64,000 nt of DNA, from NCBI RefSeq assembly GCF_030549525.1, contig NZ_CP130831.1:2381501-2445500 (forward strand). Reading direction: 5' to 3'. The DNA comes from Stenotrophomonas sp. 704A1 (lineage in GTDB: Bacteria; Pseudomonadota; Gammaproteobacteria; Xanthomonadales; Xanthomonadaceae). This document shows, in pieces, positions 1 through 64,000 of the stretch. Below the pieces are notes generated by a model, which saw only the letters and a list, made by a program, of their open reading frames with translations, was not told the DNA's origin and did no database searches. Numbering within the stretch: position 1 is the first letter of the stretch; each line of letters starts with the position of its first letter. The position numbers and the translations under genes are program-made.

Positions 1-103
1 ACGGCATCCGGTCTCGGAAGAGAGATAGCGGTCTGGTTTGCGGCACGTCCGTCAAAGCGCGGGCGGGCGTGGGCTTACTGCGCGCCCACGCTACCGATGA
101 GCG

Positions 104-397
104 CTACTTGGAAGCCGCCCGTTGTTCGCGCAGCCAGGCGAGTGCCGCGGTGCCTAGGGAGGTCGTCGAGATGAGCACGCCGGTGAACTTCTTGCCTGAC
201 GCATCGCGGACCTCACGGCAGTCGAGAAGCCCGTTATCGCAAAGAAATGTCAGGCAATGCTTTACGTCCCGGCTACTTCGCCCGGCAACACGCACGTCCT
301 CGAGAATCATGCCAAGCAACGGCATCCGGAAGATATCCATGAGATCCGCGCAAAGGTACTCGCATGGATCTCTCTGGGAACTGACACGTTCAGCCAT
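104..397 (-). CDS. small winged-helix-like protein coupled to EAL gene (copy 1)
   Basis: Encodes about 97 residues. I do not recognise a named family. The helix SSRDVKHCLTFLCDNGLL followed by a hairpin (VRDASGKKF) and ISTTSLGTAAL looks like a MarR/PadR-style winged helix, so DNA binding is inferred. It is clearly homologous to the protein at 7087-7371: C-x2-L-x3-FR near the start, VR-x-D-x-G(K/N)-x-F in the wing, S-x-T-x-LG at the end. ATG at 397 has a GAGG ribosome site 6 nt upstream and overlaps the stop of the EAL gene by 8 nt, implying translational coupling. An in-frame TTG at 403 is an alternative start. The role is probably to read out or modulate the adjoining EAL protein; this is inference. 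Confidence 0.7.
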   Translation of the reverse strand: MAERVSSQRDPCEYLCADLMDIFRMPLLGMILEDVRVAGRSSRDVKHCLTFLCDNGLLDCREVRDASGKKFTGVLISTTSLGTAALAWLREQRAASK

Positions 398-1214
398 GCT
401 CAACCTCGCGGAGCATCGCCGGGCTGGACGTGCCGAAGCGTTTGAGGAACCGTCCGGGCTCCATGGGTCGCCCGTGCAGATATCCCTGGCTTACATCGCA
501 TCCCAGCGCACGCGCCTGCGCGAGTTGAGCTTCGCGCTCGATGCCCTCGACGACCACATGGAGGCCCAGCGCGTCGGCCATACCGATGACCGCGGCAAAC
601 ACCCGGCGCTCGGTACCATTGGTTTCCAGCTCACGGACGAGCTCGCCCGCGATCTTGAGTTCATGCACCGGCATGGAACGCGGCCGGCCGAGGTTGGAAA
701 ACCCTGTTCCGAAGTCGTCCAGCGACAGGCGGACGCTGAGCCCCATCAGGCAGAACAGGATGCGGCCGCTCGCTTCCATCGTCTGGACGGCCGCGGCTTC
801 GGTAATCTCCAGGGTCAGCTTCTCAGCATTCAAGCGGCCGGCGGTCAGCGCTTCACATACGTGGTCGTAGAGCTCGCGAGCCATCAACTGGATCGGCGAT
901 ACGTTCACAGCCACTCGCCAATGCTCCATTCCAGCCTCGTGCCAAGCGCGCAGATCGCTGCAGGCCTGGTGCAGCACGAACCGTCCAAACTCGTTGATGA
1001 GGCGGCTCCGCTCTGCCAGTGCGATGAACTCAGCGGGTTCGATCAAGCCCAGCTCGGGGTGGCGCCAGCGCAACAGCGCCTCGGCGCTGATCACCCGCTC
1101 ACTCGACAGGTCGTATTGCGGTTGATAGAGGACGCTCAGCTCGCCGTGATGCATGGCGAGCCTTAGGTCCTTGGCGGTGACGCGCTCGAACTGGGGTTCT
1201 GGGTTGCGGTTCAT
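390..1214 (-). CDS. EAL-domain protein 1 (cyclic-di-GMP phosphodiesterase type)
   Basis: A 274-residue stand-alone EAL domain with no sensor or transmembrane segment. EAL proteins hydrolyse cyclic-di-GMP to pGpG. Visible signature residues: EALLRW (Glu45), VNVS, EITE, LDDFGTGFSNL, the Lys of LKIAG, VEGIE and SQGYL. One deviation is LKIA where most active members have LKID. The order of motifs is complete, so it may be active, but that is uncertain. ATG at 1214 has an AGGAAG ribosome site about 7 nt upstream. The gene overlaps the downstream winged-helix-like gene by 8 nt. A broken CadC-like regulator lies upstream on the same strand, as does the intact one before EAL protein 2. Confidence 0.88.
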   Translation of the reverse strand: MNRNPEPQFERVTAKDLRLAMHHGELSVLYQPQYDLSSERVISAEALLRWRHPELGLIEPAEFIALAERSRLINEFGRFVLHQACSDLRAWHEAGMEHWRVAVNVSPIQLMARELYDHVCEALTAGRLNAEKLTLEITEAAAVQTMEASGRILFCLMGLSVRLSLDDFGTGFSNLGRPRSMPVHELKIAGELVRELETNGTERRVFAAVIGMADALGLHVVVEGIEREAQLAQARALGCDVSQGYLHGRPMEPGRFLKRFGTSSPAMLREVEHG

Positions 1215-1262
1215 CAGCAGGCTTCCTGGCGAAGGGCCCGCGTGCCCCGGCCGTCTGCTGAT
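1213..1262 (-). promoter_or_regulatory. inverted repeat covering the EAL1 start codon
   Basis: Arms ATCAGCAG (1213-1220) and CTGCTGAT (1255-1262) pair across 34 nt. In the minus-strand mRNA the distal arm includes the AT of the EAL1 start codon and sits just after its ribosome site. Folding could mask initiation. Only the 8-bp repeat itself is directly visible. Confidence 0.3.
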
Positions 1263-1439
1263 CCTCGGGATCGCCCCGTGGCATCACAGCATGTACGCGA
1301 GGCGCGCCGACCCGAATCGGTGCAACAAAAGGCACATATGTGCGTTCGGGTGGCGCATCCTAGAAAGGCCGGTCAGCGGACGCTTCTATCGCCGGATCAT
1401 TTGTTCTCAACCCTCCTCATTTCCGAATAAACCATTTTC

Positions 1440-2938
1440 TATCAATGGGTTAGAACGCCGCATCTCTTCACCCGCCACATGCGCGGGGGCACGACATCGA
1501 GGCAGGATGGGGACAGCCCGGGCCGGTTTCCGTCGTATTCGTGCAGGGCCGGGAAGACCGCTCTGGATATGGGCAAGGAGCACGTGGCGCTGGGCGTCGA
1601 TGGACCGCGAGCGCTGCTGCGTATCCATTCCCTTCACAATGGCCAGCGCCTGCAGGAACTTGCCCGCTTTTACTGGAAGGTCCGCGTAGGCGAGTCGATA
1701 GGCAGCGTGGTCGGGATACGCTACCGCGAGCTTCCCGAACAATCCGAGCGCTTCCTTGTACCTGAGCGGATCAAGCCTCACGCCTTGGGCATCGAGCAGC
1801 ATCGCAGTCTCCGCAGGAACCGGGACCAACAGCTTTCGGGCGGTGGCGTGATGCTCGATGGCGGATACGGTGCGCGGGATGCGGGATTGCGCATCCGCAA
1901 GCTGAACAAGCATCGGACCGAAGCGAGGGGCGGCATCGACAATCTGCTCGCCGATCATACTGACCGCCAGCCAGTCCTGTGCCTGATAGCAACGCACAGC
2001 ATCCACGTACTGTTGCGCGCTGGCGGGATCGAGTTCCAATGCCGGCCAGACATCCTTTCCTCGAGGAAGCAGGTCCACCAGCACGTCCCTGGATACGCGA
2101 TCAACCATCGCAGGAAGCTCTTCCGGTGCTCCGGACTGCTCTACCAACCTGTCGGTGCCGCCTTGCTGGATTCGCGCTCGAACCGTGATCTGACCGTCCT
2201 GCGTGCGAAACGTACTTGGGAGTACGACCTTGGGGCTTCCTGTGGACCCGGTACTCGCGAGGTCCGCCGCGCTCGACAGCACACTGACCTGGCTCAAGGT
2301 CCCCGACCGCCACGAAGCAGCAGCACCGCGACCAGGAGACAACCGAGCACGGCGATAGACAAGAGAAACACGGCTCGCCATCGCGATGCGACCACCAGCG
2401 CCCATGAATCGTGGCGCATCGTGGGCGTCATCCTTTGATTCACGCGCACGCGGGCAACGTCGTCGTCTGTATCCAACTGCGAAGCCTCTTGCGCGCCCCC
2501 CTGCTCCGGGGCGGTACGCCCGGCATCGGGTGACGGAGCCGGGGGCTCGGCGGCCTCTTCGGCTGCAGGAATGTCGGTCGCTGCCCGGGCTGTCGCGGCG
2601 GGCGCCCATGACAACGCGCCTGGCGGCTTGAAAACGTAGCCACGCTTGGCAATAGTCCAGATCCAGTCACGGCGCGAAGGGCTCAATGCCTTTCGGAGCA
2701 GCCACATGCTTTGCGACAGGTTTGCGTCGTCCACGACTAAGCCCGTCCACGGCCGATCAAACAGCGCAGCCCTCGTATGCAGCTTGTCGGGCTCATTTAG
2801 CAACAGGAGCAGGAGATCAAACACTCGCTGCTGAAGCTCGACGCTATCCCCGGGCGATGTGACCCGCCGACAGCGAAGATCCACTGTCAGATCTCCGATG
2901 TTCAGAAACTGTGCGTCCTTGGGCCACGAATACATCAA
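1440..2938 (-). pseudogene. decayed CadC/ToxR-like membrane regulator
   Basis: The first frame (2938 to 2294) has an OmpR/ToxR-type winged helix (about residues 12-107, with LVVDDANLSQSMWLLRKAL and TIAKRGYVF), a proline/alanine-rich linker and a transmembrane segment near residues 189-207, then a stop. Homology resumes in another frame from about 2290 (TVRARIQQGG, VWPALELD, APRFGPMLVQLADAQS), matching the TPR-like part of the intact paralogue at 8821-11673. Alignment by eye shows an internal deletion after the membrane segment that shifts the frame. Some 500 C-terminal residues are missing. Similarity fades near 1540, so the left boundary is approximate. A truncated DNA-binding membrane protein of 214 residues could still be made. 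Confidence 0.75.
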
Positions 2939-2986
2939 ACGTACTCCCCTTAGTGGTCGACCTTCCTGGATTGATAGGGGCGATAC

Positions 2987-3370
2987 TCATGCAGGCCTAG
3001 TTCCGTTCTTGCCTGCGATGAGTACCTTCTGACGTCCCGCACGCCACTGCAGACGAGCGCGCGCGCGCTCGACATGGGCGAGCAAGTCGTCGCCCAAGGT
3101 ACCCCCCAAGCCCCTGGCCACACATTCCCACCGCCCTAACTCCACCCATCTCAAGTACCGAACGTACACGGATCTCGACGTCCCCACCGGGTGATGGACG
3201 TCAGACCAAGTCGCATTGTTCTGCACAACCCAGAGGACGGTATCCACAAACTGCCGGTACTCAGCCTCTCTTTTTGTGACTCGCGTCACGAGATTCGCCG
3301 GTAGATGGCGCTTGATGTCGCTCCATTGTTGGTCACTTGTCCGGGCTCCCGGCGCAGCATGATTGGTCAT
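2987..3370 (-). CDS. transposase N-terminal-domain-like protein (DUF4096 type), stand-alone
   Basis: A 127-residue protein resembling the N-terminal domain of IS5/IS4-group transposases: WSDIKRHLP, then FVDTVLWVVQNNATWSDV, then YVRYLRWVELGRWE. No DDE catalytic domain follows and no terminal inverted repeats were found, so it is either a remnant or a domesticated DNA-binding protein. It starts at ATG 3370 without a clear ribosome site and lies upstream of the broken CadC-like gene on the same strand. Confidence 0.6.
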   Translation of the reverse strand: MTNHAAPGARTSDQQWSDIKRHLPANLVTRVTKREAEYRQFVDTVLWVVQNNATWSDVHHPVGTSRSVYVRYLRWVELGRWECVARGLGGTLGDDLLAHVERARARLQWRAGRQKVLIAGKNGTRPA

Positions 3371-3879
3371 AGGTTCAACATGAGGAAGGGCCCAGGGATG
3401 CCCGGCGAAAACTTAAGCCGGCCTTTTCCGGGCGCGGCCGAGGCGGCAAGTATGGAGCGTGCCGAAAGGCACTCTTCTGCATTTCCCTCACTTGTTCTCA
3501 TTTCTTGTCTCAGAACTAGCCGCCGAGCTTCCAACATCCGGCATGCGGGATCCTGAGCCGCCTTGAAGTGTGGCTCAGCCCACTCCGGTGGGTGGCAAGA
3601 GAGAAGAATTCAGTTTGATTGATTTGCGATGTTGCCAGCTGCCCAACTAGGCTCTTTCCATGCTGAACGCAGCTGGACGTGAGCAAGCAGCGACCTAAGG
3701 GTCCAACAGCTTCGGGCAACACGTTCGCCGTGCGGAGCCTCCCGCCTGGCGTCCGAGCGAGCGTCGGTACCCCTGCCGCGCTCGAGCGCGCCCGTGCTGC
3801 CTACCCTGCAGTGGCGGGCGTGTACCAATGGTTCGGGCGTGCCCCTCGACAGAACCGTCGCTTCGCATGGAAGGCGACA

Positions 3880-3906
3880 GTGGAGGGATTACCTCCACTT
3901 TTCTTT
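3880..3906 (+). terminator. intrinsic terminator 1
   Basis: A perfect 7-bp stem GTGGAGG / CCTCCAC with loop GATTA is followed directly by TTTTCTTT. This is a textbook rho-independent terminator for plus-strand transcription, although no plus-strand gene is evident upstream. Confidence 0.65.
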
Positions 3907-3907
3907 A

Positions 3908-3946
3908 CTGGCACGGCGGGTCCTATCCGCTGTGCCAGCATTTTAT
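3908..3946 (+). terminator. intrinsic terminator 2 (tandem)
   Basis: A 12-bp stem CTGGCACGGCGG / CCGCTGTGCCAG with one G-U pair and a 7-nt loop is followed by CATTTTATG. It lies two bases after the first terminator, so the two form a tandem pair. Confidence 0.5.
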
Positions 3947-4525
3947 GCGTCATCTTCGGTAACGTGGCGGAGGATGGCTTTCTGGCGGCGCTGTACACAA
4001 TTTTGTTACCGACGACCTTGTTTGCCGCTGAGCATTCTCCACGCGCATTGCTGGAAGTTCTTGAGTGGAGGGCGGTGGACAACCTGTCCTTCACACTCGC
4101 GAACGCTTGCACAGAGGGCGTCAGCACGGCCCAGCTCGGCCCGATCAATTCTGATCCTGCAAGGATGCCATGCGAGCCACTAGGGGGGTATTTGCTCTAT
4201 AGCTCGGACATGGCGAGGCAGTGCGTGCCTCAGAAACCGGTGTCCTCGAAGCGGCACAGAAGGTCATGATGTCGCAACGGGGCTAGATGTTGCGTCTGCG
4301 ACGAGCCGAATGGCGCTCTCAATCCCGCTGTCGCACCATCCCTTTGTCAGGTGCTTCGCTCTGGGCCTCTGTTGACGAAATTCGACCAGCAGAGAAACTG
4401 ATCGACCGAGGCGATCTCTGAAGGCGATGGATAAGCTCCCCACCTCTCCGTAGTAAGCGCTGTGAGCGAATGAAGGCGCCCTTCGCCAAGGGCGGGAGGG
4501 TCAGGCGATGGACGCGGGAGCAAGC

Positions 4526-6499
4526 TCAGTGGGGTGTGAATTGGATACGCGCCTCGAAGGCTCTTCGCACCTGCTGGAATAGAGCACGAAAAGATGGATA
4601 GTCCTTGGGCTCGCAAAGTGCGTCGGTACCACGAATAGCGTATTCTTCCAGGCGATGATCCGCCGTAACAGTTTGACCTTTCTGGCGCCACTCAACGCTG
4701 TATCGGCCAGCCGCGTTGCTGTAGATGATGTCTTTCGGTATCTCGGCAATCTTTACAGTGGCCGGAAAATCAAGTGAGTAACGCTCTTCACGTACACGGG
4801 GAACACATCGGAATGGAGCGAAGTTGTCAGGTTTCGGCGTTCCAAGAACGGCATCACGGATGGATTCCAGGGCGAACGCGGGTGGCAAGGCACTGGAGCC
4901 AGGACGTGTGAAGTCGAGATGTTGCTGCGCATTGACTGTCACCCTGAAGCCAAGTGGCTTTGTCAGATCTTGGGGCTCAGCATCGAAGGACATTTGGCCT
5001 ACACCCTCCATTCCCGCGTCGACAATCATTCTCGCTACCGCGGCACCGCGCTCCTGGGTCGGCATCCCAGCAAGGGACCTGCGCATTTGAGCCTCTTGAT
5101 CAGCGCTTGGGTCAAAGCGGGTGGACACAGTTACATCCCCGCCGTCTGCATATCTGTACTCGGTGTAGCTTCGCTGGCGATTGCCGGAGGCTTCCAGCGC
5201 TGGGGTACGCGATAACACGCCATCGACTGTGTGAACCACCGGCCGCCCACGGACCGAACCCGGAAGCTCACCCAAGCGATGGAACTCCGCTGTTGGATCT
5301 GTATACAAGTCGAGCGCAGGCACGTATAGGATGACGTGATCGAAATGGCCCGCCACGGGAAGAAGCGGAAGAGTAGGCCCTGCGCGCATGCCCACCAGCA
5401 CCGGAGTGCTATCGATACCCTTTGCTGCAAGAAGTGCCTGCAGCAGAGCAACCTTGTCCTTGCAATCACCAAACCCTCGTTCGAGCACCTTCGTGGCCGC
5501 GTTGGGCTCTACTCCGCCATTGCCCAAGTACACCGCGACATAGCGGATGTTGGCCGTAACCCAGTGATGCAGCGCTTCTGCCTGATCGCGCGGTTCTTGT
5601 AACCCTTCAGTCAAGCGCTCTGCCAACGCGGAAATAGCATGAGTGACATTCGCAGCTGCTGCGGCATTGCGATGATAAGCGCGCCCGACTTGCCCCCAAT
5701 CGCTGAAGTTGCTGGCCAGGATGGCCGGACCGAAGGCACCCGCAGGTGGCATTATGGAGGGCTTGGGCAGTGGCGTGAGATTTCGATGCTCCCATACCCA
5801 CTGATCCATACCATTCGATCGGGAGTGACTTAGACCGACGGCGTCTCGCAGCCGGACGTCCAACGCCATCGACTCCGGCGCTTTGATAGTAACGCGCGCT
5901 TCCCGGATGGTTGTGTGGGGGTTAACGACCTGAAGCAGACTGGCGTAACCGTCGAACAAGGGCTTGATCTGTGTAATGCGCGTCTTGCGTACGAGTGTCG
6001 CGCCCTTGCTTAGGCGCGGGTACACGATCACCAGGGCCCTGCCGTCGGCGTGACTGGCCGAGGCTCCACCATTATGTTGCTGTCGTGTATAAATACTCTC
6101 CTTCGGTACGTCATGACGATTTCCCGCGGGATCCAGCACGTAGGCTTCAAATACCTCCACCGACTGGCGTCCCTCAACGTAATCGATAGCCTCTTGGCTC
6201 ATCGCCTCCACGGCGACCTGGCTATGAAGCAGTAGCGATCTTTCTTCCACGGAAACGGCGCTTCCGTCTGCGCGGAATTCTCTGGTGATGTGCGAGCGGA
6301 CCACTTCAAAATCTGGCCGCCCCCCCGCCCCGGTTAAGGGTGTTGCAGCGGACACCGCTTGGCTGATGAGAATTAAACCAAGGCCGAGCGCGGGGACAGA
6401 CAGAGGCGTTGTAACCGAAGATCGAGTGAAAGGGAGAGCAATTTCTTCTGCAGAATTGAACATGGAAGCATCCTGTTTTGACTTGACCGGGCGTGTCAT
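4526..6499 (-). CDS. exported DUF3857/transglutaminase-like protein
   Basis: A 657-residue exported protein. ATG at 6499 is chosen because AGGAGG lies 7 nt upstream; a hydrophobic segment (PALGLGLILISQAVSA, about residues 37-52) then acts as signal or anchor. The middle third is a DUF3857 domain. It is followed by a transglutaminase-like core with FGDCKDKVALLQALL (Cys346), HFDHVILYV (His388) and YTDPTA (Asp401), so the papain-type triad is present. Such proteins occur widely in Gram-negative bacteria without a settled substrate; protease or cross-linking activity in the periplasm is inferred. It stands alone between gene-poor stretches and probably forms its own transcription unit. Confidence 0.85.
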   Translation of the reverse strand: MTRPVKSKQDASMFNSAEEIALPFTRSSVTTPLSVPALGLGLILISQAVSAATPLTGAGGRPDFEVVRSHITREFRADGSAVSVEERSLLLHSQVAVEAMSQEAIDYVEGRQSVEVFEAYVLDPAGNRHDVPKESIYTRQQHNGGASASHADGRALVIVYPRLSKGATLVRKTRITQIKPLFDGYASLLQVVNPHTTIREARVTIKAPESMALDVRLRDAVGLSHSRSNGMDQWVWEHRNLTPLPKPSIMPPAGAFGPAILASNFSDWGQVGRAYHRNAAAAANVTHAISALAERLTEGLQEPRDQAEALHHWVTANIRYVAVYLGNGGVEPNAATKVLERGFGDCKDKVALLQALLAAKGIDSTPVLVGMRAGPTLPLLPVAGHFDHVILYVPALDLYTDPTAEFHRLGELPGSVRGRPVVHTVDGVLSRTPALEASGNRQRSYTEYRYADGGDVTVSTRFDPSADQEAQMRRSLAGMPTQERGAAVARMIVDAGMEGVGQMSFDAEPQDLTKPLGFRVTVNAQQHLDFTRPGSSALPPAFALESIRDAVLGTPKPDNFAPFRCVPRVREERYSLDFPATVKIAEIPKDIIYSNAAGRYSVEWRQKGQTVTADHRLEEYAIRGTDALCEPKDYPSFRALFQQVRRAFEARIQFTPH

Positions 6500-6512
6500 G
6501 TGCGACCCTCCT

Positions 6513-7086
6513 GGTATCGAATTGCACCGTGACACTAGCGTCTCGCTCCCGCCGGCTGCGACGGCGCTGAGCGTGGTCGGCCTGCTCGTGTGGTGCCTGC
6601 AGGAACCTTCTTGGTGCCGAACGTGAAGCTACGACCAGGACGAAGGCTGACGCTTGACCTTCTTCATTGCAGTTCGTTCGTGCGAACCTAGGCAAGCTGA
6701 TATGTTTTGATGCTCATCAGCGGTAGAGCGGAGGCGCATCCCCATAACCCTGCGAAGCGCTTGTGAAATGAGCGCCGAGCGCTCTGGGAGCCTGTCGGAA
6801 GCGCTCGATGGCACCCGCCTCTCCTTTTTTCCGTTCGGCCGTCGCAAGCTACAGCTACGCCTCATAGCAGTTCTGCTGGTGATGGATGTTCAGGTGTGAG
6901 GACAGTGCGGTTGGTGATCGACGCATGTACTGCGTCAGCCGATGGCGCGTTTACATCCACCGAGCCTTCCATCATTCGTGATCGTTCTATCAGGGGTGCC
7001 CTCTGACGCAGCCTAGATGCCTACTTTCTCTGCAATCGAGCGGCTTTCTAGATGTACCCACGCCCCAGATGCCCGTCGTAGCGGAC
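6513..7086. other. gene-poor region, about 570 bp
   Basis: It lies between the transglutaminase gene's ribosome site and the end of the second winged-helix-like gene. Frames up to 129 residues exist but show no domain, signal peptide or homology to neighbours. I see no clear promoter, hairpin or repeat. Confidence 0.5.
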
Positions 7087-7371
7087 TCATCCACTGTCGC
7101 GGGCATACTGGCGATCCAATGCCTCTAGCACGGAGTGTCCCAGCGGTGTCAGCGACACCCCCCAACCGCCGAAGCGGTTGCCTTCTTTGTCGCAAAGCAC
7201 CCTGACTTGCAGCCATTGCAGCCGTCGCATCTGGTGAAACTCGTTGCGGATCTCTTGCGACGCGTACGGGGTAAACGTGAGCCGGGCCAACCGGACCCCG
7301 GGTCTGGCTGTCCGGAAATGGCGCAGCAGTTGATGGCAAAGCGCGGGCGGTGCCCATACCTGGTCATCCAA
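7087..7371 (-). CDS. small winged-helix-like protein coupled to EAL gene (copy 2)
   Basis: Encodes about 94 residues homologous to the product of 104-397. The pattern VSLTPLGHSVLEALDRQ is typical of the end of a MarR/PadR winged helix, and the wing reads CDKEGNRFGG. Start TTG at 7371 is chosen because it reproduces both the length of copy 1 and its exact 8-nt overlap with the EAL stop. Longer starts at 7419 or 7512 would overlap the EAL gene much more. The shared overlap argues that the EAL and winged-helix genes are a co-translated pair. DNA binding and a link to cyclic-di-GMP signalling are inferred. Confidence 0.7.
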   Translation of the reverse strand: MDDQVWAPPALCHQLLRHFRTARPGVRLARLTFTPYASQEIRNEFHQMRRLQWLQVRVLCDKEGNRFGGWGVSLTPLGHSVLEALDRQYARDSG

Positions 7372-8209
7372 AGGCCACCGCCTGACGGCTGTCCGCCACG
7401 GTCTCAGCGCAAGTGGCATGCGATCCGAAGCGTGCCAGGAAGCGGTCGCCGCTGGTTGGTGGCGCGTGCAGATAGCCTTGGGTCTCGTTGCAGCCAAGTC
7501 GCTCCAGGACACACAGCTGAGACTCGCGCTCTACGCCTTCGGCCACCACCCGCAGCCCCAAGGTCGAGGCCATGGCGACGATGGCCTCGATGATCGAAGC
7601 GTCAATCTGGTTACGGTCGACGTCGCTGACAAAGGAACGATCAATCTTCAGCTCATGCACGCGCAACTGCTTCAGCCGTGCCAAGTTGGAAAAGCCGACC
7701 CCGAAGTCGTCCAAGGATATCCTGACACCTGCGGAGCGCAGCATGAGCAACTGGCTTTGGGCTGTGCCTGCACTTTCGATCATGTGTGATTCGGTGATTT
7801 CCAGGATCAGCCGGTGTGCCGGCATGCACTGCTGGGTCAGGCAATCGAGCACCCGCTGAGCGAAATCTGCACGTTGCAGTTGCAGCGGGGAAACGTTTAC
7901 GGCCACCGACCAGCCGAGGTTACCTGCCGCCCTCCACTGCCGCAGTTGGCGGCAGGCCGCCTTCAGCACCCAATGACCGAGACGATGGATTGCACCGCAC
8001 TGTTCGGCAAGCGGGATGAACCGATCCGGCGGTACCAAGCCCATCCGAGGGTCCTGCCAGCGCACCAGGGCTTCCGCGCCGACCACAAGGCCGCTGCCGC
8101 ATTGCAGTTTCGGCTGATACAGCAGGGTCAGCTGATCGTTGTCCACTGCCCGCATCAGGTCTTCTACTGTGACGGTTATGTGACCGGAGGCGACTGGAAG
8201 GCTCGACAT
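7364..8209 (-). CDS. EAL-domain protein 2 (probable active cyclic-di-GMP phosphodiesterase)
   Basis: A 281-residue stand-alone EAL protein with a full catalytic set: EALVRW, VNVS, LEITES, LDDFGVGFSNL, LKIDRSF, VVAEGVE and TQGYL. It should hydrolyse cyclic-di-GMP. ATG at 8209 is preferred (GGAG 7 nt upstream). The frame stays open upstream to a TTG at 8278, but that part would be encoded by a leader shared with EAL gene 3 and lies inside the palindrome at 8261-8306. The downstream winged-helix-like gene overlaps by 8 nt. Upstream on the same strand are a small unknown gene and the CadC/TPR regulator, so a four-gene operon is possible. Confidence 0.9.
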   Translation of the reverse strand: MSSLPVASGHITVTVEDLMRAVDNDQLTLLYQPKLQCGSGLVVGAEALVRWQDPRMGLVPPDRFIPLAEQCGAIHRLGHWVLKAACRQLRQWRAAGNLGWSVAVNVSPLQLQRADFAQRVLDCLTQQCMPAHRLILEITESHMIESAGTAQSQLLMLRSAGVRISLDDFGVGFSNLARLKQLRVHELKIDRSFVSDVDRNQIDASIIEAIVAMASTLGLRVVAEGVERESQLCVLERLGCNETQGYLHAPPTSGDRFLARFGSHATCAETVADSRQAVAFG

Positions 8210-8260
8210 GGTTAGGCTCCAACGGGGAGCGGCCATGCTGGAGAGCGCGCGCCCACCAAG

Positions 8261-8306
8261 CTTCTTGCTGGGGCTCAATTGATATCAATTGAGCCCCAGC
8301 AAGAAG
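8261..8306. repeat. perfect 46-bp palindrome in the EAL2 leader
   Basis: Two 23-base arms (8261-8283 and 8284-8306) are exact reverse complements with no spacer, centred on GATATC. It lies between the small gene ending at 8323 and the EAL2 start at 8209. As DNA it could be an operator or cruciform; as RNA it forms a very stable hairpin. No T-tract follows, so a simple terminator is unlikely. Its core, TTGATATCAATTGAG, recurs at the matching place before EAL gene 3. Confidence 0.9.
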
Positions 8307-8322
8307 GGTCAGGCGGGCCTGT

Positions 8323-8739
8323 TCAGCGCATGCCCTCGCCGGCGCATCGTCCGTTCTGCCAGAGCTTCGGTGGGGTCGCATGCAGTGCGGGGAAGGCAAC
8401 GCCCTCCGGTACTACCCTGCCCTCTCGCACGATGGTGCCGTGGCCGCCGTCGTCCAATGCGGGGCACGGCCCCAAGGCCTGCCGTGTTGGGGGGCGCGCG
8501 ATCAAGAGTTCTCGCTTCTGCAACAGTCGCGGGACATCCTGACCGGGTGGCAACCGGGCCAAGGGAGGGCGCTGCAACGGCTTCAACTGTGTTGGCGGCG
8601 ACATGGCCACAGGGGATTGGGCCTGAGGGGGCGGCAAGTCTTCTGGTGACTGCAGGGTAAGCGGCCAACCCGGCAGCCAGAGTGAAACATTCAACGCCAC
8701 TGCGGCTAGACTGATCTGTAAGCTCATGCGGTTGTCCAT
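8323..8739 (-). CDS. small hypothetical protein, possibly exported
   Basis: About 138 residues, of no family I recognise. The N-terminus has a hydrophobic stretch (SLQISLAAVALNVSLWLPGW) followed by a proline-rich region. The start is uncertain: ATG 8739 or ATG 8727, and a TTG at 8769 is also in frame. It lies 81 bp after the CadC/TPR gene and just before the 46-bp palindrome, all on the minus strand. An overlapping frame of similar length exists, so the coding call itself is tentative. Confidence 0.4.
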   Translation of the reverse strand: MDNRMSLQISLAAVALNVSLWLPGWPLTLQSPEDLPPPQAQSPVAMSPPTQLKPLQRPPLARLPPGQDVPRLLQKRELLIARPPTRQALGPCPALDDGGHGTIVREGRVVPEGVAFPALHATPPKLWQNGRCAGEGMR

Positions 8740-8820
8740 TCCACGCGCGGACGCACGTAATGAGCCCAAGGGTGAACCGGGATGGCCAGATTAGCGTCTA
8801 GCGACGCTTCATTTTTTTCT

Positions 8821-11673
8821 CTATTTGCCCCTCCCGGCTCGTTCATGGCTTGACAACCACGCCATCGTCGCACCAGGCAGGGCTGCGTGCCGAGCCTTGA
8901 CGCGGCCCACGTCGGCGCCCAGCGAGGGTTGCGCCGAAGGCGGCAATAGGCTGAGTACCTGCAACTGGGTCCGCAAGTCGCCTTCGCTAGCTGCTTGCCT
9001 GTAGAGCTGCCTAGCCCGTTCAATGGCTTCCGCGGGACGAGCATGACGCTCTGCATCGGCAACCTGCAACAGGTCAAGGCGATGCCGCAACTCTGCCTCG
9101 GCTGCAGGCAGTAGATTACGCGCACTGGCCGCCTGACTACGGCTGGCTTCCCAGTTGCCTTGGGCGGCACTGATCTCCGCGTCGAGCACGATCAGGGATG
9201 CGCGCATCAGCGGTACCAGGCCACCTTGCTGAGCCGACGCCCGCAGTGCGCTGGCATGGCGCTCGGCGGCTTGGATGTCCCCTAGGCGAAGGGCGATCGT
9301 GGCCATCCGCAGGCGTTCGCCACCCAGTGAATGGTTGCCTAGGATTTTTGCTCTGTCGGCGCCGTCGATCAAAGCACGTGCCCCCTCATAATGTTGCCGG
9401 GCTTCGGCGCGGTCGTGGACAAGCAGCGCAACCAATGCCTGCGACGACGCGGCCGTGAATCGGGAGATCACGTCGTCCGCGCGTGTGCAGGCCTCCGTCG
9501 TACTGGCTTCTGGTGCCACCCCCATGTAGGTCGACACGCGCAAGTTCTGACACGCGACCTGAACCTGGGTGTTGCTGGCCTCCGCACTGGTCTCGCGCGC
9601 CGCCATCAGCGCAAGCTTGCTGGTCTGGCCCGCATCACGCAGCCGACCCTGCGCTTCGAAGATGCGCGCCAGCGCGACATTCACCCGGATCCCAGCAACC
9701 CCCTGCAGCCCCAGCGCCTGTAGCTGCGTTGCCCGTGATTGGGCTTCCGCAAGCCGAAGCTGGAACAGGTCGTCCATTGCCAGTTCCACCTCGAATTGGC
9801 CCTGCATGTTCAGGTTGCCCAGTTTGCGGGCTGTCTGAAGTGCCTCCCGTACCCAATGCAGCCGTCCCTCGGTGGAGGGGCTCAGACCCGCAAGGGTGAC
9901 TTGAATGTTCGCGACCAGAAGTAGGTTTCCCGCACGCTCGGCCCGATGCATCGCCCCCTCGATCATCTTTGAGTCACGCGCAACCTGACCCGCGTGCACG
10001 GTCGCCAATACATCAGCGTATTCGGCATGCTCTACCGCCCCAGCGCTCTTAAACTTTTGCGCGGCCATCCGATAGGCCTGCTCACCCTGCGCTGGGTCCA
10101 CGGTTGCGACAATGTTGGCTTCAAGCAGGGTTGCCTGAGCCGCCTGCAGGCGCATGCCCGCGCTGGTAGCGATCTCACGGGCGGACCCTGCGGCACGTTT
10201 TGCCTGATCGAACTGCGCCTTTCCGTAATAGGCATTGCCATACAGCAGCGCCCGCTGATAACGGGCATCCACGCTTGCATCTTCAGTGCGCTGGGTACTT
10301 TCGAGGTAGCTGATCGCCGTATCGAACTTGCCGGTGCGGATCAACAGGCGTGCGTATCGCAGCTGGTAAGGCAAATGATTCGGGTGTGCGGCGAGCAGTT
10401 GCTGTACTGCCCTCTCGGCATCCGCTGCACGCCTCTGATCCATTTCCAGTTGCATCGCGCGCAGAGACAGGCGTCCTGTGTCGGGCAGTGGGAGCAGCAG
10501 GGTGTTGGCGAGCTCCATATGTCGGACAGATTCCAGGCTCTCGCCGAGCTCTGATTGTGCAACCGCCAATTGCACATGCATTAGCCCGAAACGCGGCGCT
10601 TGGGTCAGAATAGCTCTGGCACCTTGTTGCACGGCACTCCAGTCGCCGCGCTCGTAAGCAGCAGCGACGCTCGCGTAACGTTGTGCCGTAGTGCCATCCA
10701 CCTCCAGCGAAGGCCAGGCGTCTTCCACATCTGGTGCCAGCAATCTCACCAGTTGACGCGAGAGTTCGTCGATGGCCGCAGGTGCAGCGCTTAGCGGAAC
10801 CGCCTTCTCAAGCACCTGGTCCCGGCCTTGTCGCTGCACGCGCACCCGTAGCGTGACCCGCTCTCCGTCGGCGCTGCGGGTGGCGCTCAAAAGAGCGACA
10901 CTGAGCGCTGCGCCGCGCCTGTTGGCGAGTACTTCTTCGCCTTTCAACAGCTGTATGTCTGGAAGCTGCTGCAGCTTCCAACCTGTCCAGTGCCGAAGCA
11001 GCTCGGCAGCCCAGGGTGCGTCGGCCTCGCTTCGGGTGGGCACCGTCACCAGCGCAACGGAAACCGGTTCGCTTGCACGCGGCCAGAATGCCCACAGCGC
11101 CATCGCGACAGCAACCAACATCAATGCGGCAACTGCAACCATACCGGGCGACCGCCGACGGGCGGCGGGAGGCGCCCCGGCCGGAGACGGGATGCTGGCT
11201 TCTGGCCCAGATTCCCGGCCGGCCTGTGGCTGTTCGTCCAGTTGCGGGTCCTGTAAGGGAGTAGCCTCCTCGGTCGCACCATCCGCCGATACTGGCGGCG
11301 CCGCTGATGCCTCCATGTGCTGAGCCGGCATCGCATCGAGCCACTGAACCGGCCCAGGTGGATGGAATACATAGCCACGTTTGGCGATGGTACGGATCCA
11401 CCCGCGGCGGGATTCTCCCAAGGCCTTGCGCAGTAGCCAGATGCTCTGGGACAGGTTTGCATCATCAACTACCAACCCGGCCCAAAGGCGATCGAACAGT
11501 TCCTGGCGAGTGAAGAGCTTGTCCGGCTCGGAAATCAGCAGCAACAACAGCTCGAAGATGCGTTGCTGTACTTCGACGCTCCCGCTGTCAGTGATCAGTC
11601 GTCGGTAGCGCAGGTCGATCAGCAGGTCGCCAATCCGCAGGCCCTGCGCGCCCACAGGCCATGGAGCGCTCAT
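8821..11673 (-). CDS. CadC/ToxR-like membrane regulator with large TPR-like periplasmic domain
   Basis: A 950-residue protein. Residues about 12-105 are an OmpR/ToxR-type winged helix (DANLSQSIWLLRKAL, TIAKRGYVF). They are followed by a Pro/Ala/Glu-rich linker, one transmembrane helix at about 178-197, and roughly 750 residues rich in alanine and leucine helices of TPR type. This is the one-component architecture of CadC: DNA binding in the cytoplasm and sensing in the periplasm. The ligand is unknown. It is the intact paralogue of the broken gene at 1440-2938, and both lie upstream of EAL/winged-helix pairs, so control of those genes is a reasonable inference. Confidence 0.85.
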   Translation of the reverse strand: MSAPWPVGAQGLRIGDLLIDLRYRRLITDSGSVEVQQRIFELLLLLISEPDKLFTRQELFDRLWAGLVVDDANLSQSIWLLRKALGESRRGWIRTIAKRGYVFHPPGPVQWLDAMPAQHMEASAAPPVSADGATEEATPLQDPQLDEQPQAGRESGPEASIPSPAGAPPAARRRSPGMVAVAALMLVAVAMALWAFWPRASEPVSVALVTVPTRSEADAPWAAELLRHWTGWKLQQLPDIQLLKGEEVLANRRGAALSVALLSATRSADGERVTLRVRVQRQGRDQVLEKAVPLSAAPAAIDELSRQLVRLLAPDVEDAWPSLEVDGTTAQRYASVAAAYERGDWSAVQQGARAILTQAPRFGLMHVQLAVAQSELGESLESVRHMELANTLLLPLPDTGRLSLRAMQLEMDQRRAADAERAVQQLLAAHPNHLPYQLRYARLLIRTGKFDTAISYLESTQRTEDASVDARYQRALLYGNAYYGKAQFDQAKRAAGSAREIATSAGMRLQAAQATLLEANIVATVDPAQGEQAYRMAAQKFKSAGAVEHAEYADVLATVHAGQVARDSKMIEGAMHRAERAGNLLLVANIQVTLAGLSPSTEGRLHWVREALQTARKLGNLNMQGQFEVELAMDDLFQLRLAEAQSRATQLQALGLQGVAGIRVNVALARIFEAQGRLRDAGQTSKLALMAARETSAEASNTQVQVACQNLRVSTYMGVAPEASTTEACTRADDVISRFTAASSQALVALLVHDRAEARQHYEGARALIDGADRAKILGNHSLGGERLRMATIALRLGDIQAAERHASALRASAQQGGLVPLMRASLIVLDAEISAAQGNWEASRSQAASARNLLPAAEAELRHRLDLLQVADAERHARPAEAIERARQLYRQAASEGDLRTQLQVLSLLPPSAQPSLGADVGRVKARHAALPGATMAWLSSHERAGRGK

Positions 11674-12463
11674 TGGAACCCACCCCTGCGGCAGGACAAT
11701 ATGGAAAACGCTGCGATCAAACAGAACTCTCCTTGCGGGTCAGACAGAACGCGCCGCCCCTTCACGGGGTGGTGCCAGCGCGCACAATGTGAGGCCGAAG
11801 ACGGGTTCCATGCAACACCAGCATTGGAAAGCCCCAAGTTCCCAAGGAGGGGTAGTTGTCGCCAGAAATGTACGCCACTTGGTAAGTATATGAATGAAGC
11901 AGGCTGCCTGGGTTTCAGGTGCCTACGTGAAACCCGCCTCAACCCTTTGGCCCAGCTGCGCTTCATATTCCGTCGCCGCTCTCCCTGTTCGAATGGCGGC
12001 ACGCGAGAGGGGCGTCTGGATGGGTGGGGGCTGGCATCAGGGTCAATCACCTCAGCTACTGTCCGCTCATGGAGCCGGACTAGCATGCGGTGCCGTGGAC
12101 AGCACTCACAGGCTGCCGGCCCGGGTGAAGCGCCGGGCGTTCTGATTTCCCTTGACAGAGAACCCCAAGTACCCGTTTGCCCCATTCAGGATCATTGCCA
12201 GGCCGGTTGCAGCGCGGCGCGTGCTGCTTGCTGCAAGAAAGCGGATTCAGGTGGGCCGGATCCGAGGGTACAGCGGTAGGCTGCCGCGACAGTGATGCGC
12301 TCCATCCAAGCATCCCAAGAGATGGCAATGCCACGCGCCGGGAGCCTCAGGTGGGGCAGCTTGGAGATTCTGGACAGGCGGGAAACAGGACCACTGATGC
12401 CTTTGAGCGCAGCCGCCCGCTTGCTCTCAGGACCAGGGCGAGCGCGGTACCGGAGTGGCCTCT
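11674..12463. other. gene-poor region, about 790 bp
   Basis: It separates the CadC/TPR gene from EAL gene 3. A minus frame of 171 residues (11670-12185) and shorter ones show no domain or signal. Unlike EAL genes 1 and 2, no third copy of the winged-helix-like gene was found after the EAL3 stop in any frame I read. It presumably holds the CadC/TPR promoter. Confidence 0.5.
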
Positions 12464-13306
12464 TTACCCAAATGCCATCTCCTTCACAGCCGGCGAATCG
12501 TCCACGATGAACGGGGAACCCTTGGACCCGAACCTACGCAGGAACAATCTGCCGCCCATGCAGGGGGAATGGAGCCAACCCTGGCTCTGGTCGCACGCGA
12601 GGAGCTCGATCGCACGGAGTTGTTCGGGGCGATCAACACCTTCAGCCACAACTTTCACCCCAAGAATTGCCCCAAGGGTGACGATGGCTGACACGATGTC
12701 AGAGTCCACCGGATCGGTATCCACCTTGGCGACGAATACCCGGTCGATCTTTATCTCATTCAGAGGAAGGCGCTTGAGCCGCCCGAGGCTGGGGAGCTCA
12801 CTGCCGAAACTGCGGAGGGCGATCTGAACGCCGTCGGCGAACAGGTCAGACAACGCGCCGCAGCCATCGTTGATCGGTGACATCAAGCAGGACAGGGAGA
12901 CGTACAGGGTCAACTTTTCTGCCGCAATATTGTTGCGATCCAGCGCATCGCGTACCTGTCCGCAAAAGCCACGGTGCAGGAGCTGAACTGGCGAGATGTT
13001 GACGCCAATCGACCAGTCCGGGTTGCCGCTGTTGTGCCACTCCCGCAGCTGGCTACGGGCGCGGTTGAGCACCCATCGCCCTAGCCGATGGATGAGCCCC
13101 GCCTGTTCAGCAAGTTCGATGAAGTGGCTTGGAGCGAGGAGGCCCCGCTGCGGGTGCTGCCAGCGGACCATTGCCTCGGCGCCGACCACCTGTCGGCTGC
13201 CGCATTCGACTTTGGGCTGGTACAGCACCACCAGCTCGTCATTGTCCATCGCCCGAATCAGCTCTTCGGGTGCAAGCGGGACACGGTCGAGGTCAGGTGC
13301 GAGCAT
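12464..13306 (-). CDS. degenerate EAL-domain protein 3
   Basis: About 280 residues and closely related to EAL protein 2 (MDNDELVVLYQPKVECGS matches MDNDQLTLLYQPK-like sequence). Catalytic motifs are eroded: EAM replaces EAL, the EITE glutamates are gone (LTLYVSLS), and DDFGTG is replaced by RSFGSE. VNIS, IKIDRVF, VVAEGVD and SQGWL remain. It is therefore probably unable to hydrolyse cyclic-di-GMP, though it may bind it or a partner. ATG 13306 (GGAG 8 nt upstream) aligns with the EAL2 start; the frame is open back to a TTG at 13384. No small coupled gene follows. Confidence 0.82.
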   Translation of the reverse strand: MLAPDLDRVPLAPEELIRAMDNDELVVLYQPKVECGSRQVVGAEAMVRWQHPQRGLLAPSHFIELAEQAGLIHRLGRWVLNRARSQLREWHNSGNPDWSIGVNISPVQLLHRGFCGQVRDALDRNNIAAEKLTLYVSLSCLMSPINDGCGALSDLFADGVQIALRSFGSELPSLGRLKRLPLNEIKIDRVFVAKVDTDPVDSDIVSAIVTLGAILGVKVVAEGVDRPEQLRAIELLACDQSQGWLHSPCMGGRLFLRRFGSKGSPFIVDDSPAVKEMAFG

Positions 13307-13373
13307 CCTGGCAACTCCGAGGGAGCTGCCATGCTGCGAAAGCAGTGCCGGGTCAGCTTCTGCGGCGCCCTCA

Positions 13374-13385
13374 ATTGATATCAAT
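13374..13385. promoter_or_regulatory. TTGATATCAA palindrome in the EAL3 leader
   Basis: ATTGATATCAAT is a perfect 12-bp palindrome lying about 70-80 nt before the EAL3 start, the same place as the core of the 46-bp palindrome before EAL2. The sequence between palindrome and start is also partly conserved (CAGCATGGC, GCTCCC, GGAG). The rest of 13307-13670 contains no gene I can support. Confidence 0.5.
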
Positions 13386-13670
13386 CCATCTCTCGAGTCG
13401 CTCTACCGGCCCTCTCGGGCCCCTTCCGCACGCCGCACGGCTGCTAGAGCTTCGATGGCGTGGCTGCAAGCGTGGGCGGGCCGTTGATAAGCATCGCCTT
13501 GCAATTTCGTGCCGGCTGGGGTTGGCGGGCACGCCCCGATCACGGTCCAGCTGCATTCATATTCGACTGCAAGGACCAGTCGACTGCCCACCCTCGATAA
13601 ACATTCCTTATCGCCACTTCCAGAATGGTGCGCCGCGGCTCACGGCCTGATGTGTGTCGAAACCGCAATC

Positions 13671-14381
13671 CTATTGGGAGGCCGGAGCAGGCGTCACACC
13701 CCTTCGCATAATCTCCAACCTCCCAACATCACCAACAGCCACAAGCACAGCAGCTTCCCGCGCCGGGTCCCACAGCGCATAGCTATCACCAAGGCGGCCT
13801 ACCAGGCTCAAGCCGCCCTGAACGCTTCCATCAACAATCACAGTGGTCACGTACTTGCCGGCGCCTGAGGAGATCGTCCTGGCACGCTCGGATCCAAGCC
13901 AACTCGAAGCAATCGAGACGTAGACCAGCATCACCATGGCGTAGATCAGCCATGGGGAATCTTTCACGGCGGTCGGTATCACTGGCGAGAGATGCACGGC
14001 CAGCGCACATATGATCGTCAGGAAAAGTCCTATCAGCACAGGCCACGCGTTCGACCACCAAAGCAACGCGCCCAGCCCAGTGAAGAAGATCGTGGGGCCC
14101 AGCCAGGCGAACCGCTTGCTTTTGGAGGACGCGCTCGTCAGCTTTACTTCCACCCAGCCGCTAAACAGCAAAGCCACCAGCATGAGAAACAACACCATGC
14201 CGATGCCTGCCAAGCCGGCCAGGGCCAGTTCGCTCACGGCAACGAACTGAAAGGGATCCAGGCCAAAGTGGCCCCAGTACGCCTTCAGATAGAGCGAGCC
14301 CTGAGTCAGGCCAAACGTGACGACAGCCGAACCCCATCCAGCAACATCGGCCATCGTCAGTGTCTTCTTCGTACGCTCCAT
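13671..14381 (-). CDS. inner-membrane protein of unknown function
   Basis: A 236-residue protein with about five hydrophobic segments in the first two thirds (for example LALAGLAGIGMVLFLMLVAL and VLIGLFLTIICALAVHL) and a soluble C-terminal tail. ATG 14381 is chosen over upstream in-frame codons because a GGGGG-type ribosome site precedes it. I do not recognise a family. It is isolated, with the TPR gene diverging at 14551. Confidence 0.7.
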   Translation of the reverse strand: MERTKKTLTMADVAGWGSAVVTFGLTQGSLYLKAYWGHFGLDPFQFVAVSELALAGLAGIGMVLFLMLVALLFSGWVEVKLTSASSKSKRFAWLGPTIFFTGLGALLWWSNAWPVLIGLFLTIICALAVHLSPVIPTAVKDSPWLIYAMVMLVYVSIASSWLGSERARTISSGAGKYVTTVIVDGSVQGGLSLVGRLGDSYALWDPAREAAVLVAVGDVGRLEIMRRGVTPAPASQ

Positions 14382-14550
14382 GTATCCCCCTTCAATCGAT
14401 GCAGCCCCGCCACATAGTGACATGCAGCGCTCTACCTCGCAGAATCCAACCCCATTAACGTGACGCGTCACGCCCAATCGCCCTCACCCCATTGGCGCCC
14501 CACCTTTCGCCCTCTATAGTGCCAACCCTCACAAGGACGAGACGGCACAC

Positions 14551-15306
14551 ATGCCCTACATCGGAATCGGACTCCACGTACTGGCGGCCATCTACTTCGC
14601 GGTGCACGCCATCCGCTCAGGCCAGAACTTCTGCTGGCTCATCCTGCTCTTCTCGTTCCCACTGTTCGGCAGCGTCGTCTACTTCCTGGCGATCTACTAC
14701 CCGGAAGCCCGCCATTCGCGCGGCGCTCGGCAGGCGATCCGCTCCGCCAAGCAGCTCGTGAACCCCGGCCAGGACCTGCGCAACGCACGGGCCGAGCTGT
14801 CGCGCACGCCCACCGTGCAGAACCGGGTTCGCCTGGGCATGACCCTGCTCGATGCCGGCCAGCCCGAGGAAGCCAGAGATCTGCTGGAGCACGCCGCCAG
14901 CTCGCCGCTGGGCGACGATCCCTACATCCTGACCGGCTTGGCCCGCGCACGCCTGGATTCTGGACACGCTGCGCTCGCGGTCGAGACGCTGGACGGCCTG
15001 TTCGCCCGCCACCCGGATGCACGCCGCAAGCCGGAACAGACCCTGCTCTACGCGCAGGCACTGGCTGCAACCGAGTCGCCCGACGCCCGCGCAGCATTTG
15101 AGCGCGCCGTGCACTGCGGAAACGATGCCGCCGCACGTTGCATGTATGCCGAGTGGCTGATGGCACAGCCGCAGCCGTCCGACCGTGAGCAGGCCCGTAG
15201 CCTGTTCGACAGCATTCTGGACGATGCCAAGCATTGGTCGGGCCACACGCGCAGCCACAACGCCGCTTGGCTTGAGCGGACCAAGGTCGCCATGAAGGGC
15301 CACTAA
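14551..15306 (+). CDS. membrane-anchored TPR protein
   Basis: A 251-residue protein. Two hydrophobic helices (about residues 3-20 and 27-50) anchor the N-terminus. The rest is built of TPR-like helical pairs (GMTLLDAGQPEEARDLLEHA, GLARARLDSGHAALAVETL, YAEWLMAQP). TPR proteins act as scaffolds for protein complexes; the partner is unknown. The start follows a CAAGGACGAGACGG ribosome site. It is divergent from the membrane protein gene at 13671-14381. Confidence 0.75.
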   Translation: MPYIGIGLHVLAAIYFAVHAIRSGQNFCWLILLFSFPLFGSVVYFLAIYYPEARHSRGARQAIRSAKQLVNPGQDLRNARAELSRTPTVQNRVRLGMTLLDAGQPEEARDLLEHAASSPLGDDPYILTGLARARLDSGHAALAVETLDGLFARHPDARRKPEQTLLYAQALAATESPDARAAFERAVHCGNDAAARCMYAEWLMAQPQPSDREQARSLFDSILDDAKHWSGHTRSHNAAWLERTKVAMKGH

Positions 15307-15595
15307 CGGCTGCTGGCGGAGGGGATCGGAATGTCGCATCTGCCCTGCCCTCGGCGCTGGCAGTCCGTTCGCGACCACGCGCTCGCCTGAGTCGCCGACA
15401 CCGGCGAACGCCTTGCATGCCTAGGCATCAGTTACGCCTCGCAATTTGCAAGGATTCTGAAAATGTCGAGAACAATGACGGCATTGCCCTTACTGTATTG
15501 GCATCGCGCATAACCGGGCGTATTCCTTCCCATGCCACCGAAAACGGGTGGTCGGGGCCTCGAAAATCCCGGTTGTGCAATTGATGTTTACGCTT

Positions 15596-15741
15596 GCCAG
15601 TCGGCACCACCCCGCGTGGTGCCGGCTGGCAATCCGTCGGCCGGCTATGGCGGGCGGTGCGTGGGGGCCCTGTGCCCGCCCGGGCTTAATTGCACACCGG
15701 ATTTCGAGCCACGCATCGTCCGCCACCTTTATCGGTGGCGG
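15596..15741 (+). promoter_or_regulatory. structured 5' leader with several hairpins
   Basis: Just upstream of the small gene at 15770 are a 15-bp stem with one G-U pair (15596-15610 with 15616-15630) and an 8-bp stem CCGCCACC/GGTGGCGG (15720-15727 with 15734-15741). Between them, GGCGGGC and GCCCGCC segments can also pair. The region is GC-rich and ends about 15 nt before the ribosome site. It could be a cis-regulatory RNA; I cannot assign a named class. The rest of 15307-15769 shows nothing else. Confidence 0.5.
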
Positions 15742-15769
15742 CTTCTGCCTGCACGCAAGGAGCCACGCC

Positions 15770-16126
15770 ATGACCACGCCCTACTCCCCTGCCCCACAGC
15801 CCTTCCATGAGGCGCCCTCGGCCGGGCCCGTCGCAGACCCCAATACCCTCATCGCCCTGCTGCACAGCATCGGCGCCGGCGTTGCCGCCAACGGTCAGCC
15901 CTGGCCCGAACGCCACCAGCTTCGCGGCCGGCAGGTGGCCCTGTCCGATGCGGACTGCTCGCTCTCGGGGCTGCGCGTGGTGCTGGAGGTGCTGCTGGCC
16001 GCGGAGCGCACCCGCCAGAACGGCGGGCCGGACCAGTACGTGGGCGACCGGGTGATGGAAGGGCTGATGCTGGCGGCCCTTGGCCTGGTGGCCAATGCCA
16101 ACGAGCGGCTGCAGCCGCAGAGCTGA
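15770..16126 (+). CDS. small hypothetical protein behind a structured leader
   Basis: A 118-residue, probably cytosolic protein of unknown function. ATG 15770 is chosen because AAGGAG precedes it. The upstream frame is open back to 15548, but that part is encoded by the hairpin leader. The C-terminal half (LRVVLEVLLAAERTRQ, VMEGLMLAALGLVANANERLQ) is predicted helical. The layout resembles small DUF6124/DUF3077-like genes of pseudomonads, which is only a suggestion. It is followed after 12 nt by the gene at 16139. Confidence 0.65.
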   Translation: MTTPYSPAPQPFHEAPSAGPVADPNTLIALLHSIGAGVAANGQPWPERHQLRGRQVALSDADCSLSGLRVVLEVLLAAERTRQNGGPDQYVGDRVMEGLMLAALGLVANANERLQPQS

Positions 16127-16138
16127 CGGGCCGCCGCC

Positions 16139-16648
16139 GTGGCGCCCGGCGCGCACGCCGGCAACCGTTTGGCGATGGCGTGCCACGGGTCAGTGCTGCT
16201 GCTGTGCCTGGCATTGGTGGTCGCGGCACGCACGCTGTGGCCAGCGCCGGTTGAGCCGTCGCCCATCGCCTACCGCAACGTGCCGGACGAGGCCTTCCTG
16301 AAGCTGCGCACCCACGCAATGCGATTCGCAGCAGCGCGGGCGTGGGATGGCTTCGGGTTTGTAGACGCGGCGCCCGCTTCGGCCGGCTTCCAGGTCCGTT
16401 GCAAGGGCGCGCTGGTGTTGCACGCGGAAACCCGGCCACCGCATTTGTTGATCAAGGTGCCGCTGGACGCCAGGCAGCGGGCGCCCGCAATCGTCTACCT
16501 GCAGGCCACGCTCCAGTGGCCGTTGAAGCCTTTGCCGTATCTGGAACAGTTCCTGGCGGGCGTGGAGGAACCGACCGTGATGGATCGGCTGCGATTGGTA
16601 TGGGCGGGCGCCGTGCCGGAGGATGCATGGTGCGGTGGACGGGAGTAG
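16139..16648 (+). CDS. hypothetical membrane-anchored protein
   Basis: A 169-residue protein starting at GTG 16139, or at ATG 16175. The N-terminal hydrophobic segment SVLLLCLALVVAARTLW is a signal anchor and the remainder is soluble. I recognise no family. It lies close behind the small gene at 15770, so the two may be cotranscribed, and it converges with the histidine kinase gene. Confidence 0.55.
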   Translation: MAPGAHAGNRLAMACHGSVLLLCLALVVAARTLWPAPVEPSPIAYRNVPDEAFLKLRTHAMRFAAARAWDGFGFVDAAPASAGFQVRCKGALVLHAETRPPHLLIKVPLDARQRAPAIVYLQATLQWPLKPLPYLEQFLAGVEEPTVMDRLRLVWAGAVPEDAWCGGRE

Positions 16649-16751
16649 GACGAACGCTTAGATCACATCATCGACGGCCAAAGGGTCCGGCGTCGGCACT
16701 GCCCGTCCCACCAGATCAGGGCCGGAAGCTCCTGGAGCCAAGCCCTCGTCC

Positions 16752-17948
16752 CTATGGACGCCCGGCGCTCGGCATCTGGAAGGTGAACACGGTTCCGGCG
16801 TCTTCATTCGACACCACGTCGAGCGTCCCGCCGTGAGACTTGGCAATTTCCGATGCGATGTAGATGCCCAGGCCCAGGCCGGGCCTGGGCAGCTCGCCCT
16901 GTTCGCGCGAAAAGGGGCTGAAAATGTTACCCAGCCTCTTCGGCGCAATGCACCCTGCGTTGTGCACATCCAGCGTCAGGTGATTGGATGCCGCGCGAAC
17001 CCTCAGCGTGACAGGCGCAGAGCGCTCACCATGCTGGGCTGCATTGGTCAGCAAGTTGGCCAGCAGCTGCGAAAGCCGGCTTGGGTCGCAGACCACGCTG
17101 CCCTGGATCTGCATCTGAACGCTGATGTCCCGGCGACCGGTGGCGATCGCCACCTCCTCCGCAACACGTTCAAGATCCGCCTGCAACGAATGGCTTTCGC
17201 GAAGCGAGACCGGAATGCCACCACCCAACCGACCTCTGGCGAAATCAAGCACATCGTTGATCAGCCCATCCATCCGGGTTACGCCCGACGCGATGTGCGC
17301 GAGCATCTGCTGCTGACGCGCGGATGTTGCCTCCATTTCCAGCGAATCTGCGGCCACGCTGATCGCCTGCAGGGGGCTGCGAAGATCATGGCCCAGCACC
17401 GCAATGAACTGATCGCGCAGATCTGAAACCCGCTGTGCATCGGAGAGTGCTGTCTCTGCTTCCAGCAGGCGATCTTCCTTGTCGAGGTAGTTCCCAACAA
17501 GGTCGGCAAGCAGTTCCATGGATCGGCGAACATGGGCCTCATCGAAGTTGCCCGGCGACGAGTCAATGGCGCAGAGGGTGCCGAAGAAACTGCCGTCCGG
17601 TCGGTGAATCGGAACGGACGCGTAACTCTCGAGCCCGTAGATCCGCGGGGTGTGATGTTTGGAATACAGCGGGTGTGCACTGGCCTGCGTGAACACGACC
17701 GAGGTGGGTGACTGCCTGATCTCATCGCAGATGGTCGTTTCCAGGACCAGCTGCCCGCCTGGAACGAGCCCAAACCCCAGGTTGTCCAAGGTGGCGCACG
17801 CCGTCCAGGTCGTCTCTGTGACGCGGGCAATCGCAGTGAATCTCGAGCCGGTGATATGGGCCACGGTTTCAAGGATGCGCGGCACTGCCTCGATACGACC
17901 AATCTCAGCGATGTCGTTCAGCAGATCGGGATCAGTCAGGGTGTGCAT
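16752..17948 (-). CDS. GAF-domain sensor histidine kinase, orphan
   Basis: A 398-residue soluble kinase. A GAF sensor covers about residues 15-155 (YGLESYASVPIHRPDGSFFG). A HisKA domain follows with FIAVLGHDLRSP (phospho-acceptor His187), then a HATPase domain with N-box NLLTNAAQHG and G-box GLGLGIYIASEIAKSHGG. It has no transmembrane helix, so it senses a cytoplasmic signal. No response regulator adjoins it, hence orphan. The start ATG 17948 has only a weak ribosome site. Confidence 0.9.
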   Translation of the reverse strand: MHTLTDPDLLNDIAEIGRIEAVPRILETVAHITGSRFTAIARVTETTWTACATLDNLGFGLVPGGQLVLETTICDEIRQSPTSVVFTQASAHPLYSKHHTPRIYGLESYASVPIHRPDGSFFGTLCAIDSSPGNFDEAHVRRSMELLADLVGNYLDKEDRLLEAETALSDAQRVSDLRDQFIAVLGHDLRSPLQAISVAADSLEMEATSARQQQMLAHIASGVTRMDGLINDVLDFARGRLGGGIPVSLRESHSLQADLERVAEEVAIATGRRDISVQMQIQGSVVCDPSRLSQLLANLLTNAAQHGERSAPVTLRVRAASNHLTLDVHNAGCIAPKRLGNIFSPFSREQGELPRPGLGLGIYIASEIAKSHGGTLDVVSNEDAGTVFTFQMPSAGRP

Positions 17949-18025
17949 GTGCTGGCAGTCGGACGCGGTGGCGCATCATCCCATGAAACCGCCATTGCAA
18001 CCGGGACCGTCCCGGTCGGGAATGC

Positions 18026-18053
18026 ATGTCCGCTTTCGGCCAGAAGCGGACAT
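18026..18053. repeat. intergenic inverted repeat, copy 1
   Basis: Arms ATGTCCGCTT (18026-18035) and AAGCGGACAT (18044-18053) flank the loop TCGGCCAG. An almost identical element lies at 25084-25111. Both are in intergenic DNA and look like a dispersed REP-type repeat. Confidence 0.75.
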
Positions 18054-18206
18054 TGGCCCAGGTCCCTCCAGTGAGATGACTGGGGAGGTACGTGTCCTGC
18101 TCAAAGAGCGCAAGCAACTGGAGCTTTAGCCCTAAATCGCTCATATCACAGTCGGAATCAGCCCTCCGCGAGTTGCGAGGGCTGGGCAGACAACCAAGGT
18201 GAGGGA

Positions 18207-20439
18207 GTGGTTTTGAAGAGATTTCAGATTGAAGCATCTCGTGCGCTTACCAAGCGCGTGCTTGGGCTCTCAATGGCGGTAGCTCTGGGCTTGCCGCTGG
18301 CAGCAGCGGCAGACCCAACAGCGGATGGAGTTGCATCGGCCGACAGTCGCGCGCAAGCGCTGATCGCGCGGATGACACTGGATGAGAAGATCCAGATGGT
18401 CCATAGCTACTTCGGCATGGACAGCGAGAAGCTCAAGCAGCCTAAGGGCGCGCTTGGTTCTGCCGGCTACATCGCTCCGATTGAGCGATTGGGAATCCCG
18501 GCCCAGCAGATCGTTGATGCGGGTATGGGCGTGACCAATCCTGGCGGCATCCGCAAGGGTGACTTCGCTACTGCGATGCCTTCCGGTCCGGCCAATGCGT
18601 CGACCTGGAACCCGGATCTGGCGTTCGCCAACGGTGCCACGATGGGGCGCGAAGCTTGGCAACAGGGCTTCAACGTACTGCTGGGAGGCGGCGCAAACCT
18701 GCACCGTGATCCTCGCAACGGCCGCAACTTCGAGTATGCCGGCGAAGATCCGCTCCTGGCTGGCGTCATGGCTGGCAACGTGATCAAGGGCGTACAGAGC
18801 GAAAAGGTCATCTCCACCCTCAAGCACTTTGCCTTGAATGACATGGAGACCCCGGCGGAATTTCCACGATGCACTGCTGGGCGAGAAGGATCTCCACGAG
18901 TCCGACCTGCTGGCCTTCAAGATTGCGATCCAGACGGGGCAGCCCGCGTCGGTCATGTGCTCCTATCAGAAGACCAACGGTACATACGGCTGCGAGCATG
19001 GGTATCTGCTGGGTGACGTCCTGAAGAAGGAATGGGCCTACCCCGGCTATGTCATGACTGATTGGGGCGGTGGCCATAGTTCCGCAAAGGCAGCCATGGC
19101 TGGCCTGGACCAGCAGTCCGCAGGCGAAGTCTTTGACCCTGAGGTCTACTTCGATAAGCCTTTGCGCGCTGACCTGAAGGCCGGCCGAGTGCCGATGTCC
19201 CAGCTTGACGACATGGTCAAGCGCATCCTGCGCAGCTTTATCGCCGTTGGCGCGCTGGATCATCCTCCTCAGCGTCAGCCCATCGATGGGCCGGCCGGCG
19301 TGGCCACCGCCCAGCGCATCATTGAAGAAGGTGCAGTTCTGCTGAAGAACGAGCGCTCACTGCTTCCCCTGCAAAAGCCCAAGAAGGTGGTGGTGATCGG
19401 TGGGCATGCCGACAAGGGTGTTCTGTCCGGCGGCGGATCTTCGCGCATCGACTTCACGATGTTCGGTGGAAACGCTGTGCCGGGTCTGACTCCAACTTCT
19501 TGGCCAGGCCCGGTGGTCTACCTTGCCTCTGCACCCTTGGCCGGCTTGAAGCAGGCGATGCCGCAGACGCAGATCGAGTACGTGGATGGCACTGACCCGG
19601 TGAAGGCCGCTGCGATGGCAGCGAAGGCTGACGTGGCAGTGGTGTTTGCCACCCAGTGGGCGGCTGAGTCGGTTGATCTGCCGCATATGGATCTGCCCGA
19701 TGGCCAGGACCAGCTGATCTCGGCGGTGGCCAAGGCCAATGCAAAGACGGTGGTGGTGCTGGAGACCAACTCTGCGGTCCGCATGCCATGGCTCAATGAG
19801 GTAGGCGCCGTTCTACAGGCTTGGTATCCGGGAGTCGGCGGCGGCGTTGGTATCGCTCGTTTGATCACCGGCGAAGTCTCGCCTTCCGGTCGCCTGCCGA
19901 TCACCTGGCCGACGGGTCTGGATCAGCTCCCGCGTCCCGTTGTCCCAGGCTTGGGCTTCAACCCCGCCGTTCCTTCTGACGATATCTTTGACTATCGAAT
20001 CGAAGGCGCGAATGTGGGCTACAAGTGGTTTGAAGTGAAGGGGATGAAGCCCCTGTATCCCTTCGGCTATGGCCTGAGCTACACAAGCTTTGCCTACGAC
20101 TCGTTGAAGGTCTCGGCCGATGGCAATCAGGTCACTGCGACGTTCCGGGTACGCAATACCGGAAAGCGCGAGGGCTCTGCAGTACCGCAGATTTACGTAC
20201 GTATGCCCAGTGGGCACTCGACGCCTGTTCGTCTTGCTGGCTGGTCCAAGGTCAAGCTTGGCGCCGGGCAGACCTCAACGGTTACGGTAAAGGCTGAGCC
20301 GCTGACTCTGGCCGACTATGACGTTGCAACCAAGCGCTGGGTGGTTCCCGCCGGCGAGTACACCATTGAGCTTGCCGACTCGGCGACGGATGTTGTTCAG
20401 TCGGCCAAGGTGGATCTGAGTCAGTCCTCGCTGAACTGA
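18207..20439 (+). pseudogene. exported GH3 beta-glucosidase, frameshifted
   Basis: The two overlapping frames together read as one GH3 enzyme of about 743 residues. It has a Sec signal peptide (VLGLSMAVALGLPLAAAAD), the N-terminal barrel (LIARMTLDEKIQMVHSYFG, LKHFALNDMET), the catalytic nucleophile Asp in GYVMTDWGGGHS, the C-terminal domain (LYPFGYGLSYTSF) and a fibronectin-like end. Around 18850-18858 (CCCC then GGCGG) one base too many breaks the frame: METPAEF should read METRRNFHDA. Frame 1 ends at 19016 before the nucleophile. A real mutation or a sequencing error would both fit. It converges with the intact GH3 gene. The start is GTG 18207 or TTG 18213 behind AAGGTGAGGGAG. Confidence 0.85.
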
Positions 20440-20450
20440 TGACCTGAAGA

Positions 20451-20476
20451 GAGAGGGGCGCAGATGCGCCCCTCTC
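20451..20476. terminator. bidirectional terminator between convergent GH3 genes
   Basis: A stem GAGAGGGGCG / CGCCCCTCTC with loop CAGATG lies 11 nt after one stop and 8 nt from the other. Its symmetry and position between converging genes suit termination in both directions. The T-tract is weak. Confidence 0.6.
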
Positions 20477-20483
20477 CTCTTGA

Positions 20484-22646
20484 TTACGACAGTACGAACC
20501 GGGCTGGAATGCCCGTCGTGCAGGATGGTGCAATCCAGACGTCAAAGGCGCCTGGCTCAGCTCGGCGTACGCCGTCCACGTCAGTGAATTCGAGCATGGA
20601 CTCGTTGAGCAGGAAGGCAACTTCGATCGCTTCACCTGGCTTGATGGCAATCTTGTCAAAGCCCTTCAGCTCGCGGACCGGTCGAACCCGGCTGGCCACC
20701 CGATCATGGATGTACAGCTGGACCACCTCCTCGATCAGCCGGTCGCCATCGTTGCTGATGCTTGCACTGACTCGGATGGCCCCGCCTCGTTCAAGCACCT
20801 CAGAGCTGACTGCTGTCGGGCCATACGTCACCTTGCCGTAGGTCAGGCCGTGGCCAAACGGGTACAAGGCTTCGTGGGTGATCTCTCGCCAACGTGTCTT
20901 GAACTCCTTCATGTCGGGAAGTTCTGGACGGCCGGTGCGGGTGTGATTGTAGTAGTAAGGCTGTTGGCCGGATTCCTGCGGGAAGGAAATGGGCAGGCGA
21001 CCGGAAGGGCTGTAGTCGCCGAACAGTACGTCAGCCGTAGCATGGCCAGTCTGCGAGCCCAGGAACCAGGTGATCAGCAGGGCGTCGGCATTGCGCACGC
21101 CGCCGTGCAGCGCCAAGGCGCGGCCATTGCGAACCAGAGCGACAACGGGCTTACCAACCTCGGCAATCGCATCTGCAAGCTTCTGCTGTGCAGCGGGCAG
21201 GGTGATCTCGATACGCGACTGGGCTTCACCCGAGTACCGCTGCGGCTCACCCAAGGCCAGGATGACCACGTCGGCTGCCTGAGCCGCTTCGATCGCAGCC
21301 TTGATACCACCCTCGATGTCCCCCTCCAAGCTGCAGCCATCAACGAAGTGCAGGTGATCTTCGTTCTCTACTGCTGCACGCAGGCCGTCTTCAAGTGAGA
21401 CGTAGCGGCTGGCGTCGCCAAACAGCGTCCAGCAGCCCTCAATGTTGTCTCGATCACGACCAAATGGGCCGATCACCGCAATGCGCTGGCCTGCCTTCTT
21501 GAGAGGAAGGACGTTGCCTTCGTTCTTGAGCATGACAATCGAGCGCTTGGCCGATTCACGCGCCAAGGCTTCGTGTTCAGCCAGCTGCTCTGCGGAGATG
21601 TCGGGCATGCGCAGTGAACGATAGGGATCGTCCAATAGGCCAATACGTTCCTTCAACTCCAGCATGCGACGCACGGCCTGGTCCAGGCGCCACATCGGAA
21701 CGGCCCCCTCCCTGACCAGGTCAGGAAGGTGTTCAAGGTAAAGGCCGCTCTGCAGGCTGAGGTCCAAGCCCGCCATGAAGGCCTTCAGCACGGCGTCCTT
21801 CATGTCTTCGGCGTAGCCGTGGGCCACCAGTTCCATCTCTGAGGTGTAGTCGGAGATGGTGATGCCATTGAACTTCCATTCGCCGCGCAGAACATCCACC
21901 AACAGCGGCTTGTTCGCGCTGGCCGGAACGCCATTGATGTCGTTGAACGAGCTCATCACGCTGGCAACGCCGGCATCGACGGCGGCTTTGAACGGTGGCA
22001 GGTGCACGTCGCGCAGCGTCTGCGGGGCAATGTCGACAGTGTTGTAGTCCAAGCCGGCCAGGCTGGCGCCATATGCGACGTAGTGCTTGGCCGTGGCCAG
22101 CATGGCGTCTTCAGCGGTCAGATCACGTCCCTGGAAACCTTCGACGCGGGCAGCACCGAATCGGCAGGCCATCAACGTGTCCTCGCCAGTGCCCTCGGCG
22201 CCGCGGCTCCAGCGCTGATCACGGGTCACGTCGATCGCTGGTGCATAGGTCCAGTGGATGGCCGCTGCAGTGGCTTCGATTGCCGTGGCACGCGCAGTAC
22301 GCCGAGCCAACTCTGGCTCGAAGCTCGCAGTCTCGCCCAAAGGAATCGGGAACACCGTGCTCATGCCGTGGATGACGTCTGCGGCCAGAATCACCGGGAT
22401 ACCCAGGCGGCTCTCTTCCAAAGCCACGCGCTGCAGCTCGACAGCGCCGTCCTTGCCCTTGCCATTGAACAGGGAGCCAACCTTGCCTTGGCGAATCTGA
22501 TGCAGGACCTGGTCCGCGTTCTGCTCGTTGGCCACAGGGTTGATGTCCGGTGCGAACGGGCGAACCATGTCAGCGGTGACGTTGAGCTGTCCGACCTTCT
22601 CTTCCAACGTCATCTGCGCCATCAGCGCGTCAATCCGATTACTCAT
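20484..22646 (-). CDS. bglX: cytoplasmic GH3 beta-glucosidase (BglX-like)
   Basis: A 720-residue family 3 glycoside hydrolase cleaving beta-glucosides. The N-terminal barrel includes MTLEEKVGQLNV, DVTRDQRWSRGAEGTGED, AKHYVAYG and the nucleophile Asp in FNGITISDYTS. It is followed by the C-terminal domain (SGRLPISFPQESGQQPYYYNH, YPFGHGLTYG) and a fibronectin-like module. Unlike E. coli BglX it has no signal peptide, so it should act on sugar imported by the nearby MFS carrier. ATG 22646 has GAGGA upstream; a TTG at 22679 is unlikely because it would put the operator (22657-22670) inside the gene. Repression by the LacI-type protein encoded just upstream is inferred. Confidence 0.88.
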   Translation of the reverse strand: MSNRIDALMAQMTLEEKVGQLNVTADMVRPFAPDINPVANEQNADQVLHQIRQGKVGSLFNGKGKDGAVELQRVALEESRLGIPVILAADVIHGMSTVFPIPLGETASFEPELARRTARATAIEATAAAIHWTYAPAIDVTRDQRWSRGAEGTGEDTLMACRFGAARVEGFQGRDLTAEDAMLATAKHYVAYGASLAGLDYNTVDIAPQTLRDVHLPPFKAAVDAGVASVMSSFNDINGVPASANKPLLVDVLRGEWKFNGITISDYTSEMELVAHGYAEDMKDAVLKAFMAGLDLSLQSGLYLEHLPDLVREGAVPMWRLDQAVRRMLELKERIGLLDDPYRSLRMPDISAEQLAEHEALARESAKRSIVMLKNEGNVLPLKKAGQRIAVIGPFGRDRDNIEGCWTLFGDASRYVSLEDGLRAAVENEDHLHFVDGCSLEGDIEGGIKAAIEAAQAADVVILALGEPQRYSGEAQSRIEITLPAAQQKLADAIAEVGKPVVALVRNGRALALHGGVRNADALLITWFLGSQTGHATADVLFGDYSPSGRLPISFPQESGQQPYYYNHTRTGRPELPDMKEFKTRWREITHEALYPFGHGLTYGKVTYGPTAVSSEVLERGGAIRVSASISNDGDRLIEEVVQLYIHDRVASRVRPVRELKGFDKIAIKPGEAIEVAFLLNESMLEFTDVDGVRRAEPGAFDVWIAPSCTTGIPARFVLS

Positions 22647-22656
22647 TGCATCCTCG

Positions 22657-22670
22657 TGTAAACGATTACA
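22657..22670. promoter_or_regulatory. LacI-family operator before bglX
   Basis: TGTAAACGATTACA is a near-palindrome 11 nt upstream of the bglX start and matches, in reverse complement, the site at 23826-23839. A TTTAGCGCTA element lies about 20 nt further upstream. Confidence 0.7.
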
Positions 22671-22696
22671 TTCGGGCAATAAGAGCGGATGTAGCG

Positions 22697-23761
22697 CTAA
22701 ACCTCCACCCTGCCCAAGGTAATGGGGGAAGCTGACGAGGTCCGGACAATCAGGTCATACGGTAGTACCAGCTCGCCCGAGGGTAGTTCGCCCTTGCCCA
22801 CGAGGTTGGCAAGGATGGCGGCAACCGCGGCGTTGGTCATGGCCCCCGTCGGCTGTGCAGCCACCGTCAGAGGGGGCCACGCTCGCCGGGAGGCGGCGGT
22901 ATCGTCGAATGCGGCAACGGATAGATCTTCAGGGACCCGAAGTCCGGCTCGCTGGGCCACCCAAAGGACCCCCAGGCCCATGTCATCGTTGCTTGCCAGG
23001 ATTGCGGTGGGGTGTGGCGGCTCCGCGATCAAGGATTCGGCCGCCTCGCATCCGGATTGGAAGGAGAAGCGGCCTGCGCGAACAAGTGATGGCTCGATGC
23101 TCAGGTCATGGCTGGCCATTGCGTCCTGATAGCCAAGCAAACGCTCATGGCTGTCGCCGTGATCCATGGGACCGGTGATGAAGGCAATCTGCCTGTGACC
23201 AGCCTGGATCAGGTGCGTAGTGAGCTGATTGGCTGCGCCCCGATTGTCTATACGGACGGTCTGCATTCCCTCCAGGGGAGCTGCGCCGGCGATTGCTGCA
23301 GCTGGGATCCCGAGACGCTGGAAGTAATCCGATCCAGAAAGGAGCTCCGCATAGGGGGGAACCAGGAGCAAGCCCTCGGCCCCAGCCTCGATCGCCTCCA
23401 TGACCAATTGTTCGGCATGGTCGACAGTGGCCAAACGCCCCTCGCGCACGACCAGCTGAGCGCCGACCGTGTTGGCACTGGCCAGGGCGGCGAGCAGCAC
23501 TTCGGTCAAGAAGGGGGAGCGTACATCGGGGTAGAGAAGGCCAAGCCGGGTGCCAGCGGCACCTGCCAGCCGCCGGGCTGCGACGTTTGGGACGTAGCCA
23601 GTGGCCCTGATGGCTTCTTTGACTCGGGAACGGGTCTCTGCGCTGACCTTTCCGCGGCCATTGATCACATTGGAGACGGTCATCGTCGACACCCCAACCC
23701 GATCCGCTACGGTCTGGAGCGTCACGGCAACGCGGATACGACTGGCGCGACGAGCCGGCAT
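22697..23761 (-). CDS. LacI-family repressor of the beta-glucoside locus
   Basis: A 354-residue LacI-type regulator. The N-terminal helix-turn-helix reads VTLQTVADRVGVSTMTVSNVING with hinge YVPNVAARRLAG. A periplasmic-binding-protein-like sensor follows (GLLYPDVRSPF, ILASNDDMGLGVLWVAQRAGL, VAAFDDT). ATG 23761 is chosen because the helix-turn-helix starts just after it; longer starts would run through the operator. It should bind the TGTAATCGTTTACA sites before bglX and in the divergent region before the MFS gene, and so control its own expression too. The inducer is probably a glucoside, by context. Confidence 0.88.
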   Translation of the reverse strand: MPARRASRIRVAVTLQTVADRVGVSTMTVSNVINGRGKVSAETRSRVKEAIRATGYVPNVAARRLAGAAGTRLGLLYPDVRSPFLTEVLLAALASANTVGAQLVVREGRLATVDHAEQLVMEAIEAGAEGLLLVPPYAELLSGSDYFQRLGIPAAAIAGAAPLEGMQTVRIDNRGAANQLTTHLIQAGHRQIAFITGPMDHGDSHERLLGYQDAMASHDLSIEPSLVRAGRFSFQSGCEAAESLIAEPPHPTAILASNDDMGLGVLWVAQRAGLRVPEDLSVAAFDDTAASRRAWPPLTVAAQPTGAMTNAAVAAILANLVGKGELPSGELVLPYDLIVRTSSASPITLGRVEV

Positions 23762-23782
23762 GAAAAGTCCAATCAGGTGAGA

Positions 23783-23794
23783 TTTAGCGCTAAA
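23783..23794. promoter_or_regulatory. TTTAGCGCTAAA palindrome before lacI-type gene
   Basis: A perfect 12-bp palindrome 21 nt before the repressor start. The related TTTAGCGCTACA lies at the end of the same gene, upstream of bglX (22691-22702). It could be a second protein site in the locus. Confidence 0.4.
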
Positions 23795-23824
23795 TGAGGC
23801 CCAATGTACCGCAAACACGGCCAA

Positions 23825-23840
23825 ATGTAATCGTTTACAT
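23825..23840. promoter_or_regulatory. LacI-family operator in the divergent lacI/MFS region
   Basis: ATGTAATCGTTTACAT, near-palindromic, lies between the repressor gene and the MFS gene, 35 nt from the MFS start. It is the reverse complement of the bglX operator core. Confidence 0.75.
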
Positions 23841-23875
23841 AGGGCCAGATCGCTTCCTATCCAGCAGCCGTCCAC

Positions 23876-25015
23876 ATGCCGATCGCACCCACCTTCAGCC
23901 CCCGAGCTCAGCAGTACGCAACTCGCGCCGCGTTCTTCATCCCTGGATTCGCTTCGGCGATCTGGGCGGTGCTGGTACCGTTTGCCAAGGCCAAGACTGG
24001 CGTTGATGACGGTGTCCTTGGGCTGATCCTGCTGTGCCTGGGAGCGGGCTCCCTCACCGCAATGCCTGTGGCCGGCGCCTTGGCGGGCAGATTCGGTTGT
24101 CGACGCGTAATGATTGCCACCGCGATGATCATCTGCGCCAGCCTGCCGCTTCTGGCCATTGCGGCCAATCCCTGGCTACTGGGTGCCTGCCTGTTCGTAT
24201 TCGGCGCTGGCATGGGAGCGATGGACTGCGTCATGAACATGCAGGCGGTTGTCGTTGAGCGGGAGTCTGGCCGCGCGATGATGTCCGGGTTCCATGCCTT
24301 CTTCAGCATCGGTGGCTTTGTTGGCGCCGCAGTGATGACTGCATTGCTCTCCGCGCACGTAGGGCCGCTGGCGGTTTGCTTCGCAGGAAGTGCCGCAATG
24401 GCTCTACTTGCCGCGTTGGCGACCTCGCACTGGCGGGGAGAGCCGCTGCATCAGGATGGTCCGATGATCGCCTGGCCTAAAGGCGTCGTTCTCTTCCTGG
24501 GGATTCTGGCCTTCATCGTCTTCCTGGCGGAGGGCGCAATGCTCGACTGGAGCGCCGTATTCCTCGCTGACGTCCGCCAAGTCACACCCTCCATGGCTGG
24601 GGTGGGCTATGGCACTTTCGCTCTCACCATGACGGTTACCCGGCTTTTCGGTGACTCCGTAGTCGAGCGCCTGGGACGCATTCGTTCCATCGTCGTAGGC
24701 GCTCTCTTGGCTACGGTAGGCTTCGTCGTACTGACCTGGGTAACACCTTGGCAGGCCTCGTTGGTCGGCTATGTTCTTCTGGGGTTGGGCTGCGCAAACA
24801 TCGTACCCGCGCTGTTCTCGCTGGCGGGCAACCAGACTCGTATGCCAGAGGGCGTCGCAATCACGGCCGTCACCACGCTCGCTTACTCAGGCGTTCTGGC
24901 TGGTCCGGCATTGATTGGGTTGGCCGCGCACGGCATTGGGCTGATCGGTGCCTTCATGGGTGTCGCCGCGCTGTTGGTGGGTGTCGCGCTGTCTACGCGG
25001 TGGCTGAAGGTTTGA
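23876..25015 (+). CDS. MFS sugar transporter
   Basis: A 379-residue major facilitator with about 12 membrane helices. A typical cytoplasmic loop GRFGCRRVM joins helices 2 and 3, and FGAGMGAMDCVMNMQAVVVERESGR resembles the YbjJ/FucP-like sugar carriers. It is divergent from the LacI-type repressor with a shared operator between them, so import of the beta-glucoside cleaved by the neighbouring GH3 enzyme is a good inference. The ribosome site before ATG 23876 is weak. Confidence 0.82.
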   Translation: MPIAPTFSPRAQQYATRAAFFIPGFASAIWAVLVPFAKAKTGVDDGVLGLILLCLGAGSLTAMPVAGALAGRFGCRRVMIATAMIICASLPLLAIAANPWLLGACLFVFGAGMGAMDCVMNMQAVVVERESGRAMMSGFHAFFSIGGFVGAAVMTALLSAHVGPLAVCFAGSAAMALLAALATSHWRGEPLHQDGPMIAWPKGVVLFLGILAFIVFLAEGAMLDWSAVFLADVRQVTPSMAGVGYGTFALTMTVTRLFGDSVVERLGRIRSIVVGALLATVGFVVLTWVTPWQASLVGYVLLGLGCANIVPALFSLAGNQTRMPEGVAITAVTTLAYSGVLAGPALIGLAAHGIGLIGAFMGVAALLVGVALSTRWLKV

Positions 25016-25083
25016 GAGAACGGGGGCACAGCTCACCGGATTGGCGGGATCTGGCGCAACGACTTCAAGTTGCCTTACCGACT

Positions 25084-25111
25084 ATGTCCGCTTCCGGCCA
25101 GAAGCGGACAT
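25084..25111. repeat. intergenic inverted repeat, copy 2
   Basis: Arms ATGTCCGCTT (25084-25093) and AAGCGGACAT (25102-25111) with loop CCGGCCAG. It differs from the copy at 18026 by one loop base and lies between convergent genes. Confidence 0.75.
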
Positions 25112-25153
25112 CCGCGCAGCACAGTCCTAGCCGGCGCTTGCCCCAACGCCTCG

Positions 25154-25780
25154 CTACTTCACCGCTGTACGCCACGCCGGCCACGCCTCGCCGATCACGC
25201 CCAGCGCGGATTTCAGGAACAGCAGCGCGATCACTGCGCCTGCTGCGATATCTGGCCAGCCGCTTCCGGTCAGCGCAACGCCAGCGGCAGCCACCAGTAC
25301 ACCGATGTTGGCGGCGACATCATTGCGGGAACACTGGAAGGTGCTTTTCATGTTGATGTTGAGCGCGCGGAACCGCCACAACAGTGCCAGGCACACCAGA
25401 TTGGCCAGCAGCGCGATGGCTCCAAACCCCAGCATCAAGCCGCTGGAAGGCGGCACGCCGTGGACCAGTTTGCTGACCACCTCCACCACGATGAAGACAA
25501 AGAAGGCCAGGATCAGCAGCCCCTTGACCAGGGCTGCACCGGCCTCCCAGCGCGACCCCCGATTCACCGCCCACAGGCTCAGGCCGTACACGATCGCGTC
25601 GCCCAGCATGTCCACGGCATCGGCCTGCAGGGCACTTGAGCGTGCAACGATGCCCGCGCCGAACTCGATGAAGAACATCGCCAGGTTGATGATGAGTACC
25701 GCCACCAGTACGCGCCGCTGCGCACTGTGAAGGGCCAGCGCTTCCAGTTCCTGGCGCTTGTGGCCGCAGCAGTGGTCCAT
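25154..25780 (-). CDS. CDF-family metal cation exporter
   Basis: A 208-residue membrane protein with the N-terminal Cys/His cluster MDHCCGHK and about six helices. ALQADAVDMLGDAIVYGLSL resembles the HSxxD-type metal site of cation diffusion facilitators. The usual cytoplasmic C-terminal domain is absent, giving a short form. It is transcribed divergently from a ZntR/CadR-like MerR gene across a matching dyad, so it probably exports zinc, cadmium or lead from the cytoplasm. Confidence 0.82.
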   Translation of the reverse strand: MDHCCGHKRQELEALALHSAQRRVLVAVLIINLAMFFIEFGAGIVARSSALQADAVDMLGDAIVYGLSLWAVNRGSRWEAGAALVKGLLILAFFVFIVVEVVSKLVHGVPPSSGLMLGFGAIALLANLVCLALLWRFRALNINMKSTFQCSRNDVAANIGVLVAAAGVALTGSGWPDIAAGAVIALLFLKSALGVIGEAWPAWRTAVK

Positions 25781-25837
25781 GGATGTCTCCCGCCAGGCTG
25801 GGGCCAGGCTTGAAAAAGAGTGGGAGAGTGGTTATCA

Positions 25838-25861
25838 ACCCTGTAGCCCCTACAAGGTCAA
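25838..25861 (-). promoter_or_regulatory. MerR-type dyad and promoter of the CDF gene
   Basis: ACCCTGTAG-CCC-CTACAAGGT (25838-25858) is the dyad recognised by ZntR/CadR/PbrR proteins. On the minus strand a TTGACC -35 element (25861-25856) is separated by about 18-19 bp from TGATAAC. This long spacing is the hallmark of MerR-activated promoters. Confidence 0.8.
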
Positions 25862-25865
25862 GCCC

Positions 25866-26276
25866 ATGCCCAGCCACCTCACCATCGGCCAGCTGGCCCG
25901 CCAGACGGGCACCAAGGCCGAGACCATCCGCTATTACGAAAAGATCGGCCTGTTGCAGCCGCCGCTGCGCTCGGAGGGCAACTACCGCTACTACGGCGCC
26001 CAGGACCAGAGGCGCCTGTCTTTCGTTCGCCGGGCCCGGGAATTGGGCTTCTCCATCGAACAGATCCGCGAATTGATCGCCTTTGGTGAACAGCGGGAGC
26101 ACGAATGCAGCTCGGTGGACGATGTGGTGAAAGCGCACATCGCAGACATCACGCGCCGGATCCAGGACCTGCGGGCGTTGCAGGGCGAGCTGGAGCGGAT
26201 GATCGGCAATTGCCCGGGCGGCCGCGTGGCCGATTGCAGGGTACTGGAAGCTCTTCAGCCGCAGCCTGCCGCTTGA
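25866..26276 (+). CDS. MerR-family heavy-metal regulator (ZntR/CadR-like)
   Basis: A 136-residue MerR regulator. The helix-turn-helix reads TIGQLARQTGTKAETIRYYEKIGLL, with wing GNYRYYG. A coiled dimerisation helix and a C-terminal metal loop follow, with Cys81, Cys116 and Cys124, spaced as in ZntR-type proteins. It should activate the divergent CDF exporter gene when Zn, Cd or Pb is bound. ATG 25866 begins at the domain's natural N-terminus; the frame is open further upstream through the promoter. Confidence 0.88.
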   Translation: MPSHLTIGQLARQTGTKAETIRYYEKIGLLQPPLRSEGNYRYYGAQDQRRLSFVRRARELGFSIEQIRELIAFGEQREHECSSVDDVVKAHIADITRRIQDLRALQGELERMIGNCPGGRVADCRVLEALQPQPAA

Positions 26277-26601
26277 CCTTGTAGCCGCATCCAGGCCTAC
26301 AACACCGGGCTACTTCGCCACCGCGCGGCCTTGCTGCCCTGACGCCCCATGATCCTGCTGCCTGGGCTGCTGCTGGTAACGGCGGGCGCCGTGCCGCAGG
26401 GAGTGCACTGCGGCGGATAACCGCGCACGCATGCCGGCCTGCCATGGTCGTCACTTTTCCAGCAGTATGATCCGGGCGCCATGCGATAGGTTGCGCTGTT
26501 GCTGCGGATAGCAATGGGCGTCCCCCCCAAGACGCGGCTGGCCCTGCAACGCGCGATAACATGATCCCCCACTACATCCCACCTGGCTGCGAGGGTATTC
26601 C
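26277..26601. other. intergenic region, 325 bp
   Basis: It lies between the MerR gene and the PliG-like gene. Short frames on the minus strand look non-coding. It presumably carries the promoter of the PliG-like gene; no clear motif was found. Confidence 0.5.
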
Positions 26602-27288
26602 ATGAAACTGCTTGCCGGCATGACCGCATTGGCCCTGGCTGTGGCGCTGAGCACCAGCGCGCAGGCGCAAGTGAGTTCCGAACGCGTGCAGTTTGCCAAG
26701 GGCACCTCGTCGAAGACCTTGTCCGGCACGCTCAAGGGTGAGCAGACGATCGACTACCTGGTGGGCGCGCGCGCCGGGCAGCGGATGGACGTGAAACTTG
26801 AAACCCGGAACGGCTCGAACTATTTCAACGTGCTGCCGCCGGGTTCGGATACGGCACTGTTCGTCGGCGCGTCTTCGGGCGACACGTTCAGCGGCACGCT
26901 TCCGGCCTCGGGCGACTACCGCATCCGCGTGTACCTCATGCGCAATGCGGCGCGGCGCAATGAGATGGCCAACTATGCGCTGACCGTGGCGGTGCATGGC
27001 GCGCCCACGGCCCATGGGCCGTCGCCTGCCGCGAAGGCCGCCACGGGCAAGGGTGATCCGATCACGGCCGGCAACAGGCCTGCGTATTGCCGGGGCGAGG
27101 TGTCAGGCATGTTCGGTACCCGGCCAAACTACGTGAAGACCGACAAGCCGGTGCGCGCGGCCAACGGCGGCAGCGCGATCAGCGGTACGGTCGACAAGGG
27201 CAGTGAAGGCGTAAAGCGCTTCAGGTGCAGTTTCGATGCCAATGGGCGCTTCATCGAGGTGATGGCGCTGACGCCGGACGGCGAATGA
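26602..27288 (+). CDS. PliG-like periplasmic lysozyme inhibitor with C-terminal extension
   Basis: A 228-residue exported protein with signal peptide MKLLAGMTALALAVALSTSAQA. Residues about 28-133 resemble the g-type lysozyme inhibitor PliG of E. coli: GTSSKTLSGTLKG, ARAGQRMDVKL, SGDYRIRVYLMRNAARRNE. PliG itself ends there, whereas this protein adds a Pro/Ala linker and about 75 residues with two cysteines (YCRGEVSGMFG, RFRCSFDANG). Inhibition of lysozyme in the periplasm is therefore likely for the first domain. The role of the extension is unknown. Confidence 0.62.
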   Translation: MKLLAGMTALALAVALSTSAQAQVSSERVQFAKGTSSKTLSGTLKGEQTIDYLVGARAGQRMDVKLETRNGSNYFNVLPPGSDTALFVGASSGDTFSGTLPASGDYRIRVYLMRNAARRNEMANYALTVAVHGAPTAHGPSPAAKAATGKGDPITAGNRPAYCRGEVSGMFGTRPNYVKTDKPVRAANGGSAISGTVDKGSEGVKRFRCSFDANGRFIEVMALTPDGE

Positions 27289-27297
27289 TCCGCAGGC

Positions 27298-27924
27298 TCA
27301 ATCGCCAGCGTCGATCCAGCCCGCAAGGCGCGCTCGCGCGAGATCTGCTGGCGTGTCGATATCCAGGCTCAGTTCCGGCGCTGGAAGGACATGCACCGTA
27401 TCGGCAGGAAGCTGCCGCAGGCGCGCTCCGAAGCCGCGGTCACCGGTTGCACCCACAGGGGTGAACCAGGCGCGCGGCACCACCGCGGGAACGCCGAGCG
27501 CGCTTCCGTGACAGGTGCCCGCGCACCCTGACGCCGAAGCACGGGCACCCGAAAGCAACGCCTGCAGATGGGAGTGCTCGATCGCGGGCTGGTCGCAGGC
27601 CACGACCATCACCGCGGCCACCGTGGGCAGCAGGTGTGCGCCGGCCACCTGCAGGCTGCTCGCCAGGCCGCCTTGCCAGTGGTGATTGGTTACCGGGATG
27701 GCATCCAGCCCGGCAATGCTGGATAAGACGGCCTGTGCGTTCGCGCCCACCACGACCAGCACCTGCGCTGGCGCGAGCTCCAGCGCCAGCCGTACCACGC
27801 GATGCACCAGGGGCTCGCCCTGCCGGGTCAGCAGCTGCTTGGGCTGGCCAAGCCGGGTGCTGCCGCCCGCAGCAAGTACCACCACCGCATGCGCGGACGT
27901 CACCTGCCGGCCGTGCTGCGCCAT
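27298..27924 (-). CDS. mocA: MocA-like molybdenum-cofactor nucleotidyltransferase
   Basis: A 208-residue enzyme of the MobA/MocA group. The N-terminal nucleotide loop is VVLAAGGSTRLGQPKQLL, followed by VVACDQPAIEHSHLQALL and the C-terminal LDIDTPADL. MocA makes the cytosine-dinucleotide form of the molybdenum cofactor used by xanthine-oxidase-family enzymes. Its place as last gene of the pao operon, overlapping the XdhC gene by 25 nt, fits service to PaoC. ATG 27924 starts at the conserved N-terminus; the longer open frame upstream is a shadow of XdhC. Confidence 0.82.
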   Translation of the reverse strand: MAQHGRQVTSAHAVVVLAAGGSTRLGQPKQLLTRQGEPLVHRVVRLALELAPAQVLVVVGANAQAVLSSIAGLDAIPVTNHHWQGGLASSLQVAGAHLLPTVAAVMVVACDQPAIEHSHLQALLSGARASASGCAGTCHGSALGVPAVVPRAWFTPVGATGDRGFGARLRQLPADTVHVLPAPELSLDIDTPADLARARLAGWIDAGD

Positions 27925-28961
27925 TGCTGCAGCTGTGCGGCGATGCTGAGCGCAATCGCCTCTGGCCCTCGCCCGCCGATGTTGAGGCCGACCGGTGACC
28001 GAAGCCTGGCGGACAGGCGGTTGCGCTGATCCGGAGTCAGCAGCTTGAACAGATCCTCGCGCCTTCGCCGTGGACCCAGCAGCCCAATGAAGGCAACCTC
28101 GGTATCGGCCAGGGCCACCAGCGCCTCCCGGTCCAGTTCGAAATCGTGATGCATCACCAGTACCGCGTCGCACGGGTCGGCATGGAGGGCCTCGGCCGGG
28201 CTGGCCTGGAGATGCGCATCCGCGCCCTGCCCCGCTGAGGCCCATCGCGCCCGCCGTTCGGCCACGCCGACCCGCCATCCCAGCCCCCGCAGTAACGGAA
28301 CCAGGAAGGGCGTTTCGGGACCGCCACCCAGCACCAGGGCCCGTGGAAGCCGGGGAAGGGTCAAACGCCACGCGCCTTCGCCAAAGGGCTGCGCCCCGTC
28401 CATCGGATGCAGCTGCCACGCCTGCTCGCGATGGCCCGCGCGGAATACGATCTGCCCCGATGCGCGAAGCTCGCGCTGGAGGGGCACGCCCTCGCGCAGC
28501 CAGGCCTCGATCACGGCGTCGATGCCGGTCATGGCACGCAATGGCAGGAGCGCAATCCGAAGCCGGCCGCGGCAGCCGAGCGCGGACCCACTCAACAGGT
28601 CGTCGTCGCTGCGGGTGTCGATCTCGATCCAGTCGACCTGCCCTGCCGCGCTCACCTGCTCCGCGCGTCGCGCCAGCTCGGGCTCCAGGCACCCGCCGCT
28701 CAACCAGCCGGTCTGGCTGCCGTTGCAGAACAGCACCATGTCGCCGGCGCCGGCGTAGGTGGAGCCTTCGGTTTCCAGTACCAGCGCAAGCACGACGTGC
28801 TGCCGTGCGCGCAGGTGCGTCACTGCCGCCTCGAGCACGCCGCGCGGGCTGCCTTCGGTGAGGAAGTCCGGCGCTGCGGACAGGTGCCCGGCAAGTTCGC
28901 CGGGCTCCCCTCGGCCTGCCGCGGAGGCCTCCAGGGCGGGCGAGGCTGCGGGTCGGTCCAT
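27900..28961 (-). CDS. XdhC/PaoD-type molybdenum-cofactor insertion protein
   Basis: A 353-residue XdhC/CoxI-family chaperone. N-terminal half: VLALVLETEGSTYAGAGDMVLF and GWLSGGCLEPELARRA. C-terminal Rossmann-like half: ALVLGGGPETPFLVPLLRGLGW, AVLVMHHDFELD, FIGLLGPRRRREDL. XdhC proteins bind and sulfurate the cofactor and hand it to the large subunit. It begins 9 nt after the paoC stop, equivalent in position to paoD of E. coli. Confidence 0.88.
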   Translation of the reverse strand: MDRPAASPALEASAAGRGEPGELAGHLSAAPDFLTEGSPRGVLEAAVTHLRARQHVVLALVLETEGSTYAGAGDMVLFCNGSQTGWLSGGCLEPELARRAEQVSAAGQVDWIEIDTRSDDDLLSGSALGCRGRLRIALLPLRAMTGIDAVIEAWLREGVPLQRELRASGQIVFRAGHREQAWQLHPMDGAQPFGEGAWRLTLPRLPRALVLGGGPETPFLVPLLRGLGWRVGVAERRARWASAGQGADAHLQASPAEALHADPCDAVLVMHHDFELDREALVALADTEVAFIGLLGPRRRREDLFKLLTPDQRNRLSARLRSPVGLNIGGRGPEAIALSIAAQLQQWRSTAGR

Positions 28962-28970
28962 GCGCAACGG

Positions 28971-31175
28971 TCAGCCTACGTCGGGCAAGCCGGGCAACAG
29001 CTTGTCCAGGGTGATGGGATAGTTGCGCACGCGCACGCCGGTTGCGTTGTAGACCGCATTGGCGATCGCGGCACCGACCCCGCAGATGCCCAGCTCACCC
29101 ACGCCCTTGGCCTTCATCGGCGAGATCACCGGATCCAGCGTGTCGAGGAAGACCACTTCCTGGTACGGAATATCGGCGTGCACGGGAACCTCGTAGCCGG
29201 CCAGGTCGTGGTTGATGAACAAGCCAAGCCGCGTGTCGACCACCAGTTCCTCCATCAGCGTCGCACCCGCGCCCATCACCATCCCGCCGATCACCTGGCT
29301 GCGTGCCGACAGCGGATTGAGGATCCGGCCGCCATCGCATACCGCCAGCATGCGGCGAATGCGCGTCTCTCCGGTGTAGGCATGCACCGCGACCTCGCAG
29401 AAATGCCCTGCATAGGTGCCGACGTCGTAGCCTTGCTTGAAGTCACCGAAGGCAATGCCGTCCTCCGCCGACAGTGTGCCCGCCTCGGCCAGGTCAATGG
29501 TCCGCCCACCCGCCTGGATGCGGCCATTGGCGAAGCTTGCGGTGTCGCCGTCGAAGCCGAGCTTCTCGCCCACCTTGCGGCGCAGGCTGACGCACGCCGC
29601 GTACACGCCTGCGGTGGAGCTTGCCGCGCCCCACTGGCCACCGGAACCGGCGGAGGCCGGATGGCGGGAGTCGCCGAGGGTCACCTGGACCCGGTCCAGC
29701 GCCACGCCCATCGTCTCGGCCGCCGTCTGCGCGATGATCGTGTAGGAGCCCGTGCCGATGTCGGTCATGTCGGTTTCCACGATCACCCCGCCCTGGCCGT
29801 CGAGCCGGACCCGCGCCGCCGACTTCATCGTCGGTGCGCCGCGATAGCCCGCGGACACGCCCATGCCGACCAGCCAGTGCCCTTCCCTGACCTGCGCCGG
29901 CTTTGCGTTGCGCTTGTTCCAGTTGAAGCGCTCCGCGCCTTCGCGCAGGCAGCGCACCAGGTTGCGGTCGGAGAACTTCTTGGATGGATCGCCGGGCACG
30001 ACCTCGGGCTCGTTGAGGATGCGGAACGCGATCGGGTCGAGGCCCAGCTTCTCGGCCATTTCGTCCATCGCCACTTCCAGCGCCATGTGGCCCGGTGCTT
30101 CGCCCGGCGCGCGCATCGCATTGCCTTCGGGCATGTCGAGCGTGGCGATGTAGTTGGCCACCACGCGGTTGGCGCCTGCATAGAGCTTGGGCGTCTGCAG
30201 GGTGCCGTTTTCGCCATCCTCGCCGTTGATGTTGCCCGACCAGTTCTCATGGGCGATGGCGGAGATCCGGCCATCCTTGCCGCAGCCGATCCGCACGCGC
30301 TGGAGCGTGGCGTGCCGGTGCGTGGTGTTGTTGGGCATCAACGGGCGTTGCAGCGCGATCTTCACCGGCCGCCCGACCTGCTTGGCCGCCAGCGCGGCCA
30401 GCACCGCGTCGGCACGGATGAACAGCTTGCCGCCGAAGCCGCCGCCGATATAGGGCGAGTCCACACGCACCTTCTCGGGGTCGATGCCGAGGATGGCCGC
30501 CATGCCCTGCCTGGCCCAGTCGATCATCTGGTTCGCCGTCCACACCGTGAGCGTGTCGCCCTCCCAGGCGGCGATGGTGGCGTGCGGCTCCATCATCGAA
30601 TGACTTTCGTCGGAGGTGTGGTACGTCTCGTCGAGCTTGACCGCAGCGCTCGCGTAGGCGCTGTCGAAATCGCCGAGCGCCTGCCGGTCGGGCTTGCCGT
30701 CGCGCCCCTTTGCCAGCGGCGCGGACGGCGCCAGGGCGGGGAAATCGAAGCGGCCCTTGCCGCGCTCGTAGCGGGTGCGGATCAGCGCCGCAGCGGCGCG
30801 GGCCTGCTCGAAGGTCTCTGCCACCACGCAGGCAATCGCCTGGTGGTAATGGGCAACCTCGGGGCCGCCGAACAGCGGCGCATTGTTCCAGTTCGATTTG
30901 CCGACCGGCTTGGTTTCCGGTGCGGTGATGACCGCCAGCACGCCGGGCGCGGCACGTGCGCGGGAGGCATCCATCGAAATGATGCGCCCCTTGCCGATGC
31001 CCGCGCCGACGATGTAGCCGTAGGCCTGGTTCGGCGCGACGTCATGGCGCTCGTAGGCATAGGGGGCGGTGCCGGTGGTCTTGCGTGGACCGTCGATGCG
31101 CGGCGTCGACTTGCCGACGACCTTGGCCTTGTCGAACAGGTTGTCGCCGGCGGGGGCGTTGAATTCAAGGGGCAT
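28971..31175 (-). CDS. paoC: aldehyde oxidoreductase molybdenum-binding subunit PaoC
   Basis: A 734-residue large subunit of the xanthine oxidase family, holding the molybdopterin cytosine dinucleotide cofactor. Typical segments are IDGPRKTTGTAPYAYE, IGGGFGGKLF, AMRAPGEAPGHMALE, DIGTGSYTIIAQ and the catalytic glutamate in KGVGELGICGVGAA near the C-terminus. With PaoA and PaoB it forms a periplasmic enzyme oxidising aromatic and other aldehydes to acids. Start ATG 31175 overlaps the paoB stop (TGATG), indicating coupling. Confidence 0.93.
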   Translation of the reverse strand: MPLEFNAPAGDNLFDKAKVVGKSTPRIDGPRKTTGTAPYAYERHDVAPNQAYGYIVGAGIGKGRIISMDASRARAAPGVLAVITAPETKPVGKSNWNNAPLFGGPEVAHYHQAIACVVAETFEQARAAAALIRTRYERGKGRFDFPALAPSAPLAKGRDGKPDRQALGDFDSAYASAAVKLDETYHTSDESHSMMEPHATIAAWEGDTLTVWTANQMIDWARQGMAAILGIDPEKVRVDSPYIGGGFGGKLFIRADAVLAALAAKQVGRPVKIALQRPLMPNNTTHRHATLQRVRIGCGKDGRISAIAHENWSGNINGEDGENGTLQTPKLYAGANRVVANYIATLDMPEGNAMRAPGEAPGHMALEVAMDEMAEKLGLDPIAFRILNEPEVVPGDPSKKFSDRNLVRCLREGAERFNWNKRNAKPAQVREGHWLVGMGVSAGYRGAPTMKSAARVRLDGQGGVIVETDMTDIGTGSYTIIAQTAAETMGVALDRVQVTLGDSRHPASAGSGGQWGAASSTAGVYAACVSLRRKVGEKLGFDGDTASFANGRIQAGGRTIDLAEAGTLSAEDGIAFGDFKQGYDVGTYAGHFCEVAVHAYTGETRIRRMLAVCDGGRILNPLSARSQVIGGMVMGAGATLMEELVVDTRLGLFINHDLAGYEVPVHADIPYQEVVFLDTLDPVISPMKAKGVGELGICGVGAAIANAVYNATGVRVRNYPITLDKLLPGLPDVG

Positions 31176-32125
31176 CAGCGCTCTCCTTCCACCAGCACGG
31201 CTGCGAGGGTGCGCTCGGCGAGCGCGATCTTGAACGCGTTCTCCCGCGTTGGACGGGCGCCGGCGAACACCTGCCGGGTCGCGGCCTTCACGCCGTCGCG
31301 CAGCAGGGGTTCGGCGGCCTCGACGCGCCACGGCTTCGGCGCAACCCCACCGAAGGCGAACCGCGCCGAGCCGTCTCGCTGCACGACCGCGGCGACCGAC
31401 ACCAGTGCGAACGCATAGGACGCGCGGTCACGTACCTTGTGGTACACGTGCCGACCGCCCAGCGGTTCGGGCAGCGTAACGTGGGTGATCAGCTCACCGC
31501 GCTGCAGCACGTTGTCCTGCTGCGGCTTGTCGCCGGGGGAGCGATGGAAGTCGGCAATGGGAATACTGCGCGTGCTGCCATCACCCTTGACGGTCTGGAT
31601 CGAGGCGTCCAGCACCCGCAGGGCCACCGCCATGTCGCCCGGATAGGTCGCGATGCAGCTGTCCGAGGTGCCGATCACGCCCAACTGCCGGGAGAATCCT
31701 TCGAGCGCGCCGCAGCCTGATCCGGGCAGGCGCTTGTTGCAGGGCAGATTGGGGTCGTAGAAATACGGGCAGCGGGTGCGCTGCAGCAGGTTGCCGCCGG
31801 TGGTGGCCTTGTTGCGCAGCTGCCCGGAGGCGCCGGCCACGATGGCGCGGGTCAGCACCGCGTAGTCGCGGCGCACGCGCTCATGCGAGGCCAGCGCGGT
31901 ATTGGTGACCAGCGTGCCGATGCGCAGGCCGCCCTCGTCGGTGGGTTCGATCCTGTCCAGGCCGATGTCCTGCACGTCGACCAGGTGCGCTGGCGTCTCG
32001 ACCTCCAGCTTCATCAGGTCGAGCAGGTTGGTCCCTCCGGCCAGGAACTTCGCGCCCTCGGTACCGGCGACGGCCTTGGCGGCCTCGGCCGGGGATTTCG
32101 CGCGTTCGTAACTGAAGGCCCTCAT
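31175..32125 (-). CDS. paoB: aldehyde oxidoreductase FAD subunit PaoB
   Basis: A 316-residue FAD subunit. FAD-binding motifs are [14 protein letters not shown] and [18 protein letters not shown]. As in E. coli PaoB, the extra cysteines in [19 protein letters not shown] suggest an additional [4Fe-4S] cluster, unlike ordinary xanthine dehydrogenases. It starts at ATG 32125 overlapping the paoA stop by 4 nt (ATGA) and is followed directly by paoC. Confidence 0.92.
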
Positions 32126-32790
32126 GAGCGCCTCCCCGCAGCGGTCACGCCAGCGACCTCTTCCATCGCCTCGGCAATGTTGGAATAGGCGCCGCAGCGG
32201 CAGAGGTTGCCGCTCATGCGTTCGCGCATTTCCATGTTGGTGGCCCGGGGCCGTGCGCTGACGTCCGCCTGCACATGGCTGGGGACACCGCGCTTGATCT
32301 CGTCCAGTACCGCCACCGCCGAGCAGATCTGCCCCGGCGTGCAATACCCGCACTGGTAGCCATCATGCTTGATGAAGGCGGCCTGCATCGGATGCAGGTC
32401 ATCGGGGGTTCCGAGGCCTTCGATGGTGGTGATGGCATCGCCCTGGTGCTGCACCGCCAGGCTGAGGCAGGCATTGATGCGCTCACCGTTGACCAGCACG
32501 GTACAGGCGCCGCATTGACCGTGGTCGCAGCCCTTCTTGGTCCCGGTCAGCTTCAGATGTTCGCGCAGGGCATCGAGCAGCGTGGTCCGCGTGTCGAGTT
32601 CAAGCTCCCGGCGCGCGCCGTTGACGGTCAACGCCACCGTGCTGATGACCGGCGGCCTGGGCGGCGGGGACGCCGCCAGTTCGGCGGCGAGCGATGACGC
32701 CCCCGGTGCGGCGGACATCGCCACGGTCGTGGCGCCGCCGGCGATCACCTGGCGACGCGTCAACTTCATTCCTTCATCCCAACTTGGCAC
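32122..32790 (-). CDS. paoA: aldehyde oxidoreductase [2Fe-2S] subunit PaoA, Tat-exported
   Basis: A 222-residue iron-sulfur subunit. A twin-arginine signal [11 protein letters not shown] (Arg12-Arg13) directs the folded complex to the periplasm. A plant-ferredoxin-type cluster motif CDHGQCGAC and a second cluster motif CGYCTPGQ with CRCG follow. Start GTG 32790 is chosen for its AGGAGG ribosome site 5 nt upstream; ATG 32769 sits too close to any such site. It is the first gene of the paoA-paoB-paoC-xdhC-mocA operon. Confidence 0.92.
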
Positions 32791-33090
32791 AGTGACCTCC
32801 TGGCGTTCGGGGAAACCCCCGTGGCTGGATGGACGCGCTCACACTACCCACGGGCCACTATGCCCGTCTGTGTGGTACAGATCTGTGAAGCCTGTCGATG
32901 GCGTGCCGGCATCGGGATCAGCGAACACATGGGCAGTGTCGCCGCCGTGGATCGGAAGGTTGCTGCCGGTAGACGGGCCGGTAACGGACGCCCGAGGCCC
33001 ATGCCGACACTGCTGCATCACCCGTTCGGGGCAGGCGGGGAGCAGCGCCTGCCGACAGACTGGCGCCTTCACTATGGGAAGGACAACGCA
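32791..33090. other. divergent promoter region between paoA and ridA
   Basis: A 300-bp intergenic stretch. It holds the paoA ribosome site and presumably both promoters. The ridA frame is open upstream through most of it, but no coding signal is visible there. No clear operator was recognised. Confidence 0.5.
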
Positions 33091-33534
33091 ATGGAAACCT
33101 CCAACCGCAAGACGGCCAGCTTCGGCGTACCGTGGGAAACGGCCTATGGTTATGTGCAGGCCGTACGCGTGGACAACTCGATCTTCGTGTCGGGCCAGCT
33201 CTCGCACACGCCGGAGGGGCGGCTGGTGGCGCCGGCCGCTCTAGGGGCCGATGGAAAGCCGGCCAACTTCGACACCATGGAGGCGCAGATGAAGCGGACC
33301 TATGAGAACGCGCAGGTGCTGCTGGCCGAGCTGGGCGGGTCGCTGGCGGATGTGGTGGAGGAAACCCTGTTCGTCATCGACGTGCCGGCCGCGTTCGCTG
33401 CCAGCGGCAAGGTGAGGCCCGCAGTCTATGGCCAGCCTGTCCCGCAGGTCGCCAGCAACCTGATCGGGGTTTCCGCGCTCGCCTTCCCTGAGCAGCTGAT
33501 CGAGATCACCTTCCGCGCTGAAGTGCGCTCGTAG
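33091..33534 (+). CDS. RidA/YjgF-family protein
   Basis: A 147-residue protein of the RidA superfamily (IFVSGQLSHTPEGRLV, TYENAQVLLAELGGSLADVVEETLFV, YGQPVPQVASNLIGVSALAFPEQLIEI). Archetypal RidA hydrolyses reactive enamine/imine intermediates. The catalytic arginine typical of RidA (near the C-terminal R-P-A motif) is not evident in the usual context, so this may be a divergent subfamily. ATG 33091 has GGGAAGGA upstream. It is divergent from the pao operon. Confidence 0.8.
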   Translation: METSNRKTASFGVPWETAYGYVQAVRVDNSIFVSGQLSHTPEGRLVAPAALGADGKPANFDTMEAQMKRTYENAQVLLAELGGSLADVVEETLFVIDVPAAFAASGKVRPAVYGQPVPQVASNLIGVSALAFPEQLIEITFRAEVRS

Positions 33535-33662
33535 CACGGCCCCTGACGCGGAACCGCTCTGGCGCCGCATGGAGCGCGTGCGTGCACACTTGAAGATGCC
33601 GTCAAGGCGCGCAATGAAGTTGCCGCTACAGCCAGAGGCAGGAGGGCGGAACAGGCCCGACG

Positions 33663-34577
33663 CTACGCGTCCGTTGCGTAGCGCCAGGCGATGGTCGTCC
33701 GCAGGTGGCGCAGCAGATGGTCGAGGAACACACGCACCCGGGGCGCCAGCTGCTTGCCGGGGCCATGCACGGCGCTCAGCGGCGAGGTGGCCAGTGCGTG
33801 GTCGGGCAGCACTTCCACCAGCCGCCCCGCCTGCAGATCCTCCGCCACATCCCAGATGGATTTGCGTGCGATGCCGGCGCCCTGCACCGCCATCAGCTGC
33901 GCCACTTCGCCGTCGTCGCACAGGGTGGTGGCATCGAGCGGCACGGCGATGGTGCGGCCGCCTTCCAGGAAGCGCCAATGGCTGACCGGCGGATTGCCAC
34001 TGGCGATGCAGTCATGCCCCTGCAGATCTGAAATGCGGCGCGGCACGCCCCGTCGCTGCAGATACTCCGGCGATGCGCACAGCACCCGCCGGTTGGGCGC
34101 CAGTTGCCGCGCTACCAGCCGCGAATCGTCCAGCGTGCCGTAGCGCAGGGCCAGTTCGATGCCCTCGCCCACCAGATCCACCACTTCGTCGCGCAGCGAC
34201 AGGTGCACCCGCACGCCGGGGTGGGCCTTCTGGAAACTGCGTACCGCCGGGACCACGTGCCGGCGCCCGAACCCGTTCGGCGCGGTGATCCTCAGAACGC
34301 CGGCAACCACGTCCTGGCGCTGCTGCAACGCAGCCTCCGCGGCCTCCACGGCATCCAGCACGTTCCGGCAATGCGCAAGGAACAGCGTCCCTTCGTCGGT
34401 CAACGACGCGCGGCGCGTACTGCGGTTGAGCAGCCGCACCTTCAGCCGGCGCTCCAGTGAGGTGAGCCGCTTGCTCACCACGGCCAAGGACACCCCCAGT
34501 TCCCGTGCGGCGGCGGACAGGCTGCCGCCGTGCACGATGCGCTCGAAGGTGCGCAGCTCGTGGAGGTCATCGATCAC
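33663..34577 (-). CDS. LysR-family regulator
   Basis: A 304-residue LysR-type regulator. The N-terminal helix-turn-helix is FERIVHGGSLSAAARELGVSLAVVSKRLTSLE; the substrate-binding region starts near residue 90. It resembles the AaeR/DmlR-like clade (LRITAPNGFGRRHVVP). It starts at GTG 34577 and diverges from the gluconate-dehydrogenase-type operon at 34764, which it may control. A TTTCC/GGAAA inverted repeat (34608-34612, 34627-34631) lies in the shared promoter region. Confidence 0.87.
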   Translation of the reverse strand: MIDDLHELRTFERIVHGGSLSAAARELGVSLAVVSKRLTSLERRLKVRLLNRSTRRASLTDEGTLFLAHCRNVLDAVEAAEAALQQRQDVVAGVLRITAPNGFGRRHVVPAVRSFQKAHPGVRVHLSLRDEVVDLVGEGIELALRYGTLDDSRLVARQLAPNRRVLCASPEYLQRRGVPRRISDLQGHDCIASGNPPVSHWRFLEGGRTIAVPLDATTLCDDGEVAQLMAVQGAGIARKSIWDVAEDLQAGRLVEVLPDHALATSPLSAVHGPGKQLAPRVRVFLDHLLRHLRTTIAWRYATDA

Positions 34578-34763
34578 AGTGCTTTTTTCCGTTGGGGCAA
34601 CAGTTCCTTTCCCATACTGCCATTACGGAAACTGTGCTGCATACACACAATGGGTTCATCAAAGATGTCGGGTTCGGCCCGGCGCGACACTGTGAATGCG
34701 GAGCCGGCCCTGACCGGGGCGTGCGCGATGCGTCACAACAGCCACCCTCCAGGTAGCCAGACC

Positions 34764-35492
34764 ATGAAAGACGACCCCGACCACACCCCGCCGGCGCTGA
34801 CGCGCCGCCGTTTTTTCCAGGGTCTCACCCTGATTCCCGTCGCCGCCGCGCTGCCGGGCTGCAGCCTGGGCGACGGCCCGGCGCAACGCTCCGACGGGGC
34901 CGATGCGGGCGCGCCGTACGCCCCGCAGTTCTTCAACGCGGCGGAGTGGGCCTTCGTGGTGGCGGCCTGTGACCGGCTGATCCCCTCCGACGAAGTGGGC
35001 CCCGGGGCGGTGGAATCGGGGGTGCCCGAGTTCCTCGATCGCCACATGCAGACGCCCTACGCGGCCGGTGACATCTGGTACATGCAGGGCCCGTTCCTGG
35101 AAGCGCCGAGCGAATTCGGCTACCAGGGCAAGCTGGCGCTGCGCGACATCCTGCGGGTGGGCATCGGCGCCTTCGATGCGCACTGCCGCACGCAGTTCCA
35201 GGGCAAGACGTTCGCCCAGCTGGATCCTGCCCAACAGGAGACCCTGCTGAAGGCGGCCGAGAGCGGCAAGCTGGAACTGGACGGTATTTCCAGCAAGTTG
35301 TTCTTCTCCAACCTGCTCGGTGAGGTGAAGAACGGCTACTTCGCCGATCCGAAGTACGGCGCGAACAAGGACATGGGGGCCTGGAAGATGATCGGCTACC
35401 CCGGCATGCGCGCCGATTACCTGGATTGGATCGGCGTACGGGACAAGGCCTATCCCTTGCCGCCCGTGGATCTGGCTGGACGGAGAGGCTGA
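34764..35492 (+). CDS. gluconate-2-dehydrogenase subunit 3-type protein, Tat lipoprotein
   Basis: A 242-residue small subunit of a membrane-bound flavoprotein-cytochrome dehydrogenase. The signal region contains a twin-arginine motif TRRRFFQG (Arg14-Arg15) and then LPGCS, a lipobox with Cys33, so the subunit is probably Tat-exported and lipid-anchored. The body (FVVAACDRLIPSDEVGPGA, EVKNGYFADPKYGANKDMGAWKMIGYPG) matches the gluconate 2-dehydrogenase subunit 3 family. It is the first gene of a three-gene operon. Confidence 0.88.
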   Translation: MKDDPDHTPPALTRRRFFQGLTLIPVAAALPGCSLGDGPAQRSDGADAGAPYAPQFFNAAEWAFVVAACDRLIPSDEVGPGAVESGVPEFLDRHMQTPYAAGDIWYMQGPFLEAPSEFGYQGKLALRDILRVGIGAFDAHCRTQFQGKTFAQLDPAQQETLLKAAESGKLELDGISSKLFFSNLLGEVKNGYFADPKYGANKDMGAWKMIGYPGMRADYLDWIGVRDKAYPLPPVDLAGRRG

Positions 35493-35497
35493 AGCAG

Positions 35498-37273
35498 ATG
35501 GCAATCGTGAAACCGAAGGTCGACGCGGTCATTGTCGGCATGGGCTGGACGGGCGCGATCCTGGCCAAGGAACTGACCGACGCCGGCCTGCACGTGGTGG
35601 CGCTGGAGCGCGGCGGCGACCGCGATACCCAGCCTGATTTTGCCTACCCCAAGGTGGTGGACGAACTGGAAGGCTCGGTGCACCGCCGCTACCTGCAGAG
35701 CCTGTCGCAGGAAACGGTGACCATCCGCCACAAGACCTCCGATACGGCCGTGCCGTACCGGCAGATGGGGTCGTTCAAGCCGGGTACCGGCGTGGGCGGC
35801 GCCGGCAGCCACTGGTCCGGCGCGCATTTCCGCCCGCTGCCGGAAGACATGAAGCTGCGCAGCAACGTGGAAGAACGGTATGGCAAGGCCTTCATTCCGG
35901 CCGACATGACGATCCAGGATTTCCCGGTGACCTATGCCGAGCTGGAGCCGCACCTGCACATGTTCGAGCTGGTGTGCGGCACCTCCGGCAAGGCCGGCGT
36001 GGTCAATGGCGTGGTGCAGCCGGGCGGCAACCCGTTCGAGGGTTCGCGCTCGGCCGAGTACCCGCTGGGCCCCAACCCGAACTACCTGGGCGGCGAGCTG
36101 TTCTACAAGGCGGCCAAGGAAATGGGCTGGCACCCCTACCCCATCCCCGCTTCCAACGCGTCCGGTCCCTATGTGAACCCCTACGGCTGCCAGCTGGGGC
36201 CGTGCAATGCCTGTGGTTTCTGCAGCGATTACGGCTGCCTGAACTATTCCAAGGCCAGCCCGAACGCCTGCATCCTGCCGGTGCTGCGCCAGCGCCCGAA
36301 GTTCGAGCTGCGCACCCACTCGCAGGTGCTGAAGGTGAACCTGGACGGCAGCCGCAGCAAGGCCACCGGCGTGACCTACCTGGACGCGCAGGGCCGCGAA
36401 GTGGAGCAGCCGGCGGACATGGTGCTGCTGTGCGCGTTCCAGCTGTACAACGTGCACCTGATGCTGCTGTCGGGCATCGGCCAGCCTTACGACCCGGAAA
36501 GCAACACCGGCACGGTGGGCCGCAACTACTCCTACCAGAACCTCAACCGCGTGGTGCTGTTCTTCGACCAGACGGTGCAGGCCAACGGTTTCATCGGCAT
36601 TGGCGGCGCCGGCACCACCATGGACGACCTCAATGGCAACCAGCTGGACAACGCCAAGGCCGGCTTCGTGGGCGGCGGCCTGGTGTGGGCGCGGCAGCCC
36701 GGTGCGGGCCCGGTGCGTGGCATCAACGTGCCCAGCGGCACGCCGGCCTGGGGCGCGAAGTGGAAGAAGGCGGCGGCGGACAACTTCCGCCACAACTTCT
36801 ATTACGAGGTGCAGGGTGCGTGCATGTCCTACCGGCAGCACTACCTGAGCCTGGACCCCACCTACAAGGATGCCTTCGGCCGACCGCTGCTGCGCATGAC
36901 CTTTGATTGGCACCCGAACGAGATCAAGGCCTCGCAGTTCTTCGTGGACAAAGCCATGCAGATGAGCAGGGTGCTGGACCCGCTGTCGATGAGCGGCGAT
37001 GCCAAGAAGGATGGCGAGCGCTACAACATCACCAAGTACCAGAGCACGCACACCTGCGGTGGCGCGATCATGGGCGCGGACCCGAAGACGTCCGCGCTGA
37101 ACCGCTACCTGCAGAGCTGGGATGTCTCCAACGTTTTCGTGATTGGCGCCAACGCGTTCCCGCAGAACAACGGCTACAACCCCACCGGGCTGGTGGGTGG
37201 GCTGGCGTACTGGGCAGCCACGGCGATCCGCGAAAAGTATCTGCCCGATCCGGGCCCGCTGGTACAGGCCTGA
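35498..37273 (+). CDS. GMC-family FAD dehydrogenase, gluconate-dehydrogenase large-subunit type
   Basis: A 591-residue GMC oxidoreductase. The N-terminal FAD motif is DAVIVGMGWTGAILAKEL, followed by GTGVGGAGSHWSG. A Cys-rich segment (GPCNACGFCSDYGCLN) typical of membrane-bound gluconate and related dehydrogenases follows, with STHTCGGAIMG and FPQNNGYNPTGLVGGLAYW at the C-terminus. It has no signal peptide of its own and is presumably carried out with the Tat-targeted small subunit. Electrons would pass to the downstream cytochrome c. The sugar or sugar-acid substrate cannot be fixed from sequence. Confidence 0.9.
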   Translation: MAIVKPKVDAVIVGMGWTGAILAKELTDAGLHVVALERGGDRDTQPDFAYPKVVDELEGSVHRRYLQSLSQETVTIRHKTSDTAVPYRQMGSFKPGTGVGGAGSHWSGAHFRPLPEDMKLRSNVEERYGKAFIPADMTIQDFPVTYAELEPHLHMFELVCGTSGKAGVVNGVVQPGGNPFEGSRSAEYPLGPNPNYLGGELFYKAAKEMGWHPYPIPASNASGPYVNPYGCQLGPCNACGFCSDYGCLNYSKASPNACILPVLRQRPKFELRTHSQVLKVNLDGSRSKATGVTYLDAQGREVEQPADMVLLCAFQLYNVHLMLLSGIGQPYDPESNTGTVGRNYSYQNLNRVVLFFDQTVQANGFIGIGGAGTTMDDLNGNQLDNAKAGFVGGGLVWARQPGAGPVRGINVPSGTPAWGAKWKKAAADNFRHNFYYEVQGACMSYRQHYLSLDPTYKDAFGRPLLRMTFDWHPNEIKASQFFVDKAMQMSRVLDPLSMSGDAKKDGERYNITKYQSTHTCGGAIMGADPKTSALNRYLQSWDVSNVFVIGANAFPQNNGYNPTGLVGGLAYWAATAIREKYLPDPGPLVQA

Positions 37274-37283
37274 GGACGCATCC

Positions 37284-38672
37284 ATGAAAAAGCTGTTCCT
37301 CTGGATCGTGGCGATCGGCGTGGTCGTGCTGCTGGCCGCCCTCGCCTACGCCTTCGTGCCGACCCGCACCCGGGTGCTTGCCGATGGCCCTGCAGCGGAC
37401 GCGGCCCTGATCGAGCGCGGCCGCTATCTGGCGGCGGCCGGCGACTGTACGGCCTGCCATACCCGGCCGGGCGGAAAGCCGTTCGCGGGTGGGCTGCCAG
37501 TGGCCTCGCCTCTGGGCAACATCTACAGCACCAACATCACCCCGGACAAGGACACCGGCATCGGCAGCTACTCGCTGGATGACTTCGACCGCGCGGTGCG
37601 CCACGGCATCGCAGCGGACGGCCGCACCCTGTACCCGGCCATGCCCTACCCCTCGTATGCGCGCATTACCGATGATGATGTGCGGGCGCTGCATGCCTAC
37701 TTCCTGCACGGCGACATTGCTCCGGTGAAGCAAGCCAACATGCCGGTGGAGATCACCTGGCCGCTGTCGATGCGCTGGCCGTTGGCGATCTGGCGCAAGA
37801 CTTTTGCCCCCGACGCAGAGGCGGTGGCTTTCGATCCGGGCCGCTACGGCGACCCGCAGCTGGCACGCGGTGCGTACCTGGTGCAGGGGCTGGGCCACTG
37901 CGGCAGCTGCCACACCCCGCGTGGATTCGCGCTGCAGGAGAAGGCGCTGGACGAATCCGGCGCTGCGTATCTGAGCGGCGGGCAGATCATCGATGGCTGG
38001 AACGCAGTGAACCTGCGCGGCAATCCGGCCGATGGCCTGGGCCGCTGGAGCGAGCAGGACATCGTGGACACGCTGCAGACCGGCCGCAACGCGCACAGCA
38101 CGGTGGTGGGCACGCCGATGGCCGACGTGGTGGTGCACAGCACGCAGATGCTGACCGAGGACGATCTACGCGCCATGGCCGTCTACCTGAAGCAGCTGCC
38201 GGCCAGCGGCCACGATCCGTCCTCGTTTGCTGCCAGTGATGCGACGGCGCGCAAGCTGCAGGCTGGCATCAACGACAGCCGCGGTGCCGAGCTGTTCGTG
38301 GACAACTGCGCCGCCTGCCACCGCACCGATGCCCACGGTTACAGGAACGTGTTCCCCAGCATTGCCGGCAACCCGACCGTGCTGGCCGATGACCCGACAT
38401 CGGTGATCCGCCTGCTGCTGCACGGCAGTGAACTGCCTTCCACTGCCAAGCGTCCGTCCAACCTGGGCATGCCGGGCTTCGCGGAGCGCCTGAGCGATGA
38501 AGAGATCGCCCAGCTGGCCACGTTCGTCCGCCAGGAGTTCGGCAACACGGCTTCTGCGGTGGATGCGGGGCAAGCCAGGAAGGTGCGGGCGCAGCTGGAA
38601 AAGGAGCGCGCGCATGCGGTGCCCGCACACGATCCGTCCGGGGCTGATTCGGAAGGGAAGTCTGCGAAGTAG
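37284..38672 (+). CDS. triheme cytochrome c subunit
   Basis: A 462-residue membrane-anchored cytochrome c with an N-terminal helix (LWIVAIGVVVLLAALAYAF). Three heme-attachment sites are present: CTACH (Cys55), CGSCH and CAACH. It belongs to the gluconate/alcohol dehydrogenase cytochrome family and would pass electrons from the GMC subunit to ubiquinone or an oxidase. It starts 10 nt after the GMC stop, completing the operon. The gene converges with the PPOX-like gene only 18 bp away. Confidence 0.92.
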   Translation: MKKLFLWIVAIGVVVLLAALAYAFVPTRTRVLADGPAADAALIERGRYLAAAGDCTACHTRPGGKPFAGGLPVASPLGNIYSTNITPDKDTGIGSYSLDDFDRAVRHGIAADGRTLYPAMPYPSYARITDDDVRALHAYFLHGDIAPVKQANMPVEITWPLSMRWPLAIWRKTFAPDAEAVAFDPGRYGDPQLARGAYLVQGLGHCGSCHTPRGFALQEKALDESGAAYLSGGQIIDGWNAVNLRGNPADGLGRWSEQDIVDTLQTGRNAHSTVVGTPMADVVVHSTQMLTEDDLRAMAVYLKQLPASGHDPSSFAASDATARKLQAGINDSRGAELFVDNCAACHRTDAHGYRNVFPSIAGNPTVLADDPTSVIRLLLHGSELPSTAKRPSNLGMPGFAERLSDEEIAQLATFVRQEFGNTASAVDAGQARKVRAQLEKERAHAVPAHDPSGADSEGKSAK

Positions 38673-38690
38673 ACTGCGCCGCGCGTGGTT

Positions 38691-39131
38691 CTACACGGCT
38701 GCAGGCCAGCGTTCCTTGTAGCCAAAGCGCACCCGGTTGTCGGTGGCCTTGATGAAGTCCGGTATGAACTGCCAGTACACCGGCGACAAGGCCACCGGCA
38801 CCTTGAACCGCTGCTGGTACAGCACCGCGCCGCCATCGGTGCGGGCCTGGGGCAGCCGGGTCACCTGCCCCCGCATCTGCAGGCCACGAAGCTGGTCGAT
38901 CGCGCTGCCGCCACCGGCCATGGTCACCACCACCTCGGCACGGCGCAGCATCAGCGTGCCGTGTTCGGTGGCCGGGTCGGTGACCAGCACCAGACGCGCA
39001 TTCTGCGGGTCGAACACATAGAACAGCGGCGCCGCCCAGTGTGACGTGCCGTCGCAGGCGGACAGGGACAGTACGTGGAATTCATCCAGCAACGCATCGA
39101 TGCGCTTGCTGAATGCAACGGGCATGACCAT
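38691..39131 (-). CDS. pyridoxamine-phosphate-oxidase-fold protein (YhbP-like)
   Basis: A 146-residue split-barrel flavin-binding-fold protein (HVLSLSACDGTSHWAAPLFYVFD, LVLVTDPATEHG, IDQLRGLQMRGQVTRLP). ATG 39131 is chosen because AGGAG lies about 6 nt upstream. It follows ubiD by 59 bp in the same direction and probably belongs to the ubiX-ubiD operon. A flavin-related role beside the prenyl-FMN system is plausible but unproven. Confidence 0.75.
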   Translation of the reverse strand: MVMPVAFSKRIDALLDEFHVLSLSACDGTSHWAAPLFYVFDPQNARLVLVTDPATEHGTLMLRRAEVVVTMAGGGSAIDQLRGLQMRGQVTRLPQARTDGGAVLYQQRFKVPVALSPVYWQFIPDFIKATDNRVRFGYKERWPAAV

Positions 39132-39190
39132 GGGGGCTCCTGATCCATCGGGCGACACCGGCCATCTGCCAGGTGCCGCCCGGAACGCGT

Positions 39191-40681
39191 TCAGCGCGGG
39201 GTGCGCATGTCATCGGCCCAGTGGGCCAGCACGCGTTGGCGCACGTCTTCGCTGTAGCCCTGCGCGAAGGAAGCGTGGCGCATGCGCCCCTCGCCGATCG
39301 GCAGCTGCAGCGTGTCATACACCACCTTCGGGCCGCGGCCGCTCTCGTACTCATCGTTCTCGTAGCAGTGCGCCAGCGAGACCACCTTCGCAGCGGGGAA
39401 CACCACCTGGCGCCGCTGCGGATGCACGCGTGTGGCCAGTGCCCAGGCGACGTCGGCGATCTTCGTTGGATCAATGTCCTCGTCCACCAGGAAGATCTTG
39501 GGGATGAACACCAGCGAGCTGGCCGAGAACAGGACCTCGCCCACCCTGCGCGCGAACTGTTCGGTCGTGGTACCGGGCAGCAGTTCGCGCCAGTTGTTCG
39601 GCACCACCACCACGAACCAGTGCACCGCCGATTCCTCGGGCGCCCAGGCGGTGGTCACCGGCAGGCCGGCTGCACGCAGCAGGGCCATCGCATCGGCCGC
39701 CATGCCCATCGCCCAGAGGGTGTGCGACTCGTCCGCAGGGCGGCCGGCCACCACCAGCGGCCAGATCGGGTCGTCACGGTAGCTGATGGTCTCGATGTGG
39801 AAGGTCGGCTGCAGGGACGACTCGCTGCCAAGATAGCCGGAGTACTCGCCGTAGGGGCCCTCGGGGCAGTCGCGCTCGATGGAAACGTGGCCCTCGATCA
39901 CCACCTCGGCATGCGCCGGTACGTCCAGATCCACGCTCAGGCCCGGCACTACTTCAATGCCCTCGCCCCACAGCGCGCCGACGTAGTCGGCTTCGTCCAC
40001 ATCGGCGGGAATGGGAATGCCGGCGGCGCAGGCGATGGCCGGGGCAACGCCCTGCACCAGCGCGTAGGGCATCGGCTTGCCCAGCTTCACCCACTCGCCC
40101 CAGATCTGGCCGATGTGCTGGCTGGGCACCATCAGCCCGGCCATGCGCTTGCCGTCCACCTTCATGACCCGTGCGATGGACCAGTTGGTCCAGCGGCCGT
40201 CCGGGGTCCTGGCGATCAGCATGCCCCAGGTGTTGGCATAGCGGCCGCCGTCGCTGTCGTGCGCGAACGGGATCGGGAAGCGGTCGAGGTTGGCGTCGTC
40301 GCCGCGCAGGATGTGCTGGCGGCTCGGCGCGGTGGTGGCATCCACGCGCACCGGCTTGATGCCCGGGCGTTCACGGTTGGCCAGCAGGGCATCGACGATC
40401 TGCGGCACGGTCGATGCCGGCGCCAGGCCGAGCGACAGCGCGACGCGCGCATACGGCATGTCTTTGCGCGAGGAGCGCGCGGCCGGTGCGCCGAGGATGC
40501 GGAAGCCTGCGGCGACGCCGCGGATGTTCTCCATCAATGGCGCCGGTGCATCGGTTTCGCAGGCCAGCCGGGTGATCGCGCCCGGCTCCATGTCGCCGTC
40601 CACTTCGCGGGTGATGTGGGCCAGGTCGCCGAGCGCATCCAGTGCGTCCAGGTAACTGCGCAGGTCTTTGTAGTGGGTCAT
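39191..40681 (-). CDS. UbiD-family prenyl-FMN-dependent decarboxylase
   Basis: A 496-residue UbiD-family (de)carboxylase. The characteristic region CPEGPYGEYSGYLG carries catalytic glutamates. Other family segments are NTWGMLIARTPDG and FIPKIFLVDEDIDPTKIADVAWA. UbiD enzymes use prenylated FMN made by UbiX, whose gene is directly upstream and overlaps by 4 nt (ATGA). A divergent MarR gene rather than ubiquinone genes adjoins, so this is more likely an inducible phenolic-acid (hydroxybenzoate/vanillate-like) decarboxylase than UbiD of ubiquinone synthesis. Confidence 0.9.
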   Translation of the reverse strand: MTHYKDLRSYLDALDALGDLAHITREVDGDMEPGAITRLACETDAPAPLMENIRGVAAGFRILGAPAARSSRKDMPYARVALSLGLAPASTVPQIVDALLANRERPGIKPVRVDATTAPSRQHILRGDDANLDRFPIPFAHDSDGGRYANTWGMLIARTPDGRWTNWSIARVMKVDGKRMAGLMVPSQHIGQIWGEWVKLGKPMPYALVQGVAPAIACAAGIPIPADVDEADYVGALWGEGIEVVPGLSVDLDVPAHAEVVIEGHVSIERDCPEGPYGEYSGYLGSESSLQPTFHIETISYRDDPIWPLVVAGRPADESHTLWAMGMAADAMALLRAAGLPVTTAWAPEESAVHWFVVVVPNNWRELLPGTTTEQFARRVGEVLFSASSLVFIPKIFLVDEDIDPTKIADVAWALATRVHPQRRQVVFPAAKVVSLAHCYENDEYESGRGPKVVYDTLQLPIGEGRMRHASFAQGYSEDVRQRVLAHWADDMRTPR

Positions 40682-41316
40682 GGTGTCTCCTTGGTAAGCG
40701 TGCGCGCCCCGCTCCAGCGGCGGGTCAGATCGTTGTCCAGACCGAACTGGTCGAGCAGGCGCGAGATGATGTGGTTGACGATGTCGTCCACCGTTTCGGG
40801 GCGGTTGTAGAAGGCGGGCATCGGCGGCAGCATCTGCGCGCCGGCCTGGGTAAGGGCCAGCATGTTTTCGAGGTGAATGGCGTTGAGCGGTGCCTCGCGC
40901 GGCACCAGCACCAGGCGGCGCCGTTCCTTCAGGGTCACGTCGGCTGCCCGCGCCACCAGTTCATCGGCGTAGCCCATGCGGATCGCGGCCAGGGTCTTCA
41001 TGCTGCACGGGACCACGACCATGCCGTCGGTGTGGAACGAGCCGCTGGAAATGGCCGCGGCCTGGTCGCGCTCGCTGTAGACCTTGTGCGCCAGCGCAAG
41101 CACCTCGTCCACCTTGTGGTCGGTTTCCATCTGCAGCGTGGCGCGGGCCCATTTGGAGACGATGAGGTGGGTTTCCACGCCCAGCCCGTGCAGGGCCTGC
41201 AGGAAGCGCACGCCCAGAATCGCCCCGGTGGCACCGGTCATGCCCACCACCAGGCGCAGGCCTGCTGCGCCGTACTGCCCGCTCTCGGGTTTATAGTTTG
41301 AACACGTACTATCCAT
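40678..41316 (-). CDS. UbiX/Pad1-family flavin prenyltransferase
   Basis: A 212-residue flavin prenyltransferase, which attaches dimethylallyl to FMN to make the UbiD cofactor. Motifs: VVGMTGATGAILGVRFLQAL (phosphate/FMN loop), VVPCSMKTLAAIRMGYADELVARAADV and VLVPREAPLNAIHLENMLAL. ATG 41316 lies inside the operator-like region shared with the divergent MarR gene. It is the first gene of the ubiX-ubiD-PPOX operon. Confidence 0.92.
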   Translation of the reverse strand: MDSTCSNYKPESGQYGAAGLRLVVGMTGATGAILGVRFLQALHGLGVETHLIVSKWARATLQMETDHKVDEVLALAHKVYSERDQAAAISSGSFHTDGMVVVPCSMKTLAAIRMGYADELVARAADVTLKERRRLVLVPREAPLNAIHLENMLALTQAGAQMLPPMPAFYNRPETVDDIVNHIISRLLDQFGLDNDLTRRWSGARTLTKETP

Positions 41317-41345
41317 GTGGAGTACGATACTGTTCGTGTTCAAAC
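41296..41345. promoter_or_regulatory. inverted repeat in the ubiX/marR divergent region
   Basis: Exact 11-bp arms GTTTGAACACG (41296-41306) and CGTGTTCAAAC (41335-41345) flank 28 bp that contain a further GTAC symmetry. The repeat spans both gene starts and is a likely MarR binding site. Confidence 0.7.
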
Positions 41346-41346
41346 A

Positions 41347-41829
41347 ATGTCAACAGGACCGATGACGACCGAAGCCGAACTGATCGAAGGCGCACCCCTG
41401 TGGCCGAAGGGGCCCACCTCGCTGATGCACCTGATCCGACGTGCTGCGCAGCGCACCGCCCTCTGCTGGGGAGAGGAAGTAAGCAGCGGCCTGTCGCAGG
41501 TGCAGTACGCCGCCCTGATCGTGCTGGACGAGATGGAAACCTGTGACCAGCAGACGCTCTGTAGCCGCGTCGGCATCGACAAGGCGACCGGAACCTATGT
41601 TGTCGAAAAGATGGTGCAGGCCGATCTGGTGGCAGCGCGGCCTGATCCGGAGAACCGGCGCCGCAAGCTGATCACCCTTACCCGCGATGGCCGCAAGGCG
41701 CTGGAGACCACCATCCCGCAGGCGCGGCGCGCCAACACCCAGGTGGGCGCCAACCTGTCGGCGGAGGAACGTGAGCAGCTCGGCCACCTGCTGAGCCGGT
41801 TGGCCGGAGTGCGGGAGATCGACGCGTGA
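41347..41829 (+). CDS. MarR-family regulator of the ubiX-ubiD operon
   Basis: A 160-residue MarR regulator with winged helix LCSRVGIDKATGTYVVEKMVQADLVAARPDPENRRRKLITLTRDG. It is divergent from ubiX across an 11-bp inverted repeat, so it probably represses both directions until a phenolic acid binds. The start is ATG 41347 or ATG 41362; the latter has AGGA close upstream, the former no ribosome site. Confidence 0.87.
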   Translation: MSTGPMTTEAELIEGAPLWPKGPTSLMHLIRRAAQRTALCWGEEVSSGLSQVQYAALIVLDEMETCDQQTLCSRVGIDKATGTYVVEKMVQADLVAARPDPENRRRKLITLTRDGRKALETTIPQARRANTQVGANLSAEEREQLGHLLSRLAGVREIDA

Positions 41830-42091
41830 TGTTGCCTCCGCTTGCAACCCGGATTTCGCCCATCAGCCACCTGCGGCATCGCCAACCCACCGCAGCCCGG
41901 GACGGAAGCGCCAGACTGCCGGTGTAAGGCCCTCACGGACCATGCACCTGGTTGAACCATTCACCCCTGCTGGTTGGCGCGTGCATCCACCCTGCCCTCG
42001 CCGCACGTACAGACCTGCACAACGCGCCTTTGCACCTTCCCCGGCGCGTTCACGGCAGGCCTGCCTGCACCTAACCAACGAGGATACGAAC

Positions 42092-42652
42092 ATGCGTAGC
42101 CAGATTCAGCGCCTTGCCCTTGCCGCCGGCATCACGATTGCCTGTGCAGCACCGTCCGTGTTTGCCGCCGATAACCCGATGGTGGGCGGCGTGCCGATGT
42201 ACGCCAACAAGACCATCGTGGAGAACGCCTCCACCGCCAAGGATCTCAGCACGCTGGTGGCGGCGGTGAAGGCCGCCGGCCTGGTGGACACGCTCAGTGG
42301 CAAGGGCCCGTTCACGGTGTTCGCGCCCACCAACCAGGCGTTTGAGAAGCTGCCTGCCGGCACCGTGGATACGCTGTTGAAGCCGGAAAACAAGGCCAGG
42401 CTGACCCAGCTGCTGACCTACCACGTCGTGCCCGGCAGCTACACCGCTGCGCAGCTGACCGCTGCCGCACGCAAGCAGGGTGATGCCAGCACGCTGAAGA
42501 CCGTGCAGGGCGAGCCGCTCACCGTGAAGCTGCAGGATGGCAAGGTGTGGGTGATCGATGCCAAGGGCGGCAAGGCGTCGGTGACCACCGCAGACGTGAA
42601 GCAGTCCAACGGCGTGGTGCACGTGGTGGATAGCGTGCTGATGCCCCGTTGA
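42092..42652 (+). CDS. exported fasciclin-domain protein
   Basis: A 186-residue secreted protein. Signal peptide LALAAGITIACAAPSVFAAD is followed by one fasciclin (FAS1) domain: LSTLVAAVKAAGLVDTLSGKGPFTVFAPTNQAFEKLPAGT, then LLTYHVVPG and GVVHVVDSVLMP. FAS1 proteins mediate adhesion or surface interactions. The start has GAGGA upstream. It is a single-gene unit followed by a hairpin. Confidence 0.9.
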   Translation: MRSQIQRLALAAGITIACAAPSVFAADNPMVGGVPMYANKTIVENASTAKDLSTLVAAVKAAGLVDTLSGKGPFTVFAPTNQAFEKLPAGTVDTLLKPENKARLTQLLTYHVVPGSYTAAQLTAAARKQGDASTLKTVQGEPLTVKLQDGKVWVIDAKGGKASVTTADVKQSNGVVHVVDSVLMPR

Positions 42653-42976
42653 TGCCGCCGGGACCGGCCTGCGCCGCGCCGTGGGCCGGTCACCGACGCG
42701 CCGCGCCGCGTCGGTGACCGGCAATCGCTGCGGCCCGCGCGAGCTGCCACGGCCGTGCGTACGGCTGGACCCAGTGCCGTGTGGATCGACTGCGGGTAGA
42801 CGCCAGACGGATGAGCAGCACGTAACAGACCAGCGCCCCCCAGGGCCAGGCCCATGACCTGCAGTTCCCCATGGCAGTCTCCCGGGTGGCCCCTGCGTTC
42901 CCGCGCGGGGTGCCCGGCAGCTTGACCGGGTTCCCGACTGGAATGCCGGGTGCGCGCACCCGGCAACCGCTCGCCG
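42653..42976. other. intergenic region, 324 bp
   Basis: It lies between the convergent fasciclin and UvrA genes. Besides the hairpin at 42685-42722 I see no gene; the minus frame across it is a read-through of GC-rich DNA. Confidence 0.5.
42685..42722. terminator. strong hairpin after the fasciclin gene
   Basis: Perfect 16-bp arms beginning GCCGGTCACCGACGCG with a 6-nt loop, 32 nt after the stop. No T-tract follows, so termination is inferred from position only. Confidence 0.5.
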
Positions 42977-45628
42977 TCACTGTCCCTGCGCCAGCGCCCG
43001 CGCGAGGAACGGCGCCGTCCGGCTGCCCGTAGCACGTGCCACCTGTTGCGGTGTTCCCTTCGCCACGATGGTGCCGCCCGCCCCGCCGGCACCCGGCCCG
43101 ACGTCAATCACCCAGTCCGCCTGCACGACGGCACGCATGTCATGCTCGATCATCACCACCGTGTTTCCCGCATCCACCAGCCGTTGCAGCTGGACCAGCA
43201 ACCGGTCCGCGTCTGCGGCATGCAGGCCGGTGGTGGGTTCGTCCAGCACGTAGAGCGTGCGGCCGCGCTGGCTGCGCTGCAGCTCGGTCGCCAGCTTGAT
43301 GCGCTGGGCTTCTCCGCCTGAGAGTTCGGTGGCCGGCTGGCCCAGCCTCAGATAGCCCAGGCCGATTTCCTGCAGCAAGCGCAACGGGCGCGCAATGGCC
43401 TCCTCGCCGATGAAGAACGCATGCGCCTGGTCCACCGTCATCTGCAGGACCTCGGCGATGTTGCGGTCATTCCACAGCACCTTCAGCGTGGCGTCGTTGT
43501 AGCGGGCGCCATGGCAGGTGGGACACGGCGCATAGACGCTGGGCATGAACAGCAGTTCGACGCTGACGAACCCTTCGCCCTCGCAGGTCTCGCACCGGCC
43601 CTTGGCCACGTTGAACGAGAAACGGCCCGCGTCGAAGCGGCGGCGGCGCGCGGCGGGCGTGGCGGCGAACAGCTTGCGCACCGGGTCGAACAGCCCGGTA
43701 TAGGTGGCCAGGTTGGAGCGTGGCGTGCGGCCGATGGGCTTCTGGTCCACCTGCACGACGCGTTGAATGGCGTCCACATCGCCGGCCAGCTGTCCGCGGG
43801 TGGCTTCGATCACGGTCGGCGCGTCGCTGGGTGCGCTGTCCGCGCCATCGTCCGCGGGCTCATGCCCCAGGTGCAGCAGCATCAGTTCGGGCAGTGCCTG
43901 CGCCATCAGGCTGGACTTGCCCGACCCGGAAATGCCGGTGACTGCCGTCAGCAGCCCCAGCGGCACCTGCGCGTCCACACCCCGCAGGTTGTGGCGGTGG
44001 ACGCCCTTCAACTGCAGCCAGCTGCCGGCGCTGCGCTGCCGGCTGGCGGGCGCTGGCACCTGGTCGAAAAGATACCGGGCCGTGCGCGATTCCTGGACCT
44101 GGCGCAGGCCGTCGGGCGCGCCACTGTACAGAACCCGTCCGCCGTGCTCGCCGGCCTCTGGGCCGACATCCACCAGCCACTGCGCGCGGCGCATCAGCTC
44201 CAGATCATGTTCCACCACGAAGACCGAGTTTCCGCCGTCGCGCAGCCGGTCCAGCGCGTCGTACAGCGCCTGGCTGTCGGCCGGGTGCAGGCCGGCCGAC
44301 GGTTCATCGAGCACGTACAGCACGCCAAACAGCAAGGAGCCGAGCTGCGTGGCCAGCCGCAGGCGCTGCAGTTCGCCGGCCGACAGGGTCGGCGTGGCGC
44401 GGTCCAGCGAGAGATACCCCAGGCCCAGTTCACGCAGCTGGCGCAGGCGTGCCATCACCCCGCCTGCCAGCCGCTGTGCAGCCAGGCGCTTCTCTTCGGA
44501 CAGGGCCGAGGTCAGGCGCACGTCGGGCGCGCCGGCGTGGACAGGCCGGCCGCTGGCCGCCCGCTGACGGCGATCGCGCTGCGTGGCGCTGCCGGGGGCG
44601 CGTGCGCCCCGGCGGTGTGCGCTGAAGTCGCCGTGCGCGATCGGCTCCAGCAGGTCCGCCAGTTGATCCAGCGGCAGCCGCATGAACTCACCGATATCCA
44701 CCCCGGCAAAGGTGACCGACAGCGCCTCCGGCTTCAGGCGCTTGCCGTGGCAGGCCGGGCACAGCCTGCCTTCCATGTAGCGCGACACGCGCTTGCGCAT
44801 CAGCGCGCTCTGGGTGTTGGCGAACGTATGCAGCACATAGCGGCGCGCACCGGTATAGGTGCCCATGTAGCTGGGTTCGAGCTTGCGCTTCAGTGCGGCG
44901 CGGGTCTCGGCGGGAGTAAAGCCGGCATAGACCGGCACGCTGGGCGTGTCCTCGGTGAACAGGATCCAGTCGCGGTGCTTCTTCGGCAGTTGCTTCCAGG
45001 GCACGTCGATGTCGTAGCCGAGTGTGACCAGAATGTCGCGCAGGTTCTGGCCATGCCATGCCGGCGGCCACGAGGCGATGGCGCGCTCGCGGATGCTCAG
45101 TGACGGGTCCGGCACCATCAGCGCTTCGGTCACCTCGTAGACGTGGCCCAGGCCATGGCAGGTGCTGCAGGCGCCCTGCGGGGTGTTGGGCGAGAAGTCC
45201 TCGGCGTACAGCATGGGCTGGTGGGCCGGGTAGGCCCCTGCGCGCGAGTACATCATGCGCACCAGGCTGGACAGGGTGGTCACGCTGCCCACCGAGGAGC
45301 GCGCGTTGCTGGCACCGCGCTGCTGCTGCAGGGCCACCGCAGGCGGCAGCCCGTCGATGGCGTCCACGTCGGGCACGCCCGCCTGGTCGATCAGGCGCCG
45401 TGCATACGGCGCAACGGACTCGAAGTAGCGCCGCTGCGCCTCTGCGAACACGGTACCGAAGGCCAGCGATGACTTGCCGGACCCGGACACCCCGGAGAAC
45501 ACCACCAGCGCATTGCGCGGAATGGAGACGTCGACATTCCTGAGGTTGTGCTCGCGCGCGCCGCGCACCTCGACGCAGCCGCTGGCAGCGACGGCGCATG
45601 ACGACTCACCAGAAGGGGTGTTGGACAT
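42977..45628 (-). CDS. class II UvrA-like ABC ATPase (UvrA2)
   Basis: An 883-residue UvrA paralogue with two ATPase halves: Walker A SGVSGSGKSSLAFGTV and TGISGSGKSSLMAQAL, signatures LSAGELQRLRLA and ELSGGEAQRIKLA, Walker B VLDEPSAGLH and VLDEPTTGLH. Zinc-binding pairs are CSTCHG, CPACHG, CETCEG and CPTCHG. The sequence runs from the first ATPase motif directly to FSPNTPQGACSTC, so the UvrB-binding domain of ordinary UvrA is missing. This is the class II form linked to drug or damage tolerance. ATG 45628 is preferred to 45658. Confidence 0.88.
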   Translation of the reverse strand: MSNTPSGESSCAVAASGCVEVRGAREHNLRNVDVSIPRNALVVFSGVSGSGKSSLAFGTVFAEAQRRYFESVAPYARRLIDQAGVPDVDAIDGLPPAVALQQQRGASNARSSVGSVTTLSSLVRMMYSRAGAYPAHQPMLYAEDFSPNTPQGACSTCHGLGHVYEVTEALMVPDPSLSIRERAIASWPPAWHGQNLRDILVTLGYDIDVPWKQLPKKHRDWILFTEDTPSVPVYAGFTPAETRAALKRKLEPSYMGTYTGARRYVLHTFANTQSALMRKRVSRYMEGRLCPACHGKRLKPEALSVTFAGVDIGEFMRLPLDQLADLLEPIAHGDFSAHRRGARAPGSATQRDRRQRAASGRPVHAGAPDVRLTSALSEEKRLAAQRLAGGVMARLRQLRELGLGYLSLDRATPTLSAGELQRLRLATQLGSLLFGVLYVLDEPSAGLHPADSQALYDALDRLRDGGNSVFVVEHDLELMRRAQWLVDVGPEAGEHGGRVLYSGAPDGLRQVQESRTARYLFDQVPAPASRQRSAGSWLQLKGVHRHNLRGVDAQVPLGLLTAVTGISGSGKSSLMAQALPELMLLHLGHEPADDGADSAPSDAPTVIEATRGQLAGDVDAIQRVVQVDQKPIGRTPRSNLATYTGLFDPVRKLFAATPAARRRRFDAGRFSFNVAKGRCETCEGEGFVSVELLFMPSVYAPCPTCHGARYNDATLKVLWNDRNIAEVLQMTVDQAHAFFIGEEAIARPLRLLQEIGLGYLRLGQPATELSGGEAQRIKLATELQRSQRGRTLYVLDEPTTGLHAADADRLLVQLQRLVDAGNTVVMIEHDMRAVVQADWVIDVGPGAGGAGGTIVAKGTPQQVARATGSRTAPFLARALAQGQ

Positions 45629-45743
45629 TTCTACGAACCTGCAGGCAGTGAGCGGCACGCGTCGGGGCGTGCCCGGTGATGCATTCTCGCTGCTGCGGGG
45701 TGAACGTGGTGCTGCCGTCCCCTGCCCGCGCCTGCCGCGATGC

Positions 45744-46955
45744 TCAGGCGCGGGGGGCTGCGTGCGCGCGAGAGGTCAACAGGGTCAGCACGGCACCGCA
45801 CAGCAGCAGGATCGCACTGGCGATGAACGTACTGCGGTAGCCACTGTGATCGAACATCACGCCGCCGAGCATGGAACCCAGCGCGATGGCCATCTGGACG
45901 ACCGCGACCATCAAGCCACCGCCCGCTTCCGCGTCCTCTGGCAGGGCGCCCGCAATCCAGCTCCACCAGCCCACCGGCGCAGCGGTGGCCAGCAGGCCCC
46001 ACGCCGCCAGAAGCAGCGCAACCAGGCCGACCCGCGCGCCTGCGGGGATCAGTGCCAAGGCGATGACCGCCATCGCCACCGGAATGGCCATCAGTGTGCA
46101 GAACAGACCCCGCGCGAAGAAGCTGCCGATCATCACTGTGCCGGTGAAGCCGGCCACGCCGATGCCCAGCAGGATCAGCGACAGCGTGGCCACGTCCACC
46201 CGGGTCACTGATTCCAGAAAGGGGCGCACATAGGTGAACAACGCGAACTGGCCCATGAAGAAGGCCGCGCAGGCCGCCATCCCCAGCGCAACCGGCCGGC
46301 GCATGAGCAGCCGCAGCGGATTGCCTGACGCGCTACCGTGCCCGGCGCTCATGGCCGGCAAGCTGATCCATTGCCAGATGAGGGCGATGGCAGCCACTGG
46401 AATCAGGCACAGGAAGGCGCCGCGCCAACCGATCACCGAACCCAGGTAGCTGCCCAGCGGCGCGGCAACTACGGTGGCCAGCGCATTGCCTCCATTGAAG
46501 ATGGCCAAGGCCCGCGGCACCTTCGCGGCCGGCACCAGGCGCATCGCCGTCGCGGCGGACATTGACCAGAAGCCGCCGATCACCACCCCGATCAGTGCCC
46601 GCCCGACCATATACACCGGATAGTTCGGGGCCGTCGCTACGACCGCGCCGGATGCTGCCATGAGGCCGGTCAGCAACAGCAGCAGGACCTTGCGGTCGAG
46701 TCTGCCCACCAGGGTGGAGATGGACAGACTGGTCAGCACCGCGAACGCACCGGAGATGGCGATGCCGTAGCCCGCCAGACCCTCGCTGACACACAGTTCG
46801 GCTGCCATCGGCGTCAGCAGGCTGACCGGCATGAACTCGGAGGCGATCAGCGTGAACACGCACAGCGTCATGGCGAACACGCCGCTCCAGCAGGCGGGCG
46901 CGACAGGAGCCGTGGACGCTGCAGCGTCGGTAGCAGTGCAGGCAGGTGCGGTCAT
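45744..46955 (-). CDS. MFS efflux transporter (DHA1 type)
   Basis: A 403-residue, 12-helix major facilitator resembling the YdhP/AraJ drug-sugar efflux group (MTLCVFTLIASEFMPVSLL, LVGRLDRKVLLLLLTGL, VGRALIGVVIGGFWSMSAATAMRL). It lies 54 bp downstream of the alpha/beta hydrolase gene on the same strand, and the pair diverges from a LysR gene. This suggests export of a compound related to the hydrolase substrate. Confidence 0.87.
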   Translation of the reverse strand: MTAPACTATDAAASTAPVAPACWSGVFAMTLCVFTLIASEFMPVSLLTPMAAELCVSEGLAGYGIAISGAFAVLTSLSISTLVGRLDRKVLLLLLTGLMAASGAVVATAPNYPVYMVGRALIGVVIGGFWSMSAATAMRLVPAAKVPRALAIFNGGNALATVVAAPLGSYLGSVIGWRGAFLCLIPVAAIALIWQWISLPAMSAGHGSASGNPLRLLMRRPVALGMAACAAFFMGQFALFTYVRPFLESVTRVDVATLSLILLGIGVAGFTGTVMIGSFFARGLFCTLMAIPVAMAVIALALIPAGARVGLVALLLAAWGLLATAAPVGWWSWIAGALPEDAEAGGGLMVAVVQMAIALGSMLGGVMFDHSGYRSTFIASAILLLCGAVLTLLTSRAHAAPRA

Positions 46956-47009
46956 GGTCGGGTGATATCCGTTCGGGTCTGAGGGCTGCGGTGGGTTGTC
47001 ATTGCCGGC

Positions 47010-48065
47010 TCAGTCCGCCGCCAGGTTCTTCTCGAAGAAGGCTGTCAACCTGTCGAACGGGATCACCCCCGTACGGTCGTACAGATCGGTGTGGCTGGCG
47101 CCGGGAATGATCATCAGTTCCTTGGGCTGCCCAGCTGCCGCATACGCGGTTTCGCTGAAGTAGCGCGAGTGCGCCTTCCCGCCGTGGATGAACAGGATCG
47201 GACGTGGCGAGATTTCGCCGATGTAGGTCAGCAGCGGCATGTTCATGAAGGACAGCGGGTTGGTCACGGTCCACGACCCGTTGGAGTTGACCGAGCGCGG
47301 ATGGAATCCGCGCGGCGTCCTGTAGTAGTCGTGGTAGTCCACCAGGAACTGCGCCTCGCCGCCCTTGAGCGCGTTCATTGGCGGGCCATAGGCCGGCGCT
47401 CCCTGGGCAGCATCCTGCCAACGTTGCTGGCCCAGCTGCTGCAGGGTGCGCGTACGCTGCGCAGGAGTAACAGTGTCGTTGTATCCCTTGGACATGACGC
47501 GGGTCATGTCATACATGGTGCTGGTGACCACGGCCTTGATACGCATGTCGACGGCGGCCGCGTTCAACGCCATGCCGCCCCAGCCGCAGATGCCGATGAT
47601 GCCGATGCGCTCGCGATCGACGATGGGCAGCAGGCCGAGGAAATCGACGGCAGCGCTGAAGTCCTCGGTATTGATGTCCGGCGAGGCGACATTGCGCGGT
47701 TCGCCGCCGCTTTCGCCGGTGTAGGAAGGATCGAACGCGAGAGTGACGAAGCCACGTTCAGCCATTGTCTGCGCGTACAGGCCGGACGACTGCTCCTTCA
47801 CCGCACCGAAGGGACCGCTGACGGCGATGGCAGCCAGCTTGCCGTTGGCATTCTTCGGTTGATACAGGTCCGCTGCCAGGATGATGCCGTAGCGGTTCCT
47901 GAAGGTCACTTTGCGGTGTTCGACCTGGTCACTCCTGGGAAATACCTTGTCCCAGGCCTGGGTCAACGTCACGGTGTGTCCTGCTGCGGTACGGGCATCC
48001 TGTGCACTGCTGGACAGGGGTGACAGGGCCAACAGCAGGGCGGTGGACAGGGTGAAGGCATTCAT
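47010..48065 (-). CDS. exported alpha/beta hydrolase with cysteine nucleophile
   Basis: A 351-residue alpha/beta hydrolase with signal peptide (LSTALLLALSPLSSSAQ). The nucleophile elbow reads IIGICGWGGMAL, with Cys160 in place of serine, as in dienelactone-hydrolase-like proteins. The acid lies near FIHGGKAHSRYFSE and the histidine in PGASHTDLYD. The substrate is unknown. It is divergent from the LysR gene at 48199 and followed by the MFS gene. Confidence 0.85.
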   Translation of the reverse strand: MNAFTLSTALLLALSPLSSSAQDARTAAGHTVTLTQAWDKVFPRSDQVEHRKVTFRNRYGIILAADLYQPKNANGKLAAIAVSGPFGAVKEQSSGLYAQTMAERGFVTLAFDPSYTGESGGEPRNVASPDINTEDFSAAVDFLGLLPIVDRERIGIIGICGWGGMALNAAAVDMRIKAVVTSTMYDMTRVMSKGYNDTVTPAQRTRTLQQLGQQRWQDAAQGAPAYGPPMNALKGGEAQFLVDYHDYYRTPRGFHPRSVNSNGSWTVTNPLSFMNMPLLTYIGEISPRPILFIHGGKAHSRYFSETAYAAAGQPKELMIIPGASHTDLYDRTGVIPFDRLTAFFEKNLAAD

Positions 48066-48159
48066 TGCGATCTCCGGTCGATGGGCGGGTGACCATCAGC
48101 GGGGGGCAGTCTGGCCGCACCCGGTTGCGAGGACTAGGTACTGATTGATGAATGCAGTT

Positions 48160-48174
48160 ATTAGTCAAACTAAT
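48160..48174. promoter_or_regulatory. LysR-type operator
   Basis: ATTAG-N5-CTAAT is a perfect palindrome with the T-N11-A pattern, in the divergent region 25 nt before the LysR start. Confidence 0.6.
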
Positions 48175-48198
48175 GGGCGCGCGTGGCACACTGGCGCC

Positions 48199-49086
48199 AT
48201 GGCCAGGAGCAACCTCAACGATCTGCTTGCCTTCATCGCCGTGGCGCGCGAGGGCAGCTTCACGCGCGCAGCGGCGCGTTTGAGCGTCACCCAGTCAGCC
48301 GTCAGCCAGGCGGTGAGCGGGCTGGAAGCGCGGATGCAGATCCGGCTGCTGACCCGCACCACACGCAGTGTGGCGCCGACACCGGCCGGCGAGCGCCTGC
48401 TGCGCGCGATCGGGCACCGCTTCGACGAAATCGAGGCTGAACTGGATGCCATCACCGAATTGCGGGACAAGCCCGCAGGCACGGTGCGCATCACCAGCGG
48501 CGATCACGTGCTGCGCACAACGTTGCTGCCACGGCTCACGCCGTTGATGCAGCAGTACCCGGACATCCACATCGAGTTCGATGTTTCCTATGGCCTGCGC
48601 GATATCGTGGCCGATCGTTTCGACGCTGGCGTACGCATGGGTGAAGAGATCGACAGAGACATGGTCGCTGTGCCGATCGGGCCCCGGCTGCGCATGGCGG
48701 CGGTGGCCTCACCGGCCTATTGGGAAACGCATCCGCCGCCGAAGACCCCCCGGGACCTGGTCGGGCACCGCTGCATCAACATCCGCTTTCCCACCCACGG
48801 CGGACTCTACGTCTGGGAGTTCGAGCGCGCGGGCCGGCAACAGAACGTCCGCGTGGAAGGACAGGTCACCTTCAATGCCAGCCACCACATCGTCGCGGCC
48901 GCACGCGATGGACTGGGTGTTGCCTTCCTGCCCGAGGACGAGTTCGCGCCCCATCTCGAATCGGGCGAGCTGGTGCGGGTGCTGGCGCGCTGGTGCCCGC
49001 CGTTCCCGGGCTATCACCTGTATTACCCCAGCCGGAAGCAGCCCTCGCCCGCATTCCGGCTGGTGGTTGACGCGCTGCGTGTGTGA
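48199..49086 (+). CDS. LysR-family regulator
   Basis: A 295-residue LysR-type regulator. The helix-turn-helix is FIAVAREGSFTRAAARLSVTQSAVSQAVSGLE. The effector domain shows GTVRITSGDHVLRTTLLP and VADRFDAGVRMGE. ATG 48199 is the natural domain start. It probably controls the divergent hydrolase-MFS operon through the ATTAG-N5-CTAAT site. Confidence 0.9.
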   Translation: MARSNLNDLLAFIAVAREGSFTRAAARLSVTQSAVSQAVSGLEARMQIRLLTRTTRSVAPTPAGERLLRAIGHRFDEIEAELDAITELRDKPAGTVRITSGDHVLRTTLLPRLTPLMQQYPDIHIEFDVSYGLRDIVADRFDAGVRMGEEIDRDMVAVPIGPRLRMAAVASPAYWETHPPPKTPRDLVGHRCINIRFPTHGGLYVWEFERAGRQQNVRVEGQVTFNASHHIVAAARDGLGVAFLPEDEFAPHLESGELVRVLARWCPPFPGYHLYYPSRKQPSPAFRLVVDALRV

Positions 49087-49134
49087 GGCTGCTGTCAGCC
49101 GCGCCGGGGGTGTTCTGGATGCCCGTCGCGCCGG

Positions 49135-49755
49135 TCAGATGCGATCAAGCTGGTAGCGCGGATGGAATTCCGGATCATCCTCCCCGTCCAGCATGGCCTC
49201 GACCCGTGCATCGAACGGTTCGATGGCGGCAGCCAGGTCGCTTGGGGGCAGGAACCGGGAATCCCCCTGCCCCGCCAGCGCAATCGCAGCCACGGTCTCG
49301 CGCTCGCCCTCCTGGCCCCAGAGAAAGTCGTGGACCAGTGCCACGCCGTGGTCGCCCGCCTGCAGGAAGTCGGCGGCACCGCGTGCCACCGCCAGAAAGA
49401 CAATGAGATCGTAAAGGCTTTCCGAGTACGTCAGCGACCCTGCAACAAACTGCCTACCGGTGCGTTCATACGCCGCAATGCGGATGGTATCGGCCTGTGC
49501 AGTTGCCAGGATGGCATCCAGCGCGGTGCGGTTGTCCGGATAGCGCGCGAGCAGTGTCTGGCAGTCCGCAAGCAGCTCCTGCAGGTCTGCCTCGCTCGAT
49601 GAGGCCAGGTACCCGCCGTTGTGCATGCGCCACTGCCCGGCGATGCCTCGCCAGTCTGACCATCGGGATGCCGCAGGCACCGGCGCGGCCAGCCATCGGG
49701 CAAGGTCCTGCTGGCACATGCGAAGGCGGAGCATGGCTGAATAGGGTTCTGACAA
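49135..49755 (-). CDS. hypothetical cytosolic protein
   Basis: A 206-residue, mostly helical protein without signal or membrane segment. I recognise no family. Start TTG 49755 is supported by GGAGGAAGG upstream; ATG 49734 is the alternative. It converges with the LysR gene at 48199 and follows the metallohydrolase gene on the same strand after 78 bp. Confidence 0.65.
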   Translation of the reverse strand: MSEPYSAMLRLRMCQQDLARWLAAPVPAASRWSDWRGIAGQWRMHNGGYLASSSEADLQELLADCQTLLARYPDNRTALDAILATAQADTIRIAAYERTGRQFVAGSLTYSESLYDLIVFLAVARGAADFLQAGDHGVALVHDFLWGQEGERETVAAIALAGQGDSRFLPPSDLAAAIEPFDARVEAMLDGEDDPEFHPRYQLDRI

Positions 49756-49833
49756 GGCGATCCTTCCTCCGTTCTGCGTCTGCAGATGGGCTTGCAGCAG
49801 ACAACGTGCGTCACGCCAACAGGCGATTCGAGG

Positions 49834-51231
49834 TCACCGCTGCGGCGGGATGACGCCGCCGGCATTCGTGACGAAGACCGGGTTGGAGTAGAACCACAGA
49901 TCCTGCCACGGGTCCTCGCCGGGCGCGTCCGCCACTGCGTCGACCGCGCCGGTGCTGTTGCCCCGCACCCGCACGAAGCCGCCGCGCGGCGGTGCCGGCA
50001 GTGAACCGCGCGCCACGATCCAGTCACCGTCCCGCACCCAGGTTGCCGCGTCGAAGCCGCGCCGTTGCATCTGCAGCCTGCCCTCCGCGTCCCTGCCGCC
50101 GATGATCAGCTCGATGCGCTTCAGCGCCGGATGCTGCCCGTTCGCGTTGGCGCCGGCCGGCTGCCGTACCCGCACGTCCACCTGCATCGTCTGCGCGGGC
50201 CGCAGCATCAGCGTATCGCCCATTCCGCCGCTGGAGCCGCCAGCGGTCACGCGCAGGTCCAACGCATCGATCAGGTCACCGGTGACGGTGAACATGCGCC
50301 CCTTGCGCAGCGCATCCAGGATGTCTTCCGCATCCGGTCGCGCCCAGGCATAGGTCTTGCTGTACTCGCCGGGGTCGTAGTCGCGCCCACCATCGCGCAG
50401 GTTCACATGCGAGTCGGAATTGGCGGTGATCCAGAAGCGGATGCCGTCGGCCAGCATCTGGTCCCACACACCTCCCACCTGCGCGGTCATCTGGTCATAG
50501 CCGCCCACGGTGGGGGCGGCCGCGTTGCGGTACAGCCCGCGTTCGCTGCGGATGGCCTGGTGCCCGGGCGCACCCTCCATGCCTACCAGCACGTCCGGTG
50601 CGGCCGCGTGCCAGCCACGCAGCTCCTCCGGGGTCACCTCGCCCCACTGCCCCATCGCCGTCGCGGTGCGCGAGGGATGGTTGATGAACATCAGCGGTGC
50701 CGGGCGCAGCCCCCCCAGGTAGGCCAGTGCGGCCTGCATCTGCTGTTCGCTGTCACGGCTGCCGTGCAGCGGCTCGCTGCGGCTGAAATCCCGCTCGGCG
50801 GTGACCAGCTGCTCGCGTTCCCGGGGGCCCGGCGCAATGATCAGGGAGGCGTGCTCGCCCGCCGGCACGTCGAATTCCATGCCATTGAACTGGATCACCT
50901 CGGGAACGTCGGTGCGCGCCTGCAGCAGCGCGGGATACGCCTGGTCGCGGGTGACCGCGGAGTGGCCGGGGCCACCGTGGTCGGTGTGGACCATCCAGCG
51001 CAGGCCGAACGCTCTGGCCTGGGCGGCGTTGCGGCTGCGGCTGTAGGGCGAGTCACCGCCGCGGACCGGGGTGGGCGGCGTGGTGCTGCGGTCCCAGTCC
51101 ACGCTCCATTCGCTGTGCACGTGGTGGTCGCCGGCCAGCCATTGGCGGCCGGCATCGGCCGCTGTCGTGGCCGTGGCCGAAAATGCAGGGGCCGCTGCGG
51201 CGAGCAGCGCCAGCATCAGAGGGGTCTTCAT
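49834..51231 (-). CDS. exported PHP-domain metallohydrolase (CehA/McbA-like)
   Basis: A 465-residue exported protein with signal peptide LMLALLAAAAPAFSATA. PHP-type metal ligands are clear: GDHHVHSEWS, HTDHGG, GMEFDV, INHPSR and NSDSHVN. The CehA/McbA family includes carbaryl hydrolases; the natural substrate is usually a phosphoester or is unknown. It lies directly downstream of the TonB-dependent receptor on the same strand, so it may process the imported ligand. ATG 51231 is preferred over 51255 because the signal peptide starts there. Confidence 0.85.
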   Translation of the reverse strand: MKTPLMLALLAAAAPAFSATATTAADAGRQWLAGDHHVHSEWSVDWDRSTTPPTPVRGGDSPYSRSRNAAQARAFGLRWMVHTDHGGPGHSAVTRDQAYPALLQARTDVPEVIQFNGMEFDVPAGEHASLIIAPGPREREQLVTAERDFSRSEPLHGSRDSEQQMQAALAYLGGLRPAPLMFINHPSRTATAMGQWGEVTPEELRGWHAAAPDVLVGMEGAPGHQAIRSERGLYRNAAAPTVGGYDQMTAQVGGVWDQMLADGIRFWITANSDSHVNLRDGGRDYDPGEYSKTYAWARPDAEDILDALRKGRMFTVTGDLIDALDLRVTAGGSSGGMGDTLMLRPAQTMQVDVRVRQPAGANANGQHPALKRIELIIGGRDAEGRLQMQRRGFDAATWVRDGDWIVARGSLPAPPRGGFVRVRGNSTGAVDAVADAPGEDPWQDLWFYSNPVFVTNAGGVIPPQR

Positions 51232-51309
51232 GAGTCTTTTCCTGAGAAGGCGCACGGACGACGCACGGACCCTCTCCGGTCCGCACGCCGCCCGTGCGTG
51301 AATGCTTGC

Positions 51310-54300
51310 CTAGAAGTCCGCGCGCAGGCCCAGGCTGATGCGACGGCCGGAGGTCTCATCCATGGTCGGGAAGGACGGGTCCATGGTGTAGCCGCTGGTC
51401 CGCTCGTTGGTGAGGTTGATGCCCTTCAGGCTGATCTTGATGTTGTCGGTGATGCGGTAGCCGATCGACACATCCATCTGGCCATAGGCATCGCGCCAGA
51501 TCGGGTACAGGTTGTAGCCGATCGATTCGACGTACTCGTCCTTGTGGTTGTAGGACACGCGCGCGTCGAAGCGCTCATTCTCGTAGTACGCGGTGAAGTT
51601 CCAGGTCTTCTCCGACAAGCCCGGCATCGGGGTGCGGATGCCCAGGTCGGATTCGCCGGCCAGCGAGCTGTCCAGCATCGTGTAGTTGGCATTGATGCCG
51701 AACCCGTCCAGCCACGGCGTGAACATGTTCAGCGGCAGCTGCGCCACCAGTTCGATGCCATCGACCTCATAGGCGCCCTTGGCATTGACCGGCTGGTACA
51801 CGTCGAAATCATAGATGCCATTGAGGCTGCCGTTGGCGTTGTACACCGCCACATCCTGGACCACGCCGGTCAGCGAGTTGATCACCACGCCGTCGATGTT
51901 CTTGCGGAAGTAGCTGGCGGCGAACAGCGCACCGTTGTCCAGGTACTTCTCCAGGCCGATTTCCCACTGCTTGGCATAGGTCGGCTTCAGCTCGGGATTG
52001 CCGTCGGTGAATCGGTAGGAGCTCCAGCTGGCGGTGCGCTTGTAGGCAATGTCGGTCAGCGCCGGGCGCATCATCACCTTGGACGCTGCCGCACGCAGCA
52101 GCAGGCCGTGCGACAGCTCGGCGGTCATGTTGAAGCTGGGCAGCAGATCGTCATAGCTGCCGTCCTTCGACACCGGGGTGTCGGTGTAGCCCGTGCTGCC
52201 GTTGGGCAGCTGGATCGGGTGGTAGCCGAACGAATCGACCTTCGTATCCACGTAGCGTGCGCCGGCGTTGACGGTGAAGGGCACGCTGCCGACATCGAAG
52301 GCGAAGTCGGCCATCGCGTAAAAACTCATCACCTTTTCATCGACCTGGTAGAACTGGCCCGGGTCGAACGGGGTCTGGAAGCCCGCGTAACGGAATGCGC
52401 TGCGGGCATAGTCGTTGGAGATCTGCTGCCAGGCCAGCCCCTTGTTGGAGTAGCTGCCGCCGGGGACGATGTCGTCGATGTACTGCAGCGGGCTGTCGGC
52501 CATCGTGCGGGTATTGACCCAGGCCGCACTGCCGGCGCTCGGCCCGGTGATCTTCAGTTCACCGTACTGGCGTTCCTTGGAACGGTCGGTGTACCGGGCG
52601 CCGAACCGGACCGTGTGCAGCGCGGGCAGGAAGGCCATCTCCAGCAGGCGGGTGACATTGACCTGGGCGGCGTACTTGTCATCCTTCACCTTCTCCAGCG
52701 TGGTCTCGTAGGCCTCGAACATATAGCGGCCTGGATCGTTGTACATGTCGAAGCTGCCGGCGGCGGCGGTGGGAATGGTTTCACCACTGGCGCCGGTCCA
52801 GCGGGTACGCGACGGCGCATAGGCCACGTGCTTGAGGTTGGAGAAATCCGAGGTCTTCTCCGCGCCGGAGTACCCCACCAGCGCATCCACGTACCAGCGG
52901 TCGCCCTTCCAGTCCATGGCCAGGCTGTACTGACTGTAGTCGGTCTTGTTGATCCGCTCCTTGCTCAGCATCTCGTGCTGGGTGGCGGTGTAGGACACAT
53001 CACGCAGCACCACCATGCCGTACTCGGACAGGGTGCTGGCGTCATACGAGTGGATGGTGTCGAAGGTGCTGCGGCTGGAGGCGGAATAGGCAGCTGCGTC
53101 GTACTCGTCCTCGGTGCTGTCATAGCCACCGACCATCGCGTCGAAGGTCAGGCTGAAATTGCTGCTCGGCTTGTACTGCAGCGATCCGGTCGCGCCCCAC
53201 TTGTCCTGCTCGTTGAGGTAGACGCGGTCGCCGACCTTGTCCTGGAACACGACCCGGTTGGTCTGCTCGGCATCGTTGCGGTTGGTGATGTTGACGCCTG
53301 CGTCGCGGCGCAGCACCGACTGCGCCTGGGTGCCGCGGGTACCCGAGGCCGTGAGGAAGCGTGACGACGGGCGGAAGTTGATGCCCGAAGTGGAGTCGGT
53401 CCGGTTGGTGCGCTTGGACTGCGAGTACGAGACCAGCGCGCCCCAGTCACCCCAGGTATCGGCCGCGAGGAAGGCAAAACGCGGATCCACTTCCTCGGAA
53501 ATGCTGTTGTGCGCGCCCTCGGCGGAGAACACCAGCTTGCGTTCGTTGTAGTCGAACGGGCGCGCGGTGGAGATCTTCACCGAGCCGGCAATGCCGCCCT
53601 CCTCGTCCGCGGCCGTGGGCGACTTCTGCACGGTCACCTGCTGGATGATCTCCGAGGCGAACATGTCGAATTCCACATCGCGCCCGCCGCTGCCCGAAGC
53701 GGTGGCCAGGTCGTTGATCGAGACGTGGGTGTACTCCGAAGGCAGGCCGCGCACGTTGACTTTGGTACCCAGGCCCTTGTTGCGTTCGATGGTCACGCCC
53801 GGCACGCGCTGCAGCGCTTCTGCGAGATTCTGTTCGGGAAAGTCGGCCACGTCAGTGGCGACGATCGAATCGGAAAAGCCCACGGTGGCGCGCTTGATGT
53901 CCACCGCCTGTTCCAGGCTGCGGCTGTAGCTGCCGGTGACCTGGATGGTCTCCAGATTGGCCGCCTGCGCGCCGGGCGCCGCCGCCCCTGCCTGCGCCGA
54001 GGCCGCGACCGCGCCGACCACCGGACCTGGCGTTGCCAGCGTCGAGGTCGATGCCGGTGCAACCGCGTCCTGCGCTTCGATGGTCACCGTGGTGGCGTTG
54101 AGATAGCGGTAGCGCAGGCCGGTTCCGGCCAGCAGGCGGCCGAGCGCCGCGTCCGCGCTCAGCCCGGCCGGTACGCCCGCGGTGCGCGGATTGCCGGCAG
54201 CCTGCGCGTTGTAGACGAACTGCAGACCGGTCTGGCGCGACAGCGCGTTGAGCGCCCCGTCCAGCGGCTGCGAAGCGATCGCCTCGCTGGCGATGCGGGC

Positions 54301-54378
54301 CGGTTCTGCGGCGTGGGCGCCGGCCGTGGCGGTGACCTGCAGTGCAAGGGCGATGGAAAGGAACAGTGTGCGGCGCAT
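51310..54378 (-). CDS. TonB-dependent receptor with N-terminal STN signalling domain
   Basis: A 1022-residue outer-membrane receptor. Signal peptide, then STN domain (about residues 30-105, PLDGALNALSRQTGLQFVYNAQ), plug domain (FPEQNLAEALQRVPGVTIERNKG, VNVRGLPSEYTHVSIND) and a long beta-barrel ending in an aromatic residue (SLGLRADF). Its STN domain would signal ligand occupancy to the FecR protein encoded upstream. The ligand is unknown: the length and plug motifs fit the large Xanthomonad-type receptors for carbohydrates or other nutrients rather than a specific siderophore. Confidence 0.93.
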   Translation of the reverse strand: MRRTLFLSIALALQVTATAGAHAAEPARIASEAIASQPLDGALNALSRQTGLQFVYNAQAAGNPRTAGVPAGLSADAALGRLLAGTGLRYRYLNATTVTIEAQDAVAPASTSTLATPGPVVGAVAASAQAGAAAPGAQAANLETIQVTGSYSRSLEQAVDIKRATVGFSDSIVATDVADFPEQNLAEALQRVPGVTIERNKGLGTKVNVRGLPSEYTHVSINDLATASGSGGRDVEFDMFASEIIQQVTVQKSPTAADEEGGIAGSVKISTARPFDYNERKLVFSAEGAHNSISEEVDPRFAFLAADTWGDWGALVSYSQSKRTNRTDSTSGINFRPSSRFLTASGTRGTQAQSVLRRDAGVNITNRNDAEQTNRVVFQDKVGDRVYLNEQDKWGATGSLQYKPSSNFSLTFDAMVGGYDSTEDEYDAAAYSASSRSTFDTIHSYDASTLSEYGMVVLRDVSYTATQHEMLSKERINKTDYSQYSLAMDWKGDRWYVDALVGYSGAEKTSDFSNLKHVAYAPSRTRWTGASGETIPTAAAGSFDMYNDPGRYMFEAYETTLEKVKDDKYAAQVNVTRLLEMAFLPALHTVRFGARYTDRSKERQYGELKITGPSAGSAAWVNTRTMADSPLQYIDDIVPGGSYSNKGLAWQQISNDYARSAFRYAGFQTPFDPGQFYQVDEKVMSFYAMADFAFDVGSVPFTVNAGARYVDTKVDSFGYHPIQLPNGSTGYTDTPVSKDGSYDDLLPSFNMTAELSHGLLLRAAASKVMMRPALTDIAYKRTASWSSYRFTDGNPELKPTYAKQWEIGLEKYLDNGALFAASYFRKNIDGVVINSLTGVVQDVAVYNANGSLNGIYDFDVYQPVNAKGAYEVDGIELVAQLPLNMFTPWLDGFGINANYTMLDSSLAGESDLGIRTPMPGLSEKTWNFTAYYENERFDARVSYNHKDEYVESIGYNLYPIWRDAYGQMDVSIGYRITDNIKISLKGINLTNERTSGYTMDPSFPTMDETSGRRISLGLRADF

Positions 54379-54491
54379 CGTGGGATCCAGTGAGGGAATG
54401 GCGGTGGTCGCGGAACGGGTGTGTTCCTGCTTTCCCCAACTACGAGGGCGCAGCGCGCTGATCGGGCACCGCTTTTTCGATGAATTTTTTC

Positions 54492-55541
54492 TTACAGCGC
54501 CGGCGGCGACCCGGCACGCAGCCGCACATGGATCCCGTCCGCATCGGCCTGCGTGACCAGCGTCGGCTGCTGGTCCAGGAACGCGCGCAGCGATGCCACG
54601 TCATCGGCGCGCAGGTTGCCGGTCAGGCGCAGCGCGCCGGCGTCGTCGCTGACATGCAGGCGCTGCGCGTTGCGCCGGTTGAAGCGGTCGGCCACGTCGC
54701 GCAGCGCTTCGTCACGGAAGATCACCCGCCCGGACCACCACGCGGTCATGCTGACCGCATCCTCGTCGCGGATGCGCACGCGCTGGTCACGGTAATCGAC
54801 CTGCGCGGCCTGGCCTGCGCCAAGGTCGGCCAGCATGCGGCCGCGACCGCCATCGCCACGCACATGCACGCGGCCCTCGCTCACCCCGATGCGCGCCTGC
54901 TCGCGCAGCAGCGAGACATCGAACGTGGTGCCGATGTCGGTGACCTGCAGGCCTGCAGCATGCACCGCGAAGGGGCGCCGGTCCTTGGCCACGGCGAAGC
55001 TGGCCTGGCCACGTTCGAGCTCGACGCGCCGCCCCAGCAGGGTCATGCGCACCGATATCTCGCTTTCCGCGTCCAGGCGCACGACCGTGCTGTCGGACAG
55101 GGTGATCTGGCGTGGCGTGCCATGTGCGGCCACGTAGTGCCCGGTACGCGGCCAGGCAACGGTGGTGGCCACCCCGACGGCCAGCATCAGCACCGCCGCC
55201 ACCGCGATGCGCGGCAGCCCGCGCGCCGGCCGCGCCGTGCGTTCCCGGGCTGCAGCGGCGGGCCGTGGCGACAACCGCACCACGTTGTCGTCGTCGTGGC
55301 GGGACGGCGCAGGCGCGCTCAGCAGCGCGTCCAGGTCATCGGGCATGCCGCGCAGCGCCTCGGCCAGCGCGCCGGCCACCTCGCTGATCGCCATGTACTC
55401 CCGCAGATGGTCGGGGGACACCAGCAGCCACTGCATGAAAGCGCGCTGCTGCGAGGGGCTGAGATCGCCTTCGCGCTGCAGCGCATGCCAGTGCGCGGCG
55501 GCCCGGGTCAGCGCCGACGGGTGTTCAATGGCCACGCTCAC
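54492..55541 (-). CDS. FecR-like anti-sigma/transducer
   Basis: A 349-residue inner-membrane protein. An N-terminal cytoplasmic segment binds the sigma factor (QRAFMQWLLVSPDHLREYM), one transmembrane helix lies at VAAVLMLAVGVATTVAW, and the periplasmic FecR domain has SDSTVVRLDAESEISV, RVELERGQASFAV and VTDIGTTFDV. It relays the receptor signal to the sigma factor. Start GTG 55541 overlaps the sigma stop by 4 nt (GTGA); GTG 55535 with GGAGG 8 nt upstream is the alternative. Confidence 0.9.
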   Translation of the reverse strand: MSVAIEHPSALTRAAAHWHALQREGDLSPSQQRAFMQWLLVSPDHLREYMAISEVAGALAEALRGMPDDLDALLSAPAPSRHDDDNVVRLSPRPAAAARERTARPARGLPRIAVAAVLMLAVGVATTVAWPRTGHYVAAHGTPRQITLSDSTVVRLDAESEISVRMTLLGRRVELERGQASFAVAKDRRPFAVHAAGLQVTDIGTTFDVSLLREQARIGVSEGRVHVRGDGGRGRMLADLGAGQAAQVDYRDQRVRIRDEDAVSMTAWWSGRVIFRDEALRDVADRFNRRNAQRLHVSDDAGALRLTGNLRADDVASLRAFLDQQPTLVTQADADGIHVRLRAGSPPAL

Positions 55542-56062
55542 GACCTCCCCGCCGGTTCGGTCATCGCCCGCCGGCATACCGACAGCCCGCGTACCACATG
55601 CTTCTTCACCATGTGCGGTGAGACGCCCATGCGTTCGGCGATCTGCTTGTAGCTCAATCCATCGCGGTACTGCATGACCAGCACCGCCCGGGTGTGCTCG
55701 GGAAGGGTTCCCAGCAACGCCTGCAGGCGCTGGCGGCGCTGTTCGCGTTCGGCGGCATCTTCCACGCATTCCCCGCTGGCCAGGCTTTGGCCCGGGCCTT
55801 CGATCTCTTCGATGGACAGCGTCGACCAGCGCCGGCGCGCGGCCTGCTCGCGTGCCAGATTCTGGGCGACAGTGAACAGGTACGCTTCCGGGTTGGCGAT
55901 CGGCTCGCCCTTGCCTTCATGCGCACGCAGCAAGCGCAGATAGGTTTCCTGCACCAGGTCCTCGGCGTCCTGCCGCGCACCGCGCCGCACGAAGAAGCCG
56001 CGCAGCAGCGGCGCGTGGTCCTCGAACATGCGCGCCAGGCGCCGTCTTGCCTGCTCGGCCAC
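55538..56062 (-). CDS. FecI-type ECF sigma factor
   Basis: A 174-residue ECF sigma factor. Region 2: LLRGFFVRRGARQDAEDLVQETYLRLL. Region 4: LPEHTRAVLVMQYRDGLSYKQIAERMGVSPHMVKKHVVRGL. It starts at GTG 56062. With the downstream FecR and TonB-receptor genes it forms the standard cell-surface signalling trio, and it should activate the receptor operon when the ligand binds. Confidence 0.92.
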   Translation of the reverse strand: MAEQARRRLARMFEDHAPLLRGFFVRRGARQDAEDLVQETYLRLLRAHEGKGEPIANPEAYLFTVAQNLAREQAARRRWSTLSIEEIEGPGQSLASGECVEDAAEREQRRQRLQALLGTLPEHTRAVLVMQYRDGLSYKQIAERMGVSPHMVKKHVVRGLSVCRRAMTEPAGRS

Positions 56063-56139
56063 CTGCGTCGCCTTTACCCCCTGAAGTGCGCCGCAAGGTA
56101 AGCGTGCCGTATGACGCGTTCATGACGGCCGCCTCGCGG

Positions 56140-56970
56140 TCAGGCGCCGGTCCCCGCGCCGGCGTCGACCGGCAGCGGGCGGCGCGCTGTGTCGATCAGC
56201 TGCAGCACCACCGCCTTGCCGCTGCAGGCGGGCATCGCCCGCACCAGATTGCGCAGGAGCCGCAGATCCTGCATGTCGCCCAGTCGATCACTGAGGTGAT
56301 GCAGCGATCGGGCGGCCTTGCCGCGTTCCGCCCCTTCACGGGAACCTCCGGGGCGCAGCTTCATGTCCTTGAGCAGTTCCAGCTGCATGCGCAGCCGACG
56401 CGCGCGGCGGCGCCAGCGGTGCACGCCTTCCACGTCGTTGGCGCCCGCATCGCCCGCACGGGCGGCGGCCTTGCGGACCCGGCGCCGGGTCCGCTCCAGC
56501 CCGGCGCGGACGTCGCGCCGGCGCAGTGCGTGCCAAGGCTGGTCCTGCAGCTGCCGGGCGACGCGCCGCAGGGTCATGGCCCTGCGCTGCAGCCCGGGAT
56601 CACGCCGCAGCAGCTGATCGAGGATGCGGTCACGCCTGGCCGAGAGCAGGTCGATCACCGCCGCCCAGCCCGGTGCCGGGTGAAGCTGCTGCAGCCGCTG
56701 CGCCGCTTCCACCACGACATGCGCATCGCGTGCATCGGACAGGCTGACGCCCAGGCGGCGCAGCGTGGCATCCAGGTCCTGCAGATCGAACTCGGGATTG
56801 CGCACCAGCGCCAGCAGCGAACGCAGCTTCCTGATGTGCTTGCGGACGGAATGGATCGCGGCATGCGGATCGGCGAGCAGCGAAAGCTGCTGGAGTGCCT
56901 GCTGGCACTCACGCTGCGCGCGCTTGCTGATGATCGGCCCTGCAGCAACGGCTGGCATGGAGATATCCAT
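56140..56970 (-). CDS. CHAD-domain protein
   Basis: A 276-residue helical protein with the conserved histidine/arginine patterns of CHAD domains: HSVRKHIRKLRSLLALVR near the N-terminus and VHRWRRRARRLRMQLELL in the second half. CHAD domains bind polyphosphate. The highly basic helices support that. ATG 56970 is chosen because the domain starts soon after; no strong ribosome site is seen. It is upstream of the sigma gene on the same strand but separated by 77 bp. Confidence 0.85.
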   Translation of the reverse strand: MDISMPAVAAGPIISKRAQRECQQALQQLSLLADPHAAIHSVRKHIRKLRSLLALVRNPEFDLQDLDATLRRLGVSLSDARDAHVVVEAAQRLQQLHPAPGWAAVIDLLSARRDRILDQLLRRDPGLQRRAMTLRRVARQLQDQPWHALRRRDVRAGLERTRRRVRKAAARAGDAGANDVEGVHRWRRRARRLRMQLELLKDMKLRPGGSREGAERGKAARSLHHLSDRLGDMQDLRLLRNLVRAMPACSGKAVVLQLIDTARRPLPVDAGAGTGA

Positions 56971-57251
56971 CGCATGGGTGGGGTCGAGTGTACCCGCCGG
57001 CCGGGAAAGGGGCGTCAGGGACCCTCCGACAGCCACGGCACCCACCCTCGCAGACTTGCCGGTACCTCGCCATGGCCGTTGTAAGCCACACAACAGAGTG
57101 AGTCCCTTCCGAGTACTACTGGCCCGTTCGGCACCCCCCTAGATTGGCGGCTGGCCCATGGCCACTTCCGCCCTCCAGTGCTGGCGACGCCGCCAGGCCG
57201 CTGCGTGGGCGCCCGAAAATGACAACGGCAGCGTCTCTGCAGGAGTTCATC

Positions 57252-58169
57252 GTGAATCAGCAGCAGTACACCCAGGCCACCACACCCGTGCCACCCGACG
57301 AAGTGGTCCCGTCACGCTATGCAGTCAAGGTCGGCGACATCGAGGCCATCGTGATCAGCGATGGCGTGCTGTCCCCGCCTTCCGAATCCATGTCGACCAA
57401 CGCATCAGCGGAAGACCGGAACGCATGGCTGGACGGGATGTTCCTCGATCATGACGTCTTTGATTGGGCACTGAACACGCTGGTGGTCCGCAGCGGAAAC
57501 CAGACGATCCTGGTCGATACCGGGATCGGGCTGCAGGTGCCGGACTTCACCCGCGCCGGTCGGTTCGGCCAGCGGTTGCACGCCGCGGGGATCGACCTGG
57601 CCGAGGTCACGGATGTGGTACTGACCCACATGCACTTCGACCATGTCGGCGGCCTGCTCATCGACGGGGTGAAGGAACGGGTGCGCCCCGACCTGAAGAT
57701 CCATGCCTCCTCGATGGAGGCTGCGTTCTGGAAAGATCCCGATTTCACACGCACGGGAATGCCCCCGGAGCTGGCACGGATCGCGCGCGATGCCGCGCGT
57801 CAGTTCCTGGAACGGTACGGCAGCATGCTGCAGCTGTTCGATCAGGAGACCACCATTGCGCCGGGTGTCACTGCCGCGCGGACCGGCGGCCACACGCCCG
57901 GGCACAGCGTGGTGCGGCTGCAGTCCAAGGGCGAGCGCCTGATGTTTGCCGGCGATGCCATCTTCCCGGTGTCCTTCGATCATCCGGAATGGCACAACGG
58001 CTTTGAACACGACCCTGAAGAGGCAACCCGGGTCAGGCTCGAGCTGCTGAGGGAGCTGGTCGACACCCGGGCCTGGCTCACCGCCACGCACATGCCCTTC
58101 CCTTCGCTCGGGCGGGTGGCTGCAGCGGGCGAACTGTTCCGCTGGGTCCCAGCCTGGTGGGACTACTAG
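57252..58169 (+). CDS. metallo-beta-lactamase-fold hydrolase 1
   Basis: A 305-residue MBL-fold enzyme. Zinc ligands: THMHFDHVGG, GGHTPGHS, FAGDAIFPV and THMPFPS. GTG 57252 is preferred because AGGAG lies 6 nt upstream; ATG 57219 is possible. The fold includes quorum-signal lactonases and many other hydrolases, and the substrate cannot be told. It is a close paralogue of the partial gene at 63276-64000 (shared ITHMH-DH-GGLL-DGVKER, GFEHDPEE). Confidence 0.88.
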   Translation: MNQQQYTQATTPVPPDEVVPSRYAVKVGDIEAIVISDGVLSPPSESMSTNASAEDRNAWLDGMFLDHDVFDWALNTLVVRSGNQTILVDTGIGLQVPDFTRAGRFGQRLHAAGIDLAEVTDVVLTHMHFDHVGGLLIDGVKERVRPDLKIHASSMEAAFWKDPDFTRTGMPPELARIARDAARQFLERYGSMLQLFDQETTIAPGVTAARTGGHTPGHSVVRLQSKGERLMFAGDAIFPVSFDHPEWHNGFEHDPEEATRVRLELLRELVDTRAWLTATHMPFPSLGRVAAAGELFRWVPAWWDY

Positions 58170-58197
58170 TCGATCGATCGCAGGCCCGCCTCGAAGA

Positions 58198-58223
58198 GTC
58201 CCGCGGCACGCCGCGGGACCTTT
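58198..58223 (+). terminator. intrinsic terminator after MBL hydrolase 1
   Basis: A 9-bp stem GTCCCGCGG / CCGCGGGAC with loop CACG followed by CTTT, 29 nt after the stop codon and between convergent genes. Confidence 0.6.
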
Positions 58224-58274
58224 CCTGTCCCGGCCAGGGGGCGCGCTGGCGGCCATCCCCCTGCGCGCCGCGGA

Positions 58275-58772
58275 TCAGTCGACCTGCACACGGACCACGT
58301 GCACGATGCCGCCGTGGAACATCTTGGCGTAGGGACAGACGCGCTCGGTATTGCGCACCAGCTCGCCGGCCAGGATCGGATCCATGCCCTGCAGGTAGAC
58401 GGTGATCTCGGCGGTCAGCATGTAGAAGCCATCCACCGGGTCGCGTGCAAACGTCACCGCCGCCTCCACGACCGGATCGCGCAGTTGCATGCCCGACCGC
58501 TTGGCCAGCAGGACCATGGCGCCGTGGAAGCAGCCGGCATAGCCCGCCGCCAGCAGCTGCTCCGGGTTGGTTCCGCCGCCCGGGCCGCCGAGCTCGGGCG
58601 GCAGCCTGAGATCCAGCTGCAGTGCGCCGTCGGAAGAGCGCACTTCGCCGGACGCGCGACCGTGCTGTGCCTCCCCGCCTGAGACCCGGACACGCCCGGT
58701 GTAGAGGGGGGATTGTTCATCGCCCTTGTAGCGGTCGAGCATGCTGGTCGGGGGCGGAATCAAGTCAGTCAT
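58275..58772 (-). CDS. OsmC/Ohr-family peroxidase
   Basis: A 165-residue OsmC-fold thiol peroxidase. Catalytic cysteines are Cys81 (GYAGCFHGAM) and Cys146 (ERVCPYAK), with family segments TNPEQLLAAGYAG and LDLRLPPELGG. These enzymes reduce organic hydroperoxides. ATG 58772 is the natural start. It lies downstream of the SDR gene on the same strand. Confidence 0.9.
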   Translation of the reverse strand: MTDLIPPPTSMLDRYKGDEQSPLYTGRVRVSGGEAQHGRASGEVRSSDGALQLDLRLPPELGGPGGGTNPEQLLAAGYAGCFHGAMVLLAKRSGMQLRDPVVEAAVTFARDPVDGFYMLTAEITVYLQGMDPILAGELVRNTERVCPYAKMFHGGIVHVVRVQVD

Positions 58773-58822
58773 CGCAGCTCCATGGCCTGTTTGAGTGGAG
58801 TTGACCGAAGCTTCGGGCACGC

Positions 58823-59590
58823 TCAGGCCGACGATGCATGCACTGCGGCGCGGGTGGTCAGCCAGCTTTCAAAGGCATGCTTCCCCAGCCAGGCACGCCC
58901 CACGGGCACGAGTGTATCCTCGGCCAGCCGCGCGCCGAAGTAGCGGGCCTGGCTGTCCTCGGCCACGGGGCGGGTATCCCCGGTGGCGCGCAGGAATCGC
59001 TGCACCAGATTCAACAGGGGCGTGCGGTCGGGGCCAGCGATCTCCACCAGGCCATAGGCCGGTGGCTGCAGCGCGATGCGCGCGACCGCCTCGGCAACAT
59101 CCTCGCTTGCGATCGGCTGCACCATCGCCATCGGCAGGCGAATGCGCTGTGCATCGCCGGCAGACTGGACAATGCTGGGGATGAACTCGAAGAACTGGGT
59201 CGAGTGGATGATCGTGTACGGAACCCCGGATTCCCTGACCAGGCGTTCCTGCGCGATCTTGCCCCTGAAGTAGGCGCTCGAACTCAGCCGGTCCGTGCCG
59301 ACCACGGACAGCACCACGTGGTGCCGGACGCGCTGCTCTTTCGCCAATGCCAGCAGGTTGTGGCCGGCCGTCTGGAAGAACGACAGCACGTCCTGGTCTT
59401 CGAACGAAGGCGGGTTGCTCAGGTCGACGACCACTTCAGCCTGGGACATGACAGCGGCCAGGCCCTCCCCGCTGAGCACATCGACTCCGGTGGACGGGGC
59501 TGCAGCAATGGCCTCGTGGCCAGCCGCTGCCAGCCGTTGCACCACTCCGCGACCGATTCTTCCGGTGCCTCCGATGACCACGATCTTCAT
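58823..59590 (-). CDS. NmrA-like SDR / NAD(P)-binding protein
   Basis: A 255-residue atypical short-chain dehydrogenase. The Rossmann motif IVVIGGTGRIGRGVVQRLAAAGH begins the protein, and VVLSVVGTDRLSSSAYFRGKIAQERLVRESGVPYTIIHSTQFFEF is typical of the NmrA/YtfG group. ATG 59590 has AGGAG 7 nt upstream. ECF41-type sigma factors are often found with such oxidoreductase genes, and one is encoded at 61266. Confidence 0.87.
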   Translation of the reverse strand: MKIVVIGGTGRIGRGVVQRLAAAGHEAIAAAPSTGVDVLSGEGLAAVMSQAEVVVDLSNPPSFEDQDVLSFFQTAGHNLLALAKEQRVRHHVVLSVVGTDRLSSSAYFRGKIAQERLVRESGVPYTIIHSTQFFEFIPSIVQSAGDAQRIRLPMAMVQPIASEDVAEAVARIALQPPAYGLVEIAGPDRTPLLNLVQRFLRATGDTRPVAEDSQARYFGARLAEDTLVPVGRAWLGKHAFESWLTTRAAVHASSA

Positions 59591-59710
59591 GGCGACGCTC
59601 CTCTGCTGGACAGACATGGACGGGTAGTCGTACCGAGTCTAGGCAGCCTGCTTGCGATCCAGTAGTCGCGTATTGGTACGAGGAGTGTTGATCTGCAGGC
59701 ACCGCTGGCA

Positions 59711-60745
59711 TCACGCCGTCGCTGCAGCCAGGGCCGCACCGGACGCATTGGCCGATTGCGCGGCCTGCCAGTGCGAGATGACATCCAGGTCGAGTTCCCT
59801 GACGTAGCGCGTACTGAAATCCACGAAAGCGCGGATCCGCTTCGGCAGCTGGTGGCGGCTCAGGTAGCAGAGATAGTGCCCCTGGTCGAGGGGGGCGAAT
59901 CCATCCAGGCAGGTCACCATCGTCCCGTCGCGCAGCGCGTCCCCCACCTGGTAGCTCGGCAGCTGGGCGATGCCGTGCCCCTCCAGCACCGCGCGGAAGA
60001 CCAGCTCGGGATCATCGAAGACCAGCGTGGTCTGCGGCGTTGCCACCACGGAACGCCCGGCTGCGCGGAACTCCCATCGCTGCAGCCGGGCATCGGCCGT
60101 GCGCATGCCGATGCACACATGGTCAGCCAGCTGCTCTACGGTCAGCGGAACCCCGTTCGCACGCTGGTAGTCCCGCGAAGCGCAGACCACCCGTTGCATC
60201 GGCACCAGATGCTTGGCGACGACATGACTGTCCTCCAGCAGGCCGTCGCGGAACGCGACGTCGACCCGGTCACCCACCAGGTTGGGGACCCCGTCCTCCA
60301 GCACCAGCTCCAGCGATACGTCCGGGAACTCGTTGCGGAACGCGGACAGCAGCGGTGCGACGATCCTGCGGCCGAACCCATGCGACGCGCTGACCCGCAG
60401 GTGCCCGCGCGGCGGCCCGTCGTGCAGGTCGCGCATGCCGTCCAGTGCCCGGAGAATGCTGGCCACGCCCGGGCTGCACCCTTCATAGAACAGTTCACCT
60501 TCCCGGGTCAGCGTGGTTTCGCGGGTCGTCCGCAGGAACAGGCGGACGCCCAGCTGGCACTCGAGCTTCTGTACGGCCCGGCTGACCGCCGAGCGGCCGA
60601 TGCCCAGCCGATCGCCCGCCCGCCCGAAGCTGCCCTCCTCGGCAACTGCGATGAAGGCCAGCACGCCAGCGTAGCTGGTGGAGAACGAGGTGCCGAGCGA
60701 ATCCCGTCCGTCACGATTCGAAGAGTGCGGCTGCAGTGCGGTCAT
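59711..60745 (-). CDS. LysR-family regulator, coupled to a sigma-region-4-like gene
   Basis: A 344-residue LysR regulator. The helix-turn-helix is FIAVAEEGSFGRAGDRLGIGRSAVSRAVQKLE, preceded by an unusual 25-residue extension; the effector domain follows (LRVSASHGFGRRIVAPLLSAF). ATG 60745 overlaps the stop of the upstream sigma-like gene by 4 nt (ATGA). It probably controls the SDR and OsmC genes downstream. An inverted repeat TCGTACC/GGTACGA (59628-59634, 59675-59681) before the SDR gene may be its site. Confidence 0.88.
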   Translation of the reverse strand: MTALQPHSSNRDGRDSLGTSFSTSYAGVLAFIAVAEEGSFGRAGDRLGIGRSAVSRAVQKLECQLGVRLFLRTTRETTLTREGELFYEGCSPGVASILRALDGMRDLHDGPPRGHLRVSASHGFGRRIVAPLLSAFRNEFPDVSLELVLEDGVPNLVGDRVDVAFRDGLLEDSHVVAKHLVPMQRVVCASRDYQRANGVPLTVEQLADHVCIGMRTADARLQRWEFRAAGRSVVATPQTTLVFDDPELVFRAVLEGHGIAQLPSYQVGDALRDGTMVTCLDGFAPLDQGHYLCYLSRHQLPKRIRAFVDFSTRYVRELDLDVISHWQAAQSANASGAALAAATA

Positions 60746-60993
60746 GAGTGGTCGGGCTCCGTGGGGTGGGGATGCGCGTTCAGGCAGGTCCGTGCGAAGG
60801 CCAGGCGGCTGCGGCATTCGGCCACGCTCAGATGAAGCAGCGGTGCGATGTCCTCGACCTGCAGGCCGAGCGCATCGTGCAGCAGCAGCGCCCTGGCATC
60901 GGCGGGAAGCGTGGCGATCAGGTCCAGGAAGTGCTGCCACACGCGCTCGCTGGCGGGGATCGATGCGGCGTGTTGGGAGGATGTATCGTCCAT
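60742..60993 (-). CDS. sigma-70 region-4-only protein
   Basis: An 83-residue protein resembling only the DNA-binding region 4 of ECF sigma factors (FLDLIATLPADARALLLHDALGLQVEDIAPLLHLSVAECRSRLAFARTCL). No region 2 exists in any frame upstream. ATG 60993 is the most likely start. It is translationally coupled to the LysR gene. It may be a remnant, a competitor for -35 elements or a small regulator; its function is unknown. Confidence 0.7.
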   Translation of the reverse strand: MDDTSSQHAASIPASERVWQHFLDLIATLPADARALLLHDALGLQVEDIAPLLHLSVAECRSRLAFARTCLNAHPHPTEPDHS

Positions 60994-61229
60994 GCCGGTT
61001 AGACGGACTACCGGCAGGGGCTGTGACAGCGGGTGGGTGGGGGTGGCGAAACGCCGGCGGGCCTGCCCAGGCCGGTCCAGCGGCGGCGCGGCCCATGCCC
61101 GCACTGCGCACTGCACGAAGGCCGGGCGCAGGTTGCAGGGGCCTGGCTGCCCCTGCACACCGTACTCCCCCGCACTGAGCGCACCACCGCCCATCCGCGC
61201 CCGGCGGCAGCCGCGGACGTGCGCGGAGG

Positions 61230-61256
61230 TGTCACAATGCAGCCTGCCCATCCGTC
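61230..61256 (+). promoter_or_regulatory. ECF41-type promoter of the sigma gene
   Basis: TGTCACA (61230-61236), a 16-bp spacer and CGTC (61253-61256) exactly match the known ECF41 promoter consensus. Transcription would start only a few bases before the ATG at 61266, so the mRNA would be almost leaderless. Confidence 0.75.
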
Positions 61257-61265
61257 TGCCTGTGC

Positions 61266-62153
61266 ATGGAAGACCCTACTGCACTGTTCATGCGACTGCG
61301 CCCTCGCCTGCTTGGCATCGCCTACCGGATGCTGGGCTCGGCGGCGGAGGCGGAAGATGTCGTGCAGGACGTCTGGTTGCGCTGGCATGGCACGGATCCG
61401 GACCAGATCGCGTGTCATGAGGCGTGGCTGGTGACCACGACCGTGCGGCGTGCGGTCGACGACCTGCGGCTGGTCCGCCATGCACGGGAAACGTACATCG
61501 GCACGTGGCTGCCTGAGCCGGTACTCACCGAAGCGCCCGCCACGCCCGAATCGGTGCTGGAGAGTGCCAACGATCTTTCCGTTGCCTTCCTCAGTGTCCT
61601 GGAACGGTTGGCACCGGAGGCCCGGGCGGCCTTCCTGCTGCATGACATCTTCGACCAGGACTACGCCCAGGTTGCGCGGACCCTGGAAAAGTCGGAGGCC
61701 GCCTGCCGCCAGATCGTGCATCGTGCCCGACAGCAGCTGCGCAGCGAGCGTCGGCGTTACGTCGTTCCCGAGGACGTCCACCGCCGCTTGATGCAGCAGT
61801 TTGCCGCTGCAGTGATATCCGGGGATCTCAAGCTGATGAAGGCGTTGATGCACGACTCGGCGATCCTGCTGGGTGATGGTGGCGGCGTCGTGCCCACTTT
61901 CCCCCGCCCGCTTCTGGGGGGCGCCCGGATCGCCCACCTCTTCTATGCACCACAGCTGCGCCATGCGCATCGGATGCGGATCGAGCCGCGGTTCCTCAAT
62001 GGCCGCCTGGGGCTGCTCCGTTACTTCGACGGGCAACTGGAATCGGCCATGGCATTCGATACCGACGGCAGCCGGATCATCGAAGTGCTGGTGCAACGCA
62101 ACCCCCACAAGCTCTCGCGCATCGTGGGCAATACGCCCGCGCAGCTCTGCTAG
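61266..62153 (+). CDS. ECF41-type sigma factor with SnoaL-like C-terminal domain
   Basis: A 295-residue sigma factor. Region 2: LRPRLLGIAYRMLGSAAEAEDVVQDVWLRW. Region 4: LERLAPEARAAFLLHDIFDQDYAQVARTLEKSEAACRQIVHRAR. An extension of about 110 residues of SnoaL-like fold follows, with DGGGVVPTFPRPLLG corresponding to the DGGGK motif of ECF41 proteins (Val replaces Lys). The extension autoregulates the sigma factor in this group. The matching promoter just upstream indicates autoregulation. It is divergent from the sigma-region-4/LysR pair. Confidence 0.92.
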   Translation: MEDPTALFMRLRPRLLGIAYRMLGSAAEAEDVVQDVWLRWHGTDPDQIACHEAWLVTTTVRRAVDDLRLVRHARETYIGTWLPEPVLTEAPATPESVLESANDLSVAFLSVLERLAPEARAAFLLHDIFDQDYAQVARTLEKSEAACRQIVHRARQQLRSERRRYVVPEDVHRRLMQQFAAAVISGDLKLMKALMHDSAILLGDGGGVVPTFPRPLLGGARIAHLFYAPQLRHAHRMRIEPRFLNGRLGLLRYFDGQLESAMAFDTDGSRIIEVLVQRNPHKLSRIVGNTPAQLC

Positions 62154-62192
62154 CGGCCACGCCGGCGGCCCTGCAGCGGCATCGGCCCGGCA

Positions 62193-63149
62193 TCACGCAT
62201 GCCCGCCGGCCCTGCGCAGTTCCCTCTCGGCCAATGCGATGACCGAAGTGCCGGGATCCGCGTTGTCGGCGTGATGCATCCGCGTCCGGTCAAGCTTCGC
62301 CGCATTGGCAAGTACGAGATAGAGCCAGACCAGCACGGTGGAGAGGGGGACGATGGCCCAGCAGGCGATCGCGCGGATGGGATGGTCGTCGAACAGGACC
62401 AGCGGCCCCATGGCATCGATCAGGCCGAACGGCATCAGCAGGATCAGGACAACCAGCAGCAGTGCCTCGGCCCTGGCGGCAACACAGGGGGCCAGCGGTT
62501 GCATGCGCTCTTCGGCCGCCTCCAGCCGCTGGAGTTCATGCAGCAGGCGGTGAAGCTCCAGGAAGATGGAGGGCGAGATGACATCCTTGCCCAGAAGCGC
62601 TCGCAACGACTCGCACTGCAGCGTCAGGATCTCCTGCGAGGGCCTGGCCGCCGCCAGGATCCGCTCGCGTTCGCAGGGACCCACGTAGGACCCCAGCTTG
62701 CGCTCAAGACGCAGCCGCTCCCGCTGCAGCATTGCCCTCGCTGCGGGAAGGCCGCGCGATGGCTGGCCGGCATGTGCATGGGCCTGCCGCCGTTGATATC
62801 CCAGCGCGGCAAGCCAGGCCAGGTGGCGTTCGGCCAACGCGTCAGCGGGATCCATCGCCTGCGACGAATGCCGCGCGAGCAGCATCCAGCTGCGACTGGT
62901 GGCCATGACCGACGCCCCGTGGCTGCGCGCCTGCAGGGATCGCGCGTGCCCTCGGATGAGCCTGGCAGCAAGGACGATGGCCAGGGTCAGCGCGATCGTG
63001 GCCACCACATCCCACGGCATGCGGATCCACAGCGATTCGGTGCCCATGTACAGCGCCACCACCGCTGCGGCATGCAGCAGCGGCAGCAGAAGCACATGAT
63101 GTGTCCGCCATCTCATCGGAAAGCGCTCCGCCATTGCTGCGACTGCCAT
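62193..63149 (-). CDS. bestrophin-like membrane protein
   Basis: A 318-residue membrane protein starting at ATG 63149 (GGAGG 6 nt upstream). It has two N-terminal helices (VLLLPLLHAAAVVALYMG, VVATIALTLAIVLAARLI), a long helical middle part and two C-terminal helices. ALLLVVLILLMPFGLIDAMGPL followed by a wall of hydrophobics and a cytoplasmic tail matches the layout of bacterial bestrophin anion channels (YneE-like). The assignment rests on layout and the PFGL-D segment only. Confidence 0.65.
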   Translation of the reverse strand: MAVAAMAERFPMRWRTHHVLLLPLLHAAAVVALYMGTESLWIRMPWDVVATIALTLAIVLAARLIRGHARSLQARSHGASVMATSRSWMLLARHSSQAMDPADALAERHLAWLAALGYQRRQAHAHAGQPSRGLPAARAMLQRERLRLERKLGSYVGPCERERILAAARPSQEILTLQCESLRALLGKDVISPSIFLELHRLLHELQRLEAAEERMQPLAPCVAARAEALLLVVLILLMPFGLIDAMGPLVLFDDHPIRAIACWAIVPLSTVLVWLYLVLANAAKLDRTRMHHADNADPGTSVIALAERELRRAGGHA

Positions 63150-63275
63150 TTCCCACCTCCCTGGGCCGTGCCAGGCGCACGCGGCGTTGCTGGCACGACC
63201 GACCTCACTCGGATTGGCGTGGTCCGCAGGACGGTGCCCCGCGCTGCTGCAGGGCATCCAGTCCCATGGACGTTC

Positions 63276-64000
63276 CTAGAAGCTCCAGAAAACCGGCACC
63301 CACTCGAATGCTTCGCCCGATGCCGACACCCGGCCCACGGACGGGAATGGAAGGTGCGTGGCCACCAGCAGTTCGCCGGTATCGGCCAGGTCACTCAGCA
63401 GGCGCATCCGCACCCGCGCCGACTCTTCCGGGTCATGCTCGAAGCCGTTGAACCAGTTCGGCTTCTCGAACCCTACGGCGAATACCGCATCCCCTGCGAA
63501 GGTCAGCGCGTCGCCCTTCGAAGAGAGCCGCACCACGCAGTGGCCGGGGGTGTGCCCGCCGGTCCGGTGCGCAACCACGCCGGGCGCCACTTCGACCGTT
63601 TCATCGAAGGTACGGATGCACTGCCTGTACGTGTTCCAGAACTGGGTGGCCGTGGCCCGCAGTGCATCCGGAAAGCCGTCCGGCATGCTCGTCCGGGAGA
63701 AATCGGGGGACTGCCAGAACGCCACTTCCGCAGCGGCCACATGGATCTGGACATCGGGGCGGAGGCGCTCCTTGACACCGTCCACCAGCAATCCACCAAT
63801 GTGATCCATGTGCATGTGCGTGATGATCACATCGGTGACCGAACCGAGGTCGATTCCGGCCGCATCAAGGCGCCTGATCAGCTGCCCGGCGCGTGGCAGC
63901 TGAAGTTCGGGATCCATGCCCAGGCCTGCATCGATGAGGATGGTCCTGCCGGCACTGCGAACGACCATCACATTGAGTGCCCATTCGAATACATCGTGCG
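63276..64000 (-). CDS. metallo-beta-lactamase-fold hydrolase 2 (5' end outside window)
   Basis: The partial gene covers about 240 residues. The reading frame stays open to the window edge (HDVFEWALNV before the first internal ATG at 63971), so the start lies beyond 64000. Zinc ligands: THMHMDHIGG, GGHTPGHC, FAGDAVFAV and THLPFPS. It is strongly similar to the MBL enzyme at 57252-58169 along its whole visible length, including GFEHDPEESARVRMRLL. The substrate is unknown. Confidence 0.9.
   Translation of the reverse strand, partial: HDVFEWALNVMVVRSAGRTILIDAGLGMDPELQLPRAGQLIRRLDAAGIDLGSVTDVIITHMHMDHIGGLLVDGVKERLRPDVQIHVAAAEVAFWQSPDFSRTSMPDGFPDALRATATQFWNTYRQCIRTFDETVEVAPGVVAHRTGGHTPGHCVVRLSSKGDALTFAGDAVFAVGFEKPNWFNGFEHDPEESARVRMRLLSDLADTGELLVATHLPFPSVGRVSASGEAFEWVPVFWSF

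What the first reader, a model, noticed from the sequence alone, without database searches (positions are those of the whole stretch)
104..8209. Repeated EAL / winged-helix gene pair with identical 8-nt overlap
Two separate EAL genes (390-1214 and 7364-8209) are each followed by a homologous protein of 94-97 residues whose start overlaps the EAL stop by exactly 8 nt. The small protein looks like a minimal winged helix. A coupled phosphodiesterase plus tiny DNA-binding protein is not a standard cyclic-di-GMP architecture I know. It suggests a module in which the EAL protein senses the nucleotide and the partner acts on DNA.
Basis: partly seen in the sequence, partly recalled or inferred. Interest (0 to 1): 0.75.

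Follow-up and report, generated by a model that had tools for sequence, protein, structure and literature searches.

The report
Adhesin-locus EAL/winged-helix control cassette
Next to genes for surface adhesins, some relatives of this bacterium carry a small control cassette in which a cyclic-di-GMP enzyme gene runs straight into a gene for a tiny DNA-binding-type protein, probably a local switch for sticking to surfaces.

Summary
The pair is real. Two EAL genes (390-1214, 7364-8209, minus strand) each overlap by 8 nt a gene for a homologous 94-97 aa protein. A structure model of the first small protein is a winged helix (mean pLDDT 81); its nearest solved folds are PadR/HxlR/MarR-type regulators. 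The same pair with the same 8-nt overlap occurs in three other species of the genus (5 of 5 pairs). Two further homologues of the small protein have no EAL gene nearby.

A surface adhesin follows in 3 of 5 cassettes. A third EAL gene in the window (12464-13306) has lost catalytic residues, and its small gene is a 14-codon stub.

The best reading is a dedicated adhesin-control cassette that works like known EAL/transcription-factor pairs (E. coli BluF-BluR, PdeR-MlrA; Klebsiella FimK): a new variant of a known kind. DNA binding, EAL-partner contact, direction of control and enzyme activity are inferred, not shown.

The parts
104..397 (-). S1: 97-aa winged-helix protein, ATG start, overlaps EAL1 by 8 nt
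   Evidence: model
390..1214 (-). EAL1: stand-alone EAL protein, eight catalytic residues kept
   Evidence: PF00563 221 bits; residue table
1382..1417 (-). DNA element upstream of EAL1 (one mismatch to the cassette pattern)
   Evidence: nhmmer E 7e-6, 0.008 with the short profile
1557..2938 (-). CadC1: broken CadC-like gene (winged-helix part 2606-2926; TPR part 1557-2312 in another frame; C-terminal part not found)
   Evidence: tblastn pieces; Pfam
2987..3370 (-). Putative transposase piece, IS4/5 type (DUF4096)
3475..3513 (-). Probable DNA element copy between the DUF3857 gene and CadC1
   Evidence: PWM 29.0, 0 of 300 shuffles; nhmmer E 0.0067 and 7.5 with the short profile
4526..6535 (-). 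DUF3857/transglutaminase-core protein; a relative in G034 lies upstream of that cassette's CadC gene
7087..7371 (-). S2: 94-aa small protein, TTG start, overlaps EAL2 by 8 nt
7364..8209 (-). EAL2: stand-alone EAL protein, eight catalytic residues kept
   Evidence: PF00563 246 bits
8261..8306 (-). DNA element upstream of EAL2; here a perfect 46-bp palindrome (23-nt arms)
8323..8769 (-). SP: short protein with a hydrophobic N-terminal part and conserved tail (about FPALxxTPPKLWxxGRCAGEGMR)
8821..11673 (-). CadC2: Trans_reg_C winged helix, hydrophobic segment near residues 178-196, TPRs
   Evidence: Pfam; hydropathy
12427..12471 (-). S3: stub of a small gene (14 codons then stop) in the same 8-nt overlap context
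12464..13306 (-). EAL3: EAL protein with three catalytic positions lost (open frame from 13384; ATG at 13306 is my choice of start)
13354..13396 (-). DNA element upstream of EAL3

Best explanation
The pair is the output end of a dedicated control cassette for surface adhesins: CadC-like membrane regulator, exported-type protein SP, DNA element, EAL protein, winged-helix protein S, then an adhesin. Proposed mechanism: the membrane regulator, perhaps with SP, reads an envelope signal and turns on the EAL-S pair from the repeat element. S, made by coupled translation with EAL, is a PadR-like DNA-binding regulator. EAL binds S and releases or inhibits it depending on c-di-GMP, as trigger phosphodiesterases do, and in degenerate copies by binding alone. 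Together they set transcription of the adhesin downstream. Shown: gene order, the 8-nt overlaps, the fold prediction, the shared element, and adhesin neighbours in 3 of 5 cassettes. Inferred: EAL-S contact, DNA binding by S, who reads the element, the role of SP, and the direction of control.
For: 5 of 5 EAL-linked S genes have the same 8-nt overlap. S1 models as a winged helix; the 50 rows shown of 981 fold matches are, by title or recalled, winged-helix regulators or other DNA-binding or transcription proteins, one designed entry (7xup) not being recognisable by title. CadC precedes EAL in 5 of 5 cassettes (broken in cassette 1) and SP in 4 of 5. Strong SP matches (E 5e-22 or better) occur in 4 of 91 genus genomes, the same 4 that hold an EAL-S pair. 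Downstream of S: a YadA-type autotransporter in the own genome (stalk, head, anchor) and a YadA-stalk protein in G085 (Pfam); a fimbrial operon in G034 (by eye). The element lies upstream of all 7 EAL genes seen in these loci. Its pattern gives 8 matches in 91 genomes: 7 at cassettes or a cassette remnant, 1 elsewhere, 0 for the reversed pattern. Weaker copies lie before the adhesins of G085 and G034 (0 of 300 shuffles each).
Against: No copy of the element before the window organism's own autotransporter (297 of 300 shuffles score as well). No adhesin recognised after the G021 pair (by eye; no autotransporter or usher match in that locus), and S2 is followed by the DUF3857 gene. The weaker element copies have whole-set E-values of 0.25 and 3.2. 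Two S homologues have no EAL (G048, G141). The best fold match has E 3.5e-3 and none reaches 1e-3. G048 has S but no element match, so the element may belong to CadC and not to S. No experiment bears on any step.
Confidence: 0.5

Rival explanations
1. CadC alone reads the repeat element and controls the cassette. EAL just lowers c-di-GMP, and S regulates only its own or unrelated genes; EAL and S do not touch each other.
For: The element has TTGA repeats 10 nt apart, as bound by OmpR/PhoB-type winged helices (recalled), and CadC has such a domain (PF00486). G048 and G141 have S without EAL or CadC in the 18 kb around, and G048 has no element match. Four of six EALs keep the catalytic residues.
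Against: The strict overlap of EAL and S in 5 of 5 pairs, and loss of S where EAL3 is degenerate, suggest a joint function; but G021 keeps S with a degenerate EAL. The regions upstream of four CadC genes lack the element (216, 84, 117 and 272 of 300 shuffles as good), though one lies upstream of broken CadC1.
Confidence: 0.25
2. S is a winged helix used for protein contact: a subunit that tunes the EAL enzyme and does not bind DNA.
For: Overlapping genes fit a stoichiometric complex. S1 is acid-base balanced (pI 7.6) and the G021 protein nearly so (8.1).
Against: S2, G034 and G085 proteins are basic (pI 9.8, 10.8, 11.0). Nearest folds are DNA-binding regulators. S homologues exist without EAL.
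Confidence: 0.13
3. Decaying accessory island: the pair is inherited by descent from an old cassette and now has little function here.
For: In the window CadC1 is broken, a transposase piece lies beside it, EAL3 lost catalytic residues and S3 is a 14-codon stub. G021 holds an SP-tail remnant with the element. The EAL-S pair was found in only 4 of 91 genus genomes.
Against: EAL1, EAL2, S1, S2 and the 1561-aa adhesin are open frames. The five EAL-linked small proteins keep shared positions at 24-46% identity.
Confidence: 0.1

Closest known systems
BluF-BluR of E. coli (EAL antirepressor and MerR-type repressor)
   Same: EAL gene followed on the same strand by the gene of a DNA-binding regulator; the EAL may be degenerate and acts by direct contact; biofilm-modulating output encoded nearby (PMC3509220, abstract and passages).
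   Different: BluF has a BLUF light sensor and BluR is MerR-like. The genes are 204 nt apart and have their own transcription starts; here they overlap by 8 nt and the partner is PadR-like by fold. No CadC, SP or adhesin gene among the features of that stretch.
Trigger phosphodiesterases PdeR (with MlrA) and PdeL of E. coli
   Same: An EAL protein controls transcription by contact with a transcription factor or DNA, set by c-di-GMP (PMC5052742, passages).
   Different: PdeR is multidomain (recalled); PdeL carries its own LuxR-type HTH. Here the EAL is alone and the winged helix is a separate gene.
FimK / Fim2K of Klebsiella fimbrial operons
   Same: EAL protein in an adhesin operon, in FimK joined to a DNA-binding domain (PMC9487511 and PMC3419637, passages).
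   Different: FimK is one fused protein and Fim2K lacks the HTH; both belong to the fimbrial operon itself, not to a CadC-SP-EAL-S cassette upstream of it.
MrkJ-MrkH-MrkI of Klebsiella type 3 fimbriae
   Same: Dedicated EAL-type enzyme and regulators control one fimbria (PMC9487511, passages).
   Different: MrkH itself binds c-di-GMP and is the main activator; nothing in the passages speaks of a partner gene overlapping the phosphodiesterase gene.
DUF2513 (Pfam PF10711)
   Same: The S homologue of G141 matches it weakly (20.9 bits, E 4.6e-4).
   Different: Below the curated cut-off of 29.6, and 1 of 7 members matches.

Membership tests
EAL domain (PF00563) | Profile match over curated cut-off | tested here: met
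   221, 246 and 205 bits against cut-off 31.3 for EAL1, EAL2, EAL3
Active EAL phosphodiesterase | Conserved E, N, E, D, D, K, E, Q residues (residue roles recalled) | tested here: met
   All eight kept in EAL1, EAL2, G034, G085; not met in EAL3 (Y, R, S at three positions) and G021 (Q, A, D)
Active EAL phosphodiesterase | c-di-GMP hydrolysis | not testable with these tools
   needs an enzyme assay
Winged-helix regulator (PadR/HxlR/MarR-like) | Fold H-E-(H)-H-E-E-H with wing | tested here: met
   S1 model H11-22 E27-30 H42-54 E58-64 E70-78 H80-96, mean pLDDT 81.4; top three matches are PadR structures, prob 1.00, query TM 0.55-0.61, E 3.5e-3 to 4.2e-3. S2 was not modelled.
PadR family | Sequence profile match | tested here: not met
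   No PadR hit in Pfam for 7 of 7 small proteins or in NCBIfam for the 6 of 7 scanned
DUF2513 | Profile match over curated cut-off | tested here: not met
   1 of 7 members, 20.9 bits against 29.6
Trigger phosphodiesterase / EAL antirepressor | Direct contact of EAL with a transcription factor or DNA | not testable with these tools
   only gene coupling seen
CadC/ToxR-like regulator | Cytoplasmic Trans_reg_C winged helix, single TM, periplasmic part | tested here: met
   PF00486 42 bits in CadC2, strongest hydrophobic stretch 178-196, TPRs after it; topology inferred
c-di-GMP riboswitch | Rfam match near the EAL genes | tested here: not met
   Only two matches with E up to 1 in window 1-14500, both far below their gathering scores and not riboswitches; other loci not searched

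The most novel reading that the evidence does not exclude
A transferable four-part switch (membrane CadC-TPR sensor, exported SP, EAL protein, overlapping PadR-like partner) that plugs in front of unrelated adhesin types and marks its targets with one shared repeat operator, with the EAL protein acting as the nucleotide-sensing subunit of the winged helix whether or not it is still an enzyme.
Probability: 0.3. Interest if true: 0.65.

Novelty: new variant of a known kind. Interest (0 to 1): 0.5.

Why it matters
If right, it is a compact, separable version of the EAL/transcription-factor switches described for enteric bacteria. It comes in intact, degenerate and partner-less forms within one genus, so one could test how an EAL enzyme becomes a pure regulator. 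It would also tie local c-di-GMP signalling to named adhesin types in a genus where each of the 91 genomes searched has several EAL proteins.

Tried and rejected
Rejected: (1) Recent tandem duplication: EAL1 and EAL2 are 42% and S1 and S2 26% identical, so the copies are old. (2) c-di-GMP riboswitch between SP and EAL: no Rfam support in window 1-14500. (3) Phage or plasmid origin of S: no match by tblastn with the G085 protein in 72,556 plasmid records or with S2 in 50,697 phage records; of 48 viral stretches that matched a pattern none was confirmed. (4) A special meaning of the 8-nt overlap: taken as ordinary (recalled) and shared by descent; the one E. coli stretch looked at had no 8-nt case among three overlaps. 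(5) Weak hits dropped from counts: G046 (E 0.007, in a 974-aa frame antisense to another long frame), G788 (20.2 bits over 28 positions in a 791-aa frame; not opened), SP hits in G011 and G048 (E 0.003; the G011 locus showed no cassette gene by eye; the G048 hit was not opened), G394 (frame with four stops; no cassette gene by eye), element match in G075 (one mismatch; no cassette gene by eye in the 3-kb locus), and the EAL of G022 (a 313-aa frame that by eye comes from a frame-broken larger protein).

Led nowhere: the genome-contig scan with three S sequences had 192 pattern matches and one confirmed locus, the same contig as G085 by length and match. PDB sequence search gave three hits, none better than E 0.19. 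A first element search used a spacing one base too long and returned one other place with two mismatches. The genus name was not established: 24-kb stretches gave no match among phages, and 70 plasmid records, of which 5 were shown, 4 of them labelled UvrA.

Limits: the family and class searches scored only 10 to 13 candidates per genome and drew only part of each group, so absence there is soft; known carriers such as G034 and G085 do not appear among their matches. The shuffles are single-base shuffles. Fimbrial genes of G034 and G048 were named by eye. The EAL list was cut.
Full report
What is there. The window is bases 2381501-2445500 of a single-contig genome of 4,686,432 bases with 17 EAL matches. 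S2 starts with TTG. The longer frame of EAL2 that begins at 8278 is probably not used, because a conserved element covers that start. A third EAL gene, EAL3 (stop at 12464), ends in the same sequence context, but its small frame stops after 14 codons. The genus name was not established here.

Small protein family. S1 and S2 are hard to link directly (28%, E 0.8). Relatives in other genomes bridge them. Seven proteins in six genomes form the family: S1, S2, G021, G034, G085, G048, G141. In the genus, 6 of 91 genomes matched at E <= 0.01; I dropped one of them, G046, as chance. In the family 3 of 395 genomes matched: G000, G021 and G141. In the class 2 of 369 matched: G000 and G788, the latter dropped. 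Five of the seven overlap an EAL gene by exactly 8 nt. G048 (beside a fimbrial operon, by eye) and G141 (another genus) show no EAL, CadC or SP match in the 18 kb taken around them. All seven were scanned with Pfam and six of seven with NCBIfam and PHROGs: no match over a Pfam or NCBIfam cut-off, and the best PHROG E-value is 0.16. The nearest family is DUF2513, for G141 only (20.9 bits, cut-off 29.6).

Fold. A model of S1 from a five-row alignment has mean pLDDT 81.4, pTM 0.66 and the order helix, strand, helix, two-stranded wing, helix; residues 1-9 are not modelled well. Foldseek against the PDB gives 981 matches at E <= 10 and none at 1e-3. The first rows are PadR regulators (E 3.5e-3 to 4.2e-3, prob 1.00, query TM 0.55-0.61); the other rows of the 50 shown are PadR, HxlR/MarR, RTP and similar proteins, classed by title or recall. 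This supports a winged helix, not membership of the PadR family.

EAL proteins. EAL1, EAL2 and those of G034 and G085 keep all eight residues checked; EAL3 and G021 each lost three. EAL3 is closest to the G021 EAL (62%). In a search of 91 genus genomes with EAL2, 91 have EAL matches at E <= 1e-52. Among the matches listed (the list was cut), those in frames of 297-319 aa are the cassette EALs and one frame-broken gene in G022; the rest lie in frames of 630 aa or more.

The wider cassette. Upstream of EAL lies SP, a short protein with a hydrophobic start and a conserved tail, and before it a CadC-like regulator with a winged helix, a hydrophobic segment and TPRs. CadC is present in 5 of 5 cassettes, broken in cassette 1; SP in 4 of 5. 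In the genus search SP matches strongly in 4 of 91 genomes, the same 4 that hold an EAL-S pair; two more genomes match at E 0.003 and were dropped. A second, short match in G021 is a cassette remnant. Downstream of S is a 1561-aa autotransporter with YadA stalk, head and anchor in the own genome, just before the window, and a 1725-aa protein with YadA stalk in G085 (Pfam; 39% identical over 522 columns). In G034 it is a pilin-chaperone-usher-adhesin operon (by eye). After the G021 pair no adhesin was recognised, and S2 is followed by the DUF3857 gene. That DUF3857/transglutaminase gene lies upstream of CadC in cassette 1, and a relative lies so in G034.

DNA element. The interval before EAL carries a conserved motif, about GAGAACAATTGAnAnCAATTGAGGCCGGnGCAGAAGTCG, with TTGA units 10 nt apart. 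A profile from six sites also found sites not used to build it: before EAL1 (E 7e-6), before a second degenerate EAL in G021 (E 8e-10), and between the DUF3857 gene and CadC1 (E 0.007). A pattern with at most one mismatch gave 8 matches in 91 genomes: 4 in the own genome (3 sites, one palindromic and so counted on both strands), 2 in G021, 1 in G085, and 1 in G075 away from any cassette; the reversed pattern gave none. G034 has a one-base insertion in its site and is not matched. With a matrix from seven sites I tested 18 segments. Five intervals beat all 300 shuffles: before the adhesins of G085 and G034, before the DUF3857 genes of G034 and the window, and before CadC1; the held-out EAL site of G034 did too. 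Not so: the interval before the own autotransporter (297 of 300), the regions before four CadC genes (216, 84, 117, 272), the CadC-to-SP gaps (15, 16, 4, 62), the two G048 intervals (57, 95) and a control inside an usher gene (119). The scores of the adhesin and DUF3857 intervals (11.6 to 20.7) are well below those of the EAL sites left out one at a time (31 to 49). With the short profile over all loci the weak sites have E-values of 0.25 to 7.5, and the window's DUF3857 site is not listed at all. These copies are suggestive only.

Mechanism. The overlap of EAL and S suggests joint production and probably contact. The best model is an EAL protein that binds and releases a winged-helix regulator, next to an adhesin and under a membrane-bound CadC-like regulator. 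Which protein reads the element is open. The 10-nt repeats fit CadC (recalled habits of that family), and G048, which has S but no CadC cassette, lacks the element. Partner loss in EAL3 fits a coupled system in decay, but G021 shows that a degenerate EAL can keep its S.

Comparison with print. Direct contact between EAL proteins and transcription regulators is described for BluF-BluR and PdeR-MlrA (PMC3509220 and PMC5052742, abstract and passages). An HTH-EAL fusion and EAL genes in fimbrial operons are described for FimK and Fim2K (PMC9487511 and PMC3419637, passages). In Stenotrophomonas the EAL response regulator BsmR is described (PMC5498567, passages). My searches for this arrangement found no paper on it (listings only, except the papers named; some searches were for known systems). 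The library is partial, so this is not proof of absence.

Verdict. Observation confirmed.

Noticed in passing
window 8261-8306: The element before EAL2 is a perfect 46-bp palindrome (23-nt arms); the other copies do not look palindromic at this length (by eye).
   Followed up: partly
L023 (JAHREJ010000049.1): A public record titled Bacillus subtilis SK7B5 carries this cassette; its contig length (32971) equals that of G085 contig 49, which genome search puts in the window's genus, so the title looks wrong.
   Followed up: no
L031 8490-8640 (G021): Remnant of a second cassette: SP tail, element and EAL start context without a full EAL gene, near a response-regulator/sensor-like pair (by eye).
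   Followed up: partly
L019 2735-3724 (G021): A further degenerate EAL gene (26-31% to the others) upstream of CadC, with the element before it and no small gene seen after it.
   Followed up: partly
L018 2462-8498 and L008 1414-1770 (G048): Small winged-helix homologue without EAL, convergent with and next to a chaperone-usher operon (by eye).
   Followed up: partly
window 2987-3370: IS4/5-type transposase piece between the DUF3857 gene and the broken CadC1.
   Followed up: no
L066 2839-5042 (G022): A larger protein with an EAL domain appears frame-broken, leaving a 313-aa EAL frame.
   Followed up: no
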